From Haliea sp. (GTDB lineage: Bacteria; Pseudomonadota; Gammaproteobacteria; Pseudomonadales; Halieaceae), in the NCBI GenBank assembly GCA_024642265.1, contig JAHEBL010000004.1:1-64000 (forward strand): a stretch of DNA of 64,000 bases, given 5' to 3'. Below are positions 1 to 64,000 of this stretch, piece by piece. The number at the start of each line of letters is the position of its first letter. Within the stretch, counting starts at the first letter, position 1. The notes below the pieces were generated by a model. That model saw only the letters and a list, made by a program, of their open reading frames with translations, ran no database searches and was not told where the DNA came from. A program made the position numbers and the translations under genes.

Positions 1-280
1 AACTGATCTCCTCCCTGGCGGTGAACACGCGGGAGTCGACGGTCATCAGCATCCTGCGGTCCTGCTCGAACTCTACCACCGTATAGTGCAGGGAAAAGCC
101 GGCCTTCATGTCGATACGAAATTCACTGCCCACACCGACCTCGCCGGGCGTCAGTCGTTTACCGGACGCCACACCCGGGTCCCACTCCTCGATACGGGAA
201 AACTCCGAAACGTAGGCAAACACCTCATGCAACGGCCTGGTAACCGTGACGGTTTCATCAAGGGTGACTGTTTTGCTCAT
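1..280 (-). CDS. SRPBCC (START-like) family protein, partial
   Basis: The gene starts at an ATG on the minus strand at 280 and runs off the left edge, so only about 93 N-terminal residues are visible. They begin MSKTVTLDETVTVTRPLHEV and continue with FAYVSEFSRIEEWDPGV and a VGSEFRIDM strand. This is the layout of the polyketide-cyclase/SRPBCC fold: a first beta strand, then a V/P..VF.Y..D...WDP helix-turn. Such proteins bind hydrophobic ligands in a cavity, and the ligand cannot be told from sequence. The C-terminal half is not seen. Confidence 0.75.
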   Translation of the reverse strand, partial: MSKTVTLDETVTVTRPLHEVFAYVSEFSRIEEWDPGVASGKRLTPGEVGVGSEFRIDMKAGFSLHYTVVEFEQDRRMLMTVDSRVFTAREEIS

Positions 281-492
281 CGACCTGCTCCAATGTGTAT
301 GACCGGGTAGATACGGCTGCTCGCCCTGATTGGTTCAGCGTTGCCATTGTCTATCGCAGCAACTGGAGACTGCAAGTCGGGGCTTGCATCCCTTCCGGAT
401 ACAGGCTCTGCAGCCACAAAAATGAACTCCTCGCATAGCAAATTCGCCTCGCATATACTGCCCGCTAACGTTCCAGACGGAGTCCCATCCCC

Positions 493-813
493 ATGTGTCG
501 CCAGCTCAACAAACTTTTCGGCCCGCCGCTGCTCGCAGTAATCATCACCTGCACAGCCTGCTCCACCGCGGATACCCAACAGCATCAGCAGCAGGTGGCG
601 GAAACCGCGGTCGACAAGGATGGCCTCCCTATCCTCACCGAAGATCAGAAGGACGCCGGCATCATCTGTGTGCGGGAGCCGGTAACCGGTACCCGAATTT
701 CAAAGAAGAGCTGTACCACCAGGGAACAGCGTGAACGCGCTCAGCGCCTTTCCCAGGAAGACCTGCAAAACACACAACGCCGTCAAACCAGCTCGACTAT
801 CAGCGATGGTTAA
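493..813 (+). CDS. small putative lipoprotein of unknown function
   Basis: A 106-residue protein. The N-terminus MCRQLNKLFGPPLLAVIITC is a short basic segment plus a hydrophobic stretch, followed by TACS, which reads as a lipobox with the lipidated Cys near residue 23. The mature part is hydrophilic and rich in Q, T and R. It carries two cysteines around a VTGTRISKKSC segment, resembling small secreted proteins with a C-x-R-E-x-V-T-G-T-R pattern found widely in marine Gammaproteobacteria. It probably sits at the outer membrane or in the periplasm. Function is unknown. It lies alone, convergent with the esterase downstream. Confidence 0.65.
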   Translation: MCRQLNKLFGPPLLAVIITCTACSTADTQQHQQQVAETAVDKDGLPILTEDQKDAGIICVREPVTGTRISKKSCTTREQRERAQRLSQEDLQNTQRRQTSSTISDG

Positions 814-894
814 ACGGGTCGTTATCACCGTCAGGAGTGCATTCATGGGACCCGCCATCGTAACGCGCTATCTGCGGGCCGGCGCCCATGTTAC

Positions 895-1551
895 TCAGGC
901 CAGCACGCGCTGCAACCAGCGGGATATGTCCGCAACTTCATCCGCGCAGACGGCGTGTTCCATGGGGTAGCTGCTGTACTCCACCTGATACCCTCTGGCC
1001 GTCAGGTCCTCGCGGGCTTGCTGACCCATACGCTCCGGCACCATCGGGTCCCGGGTCCCGTGACAAATAAAAATGGGCAGGTTCCGGTTCGCGCTGTTCG
1101 GGGTGATGGTCTGCCGCGTAGCAAAATAGCTGGACATGCATAGCAGGCCTGCCAGGGGCTGCATATAGGTCAACGCAGTCTGGTAGGCCACCGCGCCGCC
1201 CTGGGAAAAACCGGCGAGTACGATGCGCTGGCTGGGAATACCGCGGTCGGTCTCCCGGTCAACCAGCAGCCGAATGCTTTCCGCCGATGCGATCAGTTGG
1301 GCCGCGTCGATTTTCCGGTCGATGCTGATTTCGGTGATGTCATACCATGCCGGCATGACATAGCCGCTGTTGATAGTGACCGGTATTGCGGGTGCGTTGG
1401 GAAAAACGAACCGCACTGCCATTTCAGCGGGTAATCGCAACTCCCGCACCATTGGCACAAAGTCGTTGCCATCAGCCCCAAGGCCGTGCAGCAGGATGAC
1501 GGTGGCACTGGCGGGGGAATCTGGTTCGATATCAATACACGGTAACAGCAT
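895..1551 (-). CDS. carboxylesterase/phospholipase-type alpha/beta hydrolase
   Basis: 218 residues, the usual length for the small carboxylesterase / acyl-protein thioesterase-like family. An LLHGLGADGNDF oxyanion-hole segment lies near residues 20-31. The nucleophile elbow GFSQGG gives Ser116, with Asp168 in HGTRDPMVP and His199 in PMEHAV completing the triad. No signal peptide is visible, so it should be cytoplasmic. Family members hydrolyse short-chain esters or lysophospholipids; the substrate here is not predictable. It is divergent from the YchJ-like gene and is not in an operon. Confidence 0.9.
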   Translation of the reverse strand: MLLPCIDIEPDSPASATVILLHGLGADGNDFVPMVRELRLPAEMAVRFVFPNAPAIPVTINSGYVMPAWYDITEISIDRKIDAAQLIASAESIRLLVDRETDRGIPSQRIVLAGFSQGGAVAYQTALTYMQPLAGLLCMSSYFATRQTITPNSANRNLPIFICHGTRDPMVPERMGQQAREDLTARGYQVEYSSYPMEHAVCADEVADISRWLQRVLA

Positions 1552-1685
1552 GTCTGATGGACCGGGGGAGATAGTGTCTGGCCCCTTAGTATATAGGCGC
1601 CCTGCCCGGCCGACGATTTATTTTCCCTGTGGGCGCAAACGCGCGACAATGGGCGCGTTAAAAAACCCGGACGGAATTCTACTCT

Positions 1686-2084
1686 ATGCCTGACAACTGC
1701 CCATGCGGGAGCAACAAGGCTTTCGATGCCTGCTGTGGACGCTTTCTCAATGCCGGGCAACAGGCCGCGACGCCAGAGCAACTGATGCGCTCGCGTTACT
1801 GCGCTTACGCCCTGGGGGGGCATGGCGATTACCTGTTGCACACCTGGTTCCCTGCTACCGCGGGAGGCCTTACGGTCGAGGCACTGTCGCAACGTGACTG
1901 CGACTGGATCGGTCTCACGGTGCTCGCCAAACAGCAACGCGGTGACAAGGGTATGGTGGAATTCAGGGCCCGCTATCACGACCGCAACGGACACGAACGG
2001 GTGATGCATGAAAAGTCGGTATTTCAGCGCATCGCCGGGCGCTGGCTCTATGTCGGGGGCGAGGTAAACTCGTCAACGGCCTGA
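1686..2084 (+). CDS. YchJ family (UPF0225) SEC-C motif protein
   Basis: 132 residues. The N-terminal C5-x-C7...C16-C17 cluster (CPCGSNKAFDACCG) is the SEC-C-type zinc-binding motif. It is followed by the NTF2-like YchJ core, with the landmarks LMRSRYCAYALG, YLLHTWFP and MVEFRARY near the expected spacing. The biochemical role of YchJ is not established. It lies 13 nt upstream of the flavoprotein gene on the same strand, so the two may be cotranscribed. Confidence 0.9.
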   Translation: MPDNCPCGSNKAFDACCGRFLNAGQQAATPEQLMRSRYCAYALGGHGDYLLHTWFPATAGGLTVEALSQRDCDWIGLTVLAKQQRGDKGMVEFRARYHDRNGHERVMHEKSVFQRIAGRWLYVGGEVNSSTA

Positions 2085-2097
2085 CGCCGCTACCCTC

Positions 2098-3351
2098 ATG
2101 CCGGACAAGGCCGGGCAATACGATGTGGTTGTACTTGGCGGAGGCGCCGCAGGGCTTATGTGCGCGCTTACCGCGGGCCAACGCGGCCGGCGGGTACTGG
2201 TGCTCGAAAAAGCCAACAAGGTGGGCAAGAAAATCCTCATGTCCGGCGGGGGGCGCTGTAACTTTACCAACCTGGTGGTCGAAGCCGATAACTTCATCTG
2301 CGCAAATCCGCATTTCTGCAAATCCGCCCTTAGCCGCTATACCCAATGGGACTTCATTGCCATGGTGGATCGTCACGGCATTGCATACGAGGAGCGCAAA
2401 CACACACAGTTGTTTTGTCTCAATTCCGCCAGAGACATTCTGACCATGTTGCTGAGTGAATGCGACCTGGCGGGGGTTGAGATCAGGACCCGGTGTGAAA
2501 TCGTGTCGGTTGAAACCGCGGCAAATGAATGCGGCACAAGTGAGGCAGCATCCGCGACTCTTGCTCCGGGTTACCGACTGGTGATGAGGCAATCAGACAA
2601 TGCGGAAGTAATCGACTGCGCATCGCTGGTAGTGGCCACGGGGGCGCTGTCTATTCCGACCCTGGGCGGCAGCGGCCAGGGTTATGAAATAGGCAGCCAG
2701 TTCGGCCTGACGCTGACGCCACGCCGCGCGGGACTGGTCCCCTTCATGTTCAGCGATGCCACCAGAGAACTGTGCGAGCGCCTCGCGGGCGTATCGCTGG
2801 AAGTAGCAGTGAATTGCAATCGACGAACATTCACCGAAAATATTCTTTTTACACATCGGGGTATCAGCGGACCCGCCAGCCTGCAGATTTCCAACTACTG
2901 GCACCCGGGCGACCCTCTGTCTATCGACCTGTTGCCCGGCCAGGATGCCACCGCCTGGCTGATCGACTGTAAAGCGCAACAGCGCAAGGCCAGGCTCAGT
3001 TTCGTGCTGCAAAAGCAACTGCCGAGGGCGCTGGTAGCGGAATTGCAGGCGCTGTGGTGGCCCGCCATGGCGGAGACCGCGCTGGGCGAATTCAGCGACC
3101 GGCAGCTGGCGGAGATCGGCGGGCAGCTTAACAGGTGGCAGCTAAAGCCATCCGCGACGGAGGGCTACCGGACCGCGGAGGTAACCCTGGGCGGCATTGA
3201 CACCGACGCTATCAGCTCAAAAACCATGCAGGCCCGGCAGCATCCCGGACTGTTCTTCGTTGGAGAAGTGCTGGACGTCACCGGACACCTGGGGGGCTTC
3301 AACTTCCAGTGGGCCTGGTCTTCCGGCTATACCGCTGGGCTGTACGCCTAG
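2098..3351 (+). CDS. BaiN/HI0933-type NAD(P)/FAD-dependent oxidoreductase
   Basis: 417 residues. A dinucleotide-binding GGGAAGL motif sits at residues 14-20, followed by EKANKVGKKILMSGGGRCNF, the hallmark of the HI0933/BaiN/RdsA flavoprotein family. The C-terminus GEVLDVTGHLGGFNFQWAW closes the FAD site and is equally typical. The protein binds FAD and is expected to be cytosolic. Physiological substrates are unknown for most members; the gut BaiN reduces a bile-acid intermediate, and that activity should not be assumed here. It starts 13 nt after the YchJ-like gene. Confidence 0.9.
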   Translation: MPDKAGQYDVVVLGGGAAGLMCALTAGQRGRRVLVLEKANKVGKKILMSGGGRCNFTNLVVEADNFICANPHFCKSALSRYTQWDFIAMVDRHGIAYEERKHTQLFCLNSARDILTMLLSECDLAGVEIRTRCEIVSVETAANECGTSEAASATLAPGYRLVMRQSDNAEVIDCASLVVATGALSIPTLGGSGQGYEIGSQFGLTLTPRRAGLVPFMFSDATRELCERLAGVSLEVAVNCNRRTFTENILFTHRGISGPASLQISNYWHPGDPLSIDLLPGQDATAWLIDCKAQQRKARLSFVLQKQLPRALVAELQALWWPAMAETALGEFSDRQLAEIGGQLNRWQLKPSATEGYRTAEVTLGGIDTDAISSKTMQARQHPGLFFVGEVLDVTGHLGGFNFQWAWSSGYTAGLYA

Positions 3352-3378
3352 CAACACCACTGCCGGCGGGTAGCGGCC

Positions 3379-4755
3379 CTACACACTCAGCATGAGGTGC
3401 TCGCGCTCCCAGGGGCTGATCTCGCGATGAAACAGGCGCATCTCCTCGCGTTTCACTTCGGCATACACACTGCAGAAGTCCGTTCCCAGCACCCGGTGCA
3501 CCGCATCCGCCTCCTCGAACAGGGTAAGGGCTTCATCCAGCGTCCGGGGGATCTCGTATTCATCGCCCTCGACTTCGCCCGCCGCCGGTTGTCCGGGCTG
3601 CACTTTTTCCACCAGCCCCAGGTAGCCACAGGCGAGACTGACAGCGATAGCCAGGTAGGGATTGCAGTCGACACCCACCACCCGGTTTTCCAGCCTGCGG
3701 TCCGGGGCACCGGCGTTGGGCACCCGCAGCCCGGTGGCCCTGTTGTCATAACCCCAGGCAAAATTGGTCGGGGCGCTGGAATTGGTACTTGTTTCGAAAC
3801 GCCGGTAACTGTTCACGTAGGGAGCCATCAGCGGCAGGGACTGGGGCAGGTATTTCTGGCTGCCGCCGATAAAGTGCAAAAAAGCGTCACTGGCTTCGCC
3901 CTTTGCGTCACTGAAGATATTGCTGCCGGTACGCAGGTCCAGCACGCTCTGGTGAATATGCATGGCCGAGCCGGGCTGGTCTCGCATCGGTTTCGCCATG
4001 AAGGTCGCGAACATGCCGTGGTTAAGGGCCGCCTCGCGAATGATCCGTTTGAAGTAAAAGACCTGGTCGGCCAGCAGTACCGGGTCACCGTGGGTCAGGT
4101 TGATTTCCACCTGGCCCGCCCCGTCCTCCTGGATGACCGTATCGATGGTGAGTCCCGCATCCTGGGCGTAGCGGTAAATGGTATCGATCACAGGCCCGTA
4201 TTCATCCACTGCTGACATGGAATAGGACTGGTTGGCCGTGCCGCGGCGCCCCGTACGCCCGACAGGCGGCTGGATCGGCTCATTGGGGTCCAGGTTGGGT
4301 TTGGTCAGGTAGAATTCGATCTCCGGTGCCACGACCGGACGCCAGCCCTGTTGTTCATACAGCGCCAGAATGCGTTTCAACACGTTCCGGGGCGCAATGC
4401 TGACAGGGCTGCCGTCCCGGTTCAACAGGTCGTGGATTACCTGCAGGGTTGGCTCCTTGGCCCAGGGTACGGCTTTCGCCGTTGCCATGTCGGCCTTGAG
4501 CACCACATCTCCCTCGGCCCATTGATTCACTATGTCCATCTCGACATCCCTGCCGTTAATCGTCTGGTAGAAAATGGAGATAGGCAGGTATGTTTCATGG
4601 CCCGGGTGGAACTTGCCCAGCGGCATCGCCTTGCCGCGGGACATGCCCGCCAGATCGGGCACAATACATTCCACCTCGTCGACATCGCGGCCGGCTCGAT
4701 AGCTCTTGAAGGCGTCTGGCAGGTCATCCAGCCAGTGTGGGTCACTGTCTTGCAC
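3379..4755 (-). CDS. glutamine synthetase family protein (PuuA-like)
   Basis: 458 residues from a GTG at 4755, which has GGAG 7 nt upstream. Translation could extend in frame to 4902, but the added 49 residues are Arg/Cys-rich and have no ribosome site. Class I GS landmarks are present: APEIEFYL, VEINLTHGDPV, a GSAMHIHQS segment, NSYRRFE.STNSSAPTNFAWGYDNR and ENRVVGVDCNPYLA. The pattern matches gamma-glutamylpolyamine synthetases (PuuA/SpuI) rather than housekeeping GlnA, because the adenylylation-loop tyrosine context is missing. It would ligate glutamate to an amine using ATP. No puuBCD partners lie nearby, so the amine substrate is uncertain. Confidence 0.85.
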   Translation of the reverse strand: MQDSDPHWLDDLPDAFKSYRAGRDVDEVECIVPDLAGMSRGKAMPLGKFHPGHETYLPISIFYQTINGRDVEMDIVNQWAEGDVVLKADMATAKAVPWAKEPTLQVIHDLLNRDGSPVSIAPRNVLKRILALYEQQGWRPVVAPEIEFYLTKPNLDPNEPIQPPVGRTGRRGTANQSYSMSAVDEYGPVIDTIYRYAQDAGLTIDTVIQEDGAGQVEINLTHGDPVLLADQVFYFKRIIREAALNHGMFATFMAKPMRDQPGSAMHIHQSVLDLRTGSNIFSDAKGEASDAFLHFIGGSQKYLPQSLPLMAPYVNSYRRFETSTNSSAPTNFAWGYDNRATGLRVPNAGAPDRRLENRVVGVDCNPYLAIAVSLACGYLGLVEKVQPGQPAAGEVEGDEYEIPRTLDEALTLFEEADAVHRVLGTDFCSVYAEVKREEMRLFHREISPWEREHLMLSV

Positions 4756-4992
4756 GTTGTTTCTCCAGTGTCGGGCGGCAGCCCAGCATGATACTGCAGC
4801 TACATAATAGCCGTTTTGAGGTCTCTGCCGGTACAAGGCAATGGTGTGCCGCAGTGCACGCAGGCAGCGCCCGCCCCCGCAGGAGGGCGACAAACAGGCC
4901 AACGCCCGATCAGGTCACCAGCTGAATATCACCGCCAATAACTGGTATCATCTGCCCCGACCCCGCCCACCCGTAACCTGCCCGATACCCCC

Positions 4993-6627
4993 ATGCTGCG
5001 ACTCAACGAAATCAAGCTACCGCTGGACCACAGCGACGATGACCTGGCCGCTGCCATCGCCGCCAGGCTGGGCCTGCAGGTAACGGAGTTGGCCAGCTTC
5101 CGGATTTTCAGGCGCAGCTACGATGCGCGCAAGAAATCCGCCATCCAGCTGATCTACCAGGTGGACGTGGCGCTCGAAGCTGCCCTGGAGCAGGCCCTGC
5201 TGGCGGCGCTACCTGCCCACGCCGGCGTCAGTCCCAGCCCGGATACCAGCTACAGGTTTGTGGCCCGGGCCAGCGATACATTCCCCCAGGGTTCGCAGCA
5301 GCGCCCGCTGATCATCGGGTTCGGCCCCTGCGGCATCCTGGCCGCCCTGCTGCTGGCCCAGATGGGCCTGCGACCCATAGTGCTGGAACGCGGCCGTGAT
5401 GTCAGGCAGCGCACCAGGGACACCTGGGGGTTGTGGCGAGACCGGCAGCTGAAACCCGAGTCCAATGTTCAATTTGGCGAGGGCGGCGCAGGCACGTTCT
5501 CCGACGGCAAGTTGTACAGCCAGGTCAAGGACAGGCGCCACCTCGGCCGCAAGGTCCTTACGGAATTCGTCAAGGCCGGCGCGCCGGCGGAGATATTGAC
5601 CGAGGCGAAGCCGCATATCGGCACCTTCAAGCTGGTAAAAATGGTGGAGCATATGCGCGCCGAAATCATCCGTCTCGGGGGGGAAATTCGCTTCGAACAA
5701 AAAGTCGTCGGCCTCCGGCGCGAGCATGATCCGGATGGTAGCAGCCGGGTAAGCGGTGTGACCCTGGCCAGCGGCGAGACAATATCCGGCAGCCATATCG
5801 TGCTGGCAGTCGGGCACAGCGCCCGCGACACTTTCCAGATGCTGTTCGATGCAGGCGTCTACATTGAACCCAAACCCTTCTCGATCGGGTTTCGTATCGA
5901 ACACCCACAGTCGGTCATCGACCGCGCGCGCTTCGGGGAACAGGCAGGGCATCCCGAACTGGGGGCTGCCGAATACAAGCTGGTGCACCACTGCAACAAT
6001 GGCCGTAGCGTTTACAGCTTCTGCATGTGTCCCGGCGGCACGGTTGTAGCCGCCACTTCCGAAGAGGGCCGCGTGGTAACCAACGGCATGTCACAGTACT
6101 CGCGCAACGAACGCAACGCCAATGCCGCCATCGTGGTCGGCATCACCCCGGAGCAGGACTACCCCGGACACCCGCTGGCGGGTATCGATCTGCAGCGGCG
6201 ACTGGAAACCCTGGCCTGGGAGCTGGGTGGCCGCAATTACAATGCACCGGCGCAACTGGTTGGCGACTTCCTCGCGGGCAGACCCTCCACAGAACTCGCC
6301 AGCGTTGTGCCCTCATACCAGCCGGGGGTCAGCCCCGGCGACCTGTCGCTCGCCCTGCCGGCTTTCGCCATCGCTGCCATCAGGGAAGCTATCCCCGCTT
6401 TCGACCGGCAAATCAAGGGTTTTGCCATGAGCGATGCGGTGCTCACCGGGATTGAGACCCGCACCTCCTCGCCGATCTGCATCCGCCGCGGCAACGATTA
6501 CCAGAGCATCAATACCCGGGGCCTGTACCCCGCCGGCGAGGGAGCGGGCTATGCCGGTGGCATCCTGTCGGCGGGAATCGACGGCATCAAGGTGGCCGAA
6601 GCCGTGGCGCAGGACATCCTGCAATAG
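4993..6627 (+). CDS. FAD-dependent dehydrogenase, COG2509 type
   Basis: 544 residues. An N-terminal domain of about 100 residues (FRIFRRSYDARKKSAIQLIY is the family signature) precedes a Rossmann segment IIGFGPCGILAALLLA at 107-122. Further landmarks are NVQFGEGGAGTFSDGKLYSQ and a C-terminal YPAGEGAGYAGGILSAGIDG FAD-binding loop. It is a soluble flavoprotein of the uncharacterised COG2509 family; the substrate is unknown. The gene ends 3 nt before the pseudouridine synthase start, so the two are probably translated from one message. Confidence 0.9.
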   Translation: MLRLNEIKLPLDHSDDDLAAAIAARLGLQVTELASFRIFRRSYDARKKSAIQLIYQVDVALEAALEQALLAALPAHAGVSPSPDTSYRFVARASDTFPQGSQQRPLIIGFGPCGILAALLLAQMGLRPIVLERGRDVRQRTRDTWGLWRDRQLKPESNVQFGEGGAGTFSDGKLYSQVKDRRHLGRKVLTEFVKAGAPAEILTEAKPHIGTFKLVKMVEHMRAEIIRLGGEIRFEQKVVGLRREHDPDGSSRVSGVTLASGETISGSHIVLAVGHSARDTFQMLFDAGVYIEPKPFSIGFRIEHPQSVIDRARFGEQAGHPELGAAEYKLVHHCNNGRSVYSFCMCPGGTVVAATSEEGRVVTNGMSQYSRNERNANAAIVVGITPEQDYPGHPLAGIDLQRRLETLAWELGGRNYNAPAQLVGDFLAGRPSTELASVVPSYQPGVSPGDLSLALPAFAIAAIREAIPAFDRQIKGFAMSDAVLTGIETRTSSPICIRRGNDYQSINTRGLYPAGEGAGYAGGILSAGIDGIKVAEAVAQDILQ

Positions 6628-6630
6628 CTT

Positions 6631-7344
6631 ATGAGTTCAAACCGCAAACGGCTGGATCGCTATCTCGCCCGACAGGACGGCATCAGGCCCGCTGACATCC
6701 GCCCTCTTATTGCGCAGGGCAGGGTGCTGGTCGACGGGGTCGCGGCAACCGGCATCAGCCAGGTCATCGACAATTTCAGCCGGGTGCAACTGGACGACCG
6801 GGTATTGCAGGCGCAGCGCCCGGTTTACATCATGCTGCACAAACCCCCCGGTGTGGTCAGCGCCACCCGGGACAGCAGGCACCGGACAGTCATCGACCTG
6901 CTGCATCGGGAGGACCGGGCTACCCTGCATATAGCCGGGCGGCTGGACTACAGTTCTACCGGCCTGCTGCTACTGACCAATGACGGCAGCTGGTCACGGC
7001 GCCTCGGCTCACCGCAAAGCAATATTCGCAAATGCTACCGCGTGACCCTGGAACAACCCATCAGCGCCGATTGCGTTCGGGCGTTCGCAGATGGCATGTA
7101 TTTTCCCTACGAGGGCATCACCACCCGGCCAGCCGAACTGCGGATTATCGACGCATGCACTGCTGATGTTGTGCTGCGGGAGGGGAAATATCGGCAGATC
7201 AGGCGCATGTTTGGGCGCTTCCGCAATCGGGTGCTAAGCCTGCAGCGTTTCGCCATCGGCAAGCTGGCACTGGATCCGGCGCTCGCGCCGGGGCATTACC
7301 GGGAACTGACCTGGCAGGAGTCGCGGGACATCCAGGCCGATTGA
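6631..7344 (+). CDS. 16S rRNA pseudouridine synthase, RsuA family
   Basis: 237 residues, close to the length of E. coli RsuA. An N-terminal S4-like RNA-binding segment (RLDRYLARQ...LIAQGRVLVDG) leads to the catalytic domain, with the nucleophilic Asp106 in GRLDYSSTGLLLLTND and the KCYRV and GKYRQIRRMFG motifs. It isomerises a uridine in small-subunit rRNA; RsuA targets U516, but RsuA, RluE and RluF subfamilies are hard to separate by eye. It is coupled to the upstream flavoprotein gene (3 nt spacing). Confidence 0.88.
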   Translation: MSSNRKRLDRYLARQDGIRPADIRPLIAQGRVLVDGVAATGISQVIDNFSRVQLDDRVLQAQRPVYIMLHKPPGVVSATRDSRHRTVIDLLHREDRATLHIAGRLDYSSTGLLLLTNDGSWSRRLGSPQSNIRKCYRVTLEQPISADCVRAFADGMYFPYEGITTRPAELRIIDACTADVVLREGKYRQIRRMFGRFRNRVLSLQRFAIGKLALDPALAPGHYRELTWQESRDIQAD

Positions 7345-7355
7345 GTGAGGCCCGG

Positions 7356-8369
7356 TCAGCAGCTGCCGCTGTCGGTCACATCACAGACCACTGCGGCACC
7401 GGCGGCGAGGGTGACGGGATACACCTGGTTGTCCGGCTGGGGCACGACAAGGCCATCGAAATTGATGGAGTCGTCGGCGGCGGTGTTGCAGGCGAAAGCC
7501 AGTGTATAGTCACCCGCCGGCAGGAAGCCGAACACATACTCCCAGTTAGCGGTGAGCGAATTCTGGACCAAGGAGGCTACCGCGAAGGGCGCTACCGCGT
7601 CCGCGGGCACGGTGGTGCCGCTGTTGCTGGTGTAGACGTCACCCAGGCGCCGGGCGGACTCCGGACGCCCTTCGTAGAGATAGAGCCTGTTGCCCTCGGT
7701 GGGCTCCAGCTTCTCACTGCAGGGCGACACTGTATCGAACAGGCTGCTGTCCACCCGTCCGGAGAGGCTCGCAGCCGTCGCGTTGTTTTCCAGGCGCACA
7801 CCCTCAGTGGTCATCAGGTAGAGTTCACCCGAAGCCTCTCCCTGCAGTGACTGCGCCAGGCTGAACTCAACCGTGTAGTCCTGCTCGCCACGGGCGAGCG
7901 CTGGTCCGGGCAGTGTCAGAACACCCCCGGGCACCGTCAGCTCCCTGAGCGTATCGTCGGCCTGCTGGACATAGGAGCGATTGACGTCGCTGCCAATCAC
8001 CCTGATCAGCACCTGGCTGTAGGTGGCCGACTCGAGTTCCAGGTCGGTGACAACCACCAGTTGGTTACGACCGCGGTATTGCAACAGGTTGACCTGGAAG
8101 GTATCCACGGACGTGAGGTCGAGGGCGGGAATGGTGAACCTGTCGACAAGCACGTCCTCGACACCGGTGCGGCGAAACGTGATGCTGTCGACCTCGATTA
8201 CAACCTGCTTGAGATCCTCTGGCAGCGCATCAGAGAAACCCAGGCTCAGCGTCGTGGTCCCCCGGCTGTCTTCGTTATTACAGTCAAAGCCACAACTGCA
8301 TGCACCCAGAAAAGCCGTACTTGCCAACAGCAGCAATGTGCCCGCCAGAACCAGAAAATTTCGTCGCAT
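7356..8369 (-). CDS. DUF4382 domain lipoprotein
   Basis: 337 residues from the ATG at 8369. That start gives a clean lipoprotein signal (MRRNFLVLAGTLLLLASTAF then LGAC, lipidated Cys near residue 24). An in-frame extension to 8480 would bury the signal peptide. Residues about 38-190 match DUF4382: TTTLSLGFSDALPEDLKQVV, FQVNLLQYRGRNQLVV and a SQVLIRV strand. The rest is a beta-rich carboxypeptidase-regulatory-like region (EYVFGFLPAGDYTLAFAC). It is a surface or periplasmic protein of unknown role. It converges on rsuA with 11 nt between the stops. Confidence 0.82.
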   Translation of the reverse strand: MRRNFLVLAGTLLLLASTAFLGACSCGFDCNNEDSRGTTTLSLGFSDALPEDLKQVVIEVDSITFRRTGVEDVLVDRFTIPALDLTSVDTFQVNLLQYRGRNQLVVVTDLELESATYSQVLIRVIGSDVNRSYVQQADDTLRELTVPGGVLTLPGPALARGEQDYTVEFSLAQSLQGEASGELYLMTTEGVRLENNATAASLSGRVDSSLFDTVSPCSEKLEPTEGNRLYLYEGRPESARRLGDVYTSNSGTTVPADAVAPFAVASLVQNSLTANWEYVFGFLPAGDYTLAFACNTAADDSINFDGLVVPQPDNQVYPVTLAAGAAVVCDVTDSGSC

Positions 8370-8483
8370 GTCAAACCTGTTGTGTATGTCCGTTCGCCCG
8401 CCCTGGCAAGGCCCGCCTGGGGAAGGGGCACCGTGCTGGAATTCTAACATGCTTTGCCTGGCACCCGGAGGACCGAACACCGC

Positions 8484-10343
8484 TCAGCCGGCGGGCAGGC
8501 CCAGTTGCTTCAGCGCCAGGCTGACTTCATCGATAATCGCCGGGTCATCTATCGTTGCCGGCATTTTCCAGGATTCACCGTCAGCAATATTGCGCATGGT
8601 CCCGCGCAAAATTTTACCGGAACGGGTCTTGGGAAGGCGCTCCACGACCGCACACAATTTGAAAGCGGCCACCGGGCCGATCCGCTCGCGCACCAGCTGG
8701 ATCGCCTCTGCGACAATCTCTGCCGGGTCGCGGCTTATTCCCGCATTCAGTACCAGCAGGCCCAGCGGCAACTGCCCTTTCATGGCGTCGGCTATGCCAA
8801 TCACAGCGCACTCGGCCACGTCGGGATGATCTGCCAGCACCTCTTCCATCGCACCCGTGGACAGCCGGTGACCGGCCACATTGATGACATCGTCGGTGCG
8901 GGCCATGACAAACACGTAGCCCTTGTCATCGATGTAGCCCGCGTCGCCGGTTTCATAGTAGCCGGGAAACCTGCTGAAATAGGCCTTCACGAAGCGCTCT
9001 TCGGCATGCCAGAGGGTGGTGAATGTACCGGGAGGCAGAGGCAACTTGATGACCAGTGCGCCGATGACACCCGGGGCCACCTGGTTGCCGTCCGAATCGA
9101 GCACCTGCACATCGTAGCCAGGGACCGCCCGGGCCGGCGAGCCCGGCACGATGGGCAGTTGCTCGATACCCAGGCAATTGGCACAGATGGACCAGCCGGT
9201 CTCGGTCTGCCACCAGTGGTCGATCACCGGCACCTGCAACTGCTGCTGCGCCCACTCCAGGGTGTTGGGGTCACAGCGCTCCCCTGCCAGGAACAGGGCA
9301 CGCAATCCGGAGTGATCGTAGCTGGCCAGGTACTTGCCCTGCGGATCTTCCTTCCTGATGGCGCGAAAAGCCGTGGGGGCCGTGAACAGGACCTTTACGT
9401 CGTACTCCTGTATCACCCGCCAGAATGCGCCGGGGTCCGGCGTACCCACCGGCTTGCCCTCATAAATCAATGTGGTGTTGCCGTTGAACAGCGGGCCATA
9501 GACGATATAGGAGTGCCCCACTACCCAGCCCACGTCCGAGGCCGCCCAGTACACCTCGCCGGGGTGCACGTTATAAATGTTTTTCATGCTCCACTTGAGA
9601 CTGACGATACTCCCGCCGGTATCGCGCACCACCCCCTTGGGCTGGCCGGTGGTCCCGGAGGTATACAGGATATACAGGGGGTCATTGGCGTTGACGGGCA
9701 CGCAGGGCACCGGCTGCGCGCCGGACATGGCCTGGGCCCAGTCCAGGTCCCTGCCTTCCACCAGGGTCGCCTCCTGCACCGGGCGCTGCAGGATGATGCA
9801 GGCCGAGGGTTTATGGCTGGCGAGCCTGATGGCCTCGTCCAGCAGGGGCTTGTATTCCACCACCCGATTGGGCTCGACGCCGCAGGATGCCGACACGATC
9901 ACCCTGGGGGAGGCATCATCTATGCGCACGGCCAGCTCGTTACTGGCAAACCCGCCGAACACCACCGAGTGGATGGCCCCGATACGGGCGCAGGCCAGCA
10001 TCGCGATCAGCGCCTCGGGCACCATCGGCATGTAGACAATGACCCTGTCGCCTTTCTCCACGCCCTGGCTTGCCAGCACACCCGCAAACCGCGACACCTC
10101 GTCAAGCAACTGATCAAAGGTATAATTGCGTTTGGTGGCGGTCACCGGACTGTCGTAGATGACCGCAAGCTGGCTGCCCCGGCCCTCCTCCACATGAATA
10201 TCCACCGCGTTGTAACAGGCGTTGGTGATACCGTCGGGGAACCAGCGGTTGAAAGGGGAATTACTGTCGTCCAGCAGCGTGGCCGGCGCCCGGTACCAGT
10301 AAATATCGTCTGCGGCATCGCGCCATAGGTTGCTGTCGCTCAT
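8484..10343 (-). CDS. prpE: propionyl-CoA synthetase (PrpE-type acyl-CoA synthetase)
   Basis: 619 residues. It is an ANL-superfamily ligase with the ATP-binding loop YILYTSGTTGQPKGVV, the WWQTETGW motif and the catalytic C-terminal Lys577 in KTRSGKILRGTMR. The N-terminus and the overall YTFDQLLDEVSRFAGVL and VVFGGFASNELAVRIDD segments match PrpE/ACSS3 propionate-CoA ligases more than acetyl-CoA synthetase. It makes propionyl-CoA from propionate, ATP and CoA in the cytosol. No prpBCD genes are adjacent. Propionate could arise from odd-chain or branched-chain lipid breakdown, which suits the gene content of the window. Confidence 0.85.
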   Translation of the reverse strand: MSDSNLWRDAADDIYWYRAPATLLDDSNSPFNRWFPDGITNACYNAVDIHVEEGRGSQLAVIYDSPVTATKRNYTFDQLLDEVSRFAGVLASQGVEKGDRVIVYMPMVPEALIAMLACARIGAIHSVVFGGFASNELAVRIDDASPRVIVSASCGVEPNRVVEYKPLLDEAIRLASHKPSACIILQRPVQEATLVEGRDLDWAQAMSGAQPVPCVPVNANDPLYILYTSGTTGQPKGVVRDTGGSIVSLKWSMKNIYNVHPGEVYWAASDVGWVVGHSYIVYGPLFNGNTTLIYEGKPVGTPDPGAFWRVIQEYDVKVLFTAPTAFRAIRKEDPQGKYLASYDHSGLRALFLAGERCDPNTLEWAQQQLQVPVIDHWWQTETGWSICANCLGIEQLPIVPGSPARAVPGYDVQVLDSDGNQVAPGVIGALVIKLPLPPGTFTTLWHAEERFVKAYFSRFPGYYETGDAGYIDDKGYVFVMARTDDVINVAGHRLSTGAMEEVLADHPDVAECAVIGIADAMKGQLPLGLLVLNAGISRDPAEIVAEAIQLVRERIGPVAAFKLCAVVERLPKTRSGKILRGTMRNIADGESWKMPATIDDPAIIDEVSLALKQLGLPAG

Positions 10344-10471
10344 GCTGTGGCTCCTCGCGAAAGATATCTGAAAAGATTAATACCCTGGCAGGGCGCTGGC
10401 AATTGGACCAAGGTGTAAGGCCGGGTGCCAAAGCCCCAACCCGCGCAGGCAATTTGTCAGGCTGGCACACA

Positions 10472-10498
10472 CCGACCGCCCCGCCGGGGGGCGGTCGG
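10472..10498 (-). terminator. strong GC hairpin after the aldehyde dehydrogenase gene
   Basis: CCGACCGCCCC and GGGGCGGTCGG form a perfect 11-bp stem around a 5-nt loop, 8 nt beyond the aldehyde dehydrogenase stop codon. No run of U follows on the minus strand (the sequence is TGTGTGCC), so this could be a transcript 3'-end stabiliser or a weak intrinsic terminator rather than a classic one. Confidence 0.55.
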
Positions 10499-10506
10499 GC
10501 GACAGA

Positions 10507-11949
10507 TTAACTCTTGAGCTTGACCAGCAGATTGAACACCCAGGTAGCGAAACCCTTGTAGGGTGGCCGCAGGAACTGCAGTGAGGAGAAGCCAGCCTGG
10601 TAAAAGACCGGGCGCAACTTGGAGAAGGTAACGAAACCCTCGTACCCATGGTAGTGGCCCATGCCGCTGGGACCGACCCCGCCGAAAGGTATGTCGTGCT
10701 GTGCAACATGCATCAGCGCATCGTTGACCGAGACCCCGCCCGACATGATACGTTCGATATACATGTCGGCTAGTTTGCCGTCGTTGGTAAAGGGATATAA
10801 GGCCAGTGGGCGGTCCCTGGCGTTGACGTAATCCACCACTTCCTGAGCGTCCTTATAGGTGAGCACCATCAACAGTGGACCGAAGGTCTCCCGCTTGCGG
10901 ATGGTCATATCCTCGGTGGTGTCCAGCACCAGGTGCAGCGGGAATTTGCGTTTCTCGACATTCACCTGCTGGCTGCCATTCAGGTTGATCACCGTGGCAC
11001 CCTTGCTCTTTGCATCCTCCAGCGTGTCGACCAGACGCTTGACCGAGCGGTCATCAATAATCGCGGTGTAATCCGGATGGTTGATATCGGGGCAGTGTTT
11101 CGCCACGTAGGCCTTGGCCTTCGCGACGAAATCCTCGCGCTGGGTTTCGTGGACAAAAACGTAGTCCACGTTGGTACAGATCTGCCCCGCGTTGAACTGC
11201 TTGACGAACATGATCCGCCCTACGGCTTTTTCCATGGAGTACGCTGGATCGATGACTGCGGGCGCCTTGCCGCCCAGCTCCAGCACGACCGGGGTCAGGT
11301 TCTGGGCAGCGGATGCCATCACCGAGCGGCCGGTCTGGCCGGAACCGGTAAAGACCAGCAGGTCGAATGGTATTTTTGAAAACTCGATACCGACCCCGCC
11401 AGTCTCCTCATAGAATTTCAGCTTTTCCTCCGGCAGGTAGTTCGGGGATATCTTCATCAACAGGCGGGTCAGGTTGATCGAGTTTTCCGACATCTTGACC
11501 ATGGCCCTGTTACCCGCCGCGAAAGCGGCCGCCAGCGGCATGAAGCTGAGGTTGATCGGAAAGTTCCAGGGCACGATGATGCCCACCACCCCCAACGGCT
11601 GGGGGATAACCCGGTTCTTGCCACCCATGAACATGCTCTGGTCCACGTGCCGCTTCTGCACTTTGGTCCATTTCTTGAGATGCTTGATGGCGTCGTTGAT
11701 GCCGTCGGTGACGGAGATGATCTCGGCGAACTGGGTTTCGTGACGGGAGCGGTTACTGTAGTCCTGGCTGATGGCGGTGATAATCGCCTCCCGGTTTTCA
11801 TTGACCATCCGCTTCAGGTTTTCCAGGTCCTGCTTGCGCTGGGCAAGGTCGGGGTTCGGGGCGGCGAGGTACAGGGCCCGCTGCTTCTCGAAGTGGCTGT
11901 GCAGCATCCGGCCGGTATCACTTAGCAGATTCGCCTCTATCGCTGTCAT
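10507..11949 (-). CDS. coniferyl aldehyde dehydrogenase-like (CalB family)
   Basis: 480 residues. It is an NAD(P)-dependent aldehyde dehydrogenase with IVPWNFPINLSFMPLAAAFA, the general-base Glu224 in LELGGKAP and the catalytic Cys258 in NAGQICTNVDY. The QICTNVDYVFV context and the HIDQ-like HVDQSMFMGGKNRVIPQPLG stretch follow coniferyl-aldehyde dehydrogenases. It oxidises an aldehyde to the acid. Members act on medium-chain or aromatic aldehydes, so in this window a fatty aldehyde from alkane or wax metabolism is also plausible (inference). The hydrophobic C-terminal tail (GFATWVFNLLVKLKS) may associate with membrane. Confidence 0.85.
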   Translation of the reverse strand: MTAIEANLLSDTGRMLHSHFEKQRALYLAAPNPDLAQRKQDLENLKRMVNENREAIITAISQDYSNRSRHETQFAEIISVTDGINDAIKHLKKWTKVQKRHVDQSMFMGGKNRVIPQPLGVVGIIVPWNFPINLSFMPLAAAFAAGNRAMVKMSENSINLTRLLMKISPNYLPEEKLKFYEETGGVGIEFSKIPFDLLVFTGSGQTGRSVMASAAQNLTPVVLELGGKAPAVIDPAYSMEKAVGRIMFVKQFNAGQICTNVDYVFVHETQREDFVAKAKAYVAKHCPDINHPDYTAIIDDRSVKRLVDTLEDAKSKGATVINLNGSQQVNVEKRKFPLHLVLDTTEDMTIRKRETFGPLLMVLTYKDAQEVVDYVNARDRPLALYPFTNDGKLADMYIERIMSGGVSVNDALMHVAQHDIPFGGVGPSGMGHYHGYEGFVTFSKLRPVFYQAGFSSLQFLRPPYKGFATWVFNLLVKLKS

Positions 11950-12063
11950 GTGCTTGTCCTCGCTTGAAAACTCGAATAATTACTGGATCGGGGATTATCC
12001 ATCATTTTTCCTGAAAATTCGCATCCGGGCTTAGGAAATTACGCCAGATATCGGTCATTTGTG

Positions 12064-12084
12064 GACACAGACTTCAGCTGTGTC
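12064..12084. terminator. 7-bp inverted repeat downstream of the CoA-binding gene
   Basis: GACACAG and CTGTGTC flank a 7-nt loop about 50 nt beyond the stop of the minus-strand CoA-binding gene and upstream of the aldehyde dehydrogenase promoter region. There is no U-tract, so termination is possible but not shown; an operator is an alternative. Confidence 0.3.
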
Positions 12085-12134
12085 GGAGCCGCTGGCGCCT
12101 GTGGTTCACCAGACCCTGCCACAAGCATAGATCA

Positions 12135-12593
12135 TTATCGGGCCGGGGGCTGCGGATGGCGCTCCGCCAGCAGTCCGGCCGCGCGCAGGCGGGGCAACTC
12201 AATCGCCGGGCAACGGTCCAGCACAACCTGCATTCCGGCTCTCTCCGCAGCCGCGGCCGCGGCTGTATCGATCACCCCGAGCTGGGTCCAGAGCACCCTG
12301 GCGCCAACCGCGCTGGCCTCCTCGACAATCCCCTGCAGATAACGCGACTGGCGAAAGACATCCACCATGTCGATCTGTACGGGTATCGCAGCTATGTCGG
12401 CGTAGACGTCGCAACCCAGCAGCTGCTGCCCGGCAAGGCCGGGATTTACCGGGTATACCTCATAGCCATGCGCCAACAGGAACTTCATGACCCCGTGGCT
12501 GGGCCTGGCGGGGTTATGGCTGGCCCCCACCAGCGCGATGGTGCGGGTGGCGCTGAGAACCGCGGCGATATCGCTGTCTTCAGTCAGCGGCAC
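12135..12593 (-). CDS. CoA-binding domain protein (YccU-like)
   Basis: 152 residues. A single Rossmann CoA-binding domain is visible, with TIALVGASHNPARPSHGVMKFL at the start, YPVNPGLAGQQLLGCDVYAD after it, and LWTQLGVIDTAAAAAAERAG. This matches the small YccU / succinyl-CoA-synthetase-like CoA-binding family. The exact role is unknown. It is the last gene of a three-gene minus-strand operon, starting 5 nt after the crotonase stop, which suggests a CoA-linked function with it. Confidence 0.88.
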   Translation of the reverse strand: MPLTEDSDIAAVLSATRTIALVGASHNPARPSHGVMKFLLAHGYEVYPVNPGLAGQQLLGCDVYADIAAIPVQIDMVDVFRQSRYLQGIVEEASAVGARVLWTQLGVIDTAAAAAAERAGMQVVLDRCPAIELPRLRAAGLLAERHPQPPAR

Positions 12594-12598
12594 GGCGC

Positions 12599-13441
12599 TC
12601 AGGCTTCGCCCCAGACCGGCTTGCGTTTTTCCAGGAAGGCCAGGGTGCCCTCTGCCGCGTCAGCAGACAGCAGGCCTTTGACCATGGCCTCGGTGGCATA
12701 CACAAATGCATCCTCGAGCGGCATATCGACCTGCCGGTAAAAAGTCTCCTTGCCAGCCCTGATAGCCTGGGCAGACCGGGACGCGATGCGTCGGGCCAGC
12801 TGCTCGACTGCGGCGCGCAGGTCCTGCGCCGGCACCGCCTCATTCACGAGCCCAGCCCGCACCGCGTCGGTGGCCGGGATCATATCCCCCGTCAGCGCCA
12901 TGGCCATGGCGTGCTTGCGATGCATATTGCGCCCGATACCGACCAGCGGTGTGGTACAGAAGGTACCGATATTCACCCCCGGCGTGCAAAACTTTGCCTG
13001 GTCACTGGCCAGGGCCAGATCACAGGCGGAGACCAACTGACAGCCGGCTGCTGTCGCTGTGCCCTGCACACAGGCAATGACCGCCTTGGGCGAGTGCACG
13101 ATGGACAGCATCATGGCGGCACAATCCTCCAGTATCTGGCGGATGCGCATAGCGCGCTGCTCCTCTGTCTCACCCGGACGCGGGCTCATCTCCCGCAGAT
13201 CATGTCCCGCCGAAAACACCGGTCCGCTGCCCGCCAGCACCACCACCCGCACCTGTGGGTTGGCGTTAGCGGCGGCCATGGCACTGGCCAGGGAAGCGAT
13301 CATCTGGCTGGACAGCGGATTGCGCTGCTGCGGACGGTTCAGGGTTAACCAGAGCACGTGCTCCTGGAGTTGCTCCAATACATACGGTGCTGCCGTCTCC
13401 TCTGCCTGCTGGTCGCCAGTTGGCGCAATTTGTGTACGCAT
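12599..13441 (-). CDS. enoyl-CoA hydratase/isomerase family protein, ECHDC3-like
   Basis: 280 residues of crotonase fold. The first oxyanion-hole segment is FSAGHDLREM and the second QGTATAAGCQLVSACDLALA. The two catalytic acids of rat enoyl-CoA hydratase (Glu144 in GGGCEL, Glu164 in QPE) align to Gln and Gly here (AAGCQL and TPGVNIGTFC), as in the ECHDC3 branch. A classical hydratase reaction is therefore unlikely; CoA-ester binding is. It starts 5 nt after the DUF3604 gene and is followed 5 nt later by the CoA-binding gene. Confidence 0.85.
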   Translation of the reverse strand: MRTQIAPTGDQQAEETAAPYVLEQLQEHVLWLTLNRPQQRNPLSSQMIASLASAMAAANANPQVRVVVLAGSGPVFSAGHDLREMSPRPGETEEQRAMRIRQILEDCAAMMLSIVHSPKAVIACVQGTATAAGCQLVSACDLALASDQAKFCTPGVNIGTFCTTPLVGIGRNMHRKHAMAMALTGDMIPATDAVRAGLVNEAVPAQDLRAAVEQLARRIASRSAQAIRAGKETFYRQVDMPLEDAFVYATEAMVKGLLSADAAEGTLAFLEKRKPVWGEA

Positions 13442-13446
13442 GATGA

Positions 13447-15297
13447 CTAGCTCCTTGCCGCTGCAACCGCAGCGCTTGCCGGCCGGTACCAGATCGGCGA
13501 ACTGAATGCGCGCTCCTGGATACTGGTGGGCATTCCACCGGGCACTGATACGCCGAGTTTCACCGCATCATAGGTGCTCCAGCGCGGGGTGGGAATCTCC
13601 AGCACCCGCAGGTAGTAAAACGCGTGCAGGTCGGCGTCGAACTCAGGATCGCTCCAGAAAGCCGCGAGTTCGGCAGCGCCGATGCTGTTGTCGTAGGTCG
13701 CCTTGCTGGCATCGACTGTATCGCCCACGGCAGGCAATTCACCGTTTTTATTGAGCCGGCGATCACCTGCCCAGGTCACGTTGTATATTTTTTCCTGCTG
13801 CACGCCACTGGCGTCCAGCCAACCCTTGACGATCTGTATGCGATCGAGGTTGCCGCTGTCGGCTGCCTTGGTAGCCCACATCAGGAAGGAGGGCGCACCC
13901 TTTTTGCCAGGACCCTGCAAGGTGCCACCCATGGGCACACCCTTGGCGTAGCCCCGCTCGACAAAGTCGGTGCTGGCCACATCCTTGGCACCGTAGGACC
14001 AGCCACCGAAAAAACGCAGCTTGATCCGGGGGCCGGTAGTGCCGAAGGTCTCGCGCCGCAGCATGGCATCATAGATCGCCTCCCGCGTGTTTTCTGCCGC
14101 CCAGACTCCTGCGAGACCACCGGAACTGAACTCCCGCACCTGCTGGACCTGGGACGCCGGCTGGCCCTTTATTCCCTCCAGCCGGTGGCGGGGATCATTC
14201 TCGAAGCCAAACTTGCCGGTGTAGTTGTACTCCTCATTGCTGGCCGCGGCGTTGTGGGTGTCGGTGTCGCCAATAATGCCGTAGTGAAACGGATTGCCCA
14301 TGCCCCTTGCATCGAAGGACAGTCCGTCAAGCAGCGCCTGCCGGACAAAGCTGCCCTTGCGATGGGTGGGCCGCAGGCCGTCTGCCGACAGGGTGTAATC
14401 CCATTGCTCGAAGGCGGCAAACTCGTCGTTGGGTGAGAGCGCCGGGTGGGTCTCCGAGGTTCCCTTGATCTGGGTGATCTCGTACAGCGGTTCGTTTTCC
14501 TCGCGGGTGCGGATGTAGGCCTCGCTCAGCGGCTTGCCGTCCTGGGTCTGCAAAGAGAACATCAGGCCATCGCTGGCATTCCCGTTGTGCGGAATAGCCA
14601 GCAGGGTCGCACCCTTGACCCGCTGCGCCCCCATCCAGGCCCACAAATCTTCCGGGTCGGTGGAATCAATCGACGACAGGGCCATGTCCGGCACATTATC
14701 GGAACTCCCGAACAGGACCACCCGGTGCAAATTACGCATCCCGGGATTCGCCGACCACTCGAAGGCGGGAAAGGTGGTGAACTCGCCCGGCCGGTAGTAC
14801 TCGTCGGCAGTGGCCACTATCTCTTTCCATACCGTGCTGTTTACCTGGGGATCGTTGAGCGCGGGGTCAGACTTGCCCATGCTGAAATCGCGCAACACCG
14901 TGGCAAAGGTCTGCAAGCGGGTGTTCTGGTCATTAGACGTTATGCCGGCAGCAAGTGGCAGCTTGCTGAGCGGGTTGGACGGGTCTTCCATCAGCTTGAA
15001 TACGCCCATCCACTCGGCGTGGTCGGATACGGCGTAGAAATCCAGGGGCTGCCTGATCTGCAGGTCGGGGCCACCGCCGCCACCGGGGATCGCCTTGCCC
15101 TGTGCCCATTGGTAAGCGTGGGCCGGCGAGGTCAGGGTACCGTTGGTGTAAGCGTCAAAGGAGTAACTGGTGTGCACATGCACCGCGCCAAAATAGGCGT
15201 TTGCAGCGATTTTTGCGGGTTCTGATGCCAGCGCGGCCGAGAGCGGAATCGCCAGCGACAGTGCACTGGCCAGACACCAGCTAGTGACGGATTTCAT
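13447..15297 (-). CDS. DUF3604 domain protein, exported
   Basis: 616 residues from the ATG at 15297, which has GGAG upstream and is followed by a Sec signal peptide (MKSVTSWCLASALSLAIPLS then AALAS). DUF3604 is unmistakable: YFGAVHVHTSYSFDAYTNG, LDFYAVSDHAEWMG, FGIIGDTDTHNAA-type (YGIIGDTDTHNAAASNEEY) and ETFGTTGPRIKLRFFGGW. The His/Asp pattern resembles PHP/amidohydrolase-type metal sites, so a periplasmic metal-dependent hydrolase is a reasonable inference, but no member's activity is known to me. It is first in an operon with the ECHDC3-like and CoA-binding genes and divergent from the P450. Confidence 0.85.
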   Translation of the reverse strand: MKSVTSWCLASALSLAIPLSAALASEPAKIAANAYFGAVHVHTSYSFDAYTNGTLTSPAHAYQWAQGKAIPGGGGGPDLQIRQPLDFYAVSDHAEWMGVFKLMEDPSNPLSKLPLAAGITSNDQNTRLQTFATVLRDFSMGKSDPALNDPQVNSTVWKEIVATADEYYRPGEFTTFPAFEWSANPGMRNLHRVVLFGSSDNVPDMALSSIDSTDPEDLWAWMGAQRVKGATLLAIPHNGNASDGLMFSLQTQDGKPLSEAYIRTREENEPLYEITQIKGTSETHPALSPNDEFAAFEQWDYTLSADGLRPTHRKGSFVRQALLDGLSFDARGMGNPFHYGIIGDTDTHNAAASNEEYNYTGKFGFENDPRHRLEGIKGQPASQVQQVREFSSGGLAGVWAAENTREAIYDAMLRRETFGTTGPRIKLRFFGGWSYGAKDVASTDFVERGYAKGVPMGGTLQGPGKKGAPSFLMWATKAADSGNLDRIQIVKGWLDASGVQQEKIYNVTWAGDRRLNKNGELPAVGDTVDASKATYDNSIGAAELAAFWSDPEFDADLHAFYYLRVLEIPTPRWSTYDAVKLGVSVPGGMPTSIQERAFSSPIWYRPASAAVAAARS

Positions 15298-15546
15298 CAA
15301 ATATTCTCCTGCTTGTTTTTGTCCGGCGGGCAAATCAGGCAGGCTAAACCACGAACCCAGCCCTTCCTGCCGTCCCCAGAGTGTAGCGATCTGCAGCTAC
15401 GGTGCAAGCGGGGAGTCCACGATGAGTGACTCGGACACAAGCGCCTGCTACTGTCGCCGGCAGGGCAATCCATCGCGACCTGCATGGCCAAAGCGGACGG
15501 CTTGGCCTAAACTGCCTCGCATCAAGCTGAAACAAGAGTGATCGAT

Positions 15547-16806
15547 ATGTCGGATGAGCGCCCCATCTACACTGAAGACCAGGTCCGGGTGGACCCCTAT
15601 TCCATGCCACTGGCCGAACTCAATGTAGCCAACCCATTCCTGTTCGCCCACGATGTACAGGAAGCGTGGTTCAAGCGCCTGCGGGATGAGGCGCCGGTGC
15701 ATTACTGCGCAGAGAGTTTTTTCGGGCCCTACTGGTCGGTCACCCGCTACGACGACATCATGACGGTAGACACCTCGCACGACGTGTTCTCCTCGGAACC
15801 CACCATCATCATCAGCGATCCCCTGGAGGATTTTCCCCTGCCCATGTTTATCGCCATGGACAGACCGAAACATGACGAACAGCGCCGGGTGGTGGCACCC
15901 GTCACCGGCCCCGAGAATCTCAGGAATTTCGAACCTGTAATCCGCGAACGAACCATCGATGTGCTGGACCATTTACCCGTCGGGGAGCCGTTCAACTGGG
16001 TGGACAAAGTATCCATTGAACTAACCACCCGCATGCTCGCTACCCTGTTCGACTTCCCCTTCGAGGAGCGCGCCAAACTGACTTACTGGTCTGATGTCGC
16101 CACCGCGGTCCCCGGCCTGGGCCTGATAGAATCGGACGAAGAGCGCAAAACGATCCTGATCGAATGCCTGGAGTACTTTACCGGCCTGTGGAACGAGCGG
16201 GTGAAGGCCCCACCCAGCAATGACCTCATATCGATGCTGGCCCATGGCGAAGCAACAAAGAATATGGGACCTGTCGAATACCTGGGTAATCTGATCCTGC
16301 TGATTGTCGGAGGCAATGACACCACGCGTAATACCATGAGCGCCAGCGTTCTCAACCTCGCCAACAATCCGGCGCAGTTCAGCCGGCTGGTCGAGGACCA
16401 GTCACTCATACCAAGCATGGTAGCCGAAACCGTGCGCTGGCAGACTCCCCTGGCACACATGCGCCGCACCGCAAAATTCGACACTGAGCTCGGGGGCCAG
16501 CAGATCAAGGAGGGCGAGAAGGTGGTCATGTGGTACATCTCCGGTAACCGCGACGAGCGCGTGTTCGAAAACCCCCACGACTTCATCATCGACCGGCCCA
16601 ATGTGCGCAAGCACCTGGCCTTCGGTTTTGGTATCCACCGCTGCATGGGCAACCGGCTGGCGGAGCTGCAGCTGAAAGTGCTGTGGGAAGAGATCCTGAA
16701 GCGCTTCGAGCGCATCGAGGTGGTGGGCGACGTGGAGCGGTCGGTGTCGACCTTCGTGCACGGCTATACCTCGCTACCGGTTATTGTGCACCCGCTGCGA
16801 GCCTGA
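15547..16806 (+). CDS. cytochrome P450, CYP153-type (alkane terminal hydroxylase family)
   Basis: 419 residues from the ATG at 15547, preceded by AGAG; a GTG at 15538 is an in-frame alternative. The I-helix is LIVGGNDTTRNTMS, the haem-binding loop FGFGIHRCMGNRLAEL supplies Cys366, and the ETVRWQTPLAHMRRTA and KVVMWYISGNRDERVFENP blocks follow CYP153A very closely. CYP153 enzymes hydroxylate medium-chain alkanes, fatty acids or terpenes at a terminal position using ferredoxin electrons. No ferredoxin or ferredoxin reductase gene is nearby, so redox partners must be encoded elsewhere. The substrate is an inference from family. Confidence 0.88.
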   Translation: MSDERPIYTEDQVRVDPYSMPLAELNVANPFLFAHDVQEAWFKRLRDEAPVHYCAESFFGPYWSVTRYDDIMTVDTSHDVFSSEPTIIISDPLEDFPLPMFIAMDRPKHDEQRRVVAPVTGPENLRNFEPVIRERTIDVLDHLPVGEPFNWVDKVSIELTTRMLATLFDFPFEERAKLTYWSDVATAVPGLGLIESDEERKTILIECLEYFTGLWNERVKAPPSNDLISMLAHGEATKNMGPVEYLGNLILLIVGGNDTTRNTMSASVLNLANNPAQFSRLVEDQSLIPSMVAETVRWQTPLAHMRRTAKFDTELGGQQIKEGEKVVMWYISGNRDERVFENPHDFIIDRPNVRKHLAFGFGIHRCMGNRLAELQLKVLWEEILKRFERIEVVGDVERSVSTFVHGYTSLPVIVHPLRA

Positions 16807-16816
16807 TCAGCCTACC

Positions 16817-18181
16817 CTATGCCGCTACCAGCACCCGCTGGATCTCGCGCGCAATCAGCCAAAGGCGGTCCTGCCCCCAGGCCCAGACCACGGTATTGCC
16901 CCGGGCGTCCAGCAGGCGGAACGTCGGCACGCCCCATGAGCCGAATCCGTACATAGCCTGGCGGTTATCCTCGAGACGCTGTTCCCAGTCCTTGTTGTCT
17001 ATAACAGTTTGGGCGTCATCCCATGACAAGCCCGCCGCCTCGACGACCTGGCGCAGGCCGCTGTCCCTGCTGGTGTTGACGCCGCGATAGAAGGCCGCGC
17101 GCAGGAACTCACTGAGCAGAGCCACTGCCCTGCCCTGCTTTTCGGCCCATTCATACAGGGAATAGCAGCGCCGCACCGGCTCGCCGATCGGGTCGTACAT
17201 ATTGCCGAAGTCCAGACCCAGCGCTCTTGCCTCCCGCGCGGCATCGGCAAAAATATACATGCCTTTCTCCCGGGTGGCAGGCACCCCACGCATCACCATA
17301 GGCAGTACCGGGCGCAGCGCCAGGCGTACGCCCGTGCGCTCGGCCAATTGGACCGCCCGGTCGAAAATAACCGCGGTGTAGGGGCTGCGCAAGGACGCAT
17401 ACAGCTCCAGGGTGAGGCTGCCGTTGGCCTGGTAGCTACCGGCGTCGATGGCAGGGCGTGGGAACAACAGTGCATCCTTACGACCAAGACCCAGCTCACA
17501 CCAGCGCCGTTCCAGGTGGTAGAGACGGTCGACCCCCCAGTACCACTGCCCCCCATAATAAAACATGGCGCCGGAATAGTGCTTGAGCTCACTGCGACGG
17601 GCGGTTCCCTCAGCCAGTACCTGAGCCGCCTGGTCGGCCGAGGTGGCGCCGTATTGCCCGGCCAGGCGCTCGAGTCCGGTGGCGTCGCCAGCCAGCAGCG
17701 CCTCTCCGACGGCAACCGCGGCGGAGGGAAAGTCCGTGGCGCTTACCGCCGCCAGGATGCAGTTGGCCTGCAGGCACAGGCTTTGCTCCGGAGCCTCGGC
17801 TCCGGCCGGGTATTCCAGCCCGTAATGCGGCGCCACCAGGGCGGCATCATAGCGCCCCAGGGCCGGCAACAAGTCTGGCTCAGGCAGGTTGTCACCGCTG
17901 GGGCCCTCGACAAGGTGGGGTACCAGTCGCACGCCGTAGCGGGCCAGCAGTGGCTGCAGGGCCTGGGCCGCGAGGTGGCTGTAGGCATCATCGACCTGGT
18001 GAAAATATTCAAGGGTATGGGGCAGGCCTGCTTTTACCCGCTCCCGCTCTGCCCGGGCCTGCGACTTTTCCAATCGGCCGGGCCTGACCAGCCCGGTGAT
18101 AAGCCGGGAGGTGAGCCAGCGCCGCAGGCGACTGGGGTCCATGGTGGCTGCGCCACCCTGCTCCTTGAACTGTTCGGTCAT
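16817..18181 (-). CDS. tandem DsbA/2-hydroxychromene-2-carboxylate isomerase-like protein
   Basis: 454 residues from the ATG at 18181 (MTEQFKEQGG). An in-frame extension to 18310 is Ser/Gly/Pro-rich with no ribosome site; an ATG at 18145 is another option. Two DsbA-like thioredoxin-fold domains follow each other: the first begins HTLEYFHQVDDAYSHLAAQA, the second LTLELYASLRSPYTAVIFDR. Neither has a CxxC, so it is not a disulfide oxidoreductase of the usual type. The SPYT start and the C-terminal SWGVPTFRL cis-Pro loop fit HCCA isomerase/GST-kappa-like enzymes. The reaction is unknown. It is convergent with the P450. Confidence 0.75.
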   Translation of the reverse strand: MTEQFKEQGGAATMDPSRLRRWLTSRLITGLVRPGRLEKSQARAERERVKAGLPHTLEYFHQVDDAYSHLAAQALQPLLARYGVRLVPHLVEGPSGDNLPEPDLLPALGRYDAALVAPHYGLEYPAGAEAPEQSLCLQANCILAAVSATDFPSAAVAVGEALLAGDATGLERLAGQYGATSADQAAQVLAEGTARRSELKHYSGAMFYYGGQWYWGVDRLYHLERRWCELGLGRKDALLFPRPAIDAGSYQANGSLTLELYASLRSPYTAVIFDRAVQLAERTGVRLALRPVLPMVMRGVPATREKGMYIFADAAREARALGLDFGNMYDPIGEPVRRCYSLYEWAEKQGRAVALLSEFLRAAFYRGVNTSRDSGLRQVVEAAGLSWDDAQTVIDNKDWEQRLEDNRQAMYGFGSWGVPTFRLLDARGNTVVWAWGQDRLWLIAREIQRVLVAA

Positions 18182-18331
18182 ATTGCTGCCTATCCGGGGG
18201 CGAATCGCGGGTGGTTGACGGTTGGCAAACAGCCCGGGCCCGCCGCCAGCGCCCCCGGTTTCCCTGCTTGGCTTCGAATACAGGCTTGTGCTTGAATGGC
18301 TACCGGACACCAGAATAGACGGTAACGCGAC

Positions 18332-19393
18332 ATGAAGAAAGCCGGCATTGCACTCACCTGCATGGCGATCGTGGCCGCCGTGCTCTATAGCGTAAGGGCG
18401 CCCCTCAGTATGGCGCTGATGGCGCGCGCGCTGGAGCGCAACATGTCCGCCACCCTGCTGGACTCACTTGCCGATGGTCTCAACGTGGTTCTGTGCGGCG
18501 CGGGCGGTCCCCTGCCCGACCCGGTCAGGTCAGGTGGCTGCGTCGCGGTCATTGCCGGTGACACTATGGTCATTGTGGACGCCGGCACTGGCGGGGCCCG
18601 CAACCTCAACCCGCTGGGTCTGCCGATCGGCCGGGTTGACGCGGTATTCCTCACCCATTTTCATTCCGACCACATTGACGGCCTCGGGGAAATGGCTACC
18701 CTGCGCTGGGCCAGCGCGGCCCACACCGAGCCACTCCAGGTGCACGGGCCGGAGGGTGTCGAGGAGGTGGTGTCCGGTTTCAACCAGTCCTATGCCCTGG
18801 ACGCCGGGTATCGGCACGACCATCACGGTGACACAGTAGCTCCCCTTTCCGGCCATGGCATGCAGGCCGTCACACACCCACAACCGCCAGACGGTGAAGC
18901 CGTGGTGGTGTATGAAAAGGACGGGCTGGTGGTAAAAATGATCAGGGTCAAGCACAACCCCGTGGAACCGGCCGTGGCCTACCTGTTCAGCTACAAGGGC
19001 CGCAGCGCACTGGTCAGTGGTGACACCGTCAAATCCGCCAACCTGCAACAGTTCGCCGAGGGCGTCGACCTGCTGGTCCACGAGGGCCTGTCGACCCGGC
19101 TGGTGCAGCAGATGAACAAGGCGGCAGTGCGCGCCGGCAACGACATCGTCGCCAAGATCACGACCGATATTCAGGATTACCACACCACCCCGGTAGAGGC
19201 AGCGGAAATAGCCAGGGACGCAAATGTCGGTCACCTGTTGTTCTATCACATTGCGCCACCCACTCCGCTGCCGGGCCTGAAGGCGGCCTGGCTGACCGGG
19301 GTGGATGAGGTATTCGAGCGCTACACCCTGGGCCAGGACGGCACTGGCTTTGCACTGCCGGCGGGCTCCACCGAAATCATAGCGATCGATTAG
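18332..19393 (+). CDS. MBL-fold metallo-hydrolase, membrane-anchored or exported
   Basis: 353 residues. An N-terminal hydrophobic segment (ALTCMAIVAAVLYSV) acts as signal or anchor, so the enzyme faces the periplasm. The metal site starts with H109-x-H111-x-D113-H114 in THFHSDHIDG. Later ligands lie in VKHNPVEPAVAYLF, SGDTVKSANL and FYHIAPP. The arrangement follows RNase Z/arylsulfatase-like MBL proteins (COG1234 type). The substrate is unknown. It heads the MBL-yjbQ-glcDEF operon, 9 nt before yjbQ. Confidence 0.83.
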   Translation: MKKAGIALTCMAIVAAVLYSVRAPLSMALMARALERNMSATLLDSLADGLNVVLCGAGGPLPDPVRSGGCVAVIAGDTMVIVDAGTGGARNLNPLGLPIGRVDAVFLTHFHSDHIDGLGEMATLRWASAAHTEPLQVHGPEGVEEVVSGFNQSYALDAGYRHDHHGDTVAPLSGHGMQAVTHPQPPDGEAVVVYEKDGLVVKMIRVKHNPVEPAVAYLFSYKGRSALVSGDTVKSANLQQFAEGVDLLVHEGLSTRLVQQMNKAAVRAGNDIVAKITTDIQDYHTTPVEAAEIARDANVGHLLFYHIAPPTPLPGLKAAWLTGVDEVFERYTLGQDGTGFALPAGSTEIIAID

Positions 19394-19402
19394 GCCGGCG
19401 GC

Positions 19403-19807
19403 GTGATAGCGGAGATCGCGATCTCAGTCAAAGGCCAGGGCCTGCATGCCATCACCGCTGCGGTGCGGCCGGTGGTGGCAGGCTACAGTCAACCGGAGGG
19501 GCTGTGCACACTGTTCATCCGGCACACTTCCGCCAGCCTGCTGATCCAGGAAAACTATGACGACAGCGCCCGTGCAGACCTGGAGAACTGGCTGAACCGC
19601 CTGGTCCCGGAACACGATGCACTCTACACCCACACCCTCGAGGGTGCGGACGATATGCCCGCCCATATCAAGTCAGCCCTCACCGCCACCACGCTCAGCA
19701 TCCCGTTCAGGCACGGTGAGCTGATGCTGGGAAGCTGGCAGGGCATCTACCTTTGGGAGCATCGACAGCATGCCTGTACCCGGCAGATCGTGGTGCACAT
19801 ACAGTGA
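19403..19807 (+). CDS. yjbQ: YjbQ/UPF0047 family protein
   Basis: 134 residues from a GTG. The family signature is intact: LCTLFIRHTSASLLIQEN, LEGADDMPAHIKSAL and LMLGSWQGIYLWEHR. The fold is a small trimeric beta protein. Databases often call it secondary thiamine-phosphate synthase because E. coli YjbQ shows weak activity of that type; the physiological role is unclear. The stop codon overlaps the GTG of glcD (GTGA), so glcD is translationally coupled to it. Confidence 0.85.
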   Translation: MIAEIAISVKGQGLHAITAAVRPVVAGYSQPEGLCTLFIRHTSASLLIQENYDDSARADLENWLNRLVPEHDALYTHTLEGADDMPAHIKSALTATTLSIPFRHGELMLGSWQGIYLWEHRQHACTRQIVVHIQ

Positions 19808-21273
19808 GAGAATCGCCGAGCCCATCCCACAGCCTGGCGCCGGTGCCCAGGGATGCACTGCTGCGCCGCCTGCAGGCGGTACTGCCCGAGCGCTGCATCA
19901 TCAGCGAAACCGAGTCACAGCGGCCGTTTGAATGTGACGCACTTACCATCTACCGTGAATTACCTCTGCTGGTAGTGCTGCCGGAGAATGTGGAGCAGGT
20001 GCAACAGGTGTTGCGCATCTGTCACGAATTGGCGGTGCCCGTGGTGGCCAGGGGCGCCGGCACCGGTCTTTGCGCGGGTTCGATGCCCCACCCCGAGGGC
20101 TTGCTGCTGGGCCTGTCAAAGCTCGACAAGGTGATTGAGATCGATCCCCTGGCCCGCACCGCGCGGGTGCAGCCCGGTGTTTCCAACCTGGCTATATCCG
20201 CGGCGGTCGCTCATCACGGCCTGTACTACGGCCCCGACCCGTCCTCCCAGATCGCCTGCAGTATAGGCGGCAACGTGGCCGAAAATTCCGGTGGCGTGCA
20301 CTGCCTGAAATATGGCCTGACCGTACACAACATACTGGCCCTGGAAGTACTCACGGTGGCTGGCGAACGGGTCACTGTCGGCAGTACCGGACTGGATACC
20401 CCGGGCTATGACCTGCTGGCACTGATGACGGGGTCGGAGGGCTTGCTGGGTATCGTGGTAGAGGTCACCGTGCGCCTGCTGCCCTCCCCGGAGGTCGCGC
20501 AGGTCATCATGGCGGGCTTCCCGACGGTGACTGCCGCGGGCGATGCGGTAGGCGCCGTCATAGCAGCGGGCATTATTCCCGCGGGCCTGGAGATGATGGA
20601 CAGGCTGGCGATTCAGGCGGCGGAGGATTTCGCCCACGCGGGCTACCCCCGGGAAGCAGAAGCCCTGCTGCTGTGCGAGGTTGATGGCACCCGCGAAGAG
20701 GTGGCCAGTTGCAGCGAGAATGTCGAGGCCCTGTTCCGGGAGATGGGGGCAAGCTCCGTGGTAGTCTCCCGGGACGAGGCCCACCGGGCCCTGCTGTGGA
20801 AGGGGCGCAAGTCGGCCTTTCCGGCGGTGGGCCGGCTGGCACCGGACTACTATTGCATGGACGGCACGATTCCACGCAGCCAGGTATCGCGGGTACTCAA
20901 GGAAATATCCACGCTGTCTGCGCAATACGGACTGGCAGTGGCCAATGTGTTTCACGCCGGGGACGGCAACCTGCATCCACTCATCCTGTTCGATGCCAGC
21001 AAACCGGAGGAGGTGCGCAGGGCCGAACAGTTTGGCGCGGACATCCTCGCTCTGTCGGTGCAGGTCGGCGGCTGTATCACCGGTGAACACGGTGTAGGCC
21101 TGGAAAAACTGCGCCAGATGAGCCATCAGTTCGGCCCGGCGGAGCTGGCACTGCTTGAAGATATCAAAGCCGCCTTCGATCCTGGCCTGAACCTCAACCC
21201 GGGCAAGGGCATCCCGATTCTCAAGCGCTGCCAGGAATACCGCGCGCTGCCGGCACGGCATCGGCATGACTGA
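19804..21273 (+). CDS. glcD: glycolate oxidase FAD-linked subunit GlcD
   Basis: 489 residues from the GTG at 19804, which overlaps the yjbQ stop by 4 nt; an in-frame extension to 19753 lies entirely inside yjbQ. PCMH-type FAD-binding segments are clear: VVARGAGTGLCAGSMPHPEG, IACSIGGNVAENSGGVHCLK and the C-terminal GCITGEHGVGLEKLRQM. E. coli GlcD has 499 residues. With GlcE and GlcF it oxidises glycolate (or D-lactate) to glyoxylate at the inner membrane, passing electrons to quinone. Glycolate is an abundant algal exudate, fitting a marine host (inference). Confidence 0.92.
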   Translation: MRESPSPSHSLAPVPRDALLRRLQAVLPERCIISETESQRPFECDALTIYRELPLLVVLPENVEQVQQVLRICHELAVPVVARGAGTGLCAGSMPHPEGLLLGLSKLDKVIEIDPLARTARVQPGVSNLAISAAVAHHGLYYGPDPSSQIACSIGGNVAENSGGVHCLKYGLTVHNILALEVLTVAGERVTVGSTGLDTPGYDLLALMTGSEGLLGIVVEVTVRLLPSPEVAQVIMAGFPTVTAAGDAVGAVIAAGIIPAGLEMMDRLAIQAAEDFAHAGYPREAEALLLCEVDGTREEVASCSENVEALFREMGASSVVVSRDEAHRALLWKGRKSAFPAVGRLAPDYYCMDGTIPRSQVSRVLKEISTLSAQYGLAVANVFHAGDGNLHPLILFDASKPEEVRRAEQFGADILALSVQVGGCITGEHGVGLEKLRQMSHQFGPAELALLEDIKAAFDPGLNLNPGKGIPILKRCQEYRALPARHRHD

Positions 21274-22327
21274 TCGCAGCGCGGAAATGGCGACGGCCAT
21301 CAGCGATGCGGCGGCGCGGCGGCAGCCTCTGTATATCAGTGCCGGCGGCAGCAAACGCCAGTTGCTGGGGCGCGCATGCGAGTTGCCGATCCTGGACGTC
21401 TGCGGTCACACGGGTGTTACCGAGTACCAACCCTCAGAGCTGGTGCTGACTGCCCGGGCCGGCACACCGCTGGCTGAGATCGAGGCAGTACTCGAAAAAG
21501 AATGCCAGACACTACCGTTTGAGCCGCCCCTGTTCGGAGGTCGTGCCACCCTGGGAGGCACGGTTGCCTGCAACATGTCGGGCCCGGCCCGCCCCTGGGC
21601 GGGATCCGCTCGTGACCTGGTGCTGGGAATAAAACTGATCGACGGGAGGGGACAGCTGCTCAACTTTGGCGGCCGGGTAATGAAGAATGTGGCCGGCTAC
21701 GATGTTTCCCGACTCCAGGCCGGCGCCCAGGGCACACTGGGAGTCATCAGTGAGATCAGTCTCAAGGTAATGCCGCAAGCGGAGCACAGCCTGACACTGG
21801 TCTACGAGATGAACGCAGTCGATGCTATCGACAGCATGAACCGGCGGGCCGGCCAGGCATCTCCACTGACTGCTGCCTGCTGGCTCGATGGCAGGCTCCT
21901 GCTGCGACTGTCCGGAGCGGCCGCCGCAGTTGAGCATACCGCCACCGCATGGGGTGGTGAGAAACTCGCTGACGGCGCCGACTTCTGGCGCGACCTGAGG
22001 GAAATGCGCCTGCCTGTTTTCGCCGGGCCGGAACCACTCTGGCGCCTGTCCATGAAGTCCACCGCCAGAGTCGTAGATAATGCCTGCCCCGCCCTTATCG
22101 ACTGGTGCGGTGCCCAGCGCTGGTTGCGCGGTAACTTCCAGCTGCAGACCCTGCAACAAACAGCCGCCGCAGCTGGTGGTAATGCCAGCCTTTTTAGCGG
22201 TGGGGACCGCAAGGCCGAAGTGCGCCCGACCCCGGATACTGTCTCGGTCAGGCTGCAGCAGCGCCTGAAACAGGCCTTTGACCCCCTTGGCATTCTCAAT
22301 CCCGGCCGCCTGTATGGCTGGCTGTAG
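21266..22327 (+). CDS. glcE: glycolate oxidase subunit GlcE
   Basis: 353 residues, overlapping glcD by 8 nt. It has the FAD-binding domain of the GlcD/GlcE family but is shorter and lacks the HGVGLEK end. Landmarks are PLYISAGGSKRQLLG, LGGTVACNMSGPARPWAGSA and GRVMKNVAGYDVSRLQAGAQ, all typical for GlcE. It is the second flavin-type subunit of the complex. The order D-E-F and the tight overlaps match characterised glc operons, but glcG, glcB and the GntR regulator glcC are absent here. Confidence 0.92.
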   Translation: MTDRSAEMATAISDAAARRQPLYISAGGSKRQLLGRACELPILDVCGHTGVTEYQPSELVLTARAGTPLAEIEAVLEKECQTLPFEPPLFGGRATLGGTVACNMSGPARPWAGSARDLVLGIKLIDGRGQLLNFGGRVMKNVAGYDVSRLQAGAQGTLGVISEISLKVMPQAEHSLTLVYEMNAVDAIDSMNRRAGQASPLTAACWLDGRLLLRLSGAAAAVEHTATAWGGEKLADGADFWRDLREMRLPVFAGPEPLWRLSMKSTARVVDNACPALIDWCGAQRWLRGNFQLQTLQQTAAAAGGNASLFSGGDRKAEVRPTPDTVSVRLQQRLKQAFDPLGILNPGRLYGWL

Positions 22328-22339
22328 GGAGGCCATGAG

Positions 22340-23554
22340 GTGCACGTAGAGTTGTATTCCGGGTACGCGGACGACGAGCAGGCAAAAGAGGCCGGCCGAC
22401 TGATCAGTGCCTGTGTGCACTGCGGATTTTGCCTGGAAACCTGCCCAACCTACCTTCTCAACCGGGATGAACGGGACAGTCCCCGCGGACGCATCTACCT
22501 CATCAAGAATTTGCTGGAAAGTGGCACCGCCAGTGACCAGACCCATACCCACCTGGACCGCTGTCTGAGCTGCCGCAGCTGCGAGACCACCTGCCCTTCC
22601 GGCATGCAGTACGGGCAGTTGCTCGATATTGGCAGGGATCTCATGGAACGGCGCGTCCCGCGGTCGGCGCCCCGGCGCCTGTTTCGCAGGGTCCTGCGGC
22701 AGGTGCTGACGCGACCACGCCTGTTCGCCGCCGGGCTGCGCCTTGGCCAGTTCCTGCGCCCACTTCTGCCAGCCGGCCTGCGCTCACAAATTCCGGCGCG
22801 CCAGGCAAGCGGAGTTCTGCCCGGGCAACAGCACGCACGCACCATGTTGCTGCTGGACGGTTGTGTGCAGTCGGCAGCCACACCCGCCACCAATGCAGCG
22901 GCCCGACGGGTATTCGACCGGCTGGGTATCACGCTGCGGGTTGCAGCCCGCGCGGGTTGCTGCGGGGCTGTCAACTACCACCTGGCTGCGCACCGGGATG
23001 GTCTCGACGACATGCGCAGGAATATCGACGCATGGTGGCCGCAGGTAGAGGCCGGAGCCGAGGCCATCCTTTCCAGCGCGAGTGGTTGCGGCAGCATGCT
23101 CACAGACTACGGCCGCCTGCTGGCACATGATCCGGCCTATGCGGACAGGGCGCAGCGGGTATCTGAGCTGGCCCGGGATATCGGAGAGGTGCTGATCGAT
23201 GAAGACCTTGGCAGGCTGACGATAAACCGGCCTGCGGCCAGAGTAGCGGTACAGACGCCCTGCAGCATGCAGCACGGCATGCAACTGCCCAACCTGATTG
23301 CCGACATACTTGGCAAGGCGGGCTTTGAACTCGCCACCTGCGCCGGCAGTCACCTGTGCTGCGGGTCCGCGGGCACCTATTCAATACTGCAGGGGACCAT
23401 TTCCCGGCACCTGCGCGACGACAAGCTGCGAGCACTGACTGCTGACTCTCCGGACCTTATCGCCACCGGCAATGTGGGCTGCCAGCTACACCTGCAGGCG
23501 GCTGCCAAGGTACCTGTTGTGCACTGGATAGAACTGCTGGATCCGGGAAAATAA
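22340..23554 (+). CDS. glcF: glycolate oxidase iron-sulfur subunit GlcF
   Basis: 404 residues from a GTG with GGGAGG upstream. Two CxxCxxCxxxCP ferredoxin motifs (CVHCGFCLETCP and CLSCRSCETTCP) bind two 4Fe-4S clusters. Two cysteine-rich CCG domains follow, with AGCCGAVNYHLA and SHLCCGSAGTYS. It transfers electrons from the flavin subunits to the quinone pool. It is the last gene of the operon; its stop is 2 nt from the stop of the convergent DUF6316 gene, with no room for a separate terminator. Confidence 0.92.
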   Translation: MHVELYSGYADDEQAKEAGRLISACVHCGFCLETCPTYLLNRDERDSPRGRIYLIKNLLESGTASDQTHTHLDRCLSCRSCETTCPSGMQYGQLLDIGRDLMERRVPRSAPRRLFRRVLRQVLTRPRLFAAGLRLGQFLRPLLPAGLRSQIPARQASGVLPGQQHARTMLLLDGCVQSAATPATNAAARRVFDRLGITLRVAARAGCCGAVNYHLAAHRDGLDDMRRNIDAWWPQVEAGAEAILSSASGCGSMLTDYGRLLAHDPAYADRAQRVSELARDIGEVLIDEDLGRLTINRPAARVAVQTPCSMQHGMQLPNLIADILGKAGFELATCAGSHLCCGSAGTYSILQGTISRHLRDDKLRALTADSPDLIATGNVGCQLHLQAAAKVPVVHWIELLDPGK

Positions 23555-23556
23555 AA

Positions 23557-23778
23557 CTAATTGAGCGGCTCGATTGACAGCGGGATATCGTCTGACATCC
23601 AGCCTGAATTCATCACCTTGATGTAAACCTGAAGCCTGTTCTCGGCGGCTAGCCGGTACTGGAACGGCCCTTCCACGGTGCCCTCCCGGGTATGGAAGTA
23701 CCAGTCGCCGGCGCTCTGGAAAAACCGGTCGGAGCGAAATCTGGCATGTGAACCGCTTTCACCCTTGCGCTGCTGCAT
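23557..23778 (-). CDS. small DUF6316-like protein
   Basis: 73 residues from the ATG at 23778, chosen because AGGGGA lies 10 nt upstream; an in-frame TTG at 23799 would lie upstream of that ribosome site. The pattern RFRSDRFFQSAGDWYFHTRE then GPFQYRLAAENRLQVYIKVM matches short proteins of the DUF6316 group found in marine Gammaproteobacteria. It is soluble, has no signal peptide and its function is unknown. It is convergent with glcF. Confidence 0.7.
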   Translation of the reverse strand: MQQRKGESGSHARFRSDRFFQSAGDWYFHTREGTVEGPFQYRLAAENRLQVYIKVMNSGWMSDDIPLSIEPLN

Positions 23779-23877
23779 TATGCTGATATCCCCTGGCAAA
23801 TACCCCGCGGGTCACGCCTGTGCGACAGTGCAACCCTGCGCCAAGCTTAGCATTCGGTGCGGGCATGTACCCGAAGT

Positions 23878-24303
23878 TTATTTGCCGGGTTGCGCCACGT
23901 CGCGAAATTCCCGGCAAAAGTAATCGACACAACGATACAGGATGCCGTGTGGGTAGGCGATCCAGACGATTTCGCGCTTGTCACGCCGCGATACCGCTAT
24001 GGCGCGCACGCCTCCCACCAGGGCGCCGTCGGGCGTGCCATCGAACGCCCTGCAGTCACCCTCCGCGTAACAGTTCACCACGGCGCCCGACGAGTAACCG
24101 ATGATTACCCCTCTTCCATCCGTGGCAGAGGGCTCAATTGCCGTGATCTCTCCCCGGTCACCGGCAAGTGCGCTCCTGATCAGCGCACTCCTGTCACCCT
24201 TCGAATTCAGCGTTTCAGGTCGCGTTGCAGCCTCGGGCTGCGCTTGCGCGACCTCCGCTGTTGCCAGCGCCAGCAAAAATAACATCAGTATCACTCGGAA
24301 CAT
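23878..24303 (-). CDS. hypothetical exported protein
   Basis: 141 residues from the ATG at 24303, chosen because it opens a Sec signal peptide (MFRVILMLFLLALATAEVAQ, cleavage near AQA) and follows a G-rich stretch. An in-frame start at 24435 would add an unlikely leader. The mature part has three cysteines in VVNCYAEGDCRAFDG and RCVDYFCREF, hinting at disulfides in the periplasm. I do not recognise the family. It is divergent from the acyl-CoA ligase gene. Confidence 0.6.
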   Translation of the reverse strand: MFRVILMLFLLALATAEVAQAQPEAATRPETLNSKGDRSALIRSALAGDRGEITAIEPSATDGRGVIIGYSSGAVVNCYAEGDCRAFDGTPDGALVGGVRAIAVSRRDKREIVWIAYPHGILYRCVDYFCREFRDVAQPGK

Positions 24304-24433
24304 CAACAAGCCCCCCGGACAATTTGACAGAGTTACCATCCTAGCACCGTTATCGTCGAGGCGAACCGTCTGGTATATTGTCGTCAAAGCAATACCAACT
24401 GCGGCCACAGACAGCAAAGGAGAGTTCAGCTGC

Positions 24434-26104
24434 ATGATTGAAACGCCTATCGAGAATGTGCTGGATGCGGCCTACGAATGGGAACGCAACCATCCGGACC
24501 GAATGTATATGACCCAACCCATCGGTAATGGTGAGGTTGTGGAATATAACTGGGCGCAGACCATGCAGCAGGCGCGCAGGATGGCAGCGCACCTGCGCTC
24601 CCTGAACCTGCCTGCCAACAGCCATATTGCACTGATTTCAAAAAACTGCGCCCACTTTATTATTTGCGACCTGGCCATCTGGATGGCGGGCCATGCGACA
24701 GTGGCGCTCTACCCCACCCTCAATGCGGAGACAGTGGCATACATCCTCGAGCACTCGGATTCACGACTGGTGTTCATCGGCAAGCTCGATGACTGGGATA
24801 AGATGGCAGCGGGCATTCCCGAAGACCTGCCCTGTATCGCCCTGCCACTGGCGCCGGAAACTGACTACAGGCGCTGGGACGATATCATCGCCCAATGCAA
24901 ACCCATCAGTGACAGCCCCTCGCCGCCGCCGGGACAGCTCGCCCTGATCTGCTACACCTCCGGGAGCACAGGCCGCCCCAAGGGCGTGATGCACAGTTTT
25001 GGCTCCATTTCAGTGCCCGGGCAGCATTTTGGCAGGGAACTGGAAATCAATTCCGCGGACCGGGTGTTGTCCTACCTGCCCCTGGCCCATGTGATGGAAC
25101 GGGCGGTGGTGGAATGCAGCTCATTCTATTCGGGCATACATATTTACTTTGCCGACCGGCTCGACACCTTTGTTGAGGACCTGCGGCGCGCGAGCCCCAC
25201 TGTATTTTTGTCGGTTCCGAGGCTCTGGCTCAAGTTCCAGATGGGCGTGTTCGGTAAATTCCCGGAAAAAAAGCTGGAGCGACTCTTGAAAGTACCCATT
25301 GTCGGCGGCCTGGTTCGCAAAAAGATTCTGCGGGGGCTGGGTCTGGAAAACGTGCGCGTCGCCGGCAGCGGTTCCGCGCCCATTCCCGCAGACCTGATCG
25401 AGTGGTATGACAAACTCGGCCTGCATATCATAGAGGGCTACGGTATGAGTGAGGATTTCTCATACTCGCACATGTCCACACACACCAAACGCAAACCCGG
25501 CTACGTGGGCGTTGCCTGGAGCGACGTGCAGACCCGTATCAGCCCCGAGGGGGAAATACAGATAAAATCGCCGGGCAATATGCTTGGGTATTACAAGGAA
25601 CCCGAAATGACCGCGGCGTGCTACACGGATGACGGTTATTTCAAAACAGGTGATCGCGGGAAATATTCTCCCGAGGGTCTGCTGCGCATCACGGGGCGGG
25701 TGAAGGAACTGTTCAAGACCAGCAAGGGCAAGTATGTCGCACCTGTCCCCATAGAAAACCTGCTCAACTCGGACAGCCATATCGAACTGTCATGTGTTTC
25801 GGGACCGGGCCGGCCCGCCTGCTTCGCTCTGGTGCAGCTGGCAGAGGAGATGCGCGGCCGACTCGACGAACCGGAATTCAGGGCCGAACTGACACCAAAG
25901 CTCGAGGCGCTCCTGGAGGCGGTCAACCAGCAGTTGGAAGATTACGAGGAAGTGCAGTTCCTGGCGGTGGTAAGGGAGGACTGGCAAATTGCCAACGATT
26001 TCCTCACACCCACACTCAAGATCAAGCGGGATGTGATCGAGCAGGCCTATGCAATGCACCTCGACCGCTGGTACGAGTCAGGCGACAAGGTGATCTGGCA
26101 ATGA
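24434..26104 (+). CDS. AMP-dependent long-chain fatty acid-CoA ligase
   Basis: 556 residues from the ATG at 24434; a longer in-frame reading from 24101 covers the divergent promoter region and is not protein-like. The P-loop is YTSGSTGRPKGVMHS, followed by IEGYGMSEDF, YFKTGDRGKYSPEGLLRITG and KELFKTSKGKYVAP, the FACL signature. A C-terminal Lys in PTLKIKRDVI completes the adenylation site. It activates long-chain fatty acids (the LACS/FAA type rather than E. coli FadD). It works with the many other acyl-CoA genes in this window, but stands alone as a transcription unit. Confidence 0.88.
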   Translation: MIETPIENVLDAAYEWERNHPDRMYMTQPIGNGEVVEYNWAQTMQQARRMAAHLRSLNLPANSHIALISKNCAHFIICDLAIWMAGHATVALYPTLNAETVAYILEHSDSRLVFIGKLDDWDKMAAGIPEDLPCIALPLAPETDYRRWDDIIAQCKPISDSPSPPPGQLALICYTSGSTGRPKGVMHSFGSISVPGQHFGRELEINSADRVLSYLPLAHVMERAVVECSSFYSGIHIYFADRLDTFVEDLRRASPTVFLSVPRLWLKFQMGVFGKFPEKKLERLLKVPIVGGLVRKKILRGLGLENVRVAGSGSAPIPADLIEWYDKLGLHIIEGYGMSEDFSYSHMSTHTKRKPGYVGVAWSDVQTRISPEGEIQIKSPGNMLGYYKEPEMTAACYTDDGYFKTGDRGKYSPEGLLRITGRVKELFKTSKGKYVAPVPIENLLNSDSHIELSCVSGPGRPACFALVQLAEEMRGRLDEPEFRAELTPKLEALLEAVNQQLEDYEEVQFLAVVREDWQIANDFLTPTLKIKRDVIEQAYAMHLDRWYESGDKVIWQ

Positions 26105-26157
26105 TCGACAAGCTCAGCACGGTACCCGTTCAGCAATTCTGGCGACAGTAAACACCC

Positions 26158-26186
26158 CCCGCCGGCGACCCATGCGGGCCGGCGGG
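26158..26186. terminator. GC-rich hairpin between convergent genes
   Basis: CCCGCCGGC and GCCGGCGGG form a 9-bp stem around an 11-nt loop, between the stops of the acyl-CoA ligase (plus) and the peroxiredoxin (minus). The position suits a bidirectional terminator, but there is no U-run on either side. Confidence 0.5.
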
Positions 26187-26209
26187 AGGCGGTACAGAGC
26201 AGCTCACTA

Positions 26210-26782
26210 CTAGCCTTCAAAGGCCTTGCGCGGCGCTGAGACACCCTCGGATTTGGTACCCTTGAGGTAAGCCAGCATCGTGTCCGCGTCGGAGACTTCA
26301 AACGGGTCGGTGGGGCAGTTATCGCCGAAATCGCTTTCCACGAAAATCTTCTCGATCTTGCCGTCGTCGACCACCATGGAGTAGCGCCAGGAGCGCATAC
26401 CGAAGCCGACATTCGACTTGTCCACCAGCATGCCCATTTTGCGGGTAAATTCACCGTTGCCGTCGGGCAGCAGGAAAATATTCTTGTTGCCCACACTCTT
26501 GCCCCACTGGAACATCACAAATGCATCATTGACGGATACACAGATGATCTCGTCGACGCCCAGGCCCTTGAACTCCTCGTACAGTTCGTCGTAGCGTGGC
26601 AGGTGATTGGAGGAACAGGTCGGGGTGAAAGCACCGGGGAGGGAAAATACAATCACCTTCTTGCCGGCGAACAGGTCCTGGGTGGTTTTGTCTTCCCAGC
26701 GGAAGGGGTTACTGCCCTCGACCGACTCATCGCGCACGCGTGTCTTGAAGGTTACCTGGGGTACTCGTTCTACTGCAGTCAT
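26210..26782 (-). CDS. peroxiredoxin, PRX5-like (glutathione-dependent type)
   Basis: 190 residues from the ATG at 26782, which has AAGGAG upstream; extension to 26836 is out of context. The peroxidatic Cys56 lies in [20 protein letters not shown], the PRX5 signature. The [20 protein letters not shown] and [20 protein letters not shown] blocks follow. No glutaredoxin domain is fused at the C-terminus. It reduces peroxides using glutathione or glutaredoxin in the cytosol. The gene is divergent from oxyR, so peroxide induction through OxyR is likely (inference). Confidence 0.92.
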
Positions 26783-26894
26783 TTTTGACTCCTTGCGGTT
26801 GTGGGTTCTTGCCTGCGGAGCACACACCGGCCCCACTGCGGGGCCCTTAACCGGTTGCTCTCGATCCGGGGCACATCATAGGGAAGCCCGCATG

Positions 26895-26940
26895 ATATAT
26901 AAAATGGAATTTATATATTGTATTATCCGATTTTATATAT
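26895..26940. promoter_or_regulatory. AT-rich palindromic control region between oxyR and the peroxiredoxin
   Basis: In a GC-rich background, ATATATAAA (26895-26903) is mirrored by TTTATATAT (26910-26918), a perfect 9-bp inverted repeat with a 6-nt centre. TTTTATATAT recurs at 26931-26940. The divergent promoters must lie in these about 170 nt. The repeats overlap plausible -10 elements in both directions and may form an operator, but they do not match the classic OxyR ATAG-N7-CTAT spacing well. Confidence 0.5.
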
Positions 26941-26961
26941 CAGATAAAGGTGGCCAGATCC

Positions 26962-27855
26962 GTGCAAAAACTTCCGAGCGTCCGTCAGCTCCAATACTTT
27001 GTCACACTTGATGAACTGGGCCATTTTGGCCGGGCTGCGGAGGCCTGCTTCGTATCGCAGTCGGCCTTCAGCACCGCGATACAGGAGCTGGAACTTACGC
27101 TGGGGGCGCAACTGGTGGATCGCACCAACCGCCGGGTGACCATCAACAGTGTCGGCCGGGAGGTGGCGGTACAGGCGAGGATCTGCCTGCAGGAATTGCA
27201 GGATATCACGCGCCTCGCCCGCGAGCGGGAGGGCCCCCTGTCCGGCAAACTGGTGCTCGGCGTCATCCCGACCATAGGACCATTCCTGCTGCCCACGATG
27301 CTCAAGAAACTGCGTCGCACCTTCCCGAAACTGCAGTTATACCTGCGCGAGCAGCGCAGCGATGAGTTGTACGCCGGACTACAGGCGGGAAATATCGACC
27401 TGCTGCTGATGGCGCTGCCTTTTCCGCTCAAGAACGTGGAGACACAGGTACTTTTCCAGGACGGTTTTCTACTGGCCTGCCGCAGGGACACCGCACTGGT
27501 GGATCCGGCGAAGTTCAGTGTCGATGAACTCCATCCCGAGAGCGTACTGCTGCTGGAGGACGGCCACTGCCTGCGTGACCATGCGGTCTCGGCCTGCCAC
27601 ATAAGTGAACTGGACAAGGTAAACCGTTTCGCCGCATCGAGCCTCCACACCTTGCTGGAGATGGTCGAAAGTGACCTGGGCATCACCTTCATTCCAGAAA
27701 TGGCCCAGGGTTCTGCCCTGCTGCGGGGAACGCATATAGCCACGCACCCGGTGCAAAGCGCCGGCCACAGGGATATAGCCCTGATCTGGCGCAAGGGCAG
27801 CAATCACGGCGATGATTTTCGTGCGCTGGGCGATTTCATTGCCGAGAATCGCTAG
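26962..27855 (+). CDS. oxyR: OxyR, LysR-type peroxide-sensing regulator
   Basis: 297 residues from the GTG at 26962, which has AGGTGG upstream; an in-frame GTG at 26950 adds four residues but lacks a ribosome site. The N-terminus is a winged helix-turn-helix (GHFGRAAEACFVSQSAFSTA). The effector domain carries LLEDGHCLRDHAVSAC, with Cys203 and Cys212 at the same 9-residue spacing as E. coli OxyR Cys199/Cys208. That pair forms the peroxide-sensing disulfide. It likely controls the divergent peroxiredoxin and its own gene. Confidence 0.93.
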   Translation: MQKLPSVRQLQYFVTLDELGHFGRAAEACFVSQSAFSTAIQELELTLGAQLVDRTNRRVTINSVGREVAVQARICLQELQDITRLAREREGPLSGKLVLGVIPTIGPFLLPTMLKKLRRTFPKLQLYLREQRSDELYAGLQAGNIDLLLMALPFPLKNVETQVLFQDGFLLACRRDTALVDPAKFSVDELHPESVLLLEDGHCLRDHAVSACHISELDKVNRFAASSLHTLLEMVESDLGITFIPEMAQGSALLRGTHIATHPVQSAGHRDIALIWRKGSNHGDDFRALGDFIAENR

Positions 27856-27986
27856 GCCCCGGGTCCAGTGGGCCGACCATTTCTCCCGCGGTTATATTAA
27901 TGATCGTATTCAGAACCAAACGGTAGTGGCCAAGCCCCTCGACCTTTGCTTACATGGAATCGTGCCGAAGGGCATCCTTCGTTGTA

Positions 27987-28014
27987 TTGCTTCGCTGTTA
28001 TTTAAGCCTATACA
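27987..28014 (+). promoter_or_regulatory. candidate sigma-70 promoter of rmf
   Basis: TTGCTT (27987-27992), a 16-nt spacer, then TATACA (28009-28014) fit -35 and -10 boxes about 90 nt before the rmf start codon. This is read by eye; no transcript data are available. Confidence 0.4.
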
Positions 28015-28102
28015 CGTCACACCAAAACACCGCCAGCGGCCCCAGGCAGGCACTGCAGAGGGACTGCCCGGGCCCACGGCGTCTGAGACGGAGAGAGACT
28101 AT

Positions 28103-28306
28103 ATGAGAAGACAGAAGCGCGACATGAACTCCCGGGCATATGATCGGGGCTACCAGGCCGGCGTCAGCGGTCGCAGCCAGGACATCTGCCCACATACCGA
28201 AGAAGAACACCGTCAGAACTGGTTGACAGGTTGGCATGAAGGCCGCTGCGACCAGTGGGATGGATTAACCGGCGTCTCCGGGGTCCACAAGATGCGGGCG
28301 GTCTGA
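28103..28306 (+). CDS. rmf: ribosome modulation factor
   Basis: 67 residues from the ATG at 28103, with GGAGAGA 6-12 nt upstream; upstream in-frame codons are not protein-like. The sequence MRRQKRDMNSRAYDRGYQAG, then SGRSQDICPH and NWLTGWHEGRCDQW, matches E. coli RMF across its core. The basic N-terminus and GYQAG turn bind 16S rRNA near the anti-Shine-Dalgarno region. RMF drives 100S ribosome dimers and hibernation in stationary phase. The C-terminus (GLTGVSGVHKMRAV) is about 12 residues longer than in E. coli. Confidence 0.92.
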   Translation: MRRQKRDMNSRAYDRGYQAGVSGRSQDICPHTEEEHRQNWLTGWHEGRCDQWDGLTGVSGVHKMRAV

Positions 28307-28351
28307 AGCCAGGCCCATCCCCGCCACTGCTTGACACACATTAACCAGACA

Positions 28352-28378
28352 GCTGGCCGGGTTTAAGGCCCGGCTGGT
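28352..28378. terminator. hairpin between convergent rmf and GDH genes
   Basis: GCCGGG and CCCGGC pair around a 7-nt loop, extended by wobble pairs. It lies between the rmf stop (28306) and the GDH stop (28385). A bidirectional terminator is plausible from position, but no U-run follows. Confidence 0.4.
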
Positions 28379-28384
28379 ACAGCG

Positions 28385-31300
28385 TTATTTCGCGACCATA
28401 CTGCTCTGGGCCAGGTCCAGTAATTCCCGGTTAGCCACGGCAAACATGGCAAAGTCCGGGGCGACGTTGGCGTGCAACTCCGCCAGCATCTCGCGCCAGC
28501 GCTGCACCAGCAGCGCCTCCTTTTTCTCCCACTGATTTATACAACGCAGCAGGTTGAGGTCCTCGCCCATGTGCCTCAGCGCACCTATGGCGAGGGTTCT
28601 TTGTTGCCACTCCAGATCCTCGAGATAGGTATCCCTGGCCAGGGCCTGCCACTCATTCTCAACTTTACTGGACAGAATCAGTGCACTGAACCAGTCCAGC
28701 TCCAGCCGCTCACCTATGTAGAAGTACAACCTGGCAACGTCCATCAGCGGCGCGTCAGTGTCGCCGGTCGCCTGAATAATTCCGAGGGCCGTGTAGGCAT
28801 GGTCGGCGGCAGCAACGGATTGCGCCAGTTCCGGGTCGACGCCCTCCTCCACAAAATGCTGGTAAAGGGTCTCGAACTGTTCCGCCGCCCGACCCCGTAA
28901 CATGGTGGGATAGGCCTCTGCCAATTGTTCCAGCCCGCCGGCGAATCGGGCAATGCAGTCGGTGGGAGCCAGCTCGTGCCGTCGGTTGCGCAGCAGCCAA
29001 CGGGTGGCCCGCTTGACCAGGCGGATTACGCTGAGCATCATTTCCATCTGGACTCCGGAGGAGACCTGGTTGTCCAGTCCCTCAATTCGGCGCCACAGGT
29101 CGCGGATACCGTATATCTCCATGGTGGAAATGTAGGCCCTCGCCACGTCGGCTACCAACGCTCCGGTTGCGCTCTGCTGCCGCTGCATGTAACTCATGCC
29201 CATACGGTTGACTATGTCATTGGCCAATTGGGTCGCCATGATTTCCCGGTGCAGCCGGTGGGCGCGAATCTCTTCGCCATAATTATCGACCAGCTGTTGC
29301 GGAAAGGCCGACTCAACCGCGACCGCCAGGTAGGGGTCGCTGCCCAGGTCAGATTCAATCAACTGCTCCTTCAGCACCGCCTTGCTGTAGGAAACCAGCA
29401 CCGACAGTTCGGGACGGGTAAGGGCCTGCCCCCGCACCCGCCGCTCAAGCAGTTCCTCATCCGAGGGTAAAAATTCCAGGCCGCGGTTGAGGCGACCCGC
29501 CTCCTCGAAAGCACGGATGAAGCGCTGGTACTCGCCCCCGCGCTGCACCGCCTGGAATTCGGCCATACTGATGGCCTGCACCTGGTGATAGTTATTGCGC
29601 AACACCAACTCCGCTACGCTCTCCGTCATTTCAACCAACAGCGCATTGCGATGTTTTTCAGTGAGGTCACCGCGCGCGACGACAGCATTGAGCAGTATCT
29701 TTATATTTACCTCGTGGTCAGAGCAATCGACCCCGCCCGCGTTGTCAACAAAGTCGGTATTGGAGCGGCCGCCAGCCAGGCCGAACTCCACCCTTGCCAG
29801 CTGGGTCATACCGAGATTGCCGCCCTCCCCGACCACCCGACAACGCAGCTGGCTGGCGTCCACCCGCAGCCCGTCATTGGATTTGTCGCCAACGTCGGTA
29901 TGGGATTCGCTGCTGGCTTTCACATAAGTGCCGATGCCCCCGTTCCACAGCAGATCCACCGGCGCCCGCAACAGGTGTGCAATCAGTTCATTGGGCGGCA
30001 GGTGGTCGAACTCGATATCGAAGAGCGCTTTCATCTCGGGCGATATGGCAATGGACTTTGCCGCCCGGGCAAAAACACCGCCACCGGCGGAGATCAGATC
30101 CCGGTTGTAGTCCGCCCATCCGGAGCCGGGCAATTCGAACAGTCGCTGGCGCTCGACAAAGCTGCTGGCCGCGTCGGGCTCCGGGTCAATAAAAATATGC
30201 ATGTGATTGAAGGCCGCCACCAGCCTGATATGTTCGGAAAGCAGCATGCCATTGCCAAAGACGTCGCCCGCCATATCACCGATGCCCACCACGGTGAAGT
30301 CGCTGCTCTGCACGTCCACACCCATTTCCCTGAAATGACGCTGCACCGACACCCAGGCACCGCGGGCGGTGATGCCCATTTTCTTGTGGTCGTAGCCCGC
30401 ACTGCCGCCGGAGGCGAAGGCATCACCCAGCCAGAAACCGTATTCTGCGGAAATAGCATTGGCGATGTCCGAGAAGCTCGCCGTACCCTTGTCAGCGGCA
30501 ACGACCAGATAGGGATCCTCGTCATCCTTGGCAACCACATGACGCGGCCGTTCGACACCTTGCGCCGTGCGATTGTCGGTAATATCCAGCAGGGCCCGCA
30601 CATACATCTGGTAGCAGGCAATACCCTCCTTCTGGATTTCATCACGTGTCATATCGGCGCGCAGCTGGCGCGCCACAAAGCCGCCCTTGGCCCCCACTGG
30701 CACGATAACCGCATTTTTCACCTGCTGTGCCTTTACCAGGCCCAGCACCTCGGTGCGGTAATCCTCGAGTCGATCGGACCAGCGCAGCCCCCCCCTGGCG
30801 ACCTTGCCTCCGCGCAGGTGAACGCCCTCCACGCGGGGAGAGTACACGTAGATTTCATACAGTGGCACCGGCTGGGGTATGCCTGGAATATCCCCGGGCC
30901 TGAGCTTGAAGGAGATATAGTCCTTGAGCGATCCGTCCGTCGCTTCCTGGAAAAAGTTGGTGCGCAAGGTCGCTTTTATCAACAGCACAAACTGGCGAAT
31001 AATCCGGTCCTCTCCGAGATTCTCTACCTGTTCGAGGGAATCCAGGATGCGCTGCTCAACCGCCTGCTCGCGCTGTGCCCGCCAGTCGTCATCTCCCTCA
31101 AATACCGGCGAGAAACGGGTGAGAAACAACTCGACAATACAGCCGGTTATCTGCAGATGATGGGCCAGTGTCTCCGCGATATACTCGACACTGAAAGGAA
31201 AACGCACTTGTCGAAGATAGCGGGCATAGGCCCGCAGCAAGGCTATCTCCCGCCAGTTCAGTCGTGTGCCTATCAACAGGCGATTGAATGAATCGTTCTC

Positions 31301-33235
31301 CGCCTTGCCGAACCAGATCAGGGAGAATGCATCCTCGAACTCAGGCTTTACCTCATCCATTACGATGTTATGGGACAGAGCATAGATCAGGGTAAATTCC
31401 TGTATCCAGTACACGCTGCCGTCGGTGCCGCGCACACCATAGGGCCGTTCCGTCATGACCCGCAGCCCGAGATTCTCCAGAATCGGCAGCACGTCGGACA
31501 AGGGCAGGCTCTCACCGCTGTGGTAGAGGCGCAGGCGTAGCATTTCCCCGCCTTCTTCCACCAGGCGGTACAGGCTCATGGTCAGTTCCTCACCATTTCT
31601 CAGGCGCAGGAGCTGCTTGATGTCCAGCACGGCAACCCTGGGGTCAAAGTCGTCGCGATAGCCGGGTGGAAAACCCGCGGCCAGCTCGCGGACATAACTC
31701 TCGCCGTTTTCCTCGCCAAACTCCTCGATCAGGCGGATACGCAGGCGGTCTTCCCAGGCCAGGGTAGCCTGGATAATCTGGTCCTCGATCTCGCCGGCAT
31801 CATATTCCACCGTGCTGCCGGGGGTGACGCGCAGGACAAAGTGACAGCGCACCAGAATCGACTCGGAAAAGTGCGTGGTAAACTCCGCTTCCTCCGCATT
31901 GAATGCTTCGCACAAAATGCGTTCGATTTTCTCTCGCTGTTCCGTTGTGTAGCGGTCGCGCGGGATATAGACCATGCAGTTGATGAACTTGCTGTGCGGG
32001 TCCCTGCGCACGAACAGGCGGGTCTGGCGCCGCTCCTGTATGCGGTTGACCGAGGTCACCGTGTCATACAGCTCCTGGATACTCGACTGGAACAGCTCGT
32101 CCCGCGGGAACAATTCCAGCACCCGAACCAGTTCCCGGCTTTCGTGATCTGACGCATCGAGGCTGGACATTTCCATTATCCGCTCCACCTTGCGCCGCAG
32201 GATCGGAATCAGTTTGGGATTCATGGTATAGACGGAGGATGTGTAAAGACCGATAAAACGATGCTGGCCGACCAGGATACCGGCGTCATCGAATACCTTG
32301 ACCTCGACATAGTCCGGATAGGTCAGGCGGTGCACCCGTGAACGCTGGCGCGATTTGGAGAAACTCAGCTGCCTCCGGCGCAGGTCCTCCGCGGAGATAT
32401 GCTCGAGGTCAGCCATGAGATCCTCGGCGCCGCGGCTGTTGCGGTGGCGCAGGGTACCCAGGCTGGCCTCCTCTGCCACAAATACCCGCTGGCTCGGGGT
32501 GCCGGCACCCTGTACCTCCAGGTACTCATAACCGAGCATCGTCATATGCGCGTCGCGCAGCCACTCGATGAAAGCCGCGGCTTCCTCACGCAGCTCGACA
32601 TCGACACACTCGCTGCCACGAATCTGGCTCTCAACTTCCTGCAGTCGCTCACCCATGGCGGGGAAATCGTCTACGACCAGCCCGACCTCCTCCAGTATTT
32701 CCGCGAGGGTCTGTCGCAATTCCTCCAGCTCGGTCGGGTTGGAATGGCGGCCAATCTCAAAATACAGGACCGCTTCCTCCGGAGTACCGCTGTTTACCCC
32801 CTCCTCGTCGGTCAACAGGGCGAGCAGTTCGCGCGCCTCGTTGCGCCTGATGGCAAGGTTGGAACTGGCAATACTGTGGATCGTCAGATTGCGCCGGTTC
32901 AGTTCACCCCGCACCGATGCCGTACAGAACGGAATACCACGACACAAAACAGCCACCACCGTGTATTTGCTCTCCCAGCCATGGGTCTGGATTTCCGGGT
33001 TGAAGATGCGGATCTTGGGCGTGGTGTCGGGCCAGGAGTGCATAAAGCGCAGCAGACCGTAAAGGCAGCCATAGAGATTCTCCACCGAGCGCTCACGCAT
33101 GTCCTCGGCGGGAAACCGGCCGTAGAACGCGGCCGCGAGATTGTGCAATGAGGTCCGGTCAGCTTCGTCCGCCTTGCTGTCGATACGCTGGCCGAGCTCT
33201 GTGAGAATACTTTTTTTCAGTGTATCCCAGATCAT
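28385..33235 (-). CDS. gdhB: NAD-specific glutamate dehydrogenase (about 180 kDa class)
   Basis: 1616 residues, the length of the giant NAD-GDH class (L-180) known from Streptomyces and Pseudomonas. A long N-terminal region with ACT-like regulatory segments precedes a catalytic core near residues 700-1200. The core has VARGGLRWSDRLEDYRTEVL, KNAVIVPVGAKGGF and GIGDMAGDVFGNGMLL. A helical C-terminal domain follows. The enzyme oxidatively deaminates glutamate to 2-oxoglutarate with NAD and usually serves amino-acid catabolism. It is monocistronic, with a 327-nt divergent gap upstream shared with the moxR operon. Confidence 0.93.
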   Translation of the reverse strand: MIWDTLKKSILTELGQRIDSKADEADRTSLHNLAAAFYGRFPAEDMRERSVENLYGCLYGLLRFMHSWPDTTPKIRIFNPEIQTHGWESKYTVVAVLCRGIPFCTASVRGELNRRNLTIHSIASSNLAIRRNEARELLALLTDEEGVNSGTPEEAVLYFEIGRHSNPTELEELRQTLAEILEEVGLVVDDFPAMGERLQEVESQIRGSECVDVELREEAAAFIEWLRDAHMTMLGYEYLEVQGAGTPSQRVFVAEEASLGTLRHRNSRGAEDLMADLEHISAEDLRRRQLSFSKSRQRSRVHRLTYPDYVEVKVFDDAGILVGQHRFIGLYTSSVYTMNPKLIPILRRKVERIMEMSSLDASDHESRELVRVLELFPRDELFQSSIQELYDTVTSVNRIQERRQTRLFVRRDPHSKFINCMVYIPRDRYTTEQREKIERILCEAFNAEEAEFTTHFSESILVRCHFVLRVTPGSTVEYDAGEIEDQIIQATLAWEDRLRIRLIEEFGEENGESYVRELAAGFPPGYRDDFDPRVAVLDIKQLLRLRNGEELTMSLYRLVEEGGEMLRLRLYHSGESLPLSDVLPILENLGLRVMTERPYGVRGTDGSVYWIQEFTLIYALSHNIVMDEVKPEFEDAFSLIWFGKAENDSFNRLLIGTRLNWREIALLRAYARYLRQVRFPFSVEYIAETLAHHLQITGCIVELFLTRFSPVFEGDDDWRAQREQAVEQRILDSLEQVENLGEDRIIRQFVLLIKATLRTNFFQEATDGSLKDYISFKLRPGDIPGIPQPVPLYEIYVYSPRVEGVHLRGGKVARGGLRWSDRLEDYRTEVLGLVKAQQVKNAVIVPVGAKGGFVARQLRADMTRDEIQKEGIACYQMYVRALLDITDNRTAQGVERPRHVVAKDDEDPYLVVAADKGTASFSDIANAISAEYGFWLGDAFASGGSAGYDHKKMGITARGAWVSVQRHFREMGVDVQSSDFTVVGIGDMAGDVFGNGMLLSEHIRLVAAFNHMHIFIDPEPDAASSFVERQRLFELPGSGWADYNRDLISAGGGVFARAAKSIAISPEMKALFDIEFDHLPPNELIAHLLRAPVDLLWNGGIGTYVKASSESHTDVGDKSNDGLRVDASQLRCRVVGEGGNLGMTQLARVEFGLAGGRSNTDFVDNAGGVDCSDHEVNIKILLNAVVARGDLTEKHRNALLVEMTESVAELVLRNNYHQVQAISMAEFQAVQRGGEYQRFIRAFEEAGRLNRGLEFLPSDEELLERRVRGQALTRPELSVLVSYSKAVLKEQLIESDLGSDPYLAVAVESAFPQQLVDNYGEEIRAHRLHREIMATQLANDIVNRMGMSYMQRQQSATGALVADVARAYISTMEIYGIRDLWRRIEGLDNQVSSGVQMEMMLSVIRLVKRATRWLLRNRRHELAPTDCIARFAGGLEQLAEAYPTMLRGRAAEQFETLYQHFVEEGVDPELAQSVAAADHAYTALGIIQATGDTDAPLMDVARLYFYIGERLELDWFSALILSSKVENEWQALARDTYLEDLEWQQRTLAIGALRHMGEDLNLLRCINQWEKKEALLVQRWREMLAELHANVAPDFAMFAVANRELLDLAQSSMVAK

Positions 33236-33562
33236 ATATTATTTTATCTCCGTCGACCGGTGCCACATTCACCCGTCCCATCGCGGGCCGCCGCGGCGGG
33301 CGGCCTGCAAGTAAAAACGCTGTGAAATGGCGCACCGGGGTCCTAGTAACCAGTGCGTATATTCTAGCCCAATCCCATTACCTTGTTACTCAATAACCGG
33401 AACTTTTGCTGCCGCTGCCAGTCATAGCACTCGCCCGGGCGCGCAGGGGCTGAAACACACTGCATTGAGCGAATGGCTGGGCTACTATACTGACCCTCCG
33501 CAACCCGTCACACAGAGTGAGACGGGCCAGCGGCATAATTGCAGAGAAACCCCGGAGTAAAT
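33236..33562. promoter_or_regulatory. divergent intergenic region between GDH and moxR
   Basis: This 327-nt stretch has no convincing gene; small open frames in it lack ribosome sites. It must hold both divergent promoters. A GC hairpin at 33283-33308 (10-bp stem with one G-U, 6-nt loop) lies about 50 nt upstream of the GDH start and could be in its leader. The moxR ribosome site GGAG is at 33553-33556. Confidence 0.5.
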
Positions 33563-34519
<957 letters not shown>

Positions 34520-34521
34520 GG

Positions 34522-35460
34522 ATGCGCCTTGCGGATGTGACTACCCCGGCCCGCGGCGCCTACGTGGCACTGGAGGACCTGATCGCCCTGCGGTTCCCCG
34601 CGCGGCAATTGCGCCTGGGCCGGCGCAACCGGGCGCTGAGCGTGCTGGCCGGCCCCAACAAATCGAATTTCCGCGGCCGCGGTATTGATTTCGAGGAAGT
34701 CCGCAGTTACCAACCCGGCGACGACATTCGCAGTATCGACTGGCGGGTCACCGCCCGCACCGGCAGCGCACATACCAAGTTGTTCCGCGAGGAACGCGAA
34801 CGCCCGGTACTGGTTGCCGTCGACCAGCGCAGCAGCATGTTTTTCGGTTCCAGCCACTGCTTCAAGTCAGTGCTTGCGGCGCAACTGTCCAGCCTGCTCG
34901 CCTGGAGCGCACTGGATGCCGGCGACCGGGTGGGCGGACTGGTCTTCAACGGCGCCAGCCACCAGGAAATCCGGCCGCGACGCAGTCGCAAAACCGTGCT
35001 GGCTCTGTTATCACAGGTCGCAAAGTACAACCGCGCGCTACCTCTTGCCGCGCCCGCCGACACCGGGTTTAACGAGATACTGGGCAATCTGCGCCGCATC
35101 GTACGCCCGGGCAGCAGTCTTTTTATTGTCAGCGACTTCCGCGGCGCCCAGGACGAGCAGGCCCGTGAGCAGCTGTTCCAGATGGCCCAGCATATCGAGA
35201 TAACCGCCATCGCCTGCACTGACCCGCTGGAGTCCGAACTGCCCAGGGCGGGTCGCTATGCGGTGACTGATGGCAGGGCGCGCAGCGAACTGGATACGGC
35301 CGACACTGGACTGCGCAGGAGCTACAGCGAACGTGCCCGCCAGCGCAGCGAGCTGCTGTCGCGGGATCTTTTGCGCCTTGGCATTCCCATGCTGCGTGCG
35401 CAGACTGACCAGGCGCCCTTCAGTTTGCTCCAGCAATTCTACGGAGACCCGCGCCGGTGA
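34522..35460 (+). CDS. DUF58 domain protein
   Basis: 312 residues, starting 2 nt after moxR. The DUF58 signature is strong: GRGIDFEEVRSYQPGDDIRS then IDWRVTARTG and KLFREERERPVLVAVDQRSS. The last part begins a degenerate VWA-like fold. DUF58 proteins always accompany MoxR and are thought to be its partners; biochemical function is not settled. No transmembrane segment is seen. It overlaps the DUF4381 gene by 4 nt. Confidence 0.9.
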   Translation: MRLADVTTPARGAYVALEDLIALRFPARQLRLGRRNRALSVLAGPNKSNFRGRGIDFEEVRSYQPGDDIRSIDWRVTARTGSAHTKLFREERERPVLVAVDQRSSMFFGSSHCFKSVLAAQLSSLLAWSALDAGDRVGGLVFNGASHQEIRPRRSRKTVLALLSQVAKYNRALPLAAPADTGFNEILGNLRRIVRPGSSLFIVSDFRGAQDEQAREQLFQMAQHIEITAIACTDPLESELPRAGRYAVTDGRARSELDTADTGLRRSYSERARQRSELLSRDLLRLGIPMLRAQTDQAPFSLLQQFYGDPRR

Positions 35461-35933
35461 ACCCACAGGACCCGCTGGCCGCTCTGCATCCACTGAGGGA
35501 GCCATTAGCTGTTGGCTGGTGGCCACCCGCTCCCGGCTGGTGGCTGCTGGCGGCACTGCTAATGGCCGCGCTGCTGGTGTTGGCCTGGTACGCACTGCGG
35601 CGCTATCGCGCCAATGCCTACCGTCGCAGGGCGCTGGCACGACTCGAACAGCTGGCCGCCCTCCATCAGCAACAGCCTGACCCGCAGCAGTTGCTGGCCG
35701 AGACCAATGCCCTGCTCAAAAGCGTGGCCCTGCTGGCCTACCCCCGGCGGGAAGTAGCTGCAAGCAGCGGCGCCGCCTGGCTGGCCTTTCTCAACAGCGG
35801 CGTCGCGCCATCGGAACAGTTTCCCGACGTGTTTGTCTCCGGGGCTTACCAGCCGAACTGCACTGATATCGATACAGACCAGGTGCTGCGCGCCGCATCG
35901 AACTGGATACAACGCCATGAGGCGGCACAATGA
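35457..35933 (+). CDS. DUF4381 domain membrane protein
   Basis: 158 residues from a GTG that overlaps the DUF58 stop. One N-terminal transmembrane helix (WWLLAALLMAALLVLAWYAL) follows the short motif DPLAALHPLREPLAVGWWPP. The cytoplasmic part is helical, with LLAETNALLKSVALLAYPRR, as in DUF4381 proteins of Bat-type operons. It probably anchors the MoxR/DUF58 module to the membrane near the VWA proteins (inference). It overlaps the next VWA gene by 4 nt. Confidence 0.85.
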   Translation: MNPQDPLAALHPLREPLAVGWWPPAPGWWLLAALLMAALLVLAWYALRRYRANAYRRRALARLEQLAALHQQQPDPQQLLAETNALLKSVALLAYPRREVAASSGAAWLAFLNSGVAPSEQFPDVFVSGAYQPNCTDIDTDQVLRAASNWIQRHEAAQ

Positions 35934-36967
35934 TTGAATGGATCTGGCCCTGGATGCTGGCACTGGCACCCCTGCCGTGGCTGGTGCAGAGGCTGGTACC
36001 GGCGGCCAACAGCCAGGAGCCGGCACTGCAGGCACCGTTTTTCGAGGAATGGCGGCAACTCAGTGCTGACGGTGAAACCCGCCGCAGTGCGGGCCGCAGG
36101 TTGCCGGCAGCCGCCCTGTGGCTGATCTGGCTCCTGCTGTTGCTCGCCGCCGCGCGACCGACCTGGGTTGGAGATGCCATCGAACTGCCCAACAGCGGCC
36201 GCGACCTGATGCTCGCGGTCGATATTTCAGGTTCCATGCAAATAGAGGATATGCAGCAGGCCCAGACCCTGGTGCCCCGTATCGCAGCGGTTAAAAAGGT
36301 GGGGGCCGACTTCATCGCCCGCCGCAGCGGCGATCGCCTTGGCCTGATCCTGTTTGGCACCAACGCCTATGTCCAGTCCCCGCTGAGTTTTGACACCAGC
36401 ACTGTCGAACGCTTCCTGCAAGAGGCGCAGATCGGTTTCGCCGGCCAGGACACTGCCATTGGCGATGCCATCGGCCTGGCGGTAAAGCGGCTCAGGGAGC
36501 GCCCGTCCGAGAGCCGCGTGCTGGTCCTGCTGACCGACGGGCAGGATACCGCGAGTTCGGTAAGCCCCCAGGACGCCGCGCAGCTGGCCAGGGAACTCGG
36601 TATTCGGATTTACACGATAGGCATCGGGGCGGACAGAATGACGCTACCCGGCTTGTTCGGCTCCAGCTTCGGCAGTCGCCAGGTCAATCCCTCGGCGGAG
36701 CTCGATGAGGCGGGCTTGCAAGAAATTGCAAAGCTCACCGGCGGTCAGTATTTCCGCGCGCGCAACCCCCAGGAGCTGGCCACTATCTACCAGCTGCTGG
36801 ATCAACTGGAACCCGTGGAGCAGGAGGTGGTCTCCTACCGACCCCGCCAGGCACTCGGCTACATTCCCCTGCTGCTTGCCCTGCTGGTGAGTTTCAGCCT
36901 AGCCCTGCGACAGCTGTTGCGCACCGCCCGCTGGAACAGGGTTCCGACCATGAGGGAGGCGCAGTGA
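35930..36967 (+). CDS. VWA domain membrane protein (BatA-like)
   Basis: 345 residues. Transmembrane helices lie near residues 1-20 and 60-80 (WLIWLLLLLAAARPTWVG), and a third near the C-terminus (YIPLLLALLVSFSLAL). The von Willebrand A domain between them has an intact MIDAS, LAVDISGSMQIED, plus LVLLTDGQDTAS. It binds a divalent metal and protein partners on the periplasmic or cytoplasmic face; topology is not fixed by sequence. The layout matches BatA of the aerotolerance operon. Confidence 0.9.
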   Translation: MIEWIWPWMLALAPLPWLVQRLVPAANSQEPALQAPFFEEWRQLSADGETRRSAGRRLPAAALWLIWLLLLLAAARPTWVGDAIELPNSGRDLMLAVDISGSMQIEDMQQAQTLVPRIAAVKKVGADFIARRSGDRLGLILFGTNAYVQSPLSFDTSTVERFLQEAQIGFAGQDTAIGDAIGLAVKRLRERPSESRVLVLLTDGQDTASSVSPQDAAQLARELGIRIYTIGIGADRMTLPGLFGSSFGSRQVNPSAELDEAGLQEIAKLTGGQYFRARNPQELATIYQLLDQLEPVEQEVVSYRPRQALGYIPLLLALLVSFSLALRQLLRTARWNRVPTMREAQ

Positions 36968-38700
36968 TGGAGCTGCACCTGATGCGACCCCAGTGGCTCT
37001 GGGTGCTGGCGCCCGCCCTGCTGATTACCCTCCTCCTTTGGCGGCAGCGGGACCGACTCGGTAGCTGGAACCAGGTTATTGCAGCCGAACTCCTGCCCTT
37101 CCTCGTGAGCCCCCGGGGAGAGGCGCGCGGGCCAAACCTGCTGCCGTTCATCCTGGTCGGCTGGCTCCTTGCGGGGCTGGCCGCCAGCGGCCCCAGCTGG
37201 CAGAAAATTCCGCAACCCGTGCACCAGAAACAGGACGCACTGGTGCTTGTGCTGGACCTGAGCTACTCGATGAAGTCGGGGGACCTGGCGCCCTCGCGCC
37301 TCGATCGCGCGCGGCAAAAACTGCTGGATCTGCTCAGCCTGCGCAAGGAGGGCCAGACCGGCCTGATCGCGTACGCGGGCGACGCCCATATTGTTACACC
37401 CCTTACCGACGACACGCCCACTATCGCCAACCTGCTGCCGGCATTGAGTCCAGACATGATGCCGGTGCCGGGCAGTGACGCCGCGGCGGCCGTGAATGAG
37501 GCTGTTGCACTGTTGCAGTCGGCGGGCATCCGCGACGGCAAGGTACTGCTGATTACCGATGGAGTCAGCGCTGCTGACAGCAGTGCCATCGCCCGGATTA
37601 TGGCCAGAAGTGGTGCGACGCTGGCGATTATGGGCGTGGGCACAGCAACAGGGGCGCCAATACCATTGCCCCGCGGCGGTTTCCTCAAGGACCGCGATGG
37701 CGCCATAGTCATGCCCTCGCTGGACGAGGCGCCACTGGCTGCGCTTGCATCTGCTGCCGGCGGGATCTACATGCCGATGCAAATTGATGACTCGGACCTC
37801 ACGGCAGTGCTGGCGGAATCTCCCCTGGCCGGTCGCCAGCCCACACTGGCACTGGACCGCACAGCAGATACCTGGGAGGACCAGGGCTACCTGCTGGTGT
37901 TGCTCCTGCTACCACTGGCACTGGCCCTGTTCCGGCGGGGTTGGATCGTCTGCCTGCTGCCCATGCTGCTGCTGGCCCAGCCCCAGCCAGTCAGGGCCGA
38001 CGCCTGGGATGACCTGTGGTTGACCCGCGACCAACAGGGACAGCGCGCTTTGCAGCAGGGAGACAACGAGGCCGCGGCTGAATTGTTTGACAGTCCGGCC
38101 TGGGCCGGAACCGCGGCCTACAAGGCGGAAGATTTCGAAGGCGCAGATGAGTATTTTGCCCGCGGCGATGATGCGGACAGCTGGTACAACCGCGGCAACG
38201 CCCTGGCCCGGGCCGGCAAACTGGATGAGGCTATAAAGGCCTACCAGGAATCACTGGACCGCGCGCCCGACCGGGACGATGCCCGTGACAACCTGGCCCT
38301 GCTGGAGCAGCTCAAGGAACAACAGGAAAAACAGGACCAGCAGCAGAACCAGGATCAGCAACAGAACCAGGACCAACAACAGAACCAGGACCAGCAACAG
38401 AACCAGGACCAGCAACAGAACCAGGACCAGCAACAGAACCGGGACCAGCAACAGAACCAGGACCAGCAGCAAAAGCCGGAAGAACAGCAGGAGCCGGGGG
38501 AACAGCAACTGGCCGAGGCTGAGTCACAGCAGCAACAGGCGGAGGTCGACCCGGAATCCCGCGAGCGTGATCAGGCCATGGAGCAGTGGCTGCGCCGGGT
38601 ACCGGATGATCCCTCGGGACTGCTGCGTGAGAAGTTCCGCTACGAGAGCTATCAGCGCCAACAACAGGGAGCCGAACGAGACAATGAAACATACTGGTAG
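36967..38700 (+). CDS. VWA plus TPR protein with Q/N/D repeat tail (BatB-BatC fusion)
   Basis: 577 residues from the ATG at 36967, with GGAGG 7 nt upstream; a GTG at 36964 is also possible. Two N-terminal membrane helices surround a short loop, then comes a VWA domain with MIDAS LVLDLSYSMKSGD. A further helix (LLVLLLLPLALALF) precedes TPR-like repeats (ADSWYNRGNALARAGKLDEA) and a low-complexity tail. The tail contains seven tandem QQNQDQ-type hexapeptides, then Q/E-rich sequence. BatB and BatC are usually separate; here they are fused. Confidence 0.88.
   Translation: MELHLMRPQWLWVLAPALLITLLLWRQRDRLGSWNQVIAAELLPFLVSPRGEARGPNLLPFILVGWLLAGLAASGPSWQKIPQPVHQKQDALVLVLDLSYSMKSGDLAPSRLDRARQKLLDLLSLRKEGQTGLIAYAGDAHIVTPLTDDTPTIANLLPALSPDMMPVPGSDAAAAVNEAVALLQSAGIRDGKVLLITDGVSAADSSAIARIMARSGATLAIMGVGTATGAPIPLPRGGFLKDRDGAIVMPSLDEAPLAALASAAGGIYMPMQIDDSDLTAVLAESPLAGRQPTLALDRTADTWEDQGYLLVLLLLPLALALFRRGWIVCLLPMLLLAQPQPVRADAWDDLWLTRDQQGQRALQQGDNEAAAELFDSPAWAGTAAYKAEDFEGADEYFARGDDADSWYNRGNALARAGKLDEAIKAYQESLDRAPDRDDARDNLALLEQLKEQQEKQDQQQNQDQQQNQDQQQNQDQQQNQDQQQNQDQQQNRDQQQNQDQQQKPEEQQEPGEQQLAEAESQQQQAEVDPESRERDQAMEQWLRRVPDDPSGLLREKFRYESYQRQQQGAERDNETYW
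38341..38466 (+). repeat. seven tandem 18-bp units encoding QQNQDQ
   Basis: Seven in-frame 18-bp units run without interruption; one unit encodes QQNRDQ instead. The synonymous differences between units (CAG/CAA, GAC/GAT) are few, so the array looks recently expanded by slippage or unequal exchange. Confidence 0.92.
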
Positions 38701-40381
38701 GCTGGCAGGCATCGTCTGCCTGTTTGTTCTGGCACTTGCCGCGAGCAGCAGTTGGGCGGCGGTCACCGCGAGCATCGACCGCAGCCGCGCGGCGCTGGGC
38801 GACACCCTGCGCCTCACTATCACCGCGACGGACTCTGAGGACCTCGGCGATATGGACCTGCAGCCGCTGACCGCGGATTTCGAAATCCTGCAGCGCTCCA
38901 ACAGCAGCAAGACCAGCTACATCAATGGCAAATTCTCCAGTACCAGGGAGCTGCTGCTGGATATTACCCCGCGCCGGGTCGGCACCCTGACGATACCGCC
39001 ACTGCAGTTGGGCACGCAGATAACCAATGGCCTGTCGGTGACCGTAGGCCCGCCGCCCACGGGCGCTGCCGGCGACCAGAACCTGGTGTTCGAAGCGGAA
39101 CTGGATCGATCCTCGGTGTATGTCCAGGGGCAGGTCATTCTTACCCTGCGACTGCAGCAGGCCATCAATCTGGAAGACCGCAACATCACCCAGCTTGAAC
39201 TCGACGGTGCCTTTGTCAGACCGCTGGAACAAAACTCGTTTCAGCGCACTATCAACGGTCGCCCATGGCTGATACACGAGATTCGCTATGCCATTTTTCC
39301 CGAGCAGAGCGGCATCCTGGAGATACCCTCCCAGCGTTTCAGCGCGAGGGAGAGCTCACCGCGACGCAGCCTGTTTGATCTCGGGGGCGGCGGCCGCCAG
39401 GTGCGCCGCAGTACCGAGGCGCTGACTATCGAGGTGCTACCCCGCCCCACCAGCTTTCCCGGTGGCGAATGGCTCCCCGCTGGAAACCTGACTCTGGAGG
39501 AGTCGTGGTCGACTCCACCGGAGCAGTTGCAGGTGGGAGAATCCGCCACCCGCACCATAACCATTCGCGGCGAGGGGCTACAGGGCGCCCAGCTTCCCCC
39601 GGTGCTGTTCCCTGCAACCGAGGGCCTGAAATACTACCCGGACCAGCCGGTGATCACTGACAGTGAATCCGCAACCGGCCTGGTCGGTATGCGGGTAGAC
39701 AGTGCCGCGGTAGTGCCTACCCGGGCTGGTCGCTGGCAGATACCCGAATTGCGCATACCCTGGTGGGACACCCGCAGCAACGAACTGCGCTACGCCGTCC
39801 TGCCGGGACGCGAACTCGAGGTCGCCGCGGCAGCGACTGCGGTGACGGCCCCGCCGCCGGTAAGCGCCCCCGCCGCCACTCCAGCACTGACACTTGAACC
39901 CGGCTCCGATGCGACCATCCCCGTCCTCGCCCGGGACAACAACCGGGTCTGGCAGGTCGTCAGTGCAGTCATGGGCGCTGGCTGGCTGTTGACTCTCATT
40001 TACCTGGCCCGGTCGCGGCGCACTCGTTCCGGGCCCGCCGCTGCGGAGTCAGGCCCGCCCGCGGAGGCGCGGGCTTTCAAGGAATTGCTCGCGGCCTGCA
40101 GCAGCGGTGACCCGCGCCTGGCTCGCCGCGCGGTAGTGCGCTGGAGCGCCGCACTGCACTCCCGGCCGGAGCTTGGTTCGCTCGCACAGGCCGGCGCAGC
40201 CCATGGCGACCCCGCCATGACCTCTGCCCTGGATGCACTGAATGCGGCGCTCTACGGCAGCCAGCCATGCACCTGGGAGGGCAATACCCTGGCGGAGGCC
40301 GCCCGCCGACTGCGCTCGGAGCACCGCGGAAAGGTCGAGCGCGAGGAGCCATCCCTGCAGCTTTACCCGCAGGCCAGCTGA
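38684..40381 (+). CDS. BatD family protein
   Basis: 565 residues from the ATG at 38684, overlapping the previous gene by 17 nt. A longer in-frame reading from 38279 runs through the repeat region in another frame and is spurious. A Sec signal peptide (IVCLFVLALAASSSWA) opens the protein. BatD-type beta-sandwich repeats follow (ASIDRSRAALGDTLRLTITA, SSVYVQGQVILTLRLQQAIN). A C-terminal transmembrane helix (VVSAVMGAGWLLTLIYLA) leads to a cytoplasmic helical tail. It is the periplasmic end of the MoxR-Bat system, thought to handle oxidative or envelope stress in some bacteria. Confidence 0.9.
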   Translation: MKHTGRLAGIVCLFVLALAASSSWAAVTASIDRSRAALGDTLRLTITATDSEDLGDMDLQPLTADFEILQRSNSSKTSYINGKFSSTRELLLDITPRRVGTLTIPPLQLGTQITNGLSVTVGPPPTGAAGDQNLVFEAELDRSSVYVQGQVILTLRLQQAINLEDRNITQLELDGAFVRPLEQNSFQRTINGRPWLIHEIRYAIFPEQSGILEIPSQRFSARESSPRRSLFDLGGGGRQVRRSTEALTIEVLPRPTSFPGGEWLPAGNLTLEESWSTPPEQLQVGESATRTITIRGEGLQGAQLPPVLFPATEGLKYYPDQPVITDSESATGLVGMRVDSAAVVPTRAGRWQIPELRIPWWDTRSNELRYAVLPGRELEVAAAATAVTAPPPVSAPAATPALTLEPGSDATIPVLARDNNRVWQVVSAVMGAGWLLTLIYLARSRRTRSGPAAAESGPPAEARAFKELLAACSSGDPRLARRAVVRWSAALHSRPELGSLAQAGAAHGDPAMTSALDALNAALYGSQPCTWEGNTLAEAARRLRSEHRGKVEREEPSLQLYPQAS

Positions 40382-40474
40382 GGACAACAGTGCACTTCGC
40401 CTGCACCAGCACTGACAGCCGAGGAACCTCCAATTCCCGCTGCAGCCACAACTGTAAAAACAAGGAGAATACAT

Positions 40475-41434
40475 GTGAGTAAATTTCTGCCCGGGACACT
40501 GCTACTTTTTGCCCTGCTGGGCCTGTGCACCAGCGCGGCCAGCCAGGAGGCGCCCTCTTTCTACAATGGCTTCGAGGTTGAGGGGGGGCTCATAGCTCCC
40601 AATGAAATCGACCACGGCGGCCCGGGCCGGGATGGTATTCCGGCGCTCGATCATCCAAGCTTCCTGAGCGGCTCCCAGCGCGACCAGCAGATCAGGCCCG
40701 ACGACCGGGTGATAGGAGTGAGCTACAATGGCATCGCCAAGGCTTACCCCATTGCGATAATGGACTACCACGTGGTCGTCAACGACAGTTTCGGTGATAC
40801 CGCGATGACCGTCATATTCTGCCCCTTGTGCGGCAACGGCATGGTGTTGCGCGCAGACTCAGCCGGCCAGGTGCTGAACTTCGGCGTATCCGGCCTGGTC
40901 TATAACAATGATCTTCTGCTGTACGACCGCAATACCCGGTCCCTGTGGTCACAGATGATGAAGAAGGCCCTTACCGGTCCGCTCAAGGGTACCACCCTGA
41001 CCCAGGTGCCGGCCCAGTACACCAGCTGGGCGAACTGGAGCAAACAGCATCCACAGTCACTGTTGCTGTCGCGTGACACCGGCCACCAGCGCAATTACGA
41101 CGAGGACCCCTACGCCGAGTACAAGCGCCTGCCCATGGTGTTATACGCCACACTGCACAGTGACTGGCGGCTGCCTGCGAAGACCTGGGTAGTGGGGATT
41201 ACTGTGGGAGAGGATGCGCTGGCCCTGCCATTTGCGGAACTGGACTCGCTCGAAAACGCTCTGGGTGTCACAGTCGGGGGACAGGCGCTCGAGATTCAGT
41301 GGGACAAAGCGGCGCAATCCGCCCGGGTATTCGATGCCGAGGGCAAGGAGCACCCGGCCACCGCCGGCTACTGGTTTGCCTGGGTTGCGTTTCACCCGGC
41401 TACCGCACTCTACCTGTCTGAAGCGGCCCGCTGA
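40475..41434 (+). CDS. DUF3179 domain protein, exported
   Basis: 319 residues from a GTG with AAGGAG upstream. A Sec signal peptide (FLPGTLLLFALLGLCTSAAS) precedes the DUF3179 domain, whose signatures are VIFCPLCGNGMVLRAD with a CxxC pair, GVSGLVYNNDLLLYDRNTRS and LWSQMMKKALTGPLKG. The CxxC may bind metal or form a disulfide. The function is unknown. It follows the Bat operon after 93 nt, so it is probably transcribed separately or as a distal member. Confidence 0.88.
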   Translation: MSKFLPGTLLLFALLGLCTSAASQEAPSFYNGFEVEGGLIAPNEIDHGGPGRDGIPALDHPSFLSGSQRDQQIRPDDRVIGVSYNGIAKAYPIAIMDYHVVVNDSFGDTAMTVIFCPLCGNGMVLRADSAGQVLNFGVSGLVYNNDLLLYDRNTRSLWSQMMKKALTGPLKGTTLTQVPAQYTSWANWSKQHPQSLLLSRDTGHQRNYDEDPYAEYKRLPMVLYATLHSDWRLPAKTWVVGITVGEDALALPFAELDSLENALGVTVGGQALEIQWDKAAQSARVFDAEGKEHPATAGYWFAWVAFHPATALYLSEAAR

Positions 41435-41445
41435 CCCGGCGCTTG

Positions 41446-44127
41446 TTACGCCGCCTGGTCCGGAGAGCCGCTCTGCAGTGATTTCGTCACAAGTTCAAAC
41501 ACATCCGGTGACAGGTCGGCTGCCGCCGCCAGGCGCTCCAGCTGTGTATACATAAGCTGCGCACGGCCGCGGTAGTTCCGCCATTTGGTCAGGGGAGTCA
41601 GCAGGCGTGAGGCCAGCTGGGGGTTCGCCTTGTTGAGCTGCAGCACCATGTCCGCCAGGAAGCGGTAACCTGCGCCGTCAATACGATGAAAATGCACAGG
41701 GTTCCCGGCTGCGAAGCCGCCCACCAGAGCGCGCACCTTGTTTGGGTTACGAATATCGAAGTCCGGGTGTGCCAACAGGGTCTGCACCCGCGCAAGGGTA
41801 TCTCCCAGGGGCATGGCGGCCTGCAGGGAAAACCACTGGTTCATGACCAGCCCGTCGTGCTGCCAGTCGCGGTGGAAACGCTCCAGCGCCTGCTCCCGGT
41901 CCGCCTCATCGCCGTAGAAAACAATGGCCCGCAGGGCAGCCAGCCGATCGGTCATATTCTGCGCCTGGCTGAACTGGCGCAGCGCAAGTTCCGGTTGCAG
42001 GCCACGGGCGCTCGCCAGGAATTCCAGGCAGGTGTTGCGCAGGCTGCGCGCGGCTATCTGGCTGGCGCTGGGCGCGTATTCATCCTTGATTTCAAAGCGC
42101 TGGTAACAGTCATACATTTCGGCGCTACAGGCCCGCGCCAGTTCGGCCTGCACTGACCAGCGCGCATTGTGGATGGTATCGACGTCGGCGCCGCCGGTGT
42201 GACTCGCCAACTCGGCCAGGTAGTCTTCAGTGGGCAGGGCGAGCATTGCCGCCACCATGGCCGGGTCCAGGGATGTATCACCCAGCAGGCTGCGACAGGC
42301 TTCCACCAGCAGCGGATCAACAGCCACCGGGGCAGCTCGCCTTATCTGCTCCTCCACTTCCTGTATCACCCTGGTCGCCAGCGCCTGGGCGCTGTCCCAG
42401 CGCACAAAACCATCATCGTCCCGGCTCATCAGAGCACGCAGATCGCCCTTGCTGTAGCGATAGTCGAGCCGCACCGGGGCTGAAAAACCGCGCAACAGGG
42501 AAGGTACCGGACGCTCCTGCACGCGCTGGAAAACGAAGCTCTGCTGCGGCTTGTCTATCAGCAGTACCACGTGGGTGTTGTCCTCGCTCTCCGGACCGGG
42601 GCCTGCGGTTTCCAGATGCAGAGGCAGGTTGCCGGCCTCGCCCAACAGACCCATTGCCAGGGGGATCAGGAAGGGTTCTTTGACCGGCTGACCGGGTGTC
42701 GCCGGACACGACTGGCTCACATGCAGGGTGTATTGCGCATTCGCTTCATCGTACTCGTCGCGCACCTCAAGCTGCGGTGTTCCAGCCTGGGAGTACCAGT
42801 TGCGGAACTGGGTCAGGTCCACACCGCCGGCGTCCTCCATCGCCCGCACGAAGTCCTCACAGGTCACCGCCTCGCCGTCATGGCGCTGGAAATACAGGTC
42901 GGAACCGCGGCGAAAAGCAGCCGCGCCCAGCAGCGTATGAATCATTCCTACGACCTCGGCACCTTTCTCGTAAACCGTGAGCGTATAAAAATTGTTGATT
43001 TCTATCACCGCCTCGGGCCGCACCGGATGGGCCATGGGCCCGGCGTCCTCGGCGAACTGGGCCGAGCGCAGCGCCATAACATTTTCAACCCGCTTCACGG
43101 TTGCGGAGCCCATATCGGCAGAGAAGGCTGCATCGCGAAAGACAGTGAAACCTTCCTTGAGGCTGAGCTGAAACCAGTCGCGACAGGTTACCCGATTGCC
43201 GCTCCAGTTATGAAAGTATTCATGGGCGACGATGGACTCGATCCTCTGGAAACCCAGGTCTGATGTTGTCTCGGGACTGCACAGTACGCATGAGCTGTTA
43301 AAAATGTTGAGACTCTTGTTTTCCATCGCCCCCATGTTGAAATCATCAACCGCGACAATATTGAATATATCGAGGTCGTACTCGAGACCGTAAACCTCCT
43401 CATCCCAGCGCATCGCACGCTTGAGGGAGTCCATCGCATGGTCGCACTTGGCCAGGTCTTTTTCCTCGACGTAAATACGCAGGCACACCTCGCATCCGCT
43501 GCGGGTGCGAAAACTGTCCTCCAGAAATCGCAGGTCACCCGCCACCATGGCAAACAGGTAGGCCGGCTTGGGAAAGGGATCGTGCCAGCTGGCCAGGTGC
43601 CTGCCGCCGGGCAGGTCCTGTGCCGACGTGAGATTGCCATTACTGAGCAACACGGGATAACTCGACTTGTCAGCCTCTATGCTGACCGTGAACACGGACA
43701 TCACATCGGGCCGGTCAGGGTAATAGGTGATCCGGCGGAAACCGTGCGCCTCGCATTGCGTACAGTACATGGAGTGCGACTTGTAAAGACCTTCAAGCGC
43801 AGTGTTGTCCTGGGGGCGGAGCCTGGTTTCACACTCCAGCACAAAACTCTCAGGCACCCCCCTCACCTCCAGCCCCTCCTCCGTCACGCTGTAGCGTTCC
43901 GTGGCCAGCGCCTCACCGTCCAGCGTTACGGACAGCAGCTCCAGCCCCTCGCCGTGCAGTTGCAGATCAGCTGCAGCAGCGGCCGCCTCATTGCGCCTCA
44001 ACTGCAGGCGGGAACGCACCAGCGTGTAATGCTCCTGCAGGTCAAAGTGCAATTCGGTCCGATCCACCAGGTAGCCCGGCGGCTGGTAATCCTTGAGGTA
44101 AATGGCTGAGGGTTTGGCGTCTCGCAT
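41446..44127 (-). CDS. pepN: aminopeptidase N (M1 family)
   Basis: 893 residues, the length of E. coli-type PepN (870). The exopeptidase motif GAMEN is at 266-270. Zinc ligands His302 and His306 with Glu303 lie in VAHEYFHNWSGN, and the third ligand Glu325 in SLKEGFTVFRD. It trims N-terminal residues from peptides in the cytosol. It ends a minus-strand run after DUF2797 (50 nt gap). The nadK-rhomboid-yeaC-DUF2797-pepN order resembles the pseudomonad locus. Confidence 0.95.
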   Translation of the reverse strand: MRDAKPSAIYLKDYQPPGYLVDRTELHFDLQEHYTLVRSRLQLRRNEAAAAAADLQLHGEGLELLSVTLDGEALATERYSVTEEGLEVRGVPESFVLECETRLRPQDNTALEGLYKSHSMYCTQCEAHGFRRITYYPDRPDVMSVFTVSIEADKSSYPVLLSNGNLTSAQDLPGGRHLASWHDPFPKPAYLFAMVAGDLRFLEDSFRTRSGCEVCLRIYVEEKDLAKCDHAMDSLKRAMRWDEEVYGLEYDLDIFNIVAVDDFNMGAMENKSLNIFNSSCVLCSPETTSDLGFQRIESIVAHEYFHNWSGNRVTCRDWFQLSLKEGFTVFRDAAFSADMGSATVKRVENVMALRSAQFAEDAGPMAHPVRPEAVIEINNFYTLTVYEKGAEVVGMIHTLLGAAAFRRGSDLYFQRHDGEAVTCEDFVRAMEDAGGVDLTQFRNWYSQAGTPQLEVRDEYDEANAQYTLHVSQSCPATPGQPVKEPFLIPLAMGLLGEAGNLPLHLETAGPGPESEDNTHVVLLIDKPQQSFVFQRVQERPVPSLLRGFSAPVRLDYRYSKGDLRALMSRDDDGFVRWDSAQALATRVIQEVEEQIRRAAPVAVDPLLVEACRSLLGDTSLDPAMVAAMLALPTEDYLAELASHTGGADVDTIHNARWSVQAELARACSAEMYDCYQRFEIKDEYAPSASQIAARSLRNTCLEFLASARGLQPELALRQFSQAQNMTDRLAALRAIVFYGDEADREQALERFHRDWQHDGLVMNQWFSLQAAMPLGDTLARVQTLLAHPDFDIRNPNKVRALVGGFAAGNPVHFHRIDGAGYRFLADMVLQLNKANPQLASRLLTPLTKWRNYRGRAQLMYTQLERLAAAADLSPDVFELVTKSLQSGSPDQAA

Positions 44128-44177
44128 GGTTCGTCTCGATTACTGGATGGCGCGGGCCCGGCGGCGCGCGGGATGGA

Positions 44178-45011
44178 TCAATGCCTGGTGAGAGAAAGCT
44201 GGTAGCCGCCGTATTTACGCATATTGATCACGCCGGTATCAAATATCAGGTACTGCCCCTTGATGCCAAGCAGGGTTCCGCCAACGTCTGGCACCTTGTC
44301 GAGATTAAAGGACTTCACGCGGCTGGGGTATTCCAGTACCGGATAGCTGATCCGGGTTTCCTGGTGGCCTTCGAGCACGGTGATGGCCTGCAGCCCGAAC
44401 TGTCGCTGCAGAGCGTCTATCTCGCCGGCACACTCGGCCAGCAGGCGGGTCCTGGCCTGCTCGAGGTCTCGGGGCGGCTCATCGCCCTTGAGCATTGCCT
44501 GCCAGTTGGTTTTATCCGCAATATGATTTTTCAACACAGCCTCCACCAGGCCGGAATGCAGGCGGGTATCCACCCGGAAAATAGGCTGGGCCTGGGTTGC
44601 ACCCTGGTCCATCCAGCGGGTGGGGACCTGGCTACCCCGGGTAATACCAACCTTCAGACCAGAGGTGTTGGCCAGATAGACGATATGGTCGATCATGCAA
44701 TGGGTCTCGCCCCACTCCGGCTCCCGGCAGGTGCCGGCGGCATAGTGGCATTTCTCGGGGCTCACGATGCAGCTGTCACACTGGGCCAGGCGCCGGAAGC
44801 AGGGATAGCAATAGCCCTGGTTGAAGCTCTTGGCGGTCTTGCGGCCGCAGTGTATGCAGTTGATCACACCGTCGTATTGCAGTTGCAGGGTCTGTCCCAG
44901 GTACTGGTTGAGCGGAATCTCGTGGTCACCCAGCAGCATGGTGTAATGAACAGTGTCCGCCAGCTCGGTCTTCATCTTGCGTACGGGGCCGCTGGCCAGC
45001 ACTTCAGTCAA
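44178..45011 (-). CDS. DUF2797 domain protein
   Basis: 277 residues from a TTG at 45011, chosen because AAGGAG lies 6 nt upstream and the codon overlaps the yeaC stop region by 8 nt. A longer reading from 45056 would overlap yeaC by 53 nt. The protein has clustered cysteines in CIHCGRKTAKSFNQGYCYPC, CDSCIVSPEKC and a C-x-E-P-E-WGETHC segment, suggesting zinc sites. YLANTSGLKVGITRGSQVPT recalls a GIY-YIG-like strand. The role is unknown. Confidence 0.85.
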   Translation of the reverse strand: MTEVLASGPVRKMKTELADTVHYTMLLGDHEIPLNQYLGQTLQLQYDGVINCIHCGRKTAKSFNQGYCYPCFRRLAQCDSCIVSPEKCHYAAGTCREPEWGETHCMIDHIVYLANTSGLKVGITRGSQVPTRWMDQGATQAQPIFRVDTRLHSGLVEAVLKNHIADKTNWQAMLKGDEPPRDLEQARTRLLAECAGEIDALQRQFGLQAITVLEGHQETRISYPVLEYPSRVKSFNLDKVPDVGGTLLGIKGQYLIFDTGVINMRKYGGYQLSLTRH

Positions 45012-45279
45012 GGGTATCTCCTTCCCATTTGAGCGGCGTTTCAGCGGGGTCATCACACATCTCTCCCGCCTTGTGTCCCCTGTCGATAAAACCGATGCGC
45101 TCGCTCTCGGGCAGATGTAATTGCCCCCAGGCGATCAGGGCCTGCAACGATTCACTGCGCTGCTCGGGCGAAAGGGGTTTGCCGTCCGGCCACCTGCCGA
45201 TCTCCACCGCGCGGCGCAGGCTACGGTAGATTTCCGGTGTCATGGAATCGATGAGTTGTCTGTAATCCATTGTTGCCAT
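45004..45279 (-). CDS. yeaC: YeaC family (DUF1315) protein
   Basis: 91 residues from the ATG at 45279, 1 nt after the GGDEF/EAL stop; a second ATG at 45270 matches the E. coli YeaC start and is equally possible. The core LIDSMTPEIYRSLRRAVEIG then RWPDGKPLSPEQR aligns with YeaC. It is soluble and of unknown function, and coupled to the DUF2797 gene by overlap. Confidence 0.85.
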   Translation of the reverse strand: MATMDYRQLIDSMTPEIYRSLRRAVEIGRWPDGKPLSPEQRSESLQALIAWGQLHLPESERIGFIDRGHKAGEMCDDPAETPLKWEGDTLD

Positions 45280-45280
45280 C

Positions 45281-47593
45281 TCAGCCCTGGATGCTCTGCA
45301 CCTGCTCAACAAAATGCCAGGGCGCGAGCATTCTTTTCAGCTCTTCTGCGGGCACGGGTTTGCTGAACAGATAACCCTGCAGGACTTCTGCGCCATTGTC
45401 GATTAGGAAGCGGTACTGTTCTTCCGTCTCCACCCCTTCAGCCACGATACCGAGCCCGAGGCTTCTGGCCATGGAAATAATCGCGACCACCAGTTTTCCC
45501 CGGCTCTCGTTATTGTGGCAGTCCAGCACGAAACTGCGGTCTATCTTGAGCTCATCCAGTTCATAACGGCTCAGGTAGCTCAGTGTCGCGAAGCCGGCTC
45601 CGAAGTCGTCCACCGACAGGTACACACCCAGCGCCTTCAGGTCCAGCAAACTCTGGTGGGTCGTCCTGTCCTCATCCATCAGGATGCTTTCGCTCAAGCC
45701 GAGTTCCAGTCTGGAAGCCGGAAGCTCGAACTGCTTCAGCACCTCCCTGATTCTGTTGACGAAAGTACTCTTGAACTGGAACGCCGATACATTGATGGCG
45801 ACCCTGGGCAGTTCAAGACCCTGTGCATCGAACTCTTTCATCTGGCGACAGGATTCCGCGAGCACCCAGTCACCCAGTTCATCGATCACCCCGATCTCCT
45901 CCGCGAGGGGGATGAACTGGAATGGCGGCACGGTACCGTGTTCGGGATGTTCCCAGCGCAGCAGTGCTTCTGCGCCTGCCACCGCTCCCGTCAGGGTATT
46001 GACCTGTGGCTGGTAATGCAGCACCAGCTGCTTGCGCTCCACTGCCTTGCGCAGGTCCGCTTCGAGCTTGAGACGCCCCACGCCGGTGGCATCCATGTGC
46101 TCACTGAAAAACAGGTACTTGTCCCTGACAGATTCCTTGGCATGGTGCATGGCTATACCTGCCGCCTTGAGCAGTGACTCCACATTCGCGCCATCGCGCG
46201 GAGCGATCGCCACACCGATACTCGGGCTGACCACCAGTTCGTGGCCCTCGATAATGATCGGCTTCAACAACAGACCCAGCAGTCTTTCCACGACTGTTCC
46301 AGCCGATTTCACATTATCGATCTGGTTGAGAATCACTGTGAACTCGTCCCCGCCAAGGCGGGAAACATCAATTTTCTGACCGCCATCAACGTAGTGAGCA
46401 ACCGCGTCGCTGTCGCGCACACCCTCCACGAGGCGTTTGCCCACCTCCAGCAGCACCTGGTCACCTGCGCCGTAGCCCAGGGAGTCGTTGATGCGCTTGA
46501 AGTTATCCAGATTCATGAACAGCAGGGCCAGGGTATGGCCATTGCGCTGGTTGAGACCCAGTAACAGGTCGAGTTGCTCGGTGAACAGGCGCCGATTAGG
46601 CAGCGCAGTAAGGCCGTCGTAGTAGGCCATGTGCTGCATCCGCGTCCTGGTTTCGTTGATTTCCTCAGCGGCCCTGTTCAACTCCTTCTCGCGCTCGGTC
46701 AACTGGCTGGTGCGCTCATCCACCTTCATATTGAGCAAATGCTGGCCCACATCCGCTTCTTTCCTGGCTTTGGTAAAACCGCCGATCAGGCTGTTGAGTA
46801 CCGTGGCGATGTCCTTGAGTTCACTGCTGGCATCTATTACCAACGGCTTGTCCACCTTGCCGGAGGAAACATCGTCGGCCAGCTGTGCCAGGCGCGACAG
46901 GTCACGGGTAATTCGTCGGCTCACCAGCGCTACTGCCAGGCCGCACAATACGACCAGGCCGAGGCTGACAATGAGTACGCTGCGCACCGTCGGCCAGATC
47001 GTCTCGAGCAGCCCGGCCCTGGATATTTCCAGCTGCATGTAACCGATAATACGCAGGCTGCCGTTGGCAGCGGGCCCCGAAGGTGCGACAAAAAAATCGT
47101 AGGCGGTAAGCCCCTGTTGCGCCGGGTTGGCCCCCGTGAAGACCGGCACCGTCAGGTACACGGGCAGATTGGTATCTGTCCAGGCATCCCACAGGCCGGT
47201 ACCTGCCGGCTGCATGTCCGGACCGAGAGCGGTCAGGCCCGTGTCCGCCTCCCCGAGGTCGCGCCGCAGCAATTTGAAGGGGGGAGAAATCGCGCCGGCA
47301 CCGTCGCCGGCCTCACGCCGGGCCAGCAGTTCCCCCAGGCCATCCCGCGCTATGGCCACAGACACGGACGGCGTTTCCAGGAAACCGGCCAGCAACGGCT
47401 GCAGCGCTTCGTCCTGCCGCCGGTAGAGCTCCACCTGCAGGTCGGGGCGGCTCTGTACCTGCGCCAACAGTGTGTCGACCACCCTGTCGAAGGCAACATG
47501 GTACTCGCGCCAGGCAGTAAACCCGGTGAGCGCCAGGGCCAGCAACAAGGCAACAGAAATAAATAGCAGATTTATCCTGCCCGCTATCGTCAT
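45281..47593 (-). CDS. membrane GGDEF/EAL c-di-GMP protein with periplasmic sensor and HAMP
   Basis: 770 residues from the ATG at 47593, overlapping the rhomboid stop by 4 nt. TM1 at about 8-27, a periplasmic domain to about 203, TM2 at about 205-225, then HAMP and a coiled coil (QLTEREKELNRAAEEINETR). GGDEF is intact at 414-418. The I-site-like RDSD is at 393-396, followed by a 12-residue insertion before GGDEF. The EAL domain keeps EALLR (542), a DDFGAGF motif, KIDRSF and VAEGVET. Both synthesis and hydrolysis of c-di-GMP look possible. It is embedded in the nadK-pepN block. Confidence 0.9.
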   Translation of the reverse strand: MTIAGRINLLFISVALLLALALTGFTAWREYHVAFDRVVDTLLAQVQSRPDLQVELYRRQDEALQPLLAGFLETPSVSVAIARDGLGELLARREAGDGAGAISPPFKLLRRDLGEADTGLTALGPDMQPAGTGLWDAWTDTNLPVYLTVPVFTGANPAQQGLTAYDFFVAPSGPAANGSLRIIGYMQLEISRAGLLETIWPTVRSVLIVSLGLVVLCGLAVALVSRRITRDLSRLAQLADDVSSGKVDKPLVIDASSELKDIATVLNSLIGGFTKARKEADVGQHLLNMKVDERTSQLTEREKELNRAAEEINETRTRMQHMAYYDGLTALPNRRLFTEQLDLLLGLNQRNGHTLALLFMNLDNFKRINDSLGYGAGDQVLLEVGKRLVEGVRDSDAVAHYVDGGQKIDVSRLGGDEFTVILNQIDNVKSAGTVVERLLGLLLKPIIIEGHELVVSPSIGVAIAPRDGANVESLLKAAGIAMHHAKESVRDKYLFFSEHMDATGVGRLKLEADLRKAVERKQLVLHYQPQVNTLTGAVAGAEALLRWEHPEHGTVPPFQFIPLAEEIGVIDELGDWVLAESCRQMKEFDAQGLELPRVAINVSAFQFKSTFVNRIREVLKQFELPASRLELGLSESILMDEDRTTHQSLLDLKALGVYLSVDDFGAGFATLSYLSRYELDELKIDRSFVLDCHNNESRGKLVVAIISMARSLGLGIVAEGVETEEQYRFLIDNGAEVLQGYLFSKPVPAEELKRMLAPWHFVEQVQSIQG

Positions 47594-48438
47594 GAATCCT
47601 GTCTCCCCGACATCATTCCAAACAACGCCCCCAGCACAGCGCCACAGATCAATCCACCCAGATGGGCCGCGTTGGCAATCGCCCCGAAGCCAAGCACTTC
47701 CACCAGCCCCACCATGCAAAACACCAGCCACCCCACCATGAACAGCATGAGCGCCGGCGCGGGCTGGATACGCCAGGCGGGCTGGAACAGCGGAGCCACC
47801 CAGGAAAAACCCAGCAGCCCGTAGACCACACCCGACATGCCGCCAAACAGCCCCGCACCACCGAAGGCAAACTGACTGCCATTGGACACCACGGCGATCA
47901 CCAGAAACAACAGGAACATGTTGATATGTCCCATCACCCGCTCAACCTTGCCACCGAGTTCCCACAACCAGAGGCTGTTGAAGACAATATGCAGCCAGCC
48001 AAAATGCAGGAAAGCCGGCGTAACCAGGCGCCAGTACTGGCTGTGCATACTGTCAAATACCGGCCTGCCGTCGATCACCTCGAAGGGGGTAAAGGTCAGG
48101 TAGCCCAGCCACCGGGTTGCAGAAAAGTAAAACAACAGGAATCCGCACATGCTGAGCAGGATCAATGCCGTGGTTACCGGTACCGATCGCCAGCTCATGG
48201 CGGTCACCAGTGGCGGACGCCGGCCCTGCCTTGACAGTTCGATGCGCAGCTCACCGGCCCGCCAGGCCCGATACAATGACGTGACCTCGTCGGCCTGCGC
48301 GGCCCGCTGTACGGCCACTACCTGCTGGCCATTCTCCTCAAATATCCGGTGTACCACCCCACGCTGGTGGAGGATGGCACTCAGAGGCAACAGGTCTTCT
48401 TCAACGCTGACGCTGAGGGCGGGATGAAAATCCGTCAT
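47590..48438 (-). CDS. rhomboid family intramembrane serine protease
   Basis: 282 residues from the ATG at 48438, which shares 1 nt with the nadK stop (TGATG). A soluble N-terminal domain of about 85 residues, GlpG-like, precedes six predicted helices. The catalytic dyad is Ser202 in GGMSGVVYG and His259 in ANAAHLGG, with the structural HFGWLHIVFNSLWLWELG loop before them. It cleaves transmembrane substrates in the inner membrane. Substrates are unknown. Confidence 0.93.
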   Translation of the reverse strand: MTDFHPALSVSVEEDLLPLSAILHQRGVVHRIFEENGQQVVAVQRAAQADEVTSLYRAWRAGELRIELSRQGRRPPLVTAMSWRSVPVTTALILLSMCGFLLFYFSATRWLGYLTFTPFEVIDGRPVFDSMHSQYWRLVTPAFLHFGWLHIVFNSLWLWELGGKVERVMGHINMFLLFLVIAVVSNGSQFAFGGAGLFGGMSGVVYGLLGFSWVAPLFQPAWRIQPAPALMLFMVGWLVFCMVGLVEVLGFGAIANAAHLGGLICGAVLGALFGMMSGRQDS

Positions 48439-49322
48439 CAACTTACCAGCGCATCGCCCCAGCGCAGTTTGTCCCTGCAGCTGGCGTAGAAACTGTGACC
48501 CACCGGATGCAGCAGGGTCAGCCGGTGACTCTTCTTGGTGACGTGCACGGAATCACCGGGTCGCGCGGTCATATTGACCTGCCCGTCACAGGTCACCGGC
48601 GGATGGATGCGATTGCGCGCCAGGATATCGACCCGAATCCGGGAGTTACCATCTACCACAATGGGACGACTGCTCAGTGCATGGGGAAACATCGGCACCA
48701 GCACCATTGCATCGAGTGTAGGGTGCATGATCGGACCGCCACCGGAGAGGGAGTAGGCGGTTGAGCCCGTGGGTGTAGAAACAATCAGGCCGTCCGCGCG
48801 CTGGCGATAGACAAAACTGTCGTTGATATAAAGTTCGAACTCGATCATCTGGGCCGATGTGCCGGAGTTCACCACCACGTCATTCAGTGCGTCCGCGCGG
48901 CCAACGACCTTGCCGGCCCTGTGCACCTGCGCATCCAGCAGGAAGCGATTCTCCAGTTCATAGTGGCCGTCCAGTACCGCGGGGACCTGTTGGGAAATTT
49001 CGTCGGGCATGATATCAGTCAGGAAACCAAGACGGCCCCGGTTCACCCCCAGTACCGGGGTATCATACTTCGCCAGGGTGCGGGCCGCGCTCAGCAGGCT
49101 GCCATCTCCGCCCACCACAATCACCAGATCCGCCGACTGGCCTATTTCGTCGCAGCTGGCCAGGCGGTGACTGCTGTCCTCCACGAGTTCGCCAAGACGG
49201 TCCTCGAGCACCACCTCCAGCCCACGTTCCTCCAGCAGTACCAGCAATTCCTGCACCACCTCGCGCAGGCCGGACTGCTTGCTGCGCCCCACCAAACCAA
49301 TTCTTGTAAACGCTGCCTGCAT
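48438..49322 (-). CDS. nadK: NAD kinase
   Basis: 294 residues from the ATG at 49322, matching the usual start IGLVGR; a longer reading from 49364 adds an unlikely leader. The GGDGS motif is at 71-75, with NRGRLGFLTD and STPTGSTAYSLSGGGPI as further landmarks. It phosphorylates NAD to NADP in the cytosol and sets the cellular NADP pool. It is first in a tightly overlapping minus-strand operon and divergent from the DUF1853 gene by 65 nt. Confidence 0.96.
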   Translation of the reverse strand: MQAAFTRIGLVGRSKQSGLREVVQELLVLLEERGLEVVLEDRLGELVEDSSHRLASCDEIGQSADLVIVVGGDGSLLSAARTLAKYDTPVLGVNRGRLGFLTDIMPDEISQQVPAVLDGHYELENRFLLDAQVHRAGKVVGRADALNDVVVNSGTSAQMIEFELYINDSFVYRQRADGLIVSTPTGSTAYSLSGGGPIMHPTLDAMVLVPMFPHALSSRPIVVDGNSRIRVDILARNRIHPPVTCDGQVNMTARPGDSVHVTKKSHRLTLLHPVGHSFYASCRDKLRWGDALVS

Positions 49323-49387
49323 CTTGCTAACGTCCCGCCCCTGAAGGACCGTTATTATAACCACGAAAGCACAGGAAAGGCGCAGTT

Positions 49388-50308
49388 ATGTCGGCATTTA
49401 CCTACAGGACACAGGCAGTGCGCGACCTGGCTTGGGCCTGCTTCTCGCCGCCCCTGCTGCACACGGCGCAACTGGCTGCGAACGCTGATGGCGTGAGCGA
49501 CTGCAGCCCGCATCTCAGCGCCTCTCGCCAGGACTGGCTGGCGCAGCTGGACCGCAACCCGCAGCCGCTGCTGAAACACCTGGCCGGCTGCACGAGTCGG
49601 CGCCTGGGCGTGTATTTTGAATCACTCTGGCATTTTTTCCTGCAACAGGACCCGGCCTTCGAGCTGGTGGCGCACAATCTGGCAGTGCGCGATGGCGGCG
49701 CCACCCTGGGAGAATTCGATGTGATCTACTGGTGTCGCGAGCGACAGCGCCACTGCCACCTGGAACTGGCCGTAAAATACTACCTGGGCTGGCGCGCCCC
49801 CGACGCCGATGAACCCGCGGGCCAATGGCGCGATTGGCTGGGGCCCAATAGCCGGGACCGCCTCGACCTGAAGCTGCGGCAATTGCTGGAGCGGCAGATC
49901 CTGCTGGGCCACAGGCCGCGGGCCCGGGAGCAGTTGCGCGATCTGGGTATAAACGACATGGTCAGGGAAATCGCCATCAAGGGCTACCTGTTCCAGCCCC
50001 GCGGCTCACCCCTGCCCCCGCCACCGGGTTTCAATTCGCAGCTGGGGTTCTCACAATGGCTGCACCTGCAGACACTGCCGCTGCACCTGCGGCAAACGCA
50101 GGCGGAACACTTCCTGCTGTTGCCGAGGATGCGCTGGCTTTCGACAGCGCAGGCGCAGCCCGAGGAACAATTAATGAGTCGTTCAATGCTGCTGGAAAGA
50201 CTACAATTGCCCGCTCCCGCACGACTCATTGCGGGCATCGACCGGGGTGGACGGGAAATATGCCGTTTTTTCGTCACCCCGGACCACTGGCCCGCCGACC
50301 ACGACTGA
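49388..50308 (+). CDS. DUF1853 family protein
   Basis: 306 residues. The family landmarks are YRTQAVRDLAWACFSPPLL, RRLGVYFESLWHFFLQ, LGEFDVIYW with CHLELAVKYYLG, and GPNSRDRLDLKLRQLLERQI. The D...E-x-K arrangement (EFDVIYW...LELAVKYYL) resembles PD-(D/E)xK nuclease folds, so a nuclease-like activity is possible but unproven. Its neighbour across the divergent promoter is nadK. The SDR gene follows after 22 nt. Confidence 0.85.
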   Translation: MSAFTYRTQAVRDLAWACFSPPLLHTAQLAANADGVSDCSPHLSASRQDWLAQLDRNPQPLLKHLAGCTSRRLGVYFESLWHFFLQQDPAFELVAHNLAVRDGGATLGEFDVIYWCRERQRHCHLELAVKYYLGWRAPDADEPAGQWRDWLGPNSRDRLDLKLRQLLERQILLGHRPRAREQLRDLGINDMVREIAIKGYLFQPRGSPLPPPPGFNSQLGFSQWLHLQTLPLHLRQTQAEHFLLLPRMRWLSTAQAQPEEQLMSRSMLLERLQLPAPARLIAGIDRGGREICRFFVTPDHWPADHD

Positions 50309-50330
50309 ACACGCCCTCACCGGAGACTGT

Positions 50331-51071
50331 ATGACTACAAGCAAATCGGTACTGATTACCGGAGCCACCCGCGGACTCGGGGAAAATCTCGCCCGCCATT
50401 TTGCCGCGCGCGGCTATCGGCTCGCGCTTACCGGACGCAAGCAGGAAGACCTGGACCGCCTCGGCAGCGAGCTGGCGGGAAAAGCGGGCGACATCGTGCT
50501 GGAAACGCTGGATGTCTCTGACTATGACAGTATCGCCCCCGTGCTCAAGCGCTGTGCAGAGCGCATGAACGGGCTGGATATTGTCGTTATCAATGCCGGG
50601 GTGGCATTCACCACCCCCGCTGGCAGGGGACATTTCGGGCAGATCCGCCAGACCATAGATGTCAACCTGACCGGAGCGATTGCCACTGCGGAAGCCGCGG
50701 TCGAACTGTTTCGCAGCCAGGGCCATGGCCATGTCGTGGGAATCACCTCGCTGGCGGGTGTGCGCGGCATGCGCGGGCAGGGTGTTTACAGTGCCACCAA
50801 GGCGGGCCTCAGCCGCTACCTGGAATCCCTGCGCCTGGAGACCCGGCGCGATTCAATCGTGGTTACCGACCTGGCACCGGGTTACATAGATACCGACCTG
50901 AACAGCTCGATACCCAACCGACCATTTCTGGTGACCGCCGAACAGGGCACAAAAGTGATGGTTGACCTGATCGAACGCAGGGTCAGTTTCCGCTACGTGC
51001 CGCCGTGGCCCTGGACACTGGTAGCCCAGGTTATCAAGTGGCTGCCGGACAGCGTGATCGCAAAAATGTAG
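50331..51071 (+). CDS. short-chain dehydrogenase/reductase
   Basis: 246 residues from the ATG at 50331 with GGAG upstream; an in-frame extension to 50229 overlaps DUF1853 in another frame and is rejected. NAD(P)-binding TGATRGLG is at 10-17, VVINAG follows, and the catalytic Ser...YSATK (Tyr-x-x-x-Lys) is in GVYSATKAGLSRYLESL. It is a classical SDR of unknown substrate, probably cytosolic with a hydrophobic C-terminus. Confidence 0.9.
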   Translation: MTTSKSVLITGATRGLGENLARHFAARGYRLALTGRKQEDLDRLGSELAGKAGDIVLETLDVSDYDSIAPVLKRCAERMNGLDIVVINAGVAFTTPAGRGHFGQIRQTIDVNLTGAIATAEAAVELFRSQGHGHVVGITSLAGVRGMRGQGVYSATKAGLSRYLESLRLETRRDSIVVTDLAPGYIDTDLNSSIPNRPFLVTAEQGTKVMVDLIERRVSFRYVPPWPWTLVAQVIKWLPDSVIAKM

Positions 51072-51084
51072 CCCTGCCGCGCGG

Positions 51085-51978
51085 TCAGTCCTGCAGCCAG
51101 GAAAAACCGCGACGCCCCTGCAGTCCTCCCGTATGCACCGCCAACAGCGGTAAGTCGGCATCGAACTCCCCGCTCTGCAGGCGCTGGTGAATAGCGTAAA
51201 GCAGCTTGCCCGTATACACCGGGTCCAGCGCCACTTCGTGCGCCGCCTCAAAGGCAAGCATGAACTCGCGCAGGCCGCTGTTCACCCGGGCGAACCCTCC
51301 GCAGTGGTAATCATGCAGGATCCGCCAGCGCGCGCGGTCGGCCCCTGCGGTGGTCCCGAGCAACCGTTGCGCGCGCTGCTCCAGGTCCGTGGCGCCTTTC
51401 AGCGCCGCCACGCCGGTGACCTCGCAGTCACTGCCCAGACCTGCCACCAGGCCGGCCAGGGTGGTGGCAGTGCCGACGGGCACCAGTATATGGCGCGCAG
51501 CGGGAGCTGCCGTCCTGATCAGTTCGGCAATGGCCATGCAACCGCGGGCTCCCTCGGCATTGGCGCCGCCCTCGGGAATGACCAGACAGGGCGCGTAGCG
51601 CTTTTGCAGATCCGCCAGGTAATCGGCGTCGTGGCGACGCCGGTATTCCGCCCTGGATACCCGCACTATCTGCATGCCCCAGCGCCGCGCATCGACCAGC
51701 GTGGCCGGCTCCGCACCGTTGTCTTCACCCCGCACGATGCCGACGGTGGCAAAGCCCTGCTCGGCGCCAACGGCCGCCAGCGCGTGCAGGTGATTGGACC
51801 AGGCACCGCCGAAGGACACCAGCCGCTTGATACCGCCGCGCCTGGCCGCCGACAGGTTACCCGCAAGCTTGAATTTCTTGTTGCCTGGCGCGAGACCGCC
51901 GCCTGCGTCAAGACGCAACAGGGTGACGCTGGCCATCGACACACCGGCGACGGGCGCATCCCCCAGCTGCGTCAACAT
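51085..51978 (-). CDS. PLP-dependent D-cysteine desulfhydrase/ACC deaminase family protein
   Basis: 297 residues from the ATG at 51978; longer readings run into lipA. Fold type II PLP enzyme: the Schiff-base Lys34 lies in PGNKKFKLAGNL, the substrate-binding SFGGAWSNHLHALAAVG follows, and the PLP phosphate loop is VPVGTATTLAGLVAGL. Family members deaminate D-cysteine or 1-aminocyclopropane-1-carboxylate; the choice cannot be made from sequence alone. It starts 13 nt after lipA and may be cotranscribed. Confidence 0.87.
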   Translation of the reverse strand: MLTQLGDAPVAGVSMASVTLLRLDAGGGLAPGNKKFKLAGNLSAARRGGIKRLVSFGGAWSNHLHALAAVGAEQGFATVGIVRGEDNGAEPATLVDARRWGMQIVRVSRAEYRRRHDADYLADLQKRYAPCLVIPEGGANAEGARGCMAIAELIRTAAPAARHILVPVGTATTLAGLVAGLGSDCEVTGVAALKGATDLEQRAQRLLGTTAGADRARWRILHDYHCGGFARVNSGLREFMLAFEAAHEVALDPVYTGKLLYAIHQRLQSGEFDADLPLLAVHTGGLQGRRGFSWLQD

Positions 51979-51991
51979 GCCAGTGGCGGAA

Positions 51992-52987
51992 TCAGGAACG
52001 GGAGAGGCCGACGTTATTTTTCTGCAATACCTGCTCGGCGCGATAACTGGAGCGCACGAACACGCCGGACACGACTTCCATAAAACCCCGCTCGAGGCCC
52101 CACTCCCGGTATTTCTCGAATTCATCGGGTGTGACCCAGCGAGCAATCGGGTAATGATGCGCGGTAGGCTGCAGGTACTGGCCGAAAGTGAGGATATCCA
52201 CGGACGCGGCGCGCAAGTCGTCCATCGCCTCGAGGATCTCTTCCTCGGTCTCGCCGAGTCCCAGCATCAGGCTGGTCTTGGTCAGCACGTCGGGGCGGTA
52301 CTGCCTGGCATGGGCCAGCACCGCCAGTGTCTGCTCGTAACTGGCCCTGGGGTCCCGCACGGGATGGGTCAATCGCCTGACGGTCTCCACATTCTGGGCA
52401 AAGACCTCGATGCCAGAATCGAGTACGGTCTCGACATCGGCCAGCACACCCAGAAAATCCGGTGTCAGTGCCTCCACGGCGGTATGGGGATTCAGTGCTT
52501 TCACCTGTCGCACACAATCGGCGTAATGACCGGCACCGCCGTCGGGCAGGTCGTCGCGGTTGACGGAGGTGAGCACCACGTAGCGGAGCTTCATCAACTG
52601 CACTGAGCGCGCAGTGTTGGCCGGCTCGTCCGGGTCGAGCCAGCCCTTCGGGTTACCGGTATTCACGGCGCAGAATCGACAGGCGCGGGTGCAGACATCC
52701 CCCATCAGCATGATGGTGGCCGTACCGGAACTCCAGCACTCGCTCATATTCGGGCACTTGGCCTCTTCGCAAACCGTGGCCAGTCGATGTTCGCGAACGA
52801 TACCCTGGACCCTGTCGAAATTGGCGCCGCCCTGCACCCGCACCCGCAGCCATTCGGGCTTGCGCTGGCGCGGGCCCTCCGCCCGGCCGGCCTTGACGCC
52901 GTCCTTGATGGCGGTGATGCCCTTTTCGTTGACGAATTTCTCACCACTGGCGACATGGACAACCGGTATGAGTTCACTGTCTGGCAT
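51992..52987 (-). CDS. lipA: lipoyl synthase
   Basis: 331 residues. The radical-SAM cluster is Cys99-x3-Cys103-x2-Cys106 (CTRACRFC) and the auxiliary cluster Cys73, Cys78, Cys84 ([12 protein letters not shown]). The C-terminal [11 protein letters not shown] supplies the conserved RSSY serine ligand. It inserts two sulfurs into octanoyl-E2 or GcvH to form lipoate. lipB is not adjacent. It is divergent from frdC across 165 nt. Confidence 0.96.
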
Positions 52988-53152
52988 GACCTGGGACCTC
53001 GGGGCTGGTATACATTAAACGGCAATTGTACCCTAATGGAGCGCAGCGAGCCCACGGCGTCAATATATGGACACTTGAGGCAGAACAAGGTTGGGCCAGA
53101 CACGCTGGGTTAGTATCATCGGTCAAATAAGTGAGCACGTGTATGGCAGGCG

Positions 53153-53887
53153 ATGACTGGCAAGCTTGACAGGGGACCAGCCCGGGCAGACATTCTGCAG
53201 AGCCTCAGCGGCCTGCTGCTGGTGCTGTTCATCTGGGGCCACATGTTCTTTGAATCCAGCATTTTGCTGGGCAAGGACGCGATGTACCGGGTGACGAGGA
53301 TGTTCGAGGGTGAGCCCCTGTTCGGCAAGCCCTACCCGCTGCTGGTATCAGGTGTCGCGGCCATCATCTTCGTCCTGATCGCCGTCCACGCCGTGCTCGC
53401 GCTGCGAAAATTTCCCGGCAGCCATCGCCAGTACCGGGAATTCAACGCCCACATGGGCGCCATGCGACACCCCGACACCACCCTGTGGTACGTGCAAGTG
53501 CTTACCGGATTTGCCCTGTTTTTCCTGGCCTCGGCACACCTGCTGGTCGTGTTCCTGCAACCGGACAATATCGGCCCCTATGCCTCCTCCGACAGGATCT
53601 GGAGCGGGCGTTTCTGGATACTCTATGCGCTGCTGCTGGTCTGCGTGCACCTGCATGCGGGCATCGGCATCTACCGCCTGGCAATGAAGTGGGGCCCCAT
53701 TCCCGCCGCCGGTTCAAAAGTGGCCCGGCGCCGGCTCAAACTGGCCATGTGGGGCATCATCGCCTTCTTCCTGTGCCTGGGAACCGCCAGCCTTGCCACC
53801 TACATGTACATCGGCCGTGACCACGCACCGCATGCCGGGGAGCGTTACCTGCCGGCCCACCAACAGGCGCTGCCGGGAAACACATAG
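53153..53887 (+). CDS. frdC: fumarate reductase cytochrome b subunit, type B (dihaem)
   Basis: 244 residues, five transmembrane helices. His30, His79, His129 and His168 sit at exactly the spacings of the Wolinella FrdC haem ligands (44, 93, 143, 182), so two b haems are expected. Glu52 falls where Wolinella Glu66 (menaquinol site) lies. Position 166, equivalent to the E-pathway Glu180, is His. This integral subunit binds menaquinone and links the periplasm side to FrdB. The order C-A-B is that of epsilonproteobacteria, not of E. coli frdABCD. Confidence 0.9.
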   Translation: MTGKLDRGPARADILQSLSGLLLVLFIWGHMFFESSILLGKDAMYRVTRMFEGEPLFGKPYPLLVSGVAAIIFVLIAVHAVLALRKFPGSHRQYREFNAHMGAMRHPDTTLWYVQVLTGFALFFLASAHLLVVFLQPDNIGPYASSDRIWSGRFWILYALLLVCVHLHAGIGIYRLAMKWGPIPAAGSKVARRRLKLAMWGIIAFFLCLGTASLATYMYIGRDHAPHAGERYLPAHQQALPGNT

Positions 53888-53890
53888 TCC

Positions 53891-55870
53891 ATGCAGATAA
53901 TTTACACTGATGTACTGGTGATAGGCGGCGGTCTCGCGGGACAGCGCGCGGCCATCGGCGCCAAACGCCGCGGCCACGATGTCATCGTGCTCAGCCTGGT
54001 GCCGGCCAAGCGCTCGCATTCCGCCGCCGCCCAGGGCGGCATGCAGGCCAGCCTGGGCAATTGCCTGGGTGCCGCCGGTGACAACGAGGACATTCATTTT
54101 GCCGATACCGTGCGCGGCAGCGACTGGGGTGCGGACCAGGAAGTGGTGCGCATGTTCACCCACACGGCACCCAAGGCAATACGGGAGCTGGCCGCCTGGG
54201 GCGTACCCTGGAACAGGGTGGCTCGCGGCGAGCGCGAGATTACCGTGGATGGCCAGAGGAAGACCATCTCGGAACCCGATGCCGCCCACGGCCTGATCAC
54301 CAGCCGCAATTTCGGTGGCACCCAGAAATGGCGCGCCTGTTACGTGTCCGACGGCACCGGACACGCCATGCTCTACACCATGAGTAACCAGGCCATCGCC
54401 GCCAATATTCCAGTGCATGAACGCATGGAGGCACTTGCGCTGATTCACGCCGACGGGCGCTGTCACGGCGCCATCGTGCGCAACCTGATGACCGGTGAAT
54501 TGCTGGCCTATGTAGCCAGGGCCACCTGTATAGCCACCGGTGGCTTCGGCCGCATCTACCGGGTTTCCACCAACGCCATCATCAACGAGGGGATGGGCGC
54601 CGCCATCGCCCTGGAAACCGGTGTGGCGACGCTCGGCAACATGGAAGCGATCCAGTTCCATCCGACCGGCATCTTCCCCGCGGGCATCCTGGTAACCGAG
54701 GGCTGTCGCGGCGACGGCGGCCTGCTGCTGGATTGCAATGAACACCGCTTCATGCCCGACTACGAACCGGAAAAAAAGGAACTGGCCTCCAGGGACGTGG
54801 TATCGCGCCGCATGGAGGAGCATATCGGCGCGGGTCACGGCGTGAAAAGCCGCTTTGGCGAACACCTGTGGCTGGATATCCGCCTGCTGGGGGCGGACCA
54901 CATCAACAACAACCTGCGCGAGGTCAAGGAGATATGCCAGTACTTCCTCGGTATCGACCCCGTGCGGGAGCTGATACCGGTGCGCCCCGCCCAGCACTAT
55001 TCCATGGGCGGCGTACGCACCAACCACCGCGGCGAGAGTCCGCAGCTGCAGGGTCTGTTCGCAGCGGGTGAGGCGGCCTGCTGGGACATGCACGGTTTCA
55101 ACCGGCTGGGCGGCAATTCGGTTGCAGAAACGGTGGTGGCGGGCATGATCGTGGGCGATACCATTGCCGACTTTTGTGACTCCACGGCGGGTGCCCTCCA
55201 ACTCTCCAGCGCCCTGGTGCAGGAATTCGGTGAGCGCGAGCGACGCCGGCTGGCAGAGATTGCCAACGGCAAGGGGCGCGAGAGCGCGTTCGAGCTCGCC
55301 CGTCTCATGCAGGAGACCATGACCGCGCAGGTGGGTATCTTCCGCGAAGGCGAGCGCCTTGAACAGGCGGTCGCCAGCTTGCAGGAATTACAACTGCGCA
55401 GCCGCAATATCGGCCTGCGCAGCAGCGCACCCGGGGCCAATCCCGAACTGGTTACAGCCTACCGGGTCCAGCGGATGCTCAAGCTGGCCCAGTGTGTGGC
55501 CTATGGCGCCCTGCAGCGCACGGAAAGCCGCGGCGCCCACTACCGCGCCGACCATCCCCGCCGGGACGACCTCAACTGGATGCGCCGGACTCTCGCCAGC
55601 TGGCCGTCGGCGGACGCCCGGCTGCCGGTGCTGACGTATGAACCGCTGGACATCATGAAAATGGAACTGCCGCCGGGCTGGCGCGGCTATGGCGCACGGG
55701 ACTACATCGAGCACCCCGACACCGGGGTACGGCAGCAGCAGGTGGATGCGATTGGCGGTGGCCTGGACCGCGCTGACCGACACACCCGCCAGGAGGCACT
55801 GATGCCCTTCCGGCACCTGCTGCCGGAACACCTGCGCAACAACAACGAGCGCCTGGGGGAGGAATCATGA
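53891..55870 (+). CDS. frdA: fumarate reductase/succinate dehydrogenase flavoprotein subunit
   Basis: 659 residues, starting 3 nt after frdC. The covalent-FAD His43 lies in [19 protein letters not shown], the same number as in Wolinella. The FAD fold opens [14 protein letters not shown]. The catalytic segments [10 protein letters not shown] and [10 protein letters not shown] are intact, as is the capping [15 protein letters not shown]. It interconverts fumarate and succinate on the cytoplasmic side. Overlaps frdB by 4 nt. Confidence 0.94.
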
Positions 55871-56613
55871 ACCGGATCCCGCTGCGCCAGGCGGCGCGCA
55901 CCCTGCGCATACAGATACTGCGCCACAACCCCCGGGATCCCGACAGCCAACCGCGCTTGCAGACCTTCGAGATCGAGGAGGCGGATGCGATGACGCTGTT
56001 CATCGCCCTGACCGAGATCCGGGAGCGGCAGGATCCCTCCCTGCAATTCGATTTTGTCTGTCGCGCGGGCATTTGCGGCAGTTGCGGCATGATCATCAAC
56101 GGCCGCCCGGGCCTGGCCTGTCGCACCCTGACGAGAGATCTCCCTGAACAGATTACGCTGGCTCCCCTGCCCGCCTTCGAGCTGATCGGCGATCTCTCGG
56201 TCAACACCGGCAAGTGGATGCGCGGCATGTCCGAGCGACTCGAGACATGGGTACACAGCCAGAACCTCGAAAGCCTGGACATCGACGCCATGGAAGCCGC
56301 CATGGAACCGGAACTCGCCGAGCAGATTTACGAGCTGGAGCGCTGCATCGAGTGCGGCTGCTGCGTGGCCGCCTGCGGCACCGCCAGGATGCGCGAGGAC
56401 TTTGTCGGGGCCGTGGGTCTCAACCAGGTAACCCGGTTTCGCCTGGACCCCCGGGACGAGCGCAGCGATGCGGCATTTTATGAACTGGTGGGGGACGAGA
56501 GCGGCGTATTCGGCTGCATGACACTACTGGGCTGCGAGGACATGTGCCCCAAGGACCTGCCACTGGCCACCCAGATTGCATTCCTGCGTCGCCGTATGGC
56601 GGCTACCACCTGA
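55867..56613 (+). CDS. frdB: fumarate reductase iron-sulfur subunit
   Basis: 248 residues. 2Fe-2S ligands are Cys65, Cys70, Cys73 and Cys85 (CRAGICGSC...C). The 4Fe-4S and 3Fe-4S clusters use [11 protein letters not shown] and [12 protein letters not shown]. The stretch [17 protein letters not shown] and the [11 protein letters not shown] block read almost like the Wolinella/Campylobacter protein. It carries electrons between FrdA flavin and the FrdC haems. Cotranscribed with frdCA. Confidence 0.94.
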
Positions 56614-56681
56614 AGCGCGAGCTCCGGGTGCAATGACAGGCGAGTTACCCACAACTTCATTACGGCAAGGACAATAACCAT

Positions 56682-57911
56682 ATGTACGATATAGCCTCCA
56701 CCGTCTCCAGGGTCGCCAACAGCACCTACAGTCATACCCGCCGGATCATGCCGGAACAGCCCTGGTGGGAGACGCTGGAAAGCAGCTTCCACAAATTTCC
56801 CGACGACTTCGAACTGGACCTGCGCACCGAGCTCACCGTGGAAGGTACCGCAGTGGCGGATTACCTGCTGCGCACCGCCGGCGCTGGCCTGCTGGGCTCA
56901 CTGGCCCTGCCGAGCAGCATCACGCCACGCCAGCTGAAGCGCGACATGGCGACAATCGGTTTCTACCGCAACAAGGCAAACGCCGCAGATCCCACCAAAT
57001 TTTTCAGGAAACCGGACTCCTCGGCGGTGCAGATCACGTCGAGTTCGGCCGGCTTCTTCCGCTTCAAACCCAGTGACGGCAGCTGCGAATTGCTCAGTTT
57101 CGACAGCCCCTTCAAAACGGTAAACCCGAAATTGCGCGAGAGTTACCCGAAACAGCGGCGCAATATGAAAGCCGTGGCCCAGTACTGGCGCCATGACGAC
57201 GGCCCGCGGCCGACAATATGCGTGATTCACGGCTTTATGGCGGACCCATACTGGCTGAACCGCCTGTTTTTCGCCCTGCCCTGGTTTTACGAACAGGGCT
57301 ACGACATCCTGCTGTACACCCTGCCCCATCACGGCAGGCGCCAGGCGCGCCTCTCGCCGTTCAGCGGCCACGGCCTGTTCGCCGGCGGATTGTCCCATCT
57401 CAACGAATCCATGGCCCATGCGGTGCACGATTTCCGTATTTTCATGGACTACCTGGAAGCGCGGGGCGTGGCAAAAATCGGCGTTACCGGCATCAGCCTG
57501 GGCGGCTACACCTCCGCCCTGCTGGCGGCGGTGGAGGACCGGCTGCATTTCTCCATCCCCAATGTACCGGTGGCGAGCCTGCCGGACCTGGTACTGGAAT
57601 GGTACCCGATGAATCTGGCCATCAAGGCCCTGCTCAAGCTGACCAGCACCAGCGTGCGCGATGCCAGGCACATGCTGGCGGTACACTCGCCGCTGACCTA
57701 CCAGCCGCTTATCCCCAAGGAGCGCCTGATGGTGATCGCCGGGGCCGGCGACCGGCTCGCGCCGCCCAAGCACGCCCGCCTGCTGTGGGATCACTGGGAT
57801 CGACCCCGCATTCACTGGTTTCCCGGCAATCACCTGGTGCACCTCGACAAGGGCAAGTACCTGAAAGAGATCGCGAGATTTCTGCGGGAAATAGAGTTCG
57901 ACCGGGCCTGA
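56682..57911 (+). CDS. alpha/beta hydrolase of unknown substrate
   Basis: 409 residues. A long N-terminal extension (about 170 residues) precedes the hydrolase fold. The oxyanion loop is CVIHGFMADPYW, the nucleophile Ser272 lies in GISLGGYTSALLAA, Asp358 in AGAGDRLAPP and a His at 385 or 388 in PGNHLVHLDKG. The R-rich SFDSPFKTVNPKLRESYP strand is a marker of a marine family of large hydrolases. Likely an esterase or lipase; substrate unknown. It follows frdB by 68 nt. Confidence 0.8.
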   Translation: MYDIASTVSRVANSTYSHTRRIMPEQPWWETLESSFHKFPDDFELDLRTELTVEGTAVADYLLRTAGAGLLGSLALPSSITPRQLKRDMATIGFYRNKANAADPTKFFRKPDSSAVQITSSSAGFFRFKPSDGSCELLSFDSPFKTVNPKLRESYPKQRRNMKAVAQYWRHDDGPRPTICVIHGFMADPYWLNRLFFALPWFYEQGYDILLYTLPHHGRRQARLSPFSGHGLFAGGLSHLNESMAHAVHDFRIFMDYLEARGVAKIGVTGISLGGYTSALLAAVEDRLHFSIPNVPVASLPDLVLEWYPMNLAIKALLKLTSTSVRDARHMLAVHSPLTYQPLIPKERLMVIAGAGDRLAPPKHARLLWDHWDRPRIHWFPGNHLVHLDKGKYLKEIARFLREIEFDRA

Positions 57912-57935
57912 GGGTACGCTAAAAGGGTTTTTCAG

Positions 57936-57951
57936 CCCGGTTTCAGCCGGG
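57936..57951 (+). terminator. short GC hairpin after the hydrolase gene
   Basis: CCCGG and CCGGG around a 6-nt loop, 24 nt past the stop codon. The stem is short and no T-run follows, so termination is doubtful. Confidence 0.3.
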
Positions 57952-58012
57952 GAAATCAAGCTTTATACCCGCTTGCATTAGGACTAGTATCGAAGGCCAA
58001 TTTACAGACGGC

Positions 58013-58032
58013 TCCCGCAACCATTTGCGGGA
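58013..58032 (+). promoter_or_regulatory. 8-bp inverted repeat upstream of the HSL-type esterase
   Basis: TCCCGCAA and TTGCGGGA form a perfect stem around CCAT, 40 nt before the esterase start codon. It could be a leader hairpin or an operator for a dimeric regulator; no evidence distinguishes these. Confidence 0.35.
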
Positions 58033-58071
58033 AACCCGCGATAACTGCCCCCAACTCCAGGAACTGGCGCG

Positions 58072-58989
58072 ATGCAAAGCTGGCAAACCGATCTACTCAA
58101 CCTGCAGCTCACACTGACTGTTAAACCGATGTTCAAGTACATAAGCTCCCTGCAGCGCATTCGGCAAATGGTCAACCTCACCGACAGCACTGTTGGCCGG
58201 CTGGCCATACCCCGGGGCACCCGCCGCGAAGCGGTAAGCATCCCCGGCGCGGACTTCGAGGCCGAGTGGGTGACCTCCCCTGACACCGACCCGCAGCGGG
58301 TGGTGCTGTACCTGCCCGGCGGCGCCTACGTGATACGCATGCCCAATGCCCACACCGGCATGGTCAGCCGCTTGTGCAGGAACGCCAATGCCAGGGCTCT
58401 CATGGCCTATTACAGGCTGGCCCCGGAGCACCCCTTCCCGGCCTGCCTGGAAGATGCGGTGCTGGCCTACCGCTGGCTGCTGCGGCAGGGTATCGATCCG
58501 GAAAAAATTATTATCGCCGGGGACTCGGCGGGAGGGGGGCTCACCCTGTCGACGCTGCTCGCACTGAAAGAACGCAAACTGCCCATGCCCGCCTGCGCGT
58601 ACATGCTCTCGCCACTGCTGGATGTGAGCGACAAGGCGCCCTCGCGGTGGAAAAATGCGCTCAGCGATACAGCGCTGCCCGCGCCCAAGGACCGCGCCAT
58701 GAACCCGCGACCACTCTACCTGGGAGACAACGCGCCGGAAGATCCGCTGGTGTCACCCATCAACGGCAACTTTGCCGGCTTGCCACCCATGTATGTACAG
58801 GTCAGCGACAGTGAAATGCTGCTGGATGACAGCTTGCGCCTGGCGCGGCGCGCGCATATCTACGATGTTGAAGTGAGCGTGGATATCTGGCGCAAAGTGC
58901 CGCATGTCTGGCAGGCCATGGGTTTCCTGCCGGAGAGTCGTGAGGCACTGGAAAAAGCCGGCGCCTATATTCGCGAACACGTCATCTAG
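58072..58989 (+). CDS. HSL-family alpha/beta hydrolase (esterase/lipase)
   Basis: 305 residues. The triad is Ser152 in GDSAGGG, an Asp at about 252 in SEMLLDD, and His278 in KVPHVWQAM. The oxyanion motif reads LPGGAYV (82-87) where the family usually has HGGGY, so the leading His is Pro. YRLAPEHPFPACLEDAV is the standard HSL block. It hydrolyses acyl esters. It lies 44 nt before the WS/DGAT-like gene on the same strand, so a lipid-ester role fits. Confidence 0.88.
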   Translation: MQSWQTDLLNLQLTLTVKPMFKYISSLQRIRQMVNLTDSTVGRLAIPRGTRREAVSIPGADFEAEWVTSPDTDPQRVVLYLPGGAYVIRMPNAHTGMVSRLCRNANARALMAYYRLAPEHPFPACLEDAVLAYRWLLRQGIDPEKIIIAGDSAGGGLTLSTLLALKERKLPMPACAYMLSPLLDVSDKAPSRWKNALSDTALPAPKDRAMNPRPLYLGDNAPEDPLVSPINGNFAGLPPMYVQVSDSEMLLDDSLRLARRAHIYDVEVSVDIWRKVPHVWQAMGFLPESREALEKAGAYIREHVI

Positions 58990-59033
58990 AGCGGTGCAGG
59001 AAACCGCTACCACCAGACCGGGAATGAACTGAT

Positions 59034-60557
59034 ATGCAGCAGATTGACAGCGAAGACGCCAATTTTCTCTTCATGGAAAAAGTGGAGAGCCCCACCCACA
59101 TCAGCCTGGTCTATCTTTACGACCAGTCAGCGCTTGGCAAGCAGCAGGTGCGGTTTAGCCACATAAAGGAGCATATCAGCAACCGGCTGAATTCCGCCCC
59201 GATCTTCACGCAGAAAATCCGTCGCACACCGGCTGACATCGATTATCCCTACTGGGTGAACGACGAGAAGTTCGACCTCGACTTCCACGTTCGCCACCTG
59301 GCACTCCCGCAGCCCGGCGACTGGCGGCAATTCTGCATCCTGACCTCCCGCCTTCACTCCCGCCCGCTGGACATGAGCCGGCCGCTGTGGGAACTGTATG
59401 TGATAGAGGGACTGCACAAAGTGGAAGGCATGCCCCGCAACAGCTTCGCAATCTATTTCAAGGTTCACCACTGTGCGATGGACGAGTTCACGGCGCAGGA
59501 GCTGGTGCAGTCCAGCCACGCGCTGACTCCCAACACTCGCCAGCACGAGTCCTCTGCCCAGCATATCGCCCACCTGCCCAGGAGAGCCCCGCAACCGATG
59601 GAAATGCTCATGCGCGGCCTGTTGAACAACTCGGTGAGATCGTTTCGACTGGCAATGCAATCGGCGAGCAACTTTCGCACCCTGTCGAAGATTCTCACCC
59701 GGCTGTCGATTCGCGTGGCGCAAAACATGGCGGAGGGCGATGCGGCCAGGGAAACGCCCAGCCGGTTTGCCCAGCCGCTGAGTTCGGCGCGGGTATTCGA
59801 GGGCGCCTTCTACCCCCGCGAGATATTCGACAATTACCTGCGCAGGGTTCCCGGCGCCACACTCACCCACGCGGTACTGGCGATCTGCGGCGAGGCGATG
59901 CGGCGCTACCTTGAACGGCACGGCGAGCTGACGGATTCGTCGCTGCAGGCGCTGCTCGAGGTCAACGTGCGCAATGCGGGGGCACACGCCCTGGCCGGCA
60001 ATCGCCTTGCCATCAACCAGATCGAACTGCATATACCCGTGACTTTTCCGGTGGGACGCCTGCAGGCGATTTACACCGCTAACAAGGAGCTGCAATCGAT
60101 CGAGAACGCGGAACTGACCAGTTTCCGGCTGCGCTCACTCTACGAGAATGTGCCCGCCCCGCTGCTTGCCTGGCTGGGCAGGTTGTCCAACCGGAAGAAC
60201 AGCCTGAACCGGGCCGTGATGTCCAGTGGCAGCCTGGGGCTCGCGGAATTGCAGGGGGCTGACAAACCCCTCTACCTGCTGGGCGCCCGATTACACGGCT
60301 TTACCAGTATTTCTCCCCTCTACAGCGGCTGCGGACTGATGTTCAGCGCGAGCTCCTATGCCGACACGGTGGGCCTGACCTTTACCTCGGACCGGAATAT
60401 GATGCCCGACCCCGAGACCATGCGTGAATGCCTGGACGAAGCCATCGCGGCTGTCGCCAAACTGAAGACTACCCGCAAGGCGCGCGGCCAGGCTGCGGGT
60501 AAAAAGCCCAAAGCCGCCAAGCGAGGCACGAAGGGCGGAAAAACCCTGGCGGCCTAG
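59034..60557 (+). CDS. wax ester synthase/diacylglycerol acyltransferase family protein
   Basis: 507 residues. The acyltransferase active-site segment is VHHCAMDEFTA with His145, His146 and Asp150; the usual Gly after the Asp is Glu151. The SRPLWELYVIEGL (PLW) block and the C-terminal SYADTVGLTFTSDRNMMPD block are typical of WS/DGAT. The tail is Lys/Ala-rich. Family members esterify acyl-CoA to a fatty alcohol or diacylglycerol, making storage wax or triacylglycerol. The altered motif makes the exact activity uncertain. Convergent stop with the MCD gene overlaps by 4 nt. Confidence 0.85.
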   Translation: MQQIDSEDANFLFMEKVESPTHISLVYLYDQSALGKQQVRFSHIKEHISNRLNSAPIFTQKIRRTPADIDYPYWVNDEKFDLDFHVRHLALPQPGDWRQFCILTSRLHSRPLDMSRPLWELYVIEGLHKVEGMPRNSFAIYFKVHHCAMDEFTAQELVQSSHALTPNTRQHESSAQHIAHLPRRAPQPMEMLMRGLLNNSVRSFRLAMQSASNFRTLSKILTRLSIRVAQNMAEGDAARETPSRFAQPLSSARVFEGAFYPREIFDNYLRRVPGATLTHAVLAICGEAMRRYLERHGELTDSSLQALLEVNVRNAGAHALAGNRLAINQIELHIPVTFPVGRLQAIYTANKELQSIENAELTSFRLRSLYENVPAPLLAWLGRLSNRKNSLNRAVMSSGSLGLAELQGADKPLYLLGARLHGFTSISPLYSGCGLMFSASSYADTVGLTFTSDRNMMPDPETMRECLDEAIAAVAKLKTTRKARGQAAGKKPKAAKRGTKGGKTLAA

Positions 60558-61903
60558 GCAAGCAGACGGCTGATAGTGCGCGATACCGCTATCTTGCCCT
60601 TGTCAAAATAGGCCTCGTGGTTCTCCTCGATTTTTTCCAGGTCGTACAGGTAGTTGACCATGATACCCGCGGACTGCTCCCGACCCTTGACCGAGAGGTC
60701 TGCTCCGCCGTACATGCGATGCAGGCGCGCGCCGTTGCCCAGGTGAAACCGCGCCACCGGGTCAATGGGCGCCTCGCCTGATTTCTCCACCAGCAGGTAG
60801 TGCGCGCAAAGCTTGAGCAGGGCATCGTAGACCACTCCCTCCACCACCTTGCCCAGTGGCTGTTTGACCCTGGGAATCAGCGCATCATCTATCAGGCCCT
60901 CGAGGTCGGCATCCACCAACCAGCGGCGAAACCCGGGTACTGGCGACAGGGTGACAAATGTCTTGAGGCCGGGCATCTCCTTTTTCAGTTCCTCGACCAC
61001 GTTCTTGATAAGGAAGTTGCCGAAAGAAATACCCGCCAGGCCCGGGTGGCAGTTGCTGATGGAGTAGAACACCACCGTGTTGATGCGCTTCGCCGGCGGC
61101 GACGTCCGCTGCTGCTTCAGCAGCGGGGCCATGTCGTCGGGAAGCGAGTCTGTCAGGGCTATTTCCACGAACACCAGCGGGTCGTTGGCAAGGGCCGGGT
61201 GGAAAAATGCAAAGCAGCGCCGGTCTTCACGCAGCCGGCTGCGCAGGTCTTCCCAGCCATTGATTTGATGCACGGCCTCGTAATCGATGATCTTTTCGAG
61301 CACCATCGCCGGCGACGACCAGTCGATCTTGCGCAGCTCGAGGAAGCCCTTGTTGAACCATGAGATGAACAGGTGGCGCAGGTCGGAGTCGATCCCCCTG
61401 AGCCCGGGATTCGCCCGCAGCATTGGCAGCATGTGGCCGCGCATGGCGACCAGCGTGCGAGTGCCGTCCGGAACCATATTGATACGCCGGAAGAGTTTCT
61501 GTCGCGGCGCCTCCACTGCGCGGGTGAGTGTCCAAAGGTTCTCCAGACCCGGCTGTTCACGATACTGCTCCGCCGCCGCGATAATCTCATCGGCATCCAC
61601 ATCAAATTCCGTCGCCAGACCGGTAAAAAAATCCAGTCGGGCGGGTGCTGGCAGCTGCTGGTATCCGGCAATGATCTCCCCCGCCAGGGCCAGGCCCGAA
61701 GCCTCCCCCCGGTGGTCCAGCAATTCACGGCACAGGACCATCAGTGCGTCGGCGCTGTTGGCAGCGGCCGGGACGCCGCGACGTCGCCGGGCCAGGATAT
61801 CGCGACCGGCGTCCATAACGGACCCGATGGTCCTGCCGATCGTCGTCATGGCGCCGGCGGCAGGTTTTGGCTGTTCGGTTGGACTTGTCAGTTGATCGGG
61901 CAT
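60554..61903 (-). CDS. malonyl-CoA decarboxylase
   Basis: 449 residues from the ATG at 61903; a longer reading to 62026 has a Cys-rich leader and no ribosome site. An N-terminal helical domain is followed by a catalytic domain with FFHPALANDPLVFVEIALT and FYSISNCHPGLAGISFGNFL, the MCD active-site blocks containing the Ser/His pair. It converts malonyl-CoA to acetyl-CoA and CO2. In this lipid-rich context it could relieve malonyl-CoA or catabolise malonate. The enoyl-CoA hydratase lies just upstream on the same strand. Confidence 0.92.
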   Translation of the reverse strand: MPDQLTSPTEQPKPAAGAMTTIGRTIGSVMDAGRDILARRRRGVPAAANSADALMVLCRELLDHRGEASGLALAGEIIAGYQQLPAPARLDFFTGLATEFDVDADEIIAAAEQYREQPGLENLWTLTRAVEAPRQKLFRRINMVPDGTRTLVAMRGHMLPMLRANPGLRGIDSDLRHLFISWFNKGFLELRKIDWSSPAMVLEKIIDYEAVHQINGWEDLRSRLREDRRCFAFFHPALANDPLVFVEIALTDSLPDDMAPLLKQQRTSPPAKRINTVVFYSISNCHPGLAGISFGNFLIKNVVEELKKEMPGLKTFVTLSPVPGFRRWLVDADLEGLIDDALIPRVKQPLGKVVEGVVYDALLKLCAHYLLVEKSGEAPIDPVARFHLGNGARLHRMYGGADLSVKGREQSAGIMVNYLYDLEKIEENHEAYFDKGKIAVSRTISRLLA

Positions 61904-61980
61904 AAGGATTTCCGGTAAAGCATCAAGTTCAGGTTTCCCGCCTTGTGCGAGGCAGGGCCGACAAACAGTGGCTGCGCAGG

Positions 61981-62745
61981 CTAGCGGCCGCGTTCCCTTG
62001 CATAGGCCTGCCGGGCAGCAATACATTCGGCATCCAGGAGGCCGCCGACCAGGCTGTCGGCATCGGACCAGGCGCGCATCGCGCCGACCATCTGGGCGGT
62101 GACAGCATTGACATGGCTCTTGGTGGCGGCCACCGGCATGGCTGGCTTGGCAGCTATCCGGGACGCCAGCGCCTGCACCGCCCCGTCCAGTTCGGCCTCG
62201 CTCACCACGCGATTGAGAAAACCCGCCGCGTGTGCTTCCGCGGGCCCGAATTCCCGGCAGGTTATCACCAGCTCCTTGGTGAGGGCCGGCCCGATCTCCC
62301 GCACCAGGCGCGGAATACCACCCCAGGCCAGGGGAATGCCCAGATCGATTTCCGGGATTGAAAATCGGGCGTTATCGGCCGCCACTCGCAGGTCGCAGGC
62401 CGCCGCCAGCACCAGCCCGCCACCCACACACCAGCCCTGGATACGGGCGATCGTCACCGCGCGCATGGCCTCCAGTGCCTCCGCCATCAGGCGTCCCGCA
62501 TCGGCGGCCTGGCGCACCCGGGCATCTGCGGCAACCGGAAAGCCGTCGAGATCGGCACCGGCGGAAAAGGCCCTGCCGCGGCCGCCGACGGTTACCACAC
62601 GAACAGCTTCCTGCTCATCAAACCAGCGCGCCGCGGCCGCCAGCTCGCCGAGGGTTTCCAGCGACAGTGCATTCAGTCGTTGGGGGCGATTGAGCCACAA
62701 CTGCCCGACAGGACCGTCAACCGAGACTTCAAGTGTTGCAAACAT
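61981..62745 (-). CDS. enoyl-CoA hydratase/isomerase family protein
   Basis: 254 residues from the ATG at 62745; a longer in-frame reading to 63033 is rejected because it covers the divergent promoter and the MBL start. Crotonase blocks are FSAGADLDGF and QGWCVGGGLVLAAACDLRVA. The Glu164-equivalent is present (SIPEIDLGIPLAWGG), but the Glu144 position is Val, so the reaction could be isomerase-like rather than hydratase. It is 77 nt upstream of the MCD gene and probably shares its promoter. Confidence 0.88.
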   Translation of the reverse strand: MFATLEVSVDGPVGQLWLNRPQRLNALSLETLGELAAAARWFDEQEAVRVVTVGGRGRAFSAGADLDGFPVAADARVRQAADAGRLMAEALEAMRAVTIARIQGWCVGGGLVLAAACDLRVAADNARFSIPEIDLGIPLAWGGIPRLVREIGPALTKELVITCREFGPAEAHAAGFLNRVVSEAELDGAVQALASRIAAKPAMPVAATKSHVNAVTAQMVGAMRAWSDADSLVGGLLDAECIAARQAYARERGR

Positions 62746-63018
62746 GGGTTCGTACCTTATCGTCCGCGGAGCTGGACAGTTTAGCGAATTTGACCACCTC
62801 GTGGCCAATCGCCAGCAGGCCAAAAGCGGTTGCGGCGCCGCGAAAACTTGAGATGGATCACACACTGGCGCAAACCGGCCGGTACTGGAGGTATTTGGCA
62901 AAAAAGCATCCCGCATGGGCCCGGGGTCGTATACATCTGCTGCCACTGTGGGAGAATAGCCGTGAGGCAGGCCATTTACCCCATTTTCTGCAGCCTGCCT
63001 CGTCGGGGTTAACACTTT

Positions 63019-63924
63019 ATGAAAAGATGGCAATCCGGCTTACTCCTGATCGCGGCGCTGGCCATAGTGTTTTGCGGCTATGTTTTCCTGCAACTGCGAA
63101 CCATCGAGGTGGAGCCCCTGAGCGATGACCTGTGGGTCCTGCGGGGACTGGGGGGCAATACCGCCGTGCTGCGCACCGACGCCGGGGCGGTGGTCGTGGA
63201 CACCATGACGCTACCCCTGCAGGGGCGGCGCATACGCCAGCTGGCCCGGGAGCTGACCGGCACCGATACAGTCCTGCTGATCAATACCCACTACCATATC
63301 GATCACACCCACGGTAACCCGGCCTTCCAGCCGGGCACGCGCGTCTTGTCCACCGAGCGTACCCTGTCTCACCTGCAGGCCCTGGATGCCGACTTCTGGC
63401 AGGGCGATGCCGCCCGGCTGTTACCCACCGAGACCTTCAGCGATCGCAGGACACTCAGCGTGGGCGGCAAAACGATCGAGCTTATCCACCCCGGCGCCGG
63501 CCACACCGACGGGGATCTGGTCGTCCTGTTCACGGATGAGGGCGTTCTTCACACCGGTGACCTGATGTTCAATCACTACTATCCGAATATCGACCTCGAG
63601 GCCGGGGGCAGCGTGCAACAGTGGGTGCCGACCCTGGAAACCCTGCTGCATCTCGATTTCACCCGGGTAATTCCCGGCCACGGTGAGACCACCGACCGGG
63701 CCGGCCTGCGCCAGTTTCTCGCCTTCATCGCCCAGCTGGCGGAGATTGGCAGCACCGCCGCGGAGGAAGGCATGAGCCTGGAACAGACCCTGGCGACAGA
63801 TCAACTGACCGCGGATGCTGACTACCGGCGAATTCGCTTTATCATTCCGCTCCCGATGGATCGGGATTTTGTCATAACCCGCACCTGGGAGGAGGTTACC
63901 GGAAACTTCGAGCGGCTGAACTAG
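63019..63924 (+). CDS. MBL-fold metallo-hydrolase with N-terminal membrane anchor
   Basis: 301 residues. An N-terminal hydrophobic helix (LLLIAALAIVFCGYVFL) exports or anchors it. Metal ligands are His91-x-His93-x-Asp95-His96 in NTHYHIDHTHGN, then His162 in GAGHTDGDLV, Asp181 in HTGDLMF and a His in IPGHGE. The pattern suits class B beta-lactamase-like or quinoprotein-relay MBL hydrolases. The substrate is unknown. Beyond it, 63925-64000 shows no gene. Confidence 0.85.
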   Translation: MKRWQSGLLLIAALAIVFCGYVFLQLRTIEVEPLSDDLWVLRGLGGNTAVLRTDAGAVVVDTMTLPLQGRRIRQLARELTGTDTVLLINTHYHIDHTHGNPAFQPGTRVLSTERTLSHLQALDADFWQGDAARLLPTETFSDRRTLSVGGKTIELIHPGAGHTDGDLVVLFTDEGVLHTGDLMFNHYYPNIDLEAGGSVQQWVPTLETLLHLDFTRVIPGHGETTDRAGLRQFLAFIAQLAEIGSTAAEEGMSLEQTLATDQLTADADYRRIRFIIPLPMDRDFVITRTWEEVTGNFERLN

Positions 63925-64000
63925 CCGGAGTTGTGCGCGGGCTGCGGCCGCAGCGGCAAGCAAAGAGGCGGGACTGGCGGAAAATCCCTGTGGACATAAA

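Follow-up and report, generated by a model that had tools for sequence, protein, structure and literature searches.

The charge balance of dihaem complex II has long been argued, and the basis of that argument is largely Wolinella mutants. The window analysed here, the whole stretch of 64,000 nucleotides from Haliea sp., encodes an enzyme of this kind in which the residue that defines the accepted mechanism is missing. The inward passage of protons in Wolinella is ascribed to Glu180 together with the propionate of the distal haem, and is considered to make turnover electroneutral (PMC10739449, PMC6175931; these and all other PMC sources are cited from excerpts). The locus thus raises the question of what stands in the place of this proton path and whether the enzyme could still be compensated.

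The frdCAB operon and its cytochrome subunit

The frdC reading frame encodes a product of 244 residues that scores 321.5 bits against NCBIfam NF010072 (cut-off 187), and each of the C, A and B subunits lies above the cut-off of its curated NCBIfam fumarate reductase family (Table 1). The genes are all on the forward strand in the order frdC-frdA-frdB, as expected of a type B FrdCAB operon. Plasmid copies of the gene were searched for with no match at E 1e-5. Upstream, an ORF that we take to be lipoyl-synthase-like has its start about 165 bases from frdC on the opposite strand, so that the two form a divergent gene pair.

FrdC residues 4-224 align without gaps to residues 18-238 of 2BS2_C (phmmer, E 2.1e-56), the Wolinella position being the window residue plus 14; positions are given in Wolinella numbering below. 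The AF2 model of FrdC (pLDDT 96.1, pTM 0.89) has Wolinella FrdC entries as its top matches, with Z 27.7-29.0 over 234 residues at 42-43 % identity, and on this superposition the helix-V register is sound. Alignment and model together point to a C subunit of the Wolinella fold with four His residues for putative haem binding. The sequence-only reading of this DNA had called the protein a type B FrdC with His30, His79, His129 and His168 in the places of the Wolinella haem ligands and Glu52 in that of the menaquinol-site Glu66, and the ungapped alignment bears out each of these assignments at the same offset. Its central observation, that the E-pathway Glu180 is replaced by His166, also stands. 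The local context is CVHLHAG in the window and AVELHGS in Wolinella, and the alignment to 2BS2_C places no acid at position 180; neither another acidic residue there nor a different helix-V register turned up in the alignment or in the superposed model. FrdCAB is therefore of type B by the features tested, but it lies outside the E-pathway mechanism, whose defining residue is absent, and that the compensating proton path is altered was a fair inference.

Two features go beyond that reading. A new carboxylate, Glu34, occupies position 48 on helix I; by helix geometry, it probably lies on the haem-facing side, one helical turn nearer the periplasm than the distal ligand His30. In addition, the putative inward polar relay at positions 213 and 217 of helix VI is absent, these positions being taken by Met199 and Ile203.

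Table 1. Positions of the features discussed (coordinates refer to the window unless a locus or genome is named)
Feature	Position	Strand	Remark
frdC	53153..53887	+	dihaem cytochrome b subunit, type B fumarate reductase / succinate dehydrogenase, Glu48 form
frdA	53891..55870	+	flavoprotein subunit; NCBIfam NF006383, 1113.8 bits, cut-off 663
frdB	55867..56613	+	iron-sulfur subunit; NCBIfam NF010071, 411.9 bits, cut-off 264
His30	53240..53242	+	Wolinella His44, distal haem ligand; ungapped alignment
Glu34	53252..53254	+	Wolinella Val48; new carboxylate, helix I, one turn past distal haem ligand; alignment; codon GAA
Glu52	53306..53308	+	Wolinella Glu66, menaquinol-site Glu, retained; ungapped alignment
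His79	53387..53389	+	Wolinella His93, proximal haem ligand; ungapped alignment
His129	53537..53539	+	Wolinella His143, distal haem ligand; ungapped alignment
His166	53648..53650	+	Wolinella Glu180, E-pathway position; ungapped alignment; codon CAC
His168	53654..53656	+	Wolinella His182, proximal haem ligand; ungapped alignment
Met199	53747..53749	+	equivalent to Lys213 in Wolinella and Glu193 in D. gigas; putative relay residue of helix VI lost; alignment
Ile203	53759..53761	+	Wolinella Ser217; helix-VI hydroxyl position lost; alignment
ORF presumed lipoyl-synthase-like	51992-52987	-	start about 165 bases from frdC
Weak FNR-like box	53075-53088		TTGAGGCAGAACAA; 2 mismatches
FrdC of L019	match 1501-2142		His at Glu66 position, Glu48, Ile180
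MenD-like protein (L171)	G459:C103:17163-18389		below cut-off
Tandem frdC loci			L140, L143, L145, L146, L148, L149, L151-L154, L156-L159, L273, L274, L280, L281

Among known systems, the Wolinella succinogenes QFR (2BS2; E180Q, 2BS3; E180I, 2BS4) shares the fold, the four haem His and the Glu66 equivalent with the window enzyme, as well as the CAB gene order (order from PMC10308238). It differs in that Glu180 has become His, Val48 Glu, Lys213 Met, Ser217 Ile and Met41 Ile in the window. The Desulfovibrio gigas QFR (5XMJ) comes next after Wolinella in structure (Z 21.7) and shares the dihaem FrdC fold, but it keeps Val at position 48, Glu164 (the equivalent of Glu180) and Glu193, which the window does not; Glu193 was aligned to Lys213 via the FrdC of locus L020, D. 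gigas itself being outside our table of sequences. The Prevotella bryantii QFR is like the window enzyme in having no acid at the Glu180 position, where it has Trp170, and unlike it in that its Glu66-like residue is shifted (PMC10739449). The dihaem succinate:menaquinone reductases of Bacillus and Mycobacterium also have no acid at position 180 (for M. smegmatis, PMC7447783); their fold is remoter (6LUM_N, Z 8.4 over 113 residues), and they are described as menaquinone-linked. Dihaem enzymes without an acid at position 180 are thus already known (M. smegmatis Sdh2, PMC7447783; Prevotella QFR, PMC10739449). In the open-licence literature we found no report of the exchange at position 48, of the joint loss at 213 and 217, or of the two forms in one operon.

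Linked residues at positions 48, 180, 213 and 217

Searches for relatives covered 283 loci and gave 294 FrdC reading frames; once repeats of the same gene, which were many, had been merged, 243 distinct rows were left, or 244 with Wolinella. The contig scan was limited to the best 80 of 321 relatives, and its pattern admitted only Glu or Val at position 48, which hid any other residue in these loci; protein or profile searches, which had no such limit, supplied all further loci, among them the Thr48 rows. Locus L060, titled Arcobacter, belongs to a phylum that we take to be the Campylobacterota; 198 of its 249 genomes matched, and 90 loci were examined. In the family of genome G270, probably the Shewanellaceae, 105 of 116 genomes matched, and 30 loci plus 19 fetched stretches were examined.

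Two forms account for nearly all of the rows. Val48 is found with Glu180 in 165 of 244, without exception among the Val48 rows (165/165), and Glu48 is found with a non-acidic residue at 180 in 74, namely Val (36), His (22), Leu (6), Ile (4), Thr (4) or Ala (2). Glu at both positions was seen in 0 of the 244 distinct rows. The same rule had held in the first 18 sequences, where Glu48 was always present when Glu180 was absent and Val48 always when Glu180 was present. A strict Glu-for-Glu exchange has five exceptional rows with Glu at neither position, so that the 79 rows lacking Glu180 comprise 74 with Glu48, four with Thr48 (Val180 in 3, Ile180 in 1) and one with Leu48-Ala180. A regular-expression tally had shown Glu at 48 and 180 together in three cases, besides some odd states; these were matches outside helix V or failed matches, and the alignment table was preferred.

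In a ranking of alignment columns by their power to tell the two forms apart, positions 213, 217 and 41 came next. Lys, Arg or Glu occupies position 213 in 155/165 Val48 rows vs 1/74 Glu48 rows, Ser or Thr occupies position 217 in 154/165 vs 4/74, and Met41 is present in 142/165 vs 0/74. The Val48-Glu180 form therefore has its own exceptions, 10 of 165 rows being without Lys/Arg/Glu213 and 11 without Ser/Thr217. The reverse holds nearer the opposite end of helix VI, where position 230 is polar in 51/74 Glu48 rows vs 6/165 Val48 rows. Lys214, which tells against a plain loss of polarity, is found in 36/74 Glu48 rows vs 5/165 Val48 rows, although it is absent from the 12 Glu48/His180 rows listed; some Glu48 proteins may thus keep the helix-VI lysine shifted by one residue. 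Lys at 214 instead of 213 was noted in the G270 family's Glu48 rows, as well as in L177, L189, L196 and L204. The haem ligands are four His in 243/244 rows and position 66 is Glu in 240/244.

On these comparisons, the conserved event appears to be a coordinated exchange, in which Glu is gained at 48 while Glu180, Lys213 and Ser/Thr217 are lost, and the window FrdC would be an alternative form with the inward half of the E-pathway largely dismantled. The linkage of position 213 with 48 and 180 suggests that this position is part of the path in general. The weight that the sequence-only reading placed on His166 can be kept only in part: position 180 is indeed His in the window, but His is one of several residues found there, the relatives having Val, Leu, Ile, Thr or Ala. 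As these other residues serve in Glu48-form proteins, a role for His166 as a functional substitute for Glu180 is disfavoured.

A few rows stand apart. Thr48 with Val or Ile at 180 makes a third FrdC state (L194, L202, L207, L260), and three of the four group on the FrdC tree. The Leu48-Ala180 row is L021, a second FrdC-like gene in genome G294, from which the FrdC of L019 also comes; with Lys for the fourth haem His and Lys at the Glu66 position, it looks like a degenerate or repurposed paralogue. The L019 FrdC itself sits on a long branch (Table 1).

Distribution, history and tandem operons

Of the best 80 among 321 relatives, the closest that are named bear titles such as Haliea, Halioglobus and Pseudohalioglobus. 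In the source family, the Halieaceae, FrdC was found in 29 of 140 genomes, with His at position 180 in 20 and Glu in 9, so that the His of the window is common among its relatives and both forms occur in one family. Glu48 rows were also found in genomes titled Helicobacteraceae and Sulfuricurvum.

The history of the Glu48 form was followed on two trees. The FrdC tree was built from 120 of the 244 rows, leaving out L021 and with the two trait columns removed, and the FrdA tree from 57 of 134 rows under the simple LG+G4 model. On the best FrdC tree, Glu48 needs 5 changes, of which at least 3 are forced by well-supported (starred) branches. The FrdA tree rejects a single clade of Glu48 operons (AU p 0.000186, without the two tandem rows), and its 6 independent pairs all point in the same direction (6/6; sign test p 0.031). 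The corresponding paired test on FrdC gave p 0.5 from only 2 pairs on starred branches and has no power. On these trees, the Glu48 form has thus moved among frd lineages several times, either because the residue exchange was repeated or because frdC was swapped.

It is quite possible, if short of probable, that the form arose only once and spread as frdC was swapped between frd operons, in which case the linkage between positions would be shared descent. The FrdC AU tests reject neither one clade of all Glu48 rows (p 0.221; 116 rows, four long branches dropped) nor the grouping of the Halieaceae with the two Campylobacterota groups (three groups as one clade, p 0.368). As FrdC alone does not reject a single Glu48 origin, the linkage may be largely descent, and tandem frdC copies offer a route for swapping. 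The changes forced on the best FrdC tree speak against a single origin, as does the placement of L052 with Val48 rows of other lineages. Such a history is compatible with any of the mechanistic readings weighed below. L052 comes from a MAG titled Hyphomicrobiales and encodes a FrdC of the Glu48/His180 kind in which Asp replaces Glu66; the locus falls among the other-lineage Val48 rows on both trees, and its placement could reflect a binning error or gene transfer.

Two frdC genes were found in 18 loci from 16 genomes of the G270 family, two of the genomes having been fetched twice. In 18/18, the upstream copy is Glu48-Val180 and the downstream copy Val48-Glu180. The four loci read to the end of the operon (L273, L274, L280 and L281) have the order frdC-frdC-frdA-frdB; it is thus the second, Wolinella-form FrdC that adjoins frdA in these operons, unlike in the window. 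Single-frdC operons are found elsewhere in the family, for example at L275, L279 and L282. Shewanella oneidensis so0396 (frdC) and so0397-9 (frdCAB) are so listed in Table 1 of PMC2262068, and this arrangement is the same as that of the frdCCAB operons here, the link being one of gene order only.

Proton exchange, quinones and the direction of turnover

The sequence-only reading had placed Glu52 at a menaquinol site, and for the source genome a menaquinol reading is not supported, despite the retained Glu66. In its assembly, which is 97.7 % complete so that a gap is possible, MenD had no match over cut-off and MqnA/D no match at all, and across the 140 family genomes MenD was over cut-off in 0 and MqnA/D matched in 0. 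One family genome carries a MenD-like protein (Table 1) at 218 bits against a cut-off of 244.2, the next best in the family reaching 73.8; this may be a true MenD, marking menaquinone in one family member. RquA was likewise over its cut-off of 175 in 0/140 family genomes. The source genome has 28 methyltransferase matches, 10 of which had been named individually before RquA was searched for directly, and its only RquA match has 48.5 bits and lies at the place of UbiE. The RquA model found nothing over cut-off in 14 named control genomes (0/14) and found RquA in 2 of 15 further genomes (305 and 293 bits); among these 15, there was none over cut-off in 3/3 genomes with Glu48/His180 FrdC and in 10/12 with Val48 FrdC. 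Genes for menaquinone- or rhodoquinone-linked fumarate respiration were thus not found, for the three markers and at the completeness given. UbiE and UbiG are present, and by its genes the organism looks ubiquinone-only.

A search for a separate sdhCDAB operon, which the same reading had proposed, was successful. Another contig of the genome carries what we take to be gltA and sdhC-sdhD-sdhA-sdhB-sucA, with sdhC and sdhD also identified by Pfam PF01127; the TCA cycle would therefore be independent of FrdCAB. The potential of ubiquinone is about +110 mV and that of fumarate/succinate about +30 mV, so fumarate reduction would run uphill, and more so for an uncompensated enzyme in an energised cell. 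These energetics lead us to lean, at low confidence, towards succinate oxidation as the usual direction.

Anaerobic control of the window frdC by FNR was considered and set aside. A weak FNR-like box (Table 1), scored against the FNR consensus, ends 64 bases before the frdC start, and it was equalled in 13/100 shuffles of the 300 upstream bases. The sole 1-mismatch match in the window lies elsewhere (0.85 expected), and several Val48 loci have better boxes. Weak boxes of a similar kind precede frdC in L030 and L044.

For the mechanism, we tentatively prefer to see FrdCAB as a dihaem succinate:quinone oxidoreductase / fumarate reductase with an alternative FrdC that exchanges protons outward and is uncompensated. 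The Wolinella form would take up protons close to the distal haem and pass them by Glu180 to positions 217 and 213 on helix VI and on to the cytoplasm, cancelling the charge of electron transfer. In the Glu48 form, this inward half would be replaced by hydrophobic residues or His, and Glu34, predicted to lie beside the distal haem on helix I, would exchange protons with the periplasmic side. The residues, their linkage among the rows examined, the patchy distribution and the operon are direct observations; we infer the membership of positions 213 and 217 in the path, the proton-exchange site, the electrogenicity and the leaning towards succinate oxidation. The sequence-only reading had proposed that the enzyme may be electrogenic or run as a succinate:quinone reductase; an electrogenic enzyme is plausible, and systems described elsewhere point both ways. 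The B. licheniformis SQR, without an E-pathway, is assigned an H+/e- of 1.0 (PMC10308238), and M. smegmatis Sdh2, a dihaem SQR with no acid at 180, is considered to have no canonical E-pathway (PMC7447783). However, the authors describing the P. bryantii QFR, which is without Glu180, still infer that it builds no proton gradient (PMC10739449), so that loss of Glu180 need not mean an electrogenic enzyme.

The P. bryantii case favours a different account, in which Glu34 replaces Glu180 from helix I, protons reach the cytoplasm by some other way and the enzyme stays electroneutral. Mutual exclusion of the two carboxylates is what would be expected of two positions with one job, and the Lys214 of the 36/74 Glu48 rows could belong to another route. 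Polarity is nevertheless lost at 213 in 73/74 Glu48 rows and at 217 in 70/74, the 22 best-separating columns listed contain no gain of inward polarity that all Glu48 groups share, and Glu34, judged from helix order, would lie periplasmward of the distal haem ligand and not inward. We consider such a relocated pathway unlikely, although it deserves to be taken seriously. Alternatively, the exchange could tune the distal site for a different quinone or haem potential, and the E-pathway would then have been lost as a secondary effect. Position 48 is beside the D. gigas helix-I residues that form the pocket of a bound menaquinone (PMC6175931), and the source genome shows none of the three marker genes tested. 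Both forms, however, are found (20 and 9 of 29) in this one family in which MenD, MqnA/D and RquA are at 0/140, and Glu48 also occurs in the Helicobacteraceae- and Sulfuricurvum-titled genomes, whose groups use menaquinone. The form does not simply follow quinone type, a rule that is disfavoured by these data, and tuning of the quinone site appears improbable. Finally, a degenerate or little-used enzyme might have lost its E-pathway by neutral drift, for which the permissive position 180 of the Glu48 form would speak. The near-invariant haem ligands and Glu66 across the 244 rows, the presence of Glu48 in 74 of the 79 rows lacking Glu180 and the scores of all three operon subunits make this very improbable, and it is disfavoured.

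If outward, uncompensated exchange is the right reading, FrdC could have two mutually exclusive wiring states, an inward one with Val48, Glu180, Lys213 and Ser/Thr217 and an outward one with Glu48 and a dry inward half, which would be switched as a unit. The tandem operons would let one cell pair the same catalytic subunits with a membrane anchor of either kind, electroneutral or electrogenic, perhaps even in mixed dimers; this extension is speculative, and we hold it doubtful. Glu193 of D. gigas was proposed as the proton acceptor after Glu164 and called unique to the D. gigas enzyme (PMC6175931), and the present comparison would make position 213 a candidate member of the path beyond D. gigas. 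Four residues can now be named for swapping (48, 180, 213 and 217), and the fact that the two forms do not mix among the relatives examined makes the charge-balance question directly testable. For the Halieaceae and the other lineages concerned, linked natural substitutions, present even within one operon, would serve to predict whether a given enzyme is compensated.
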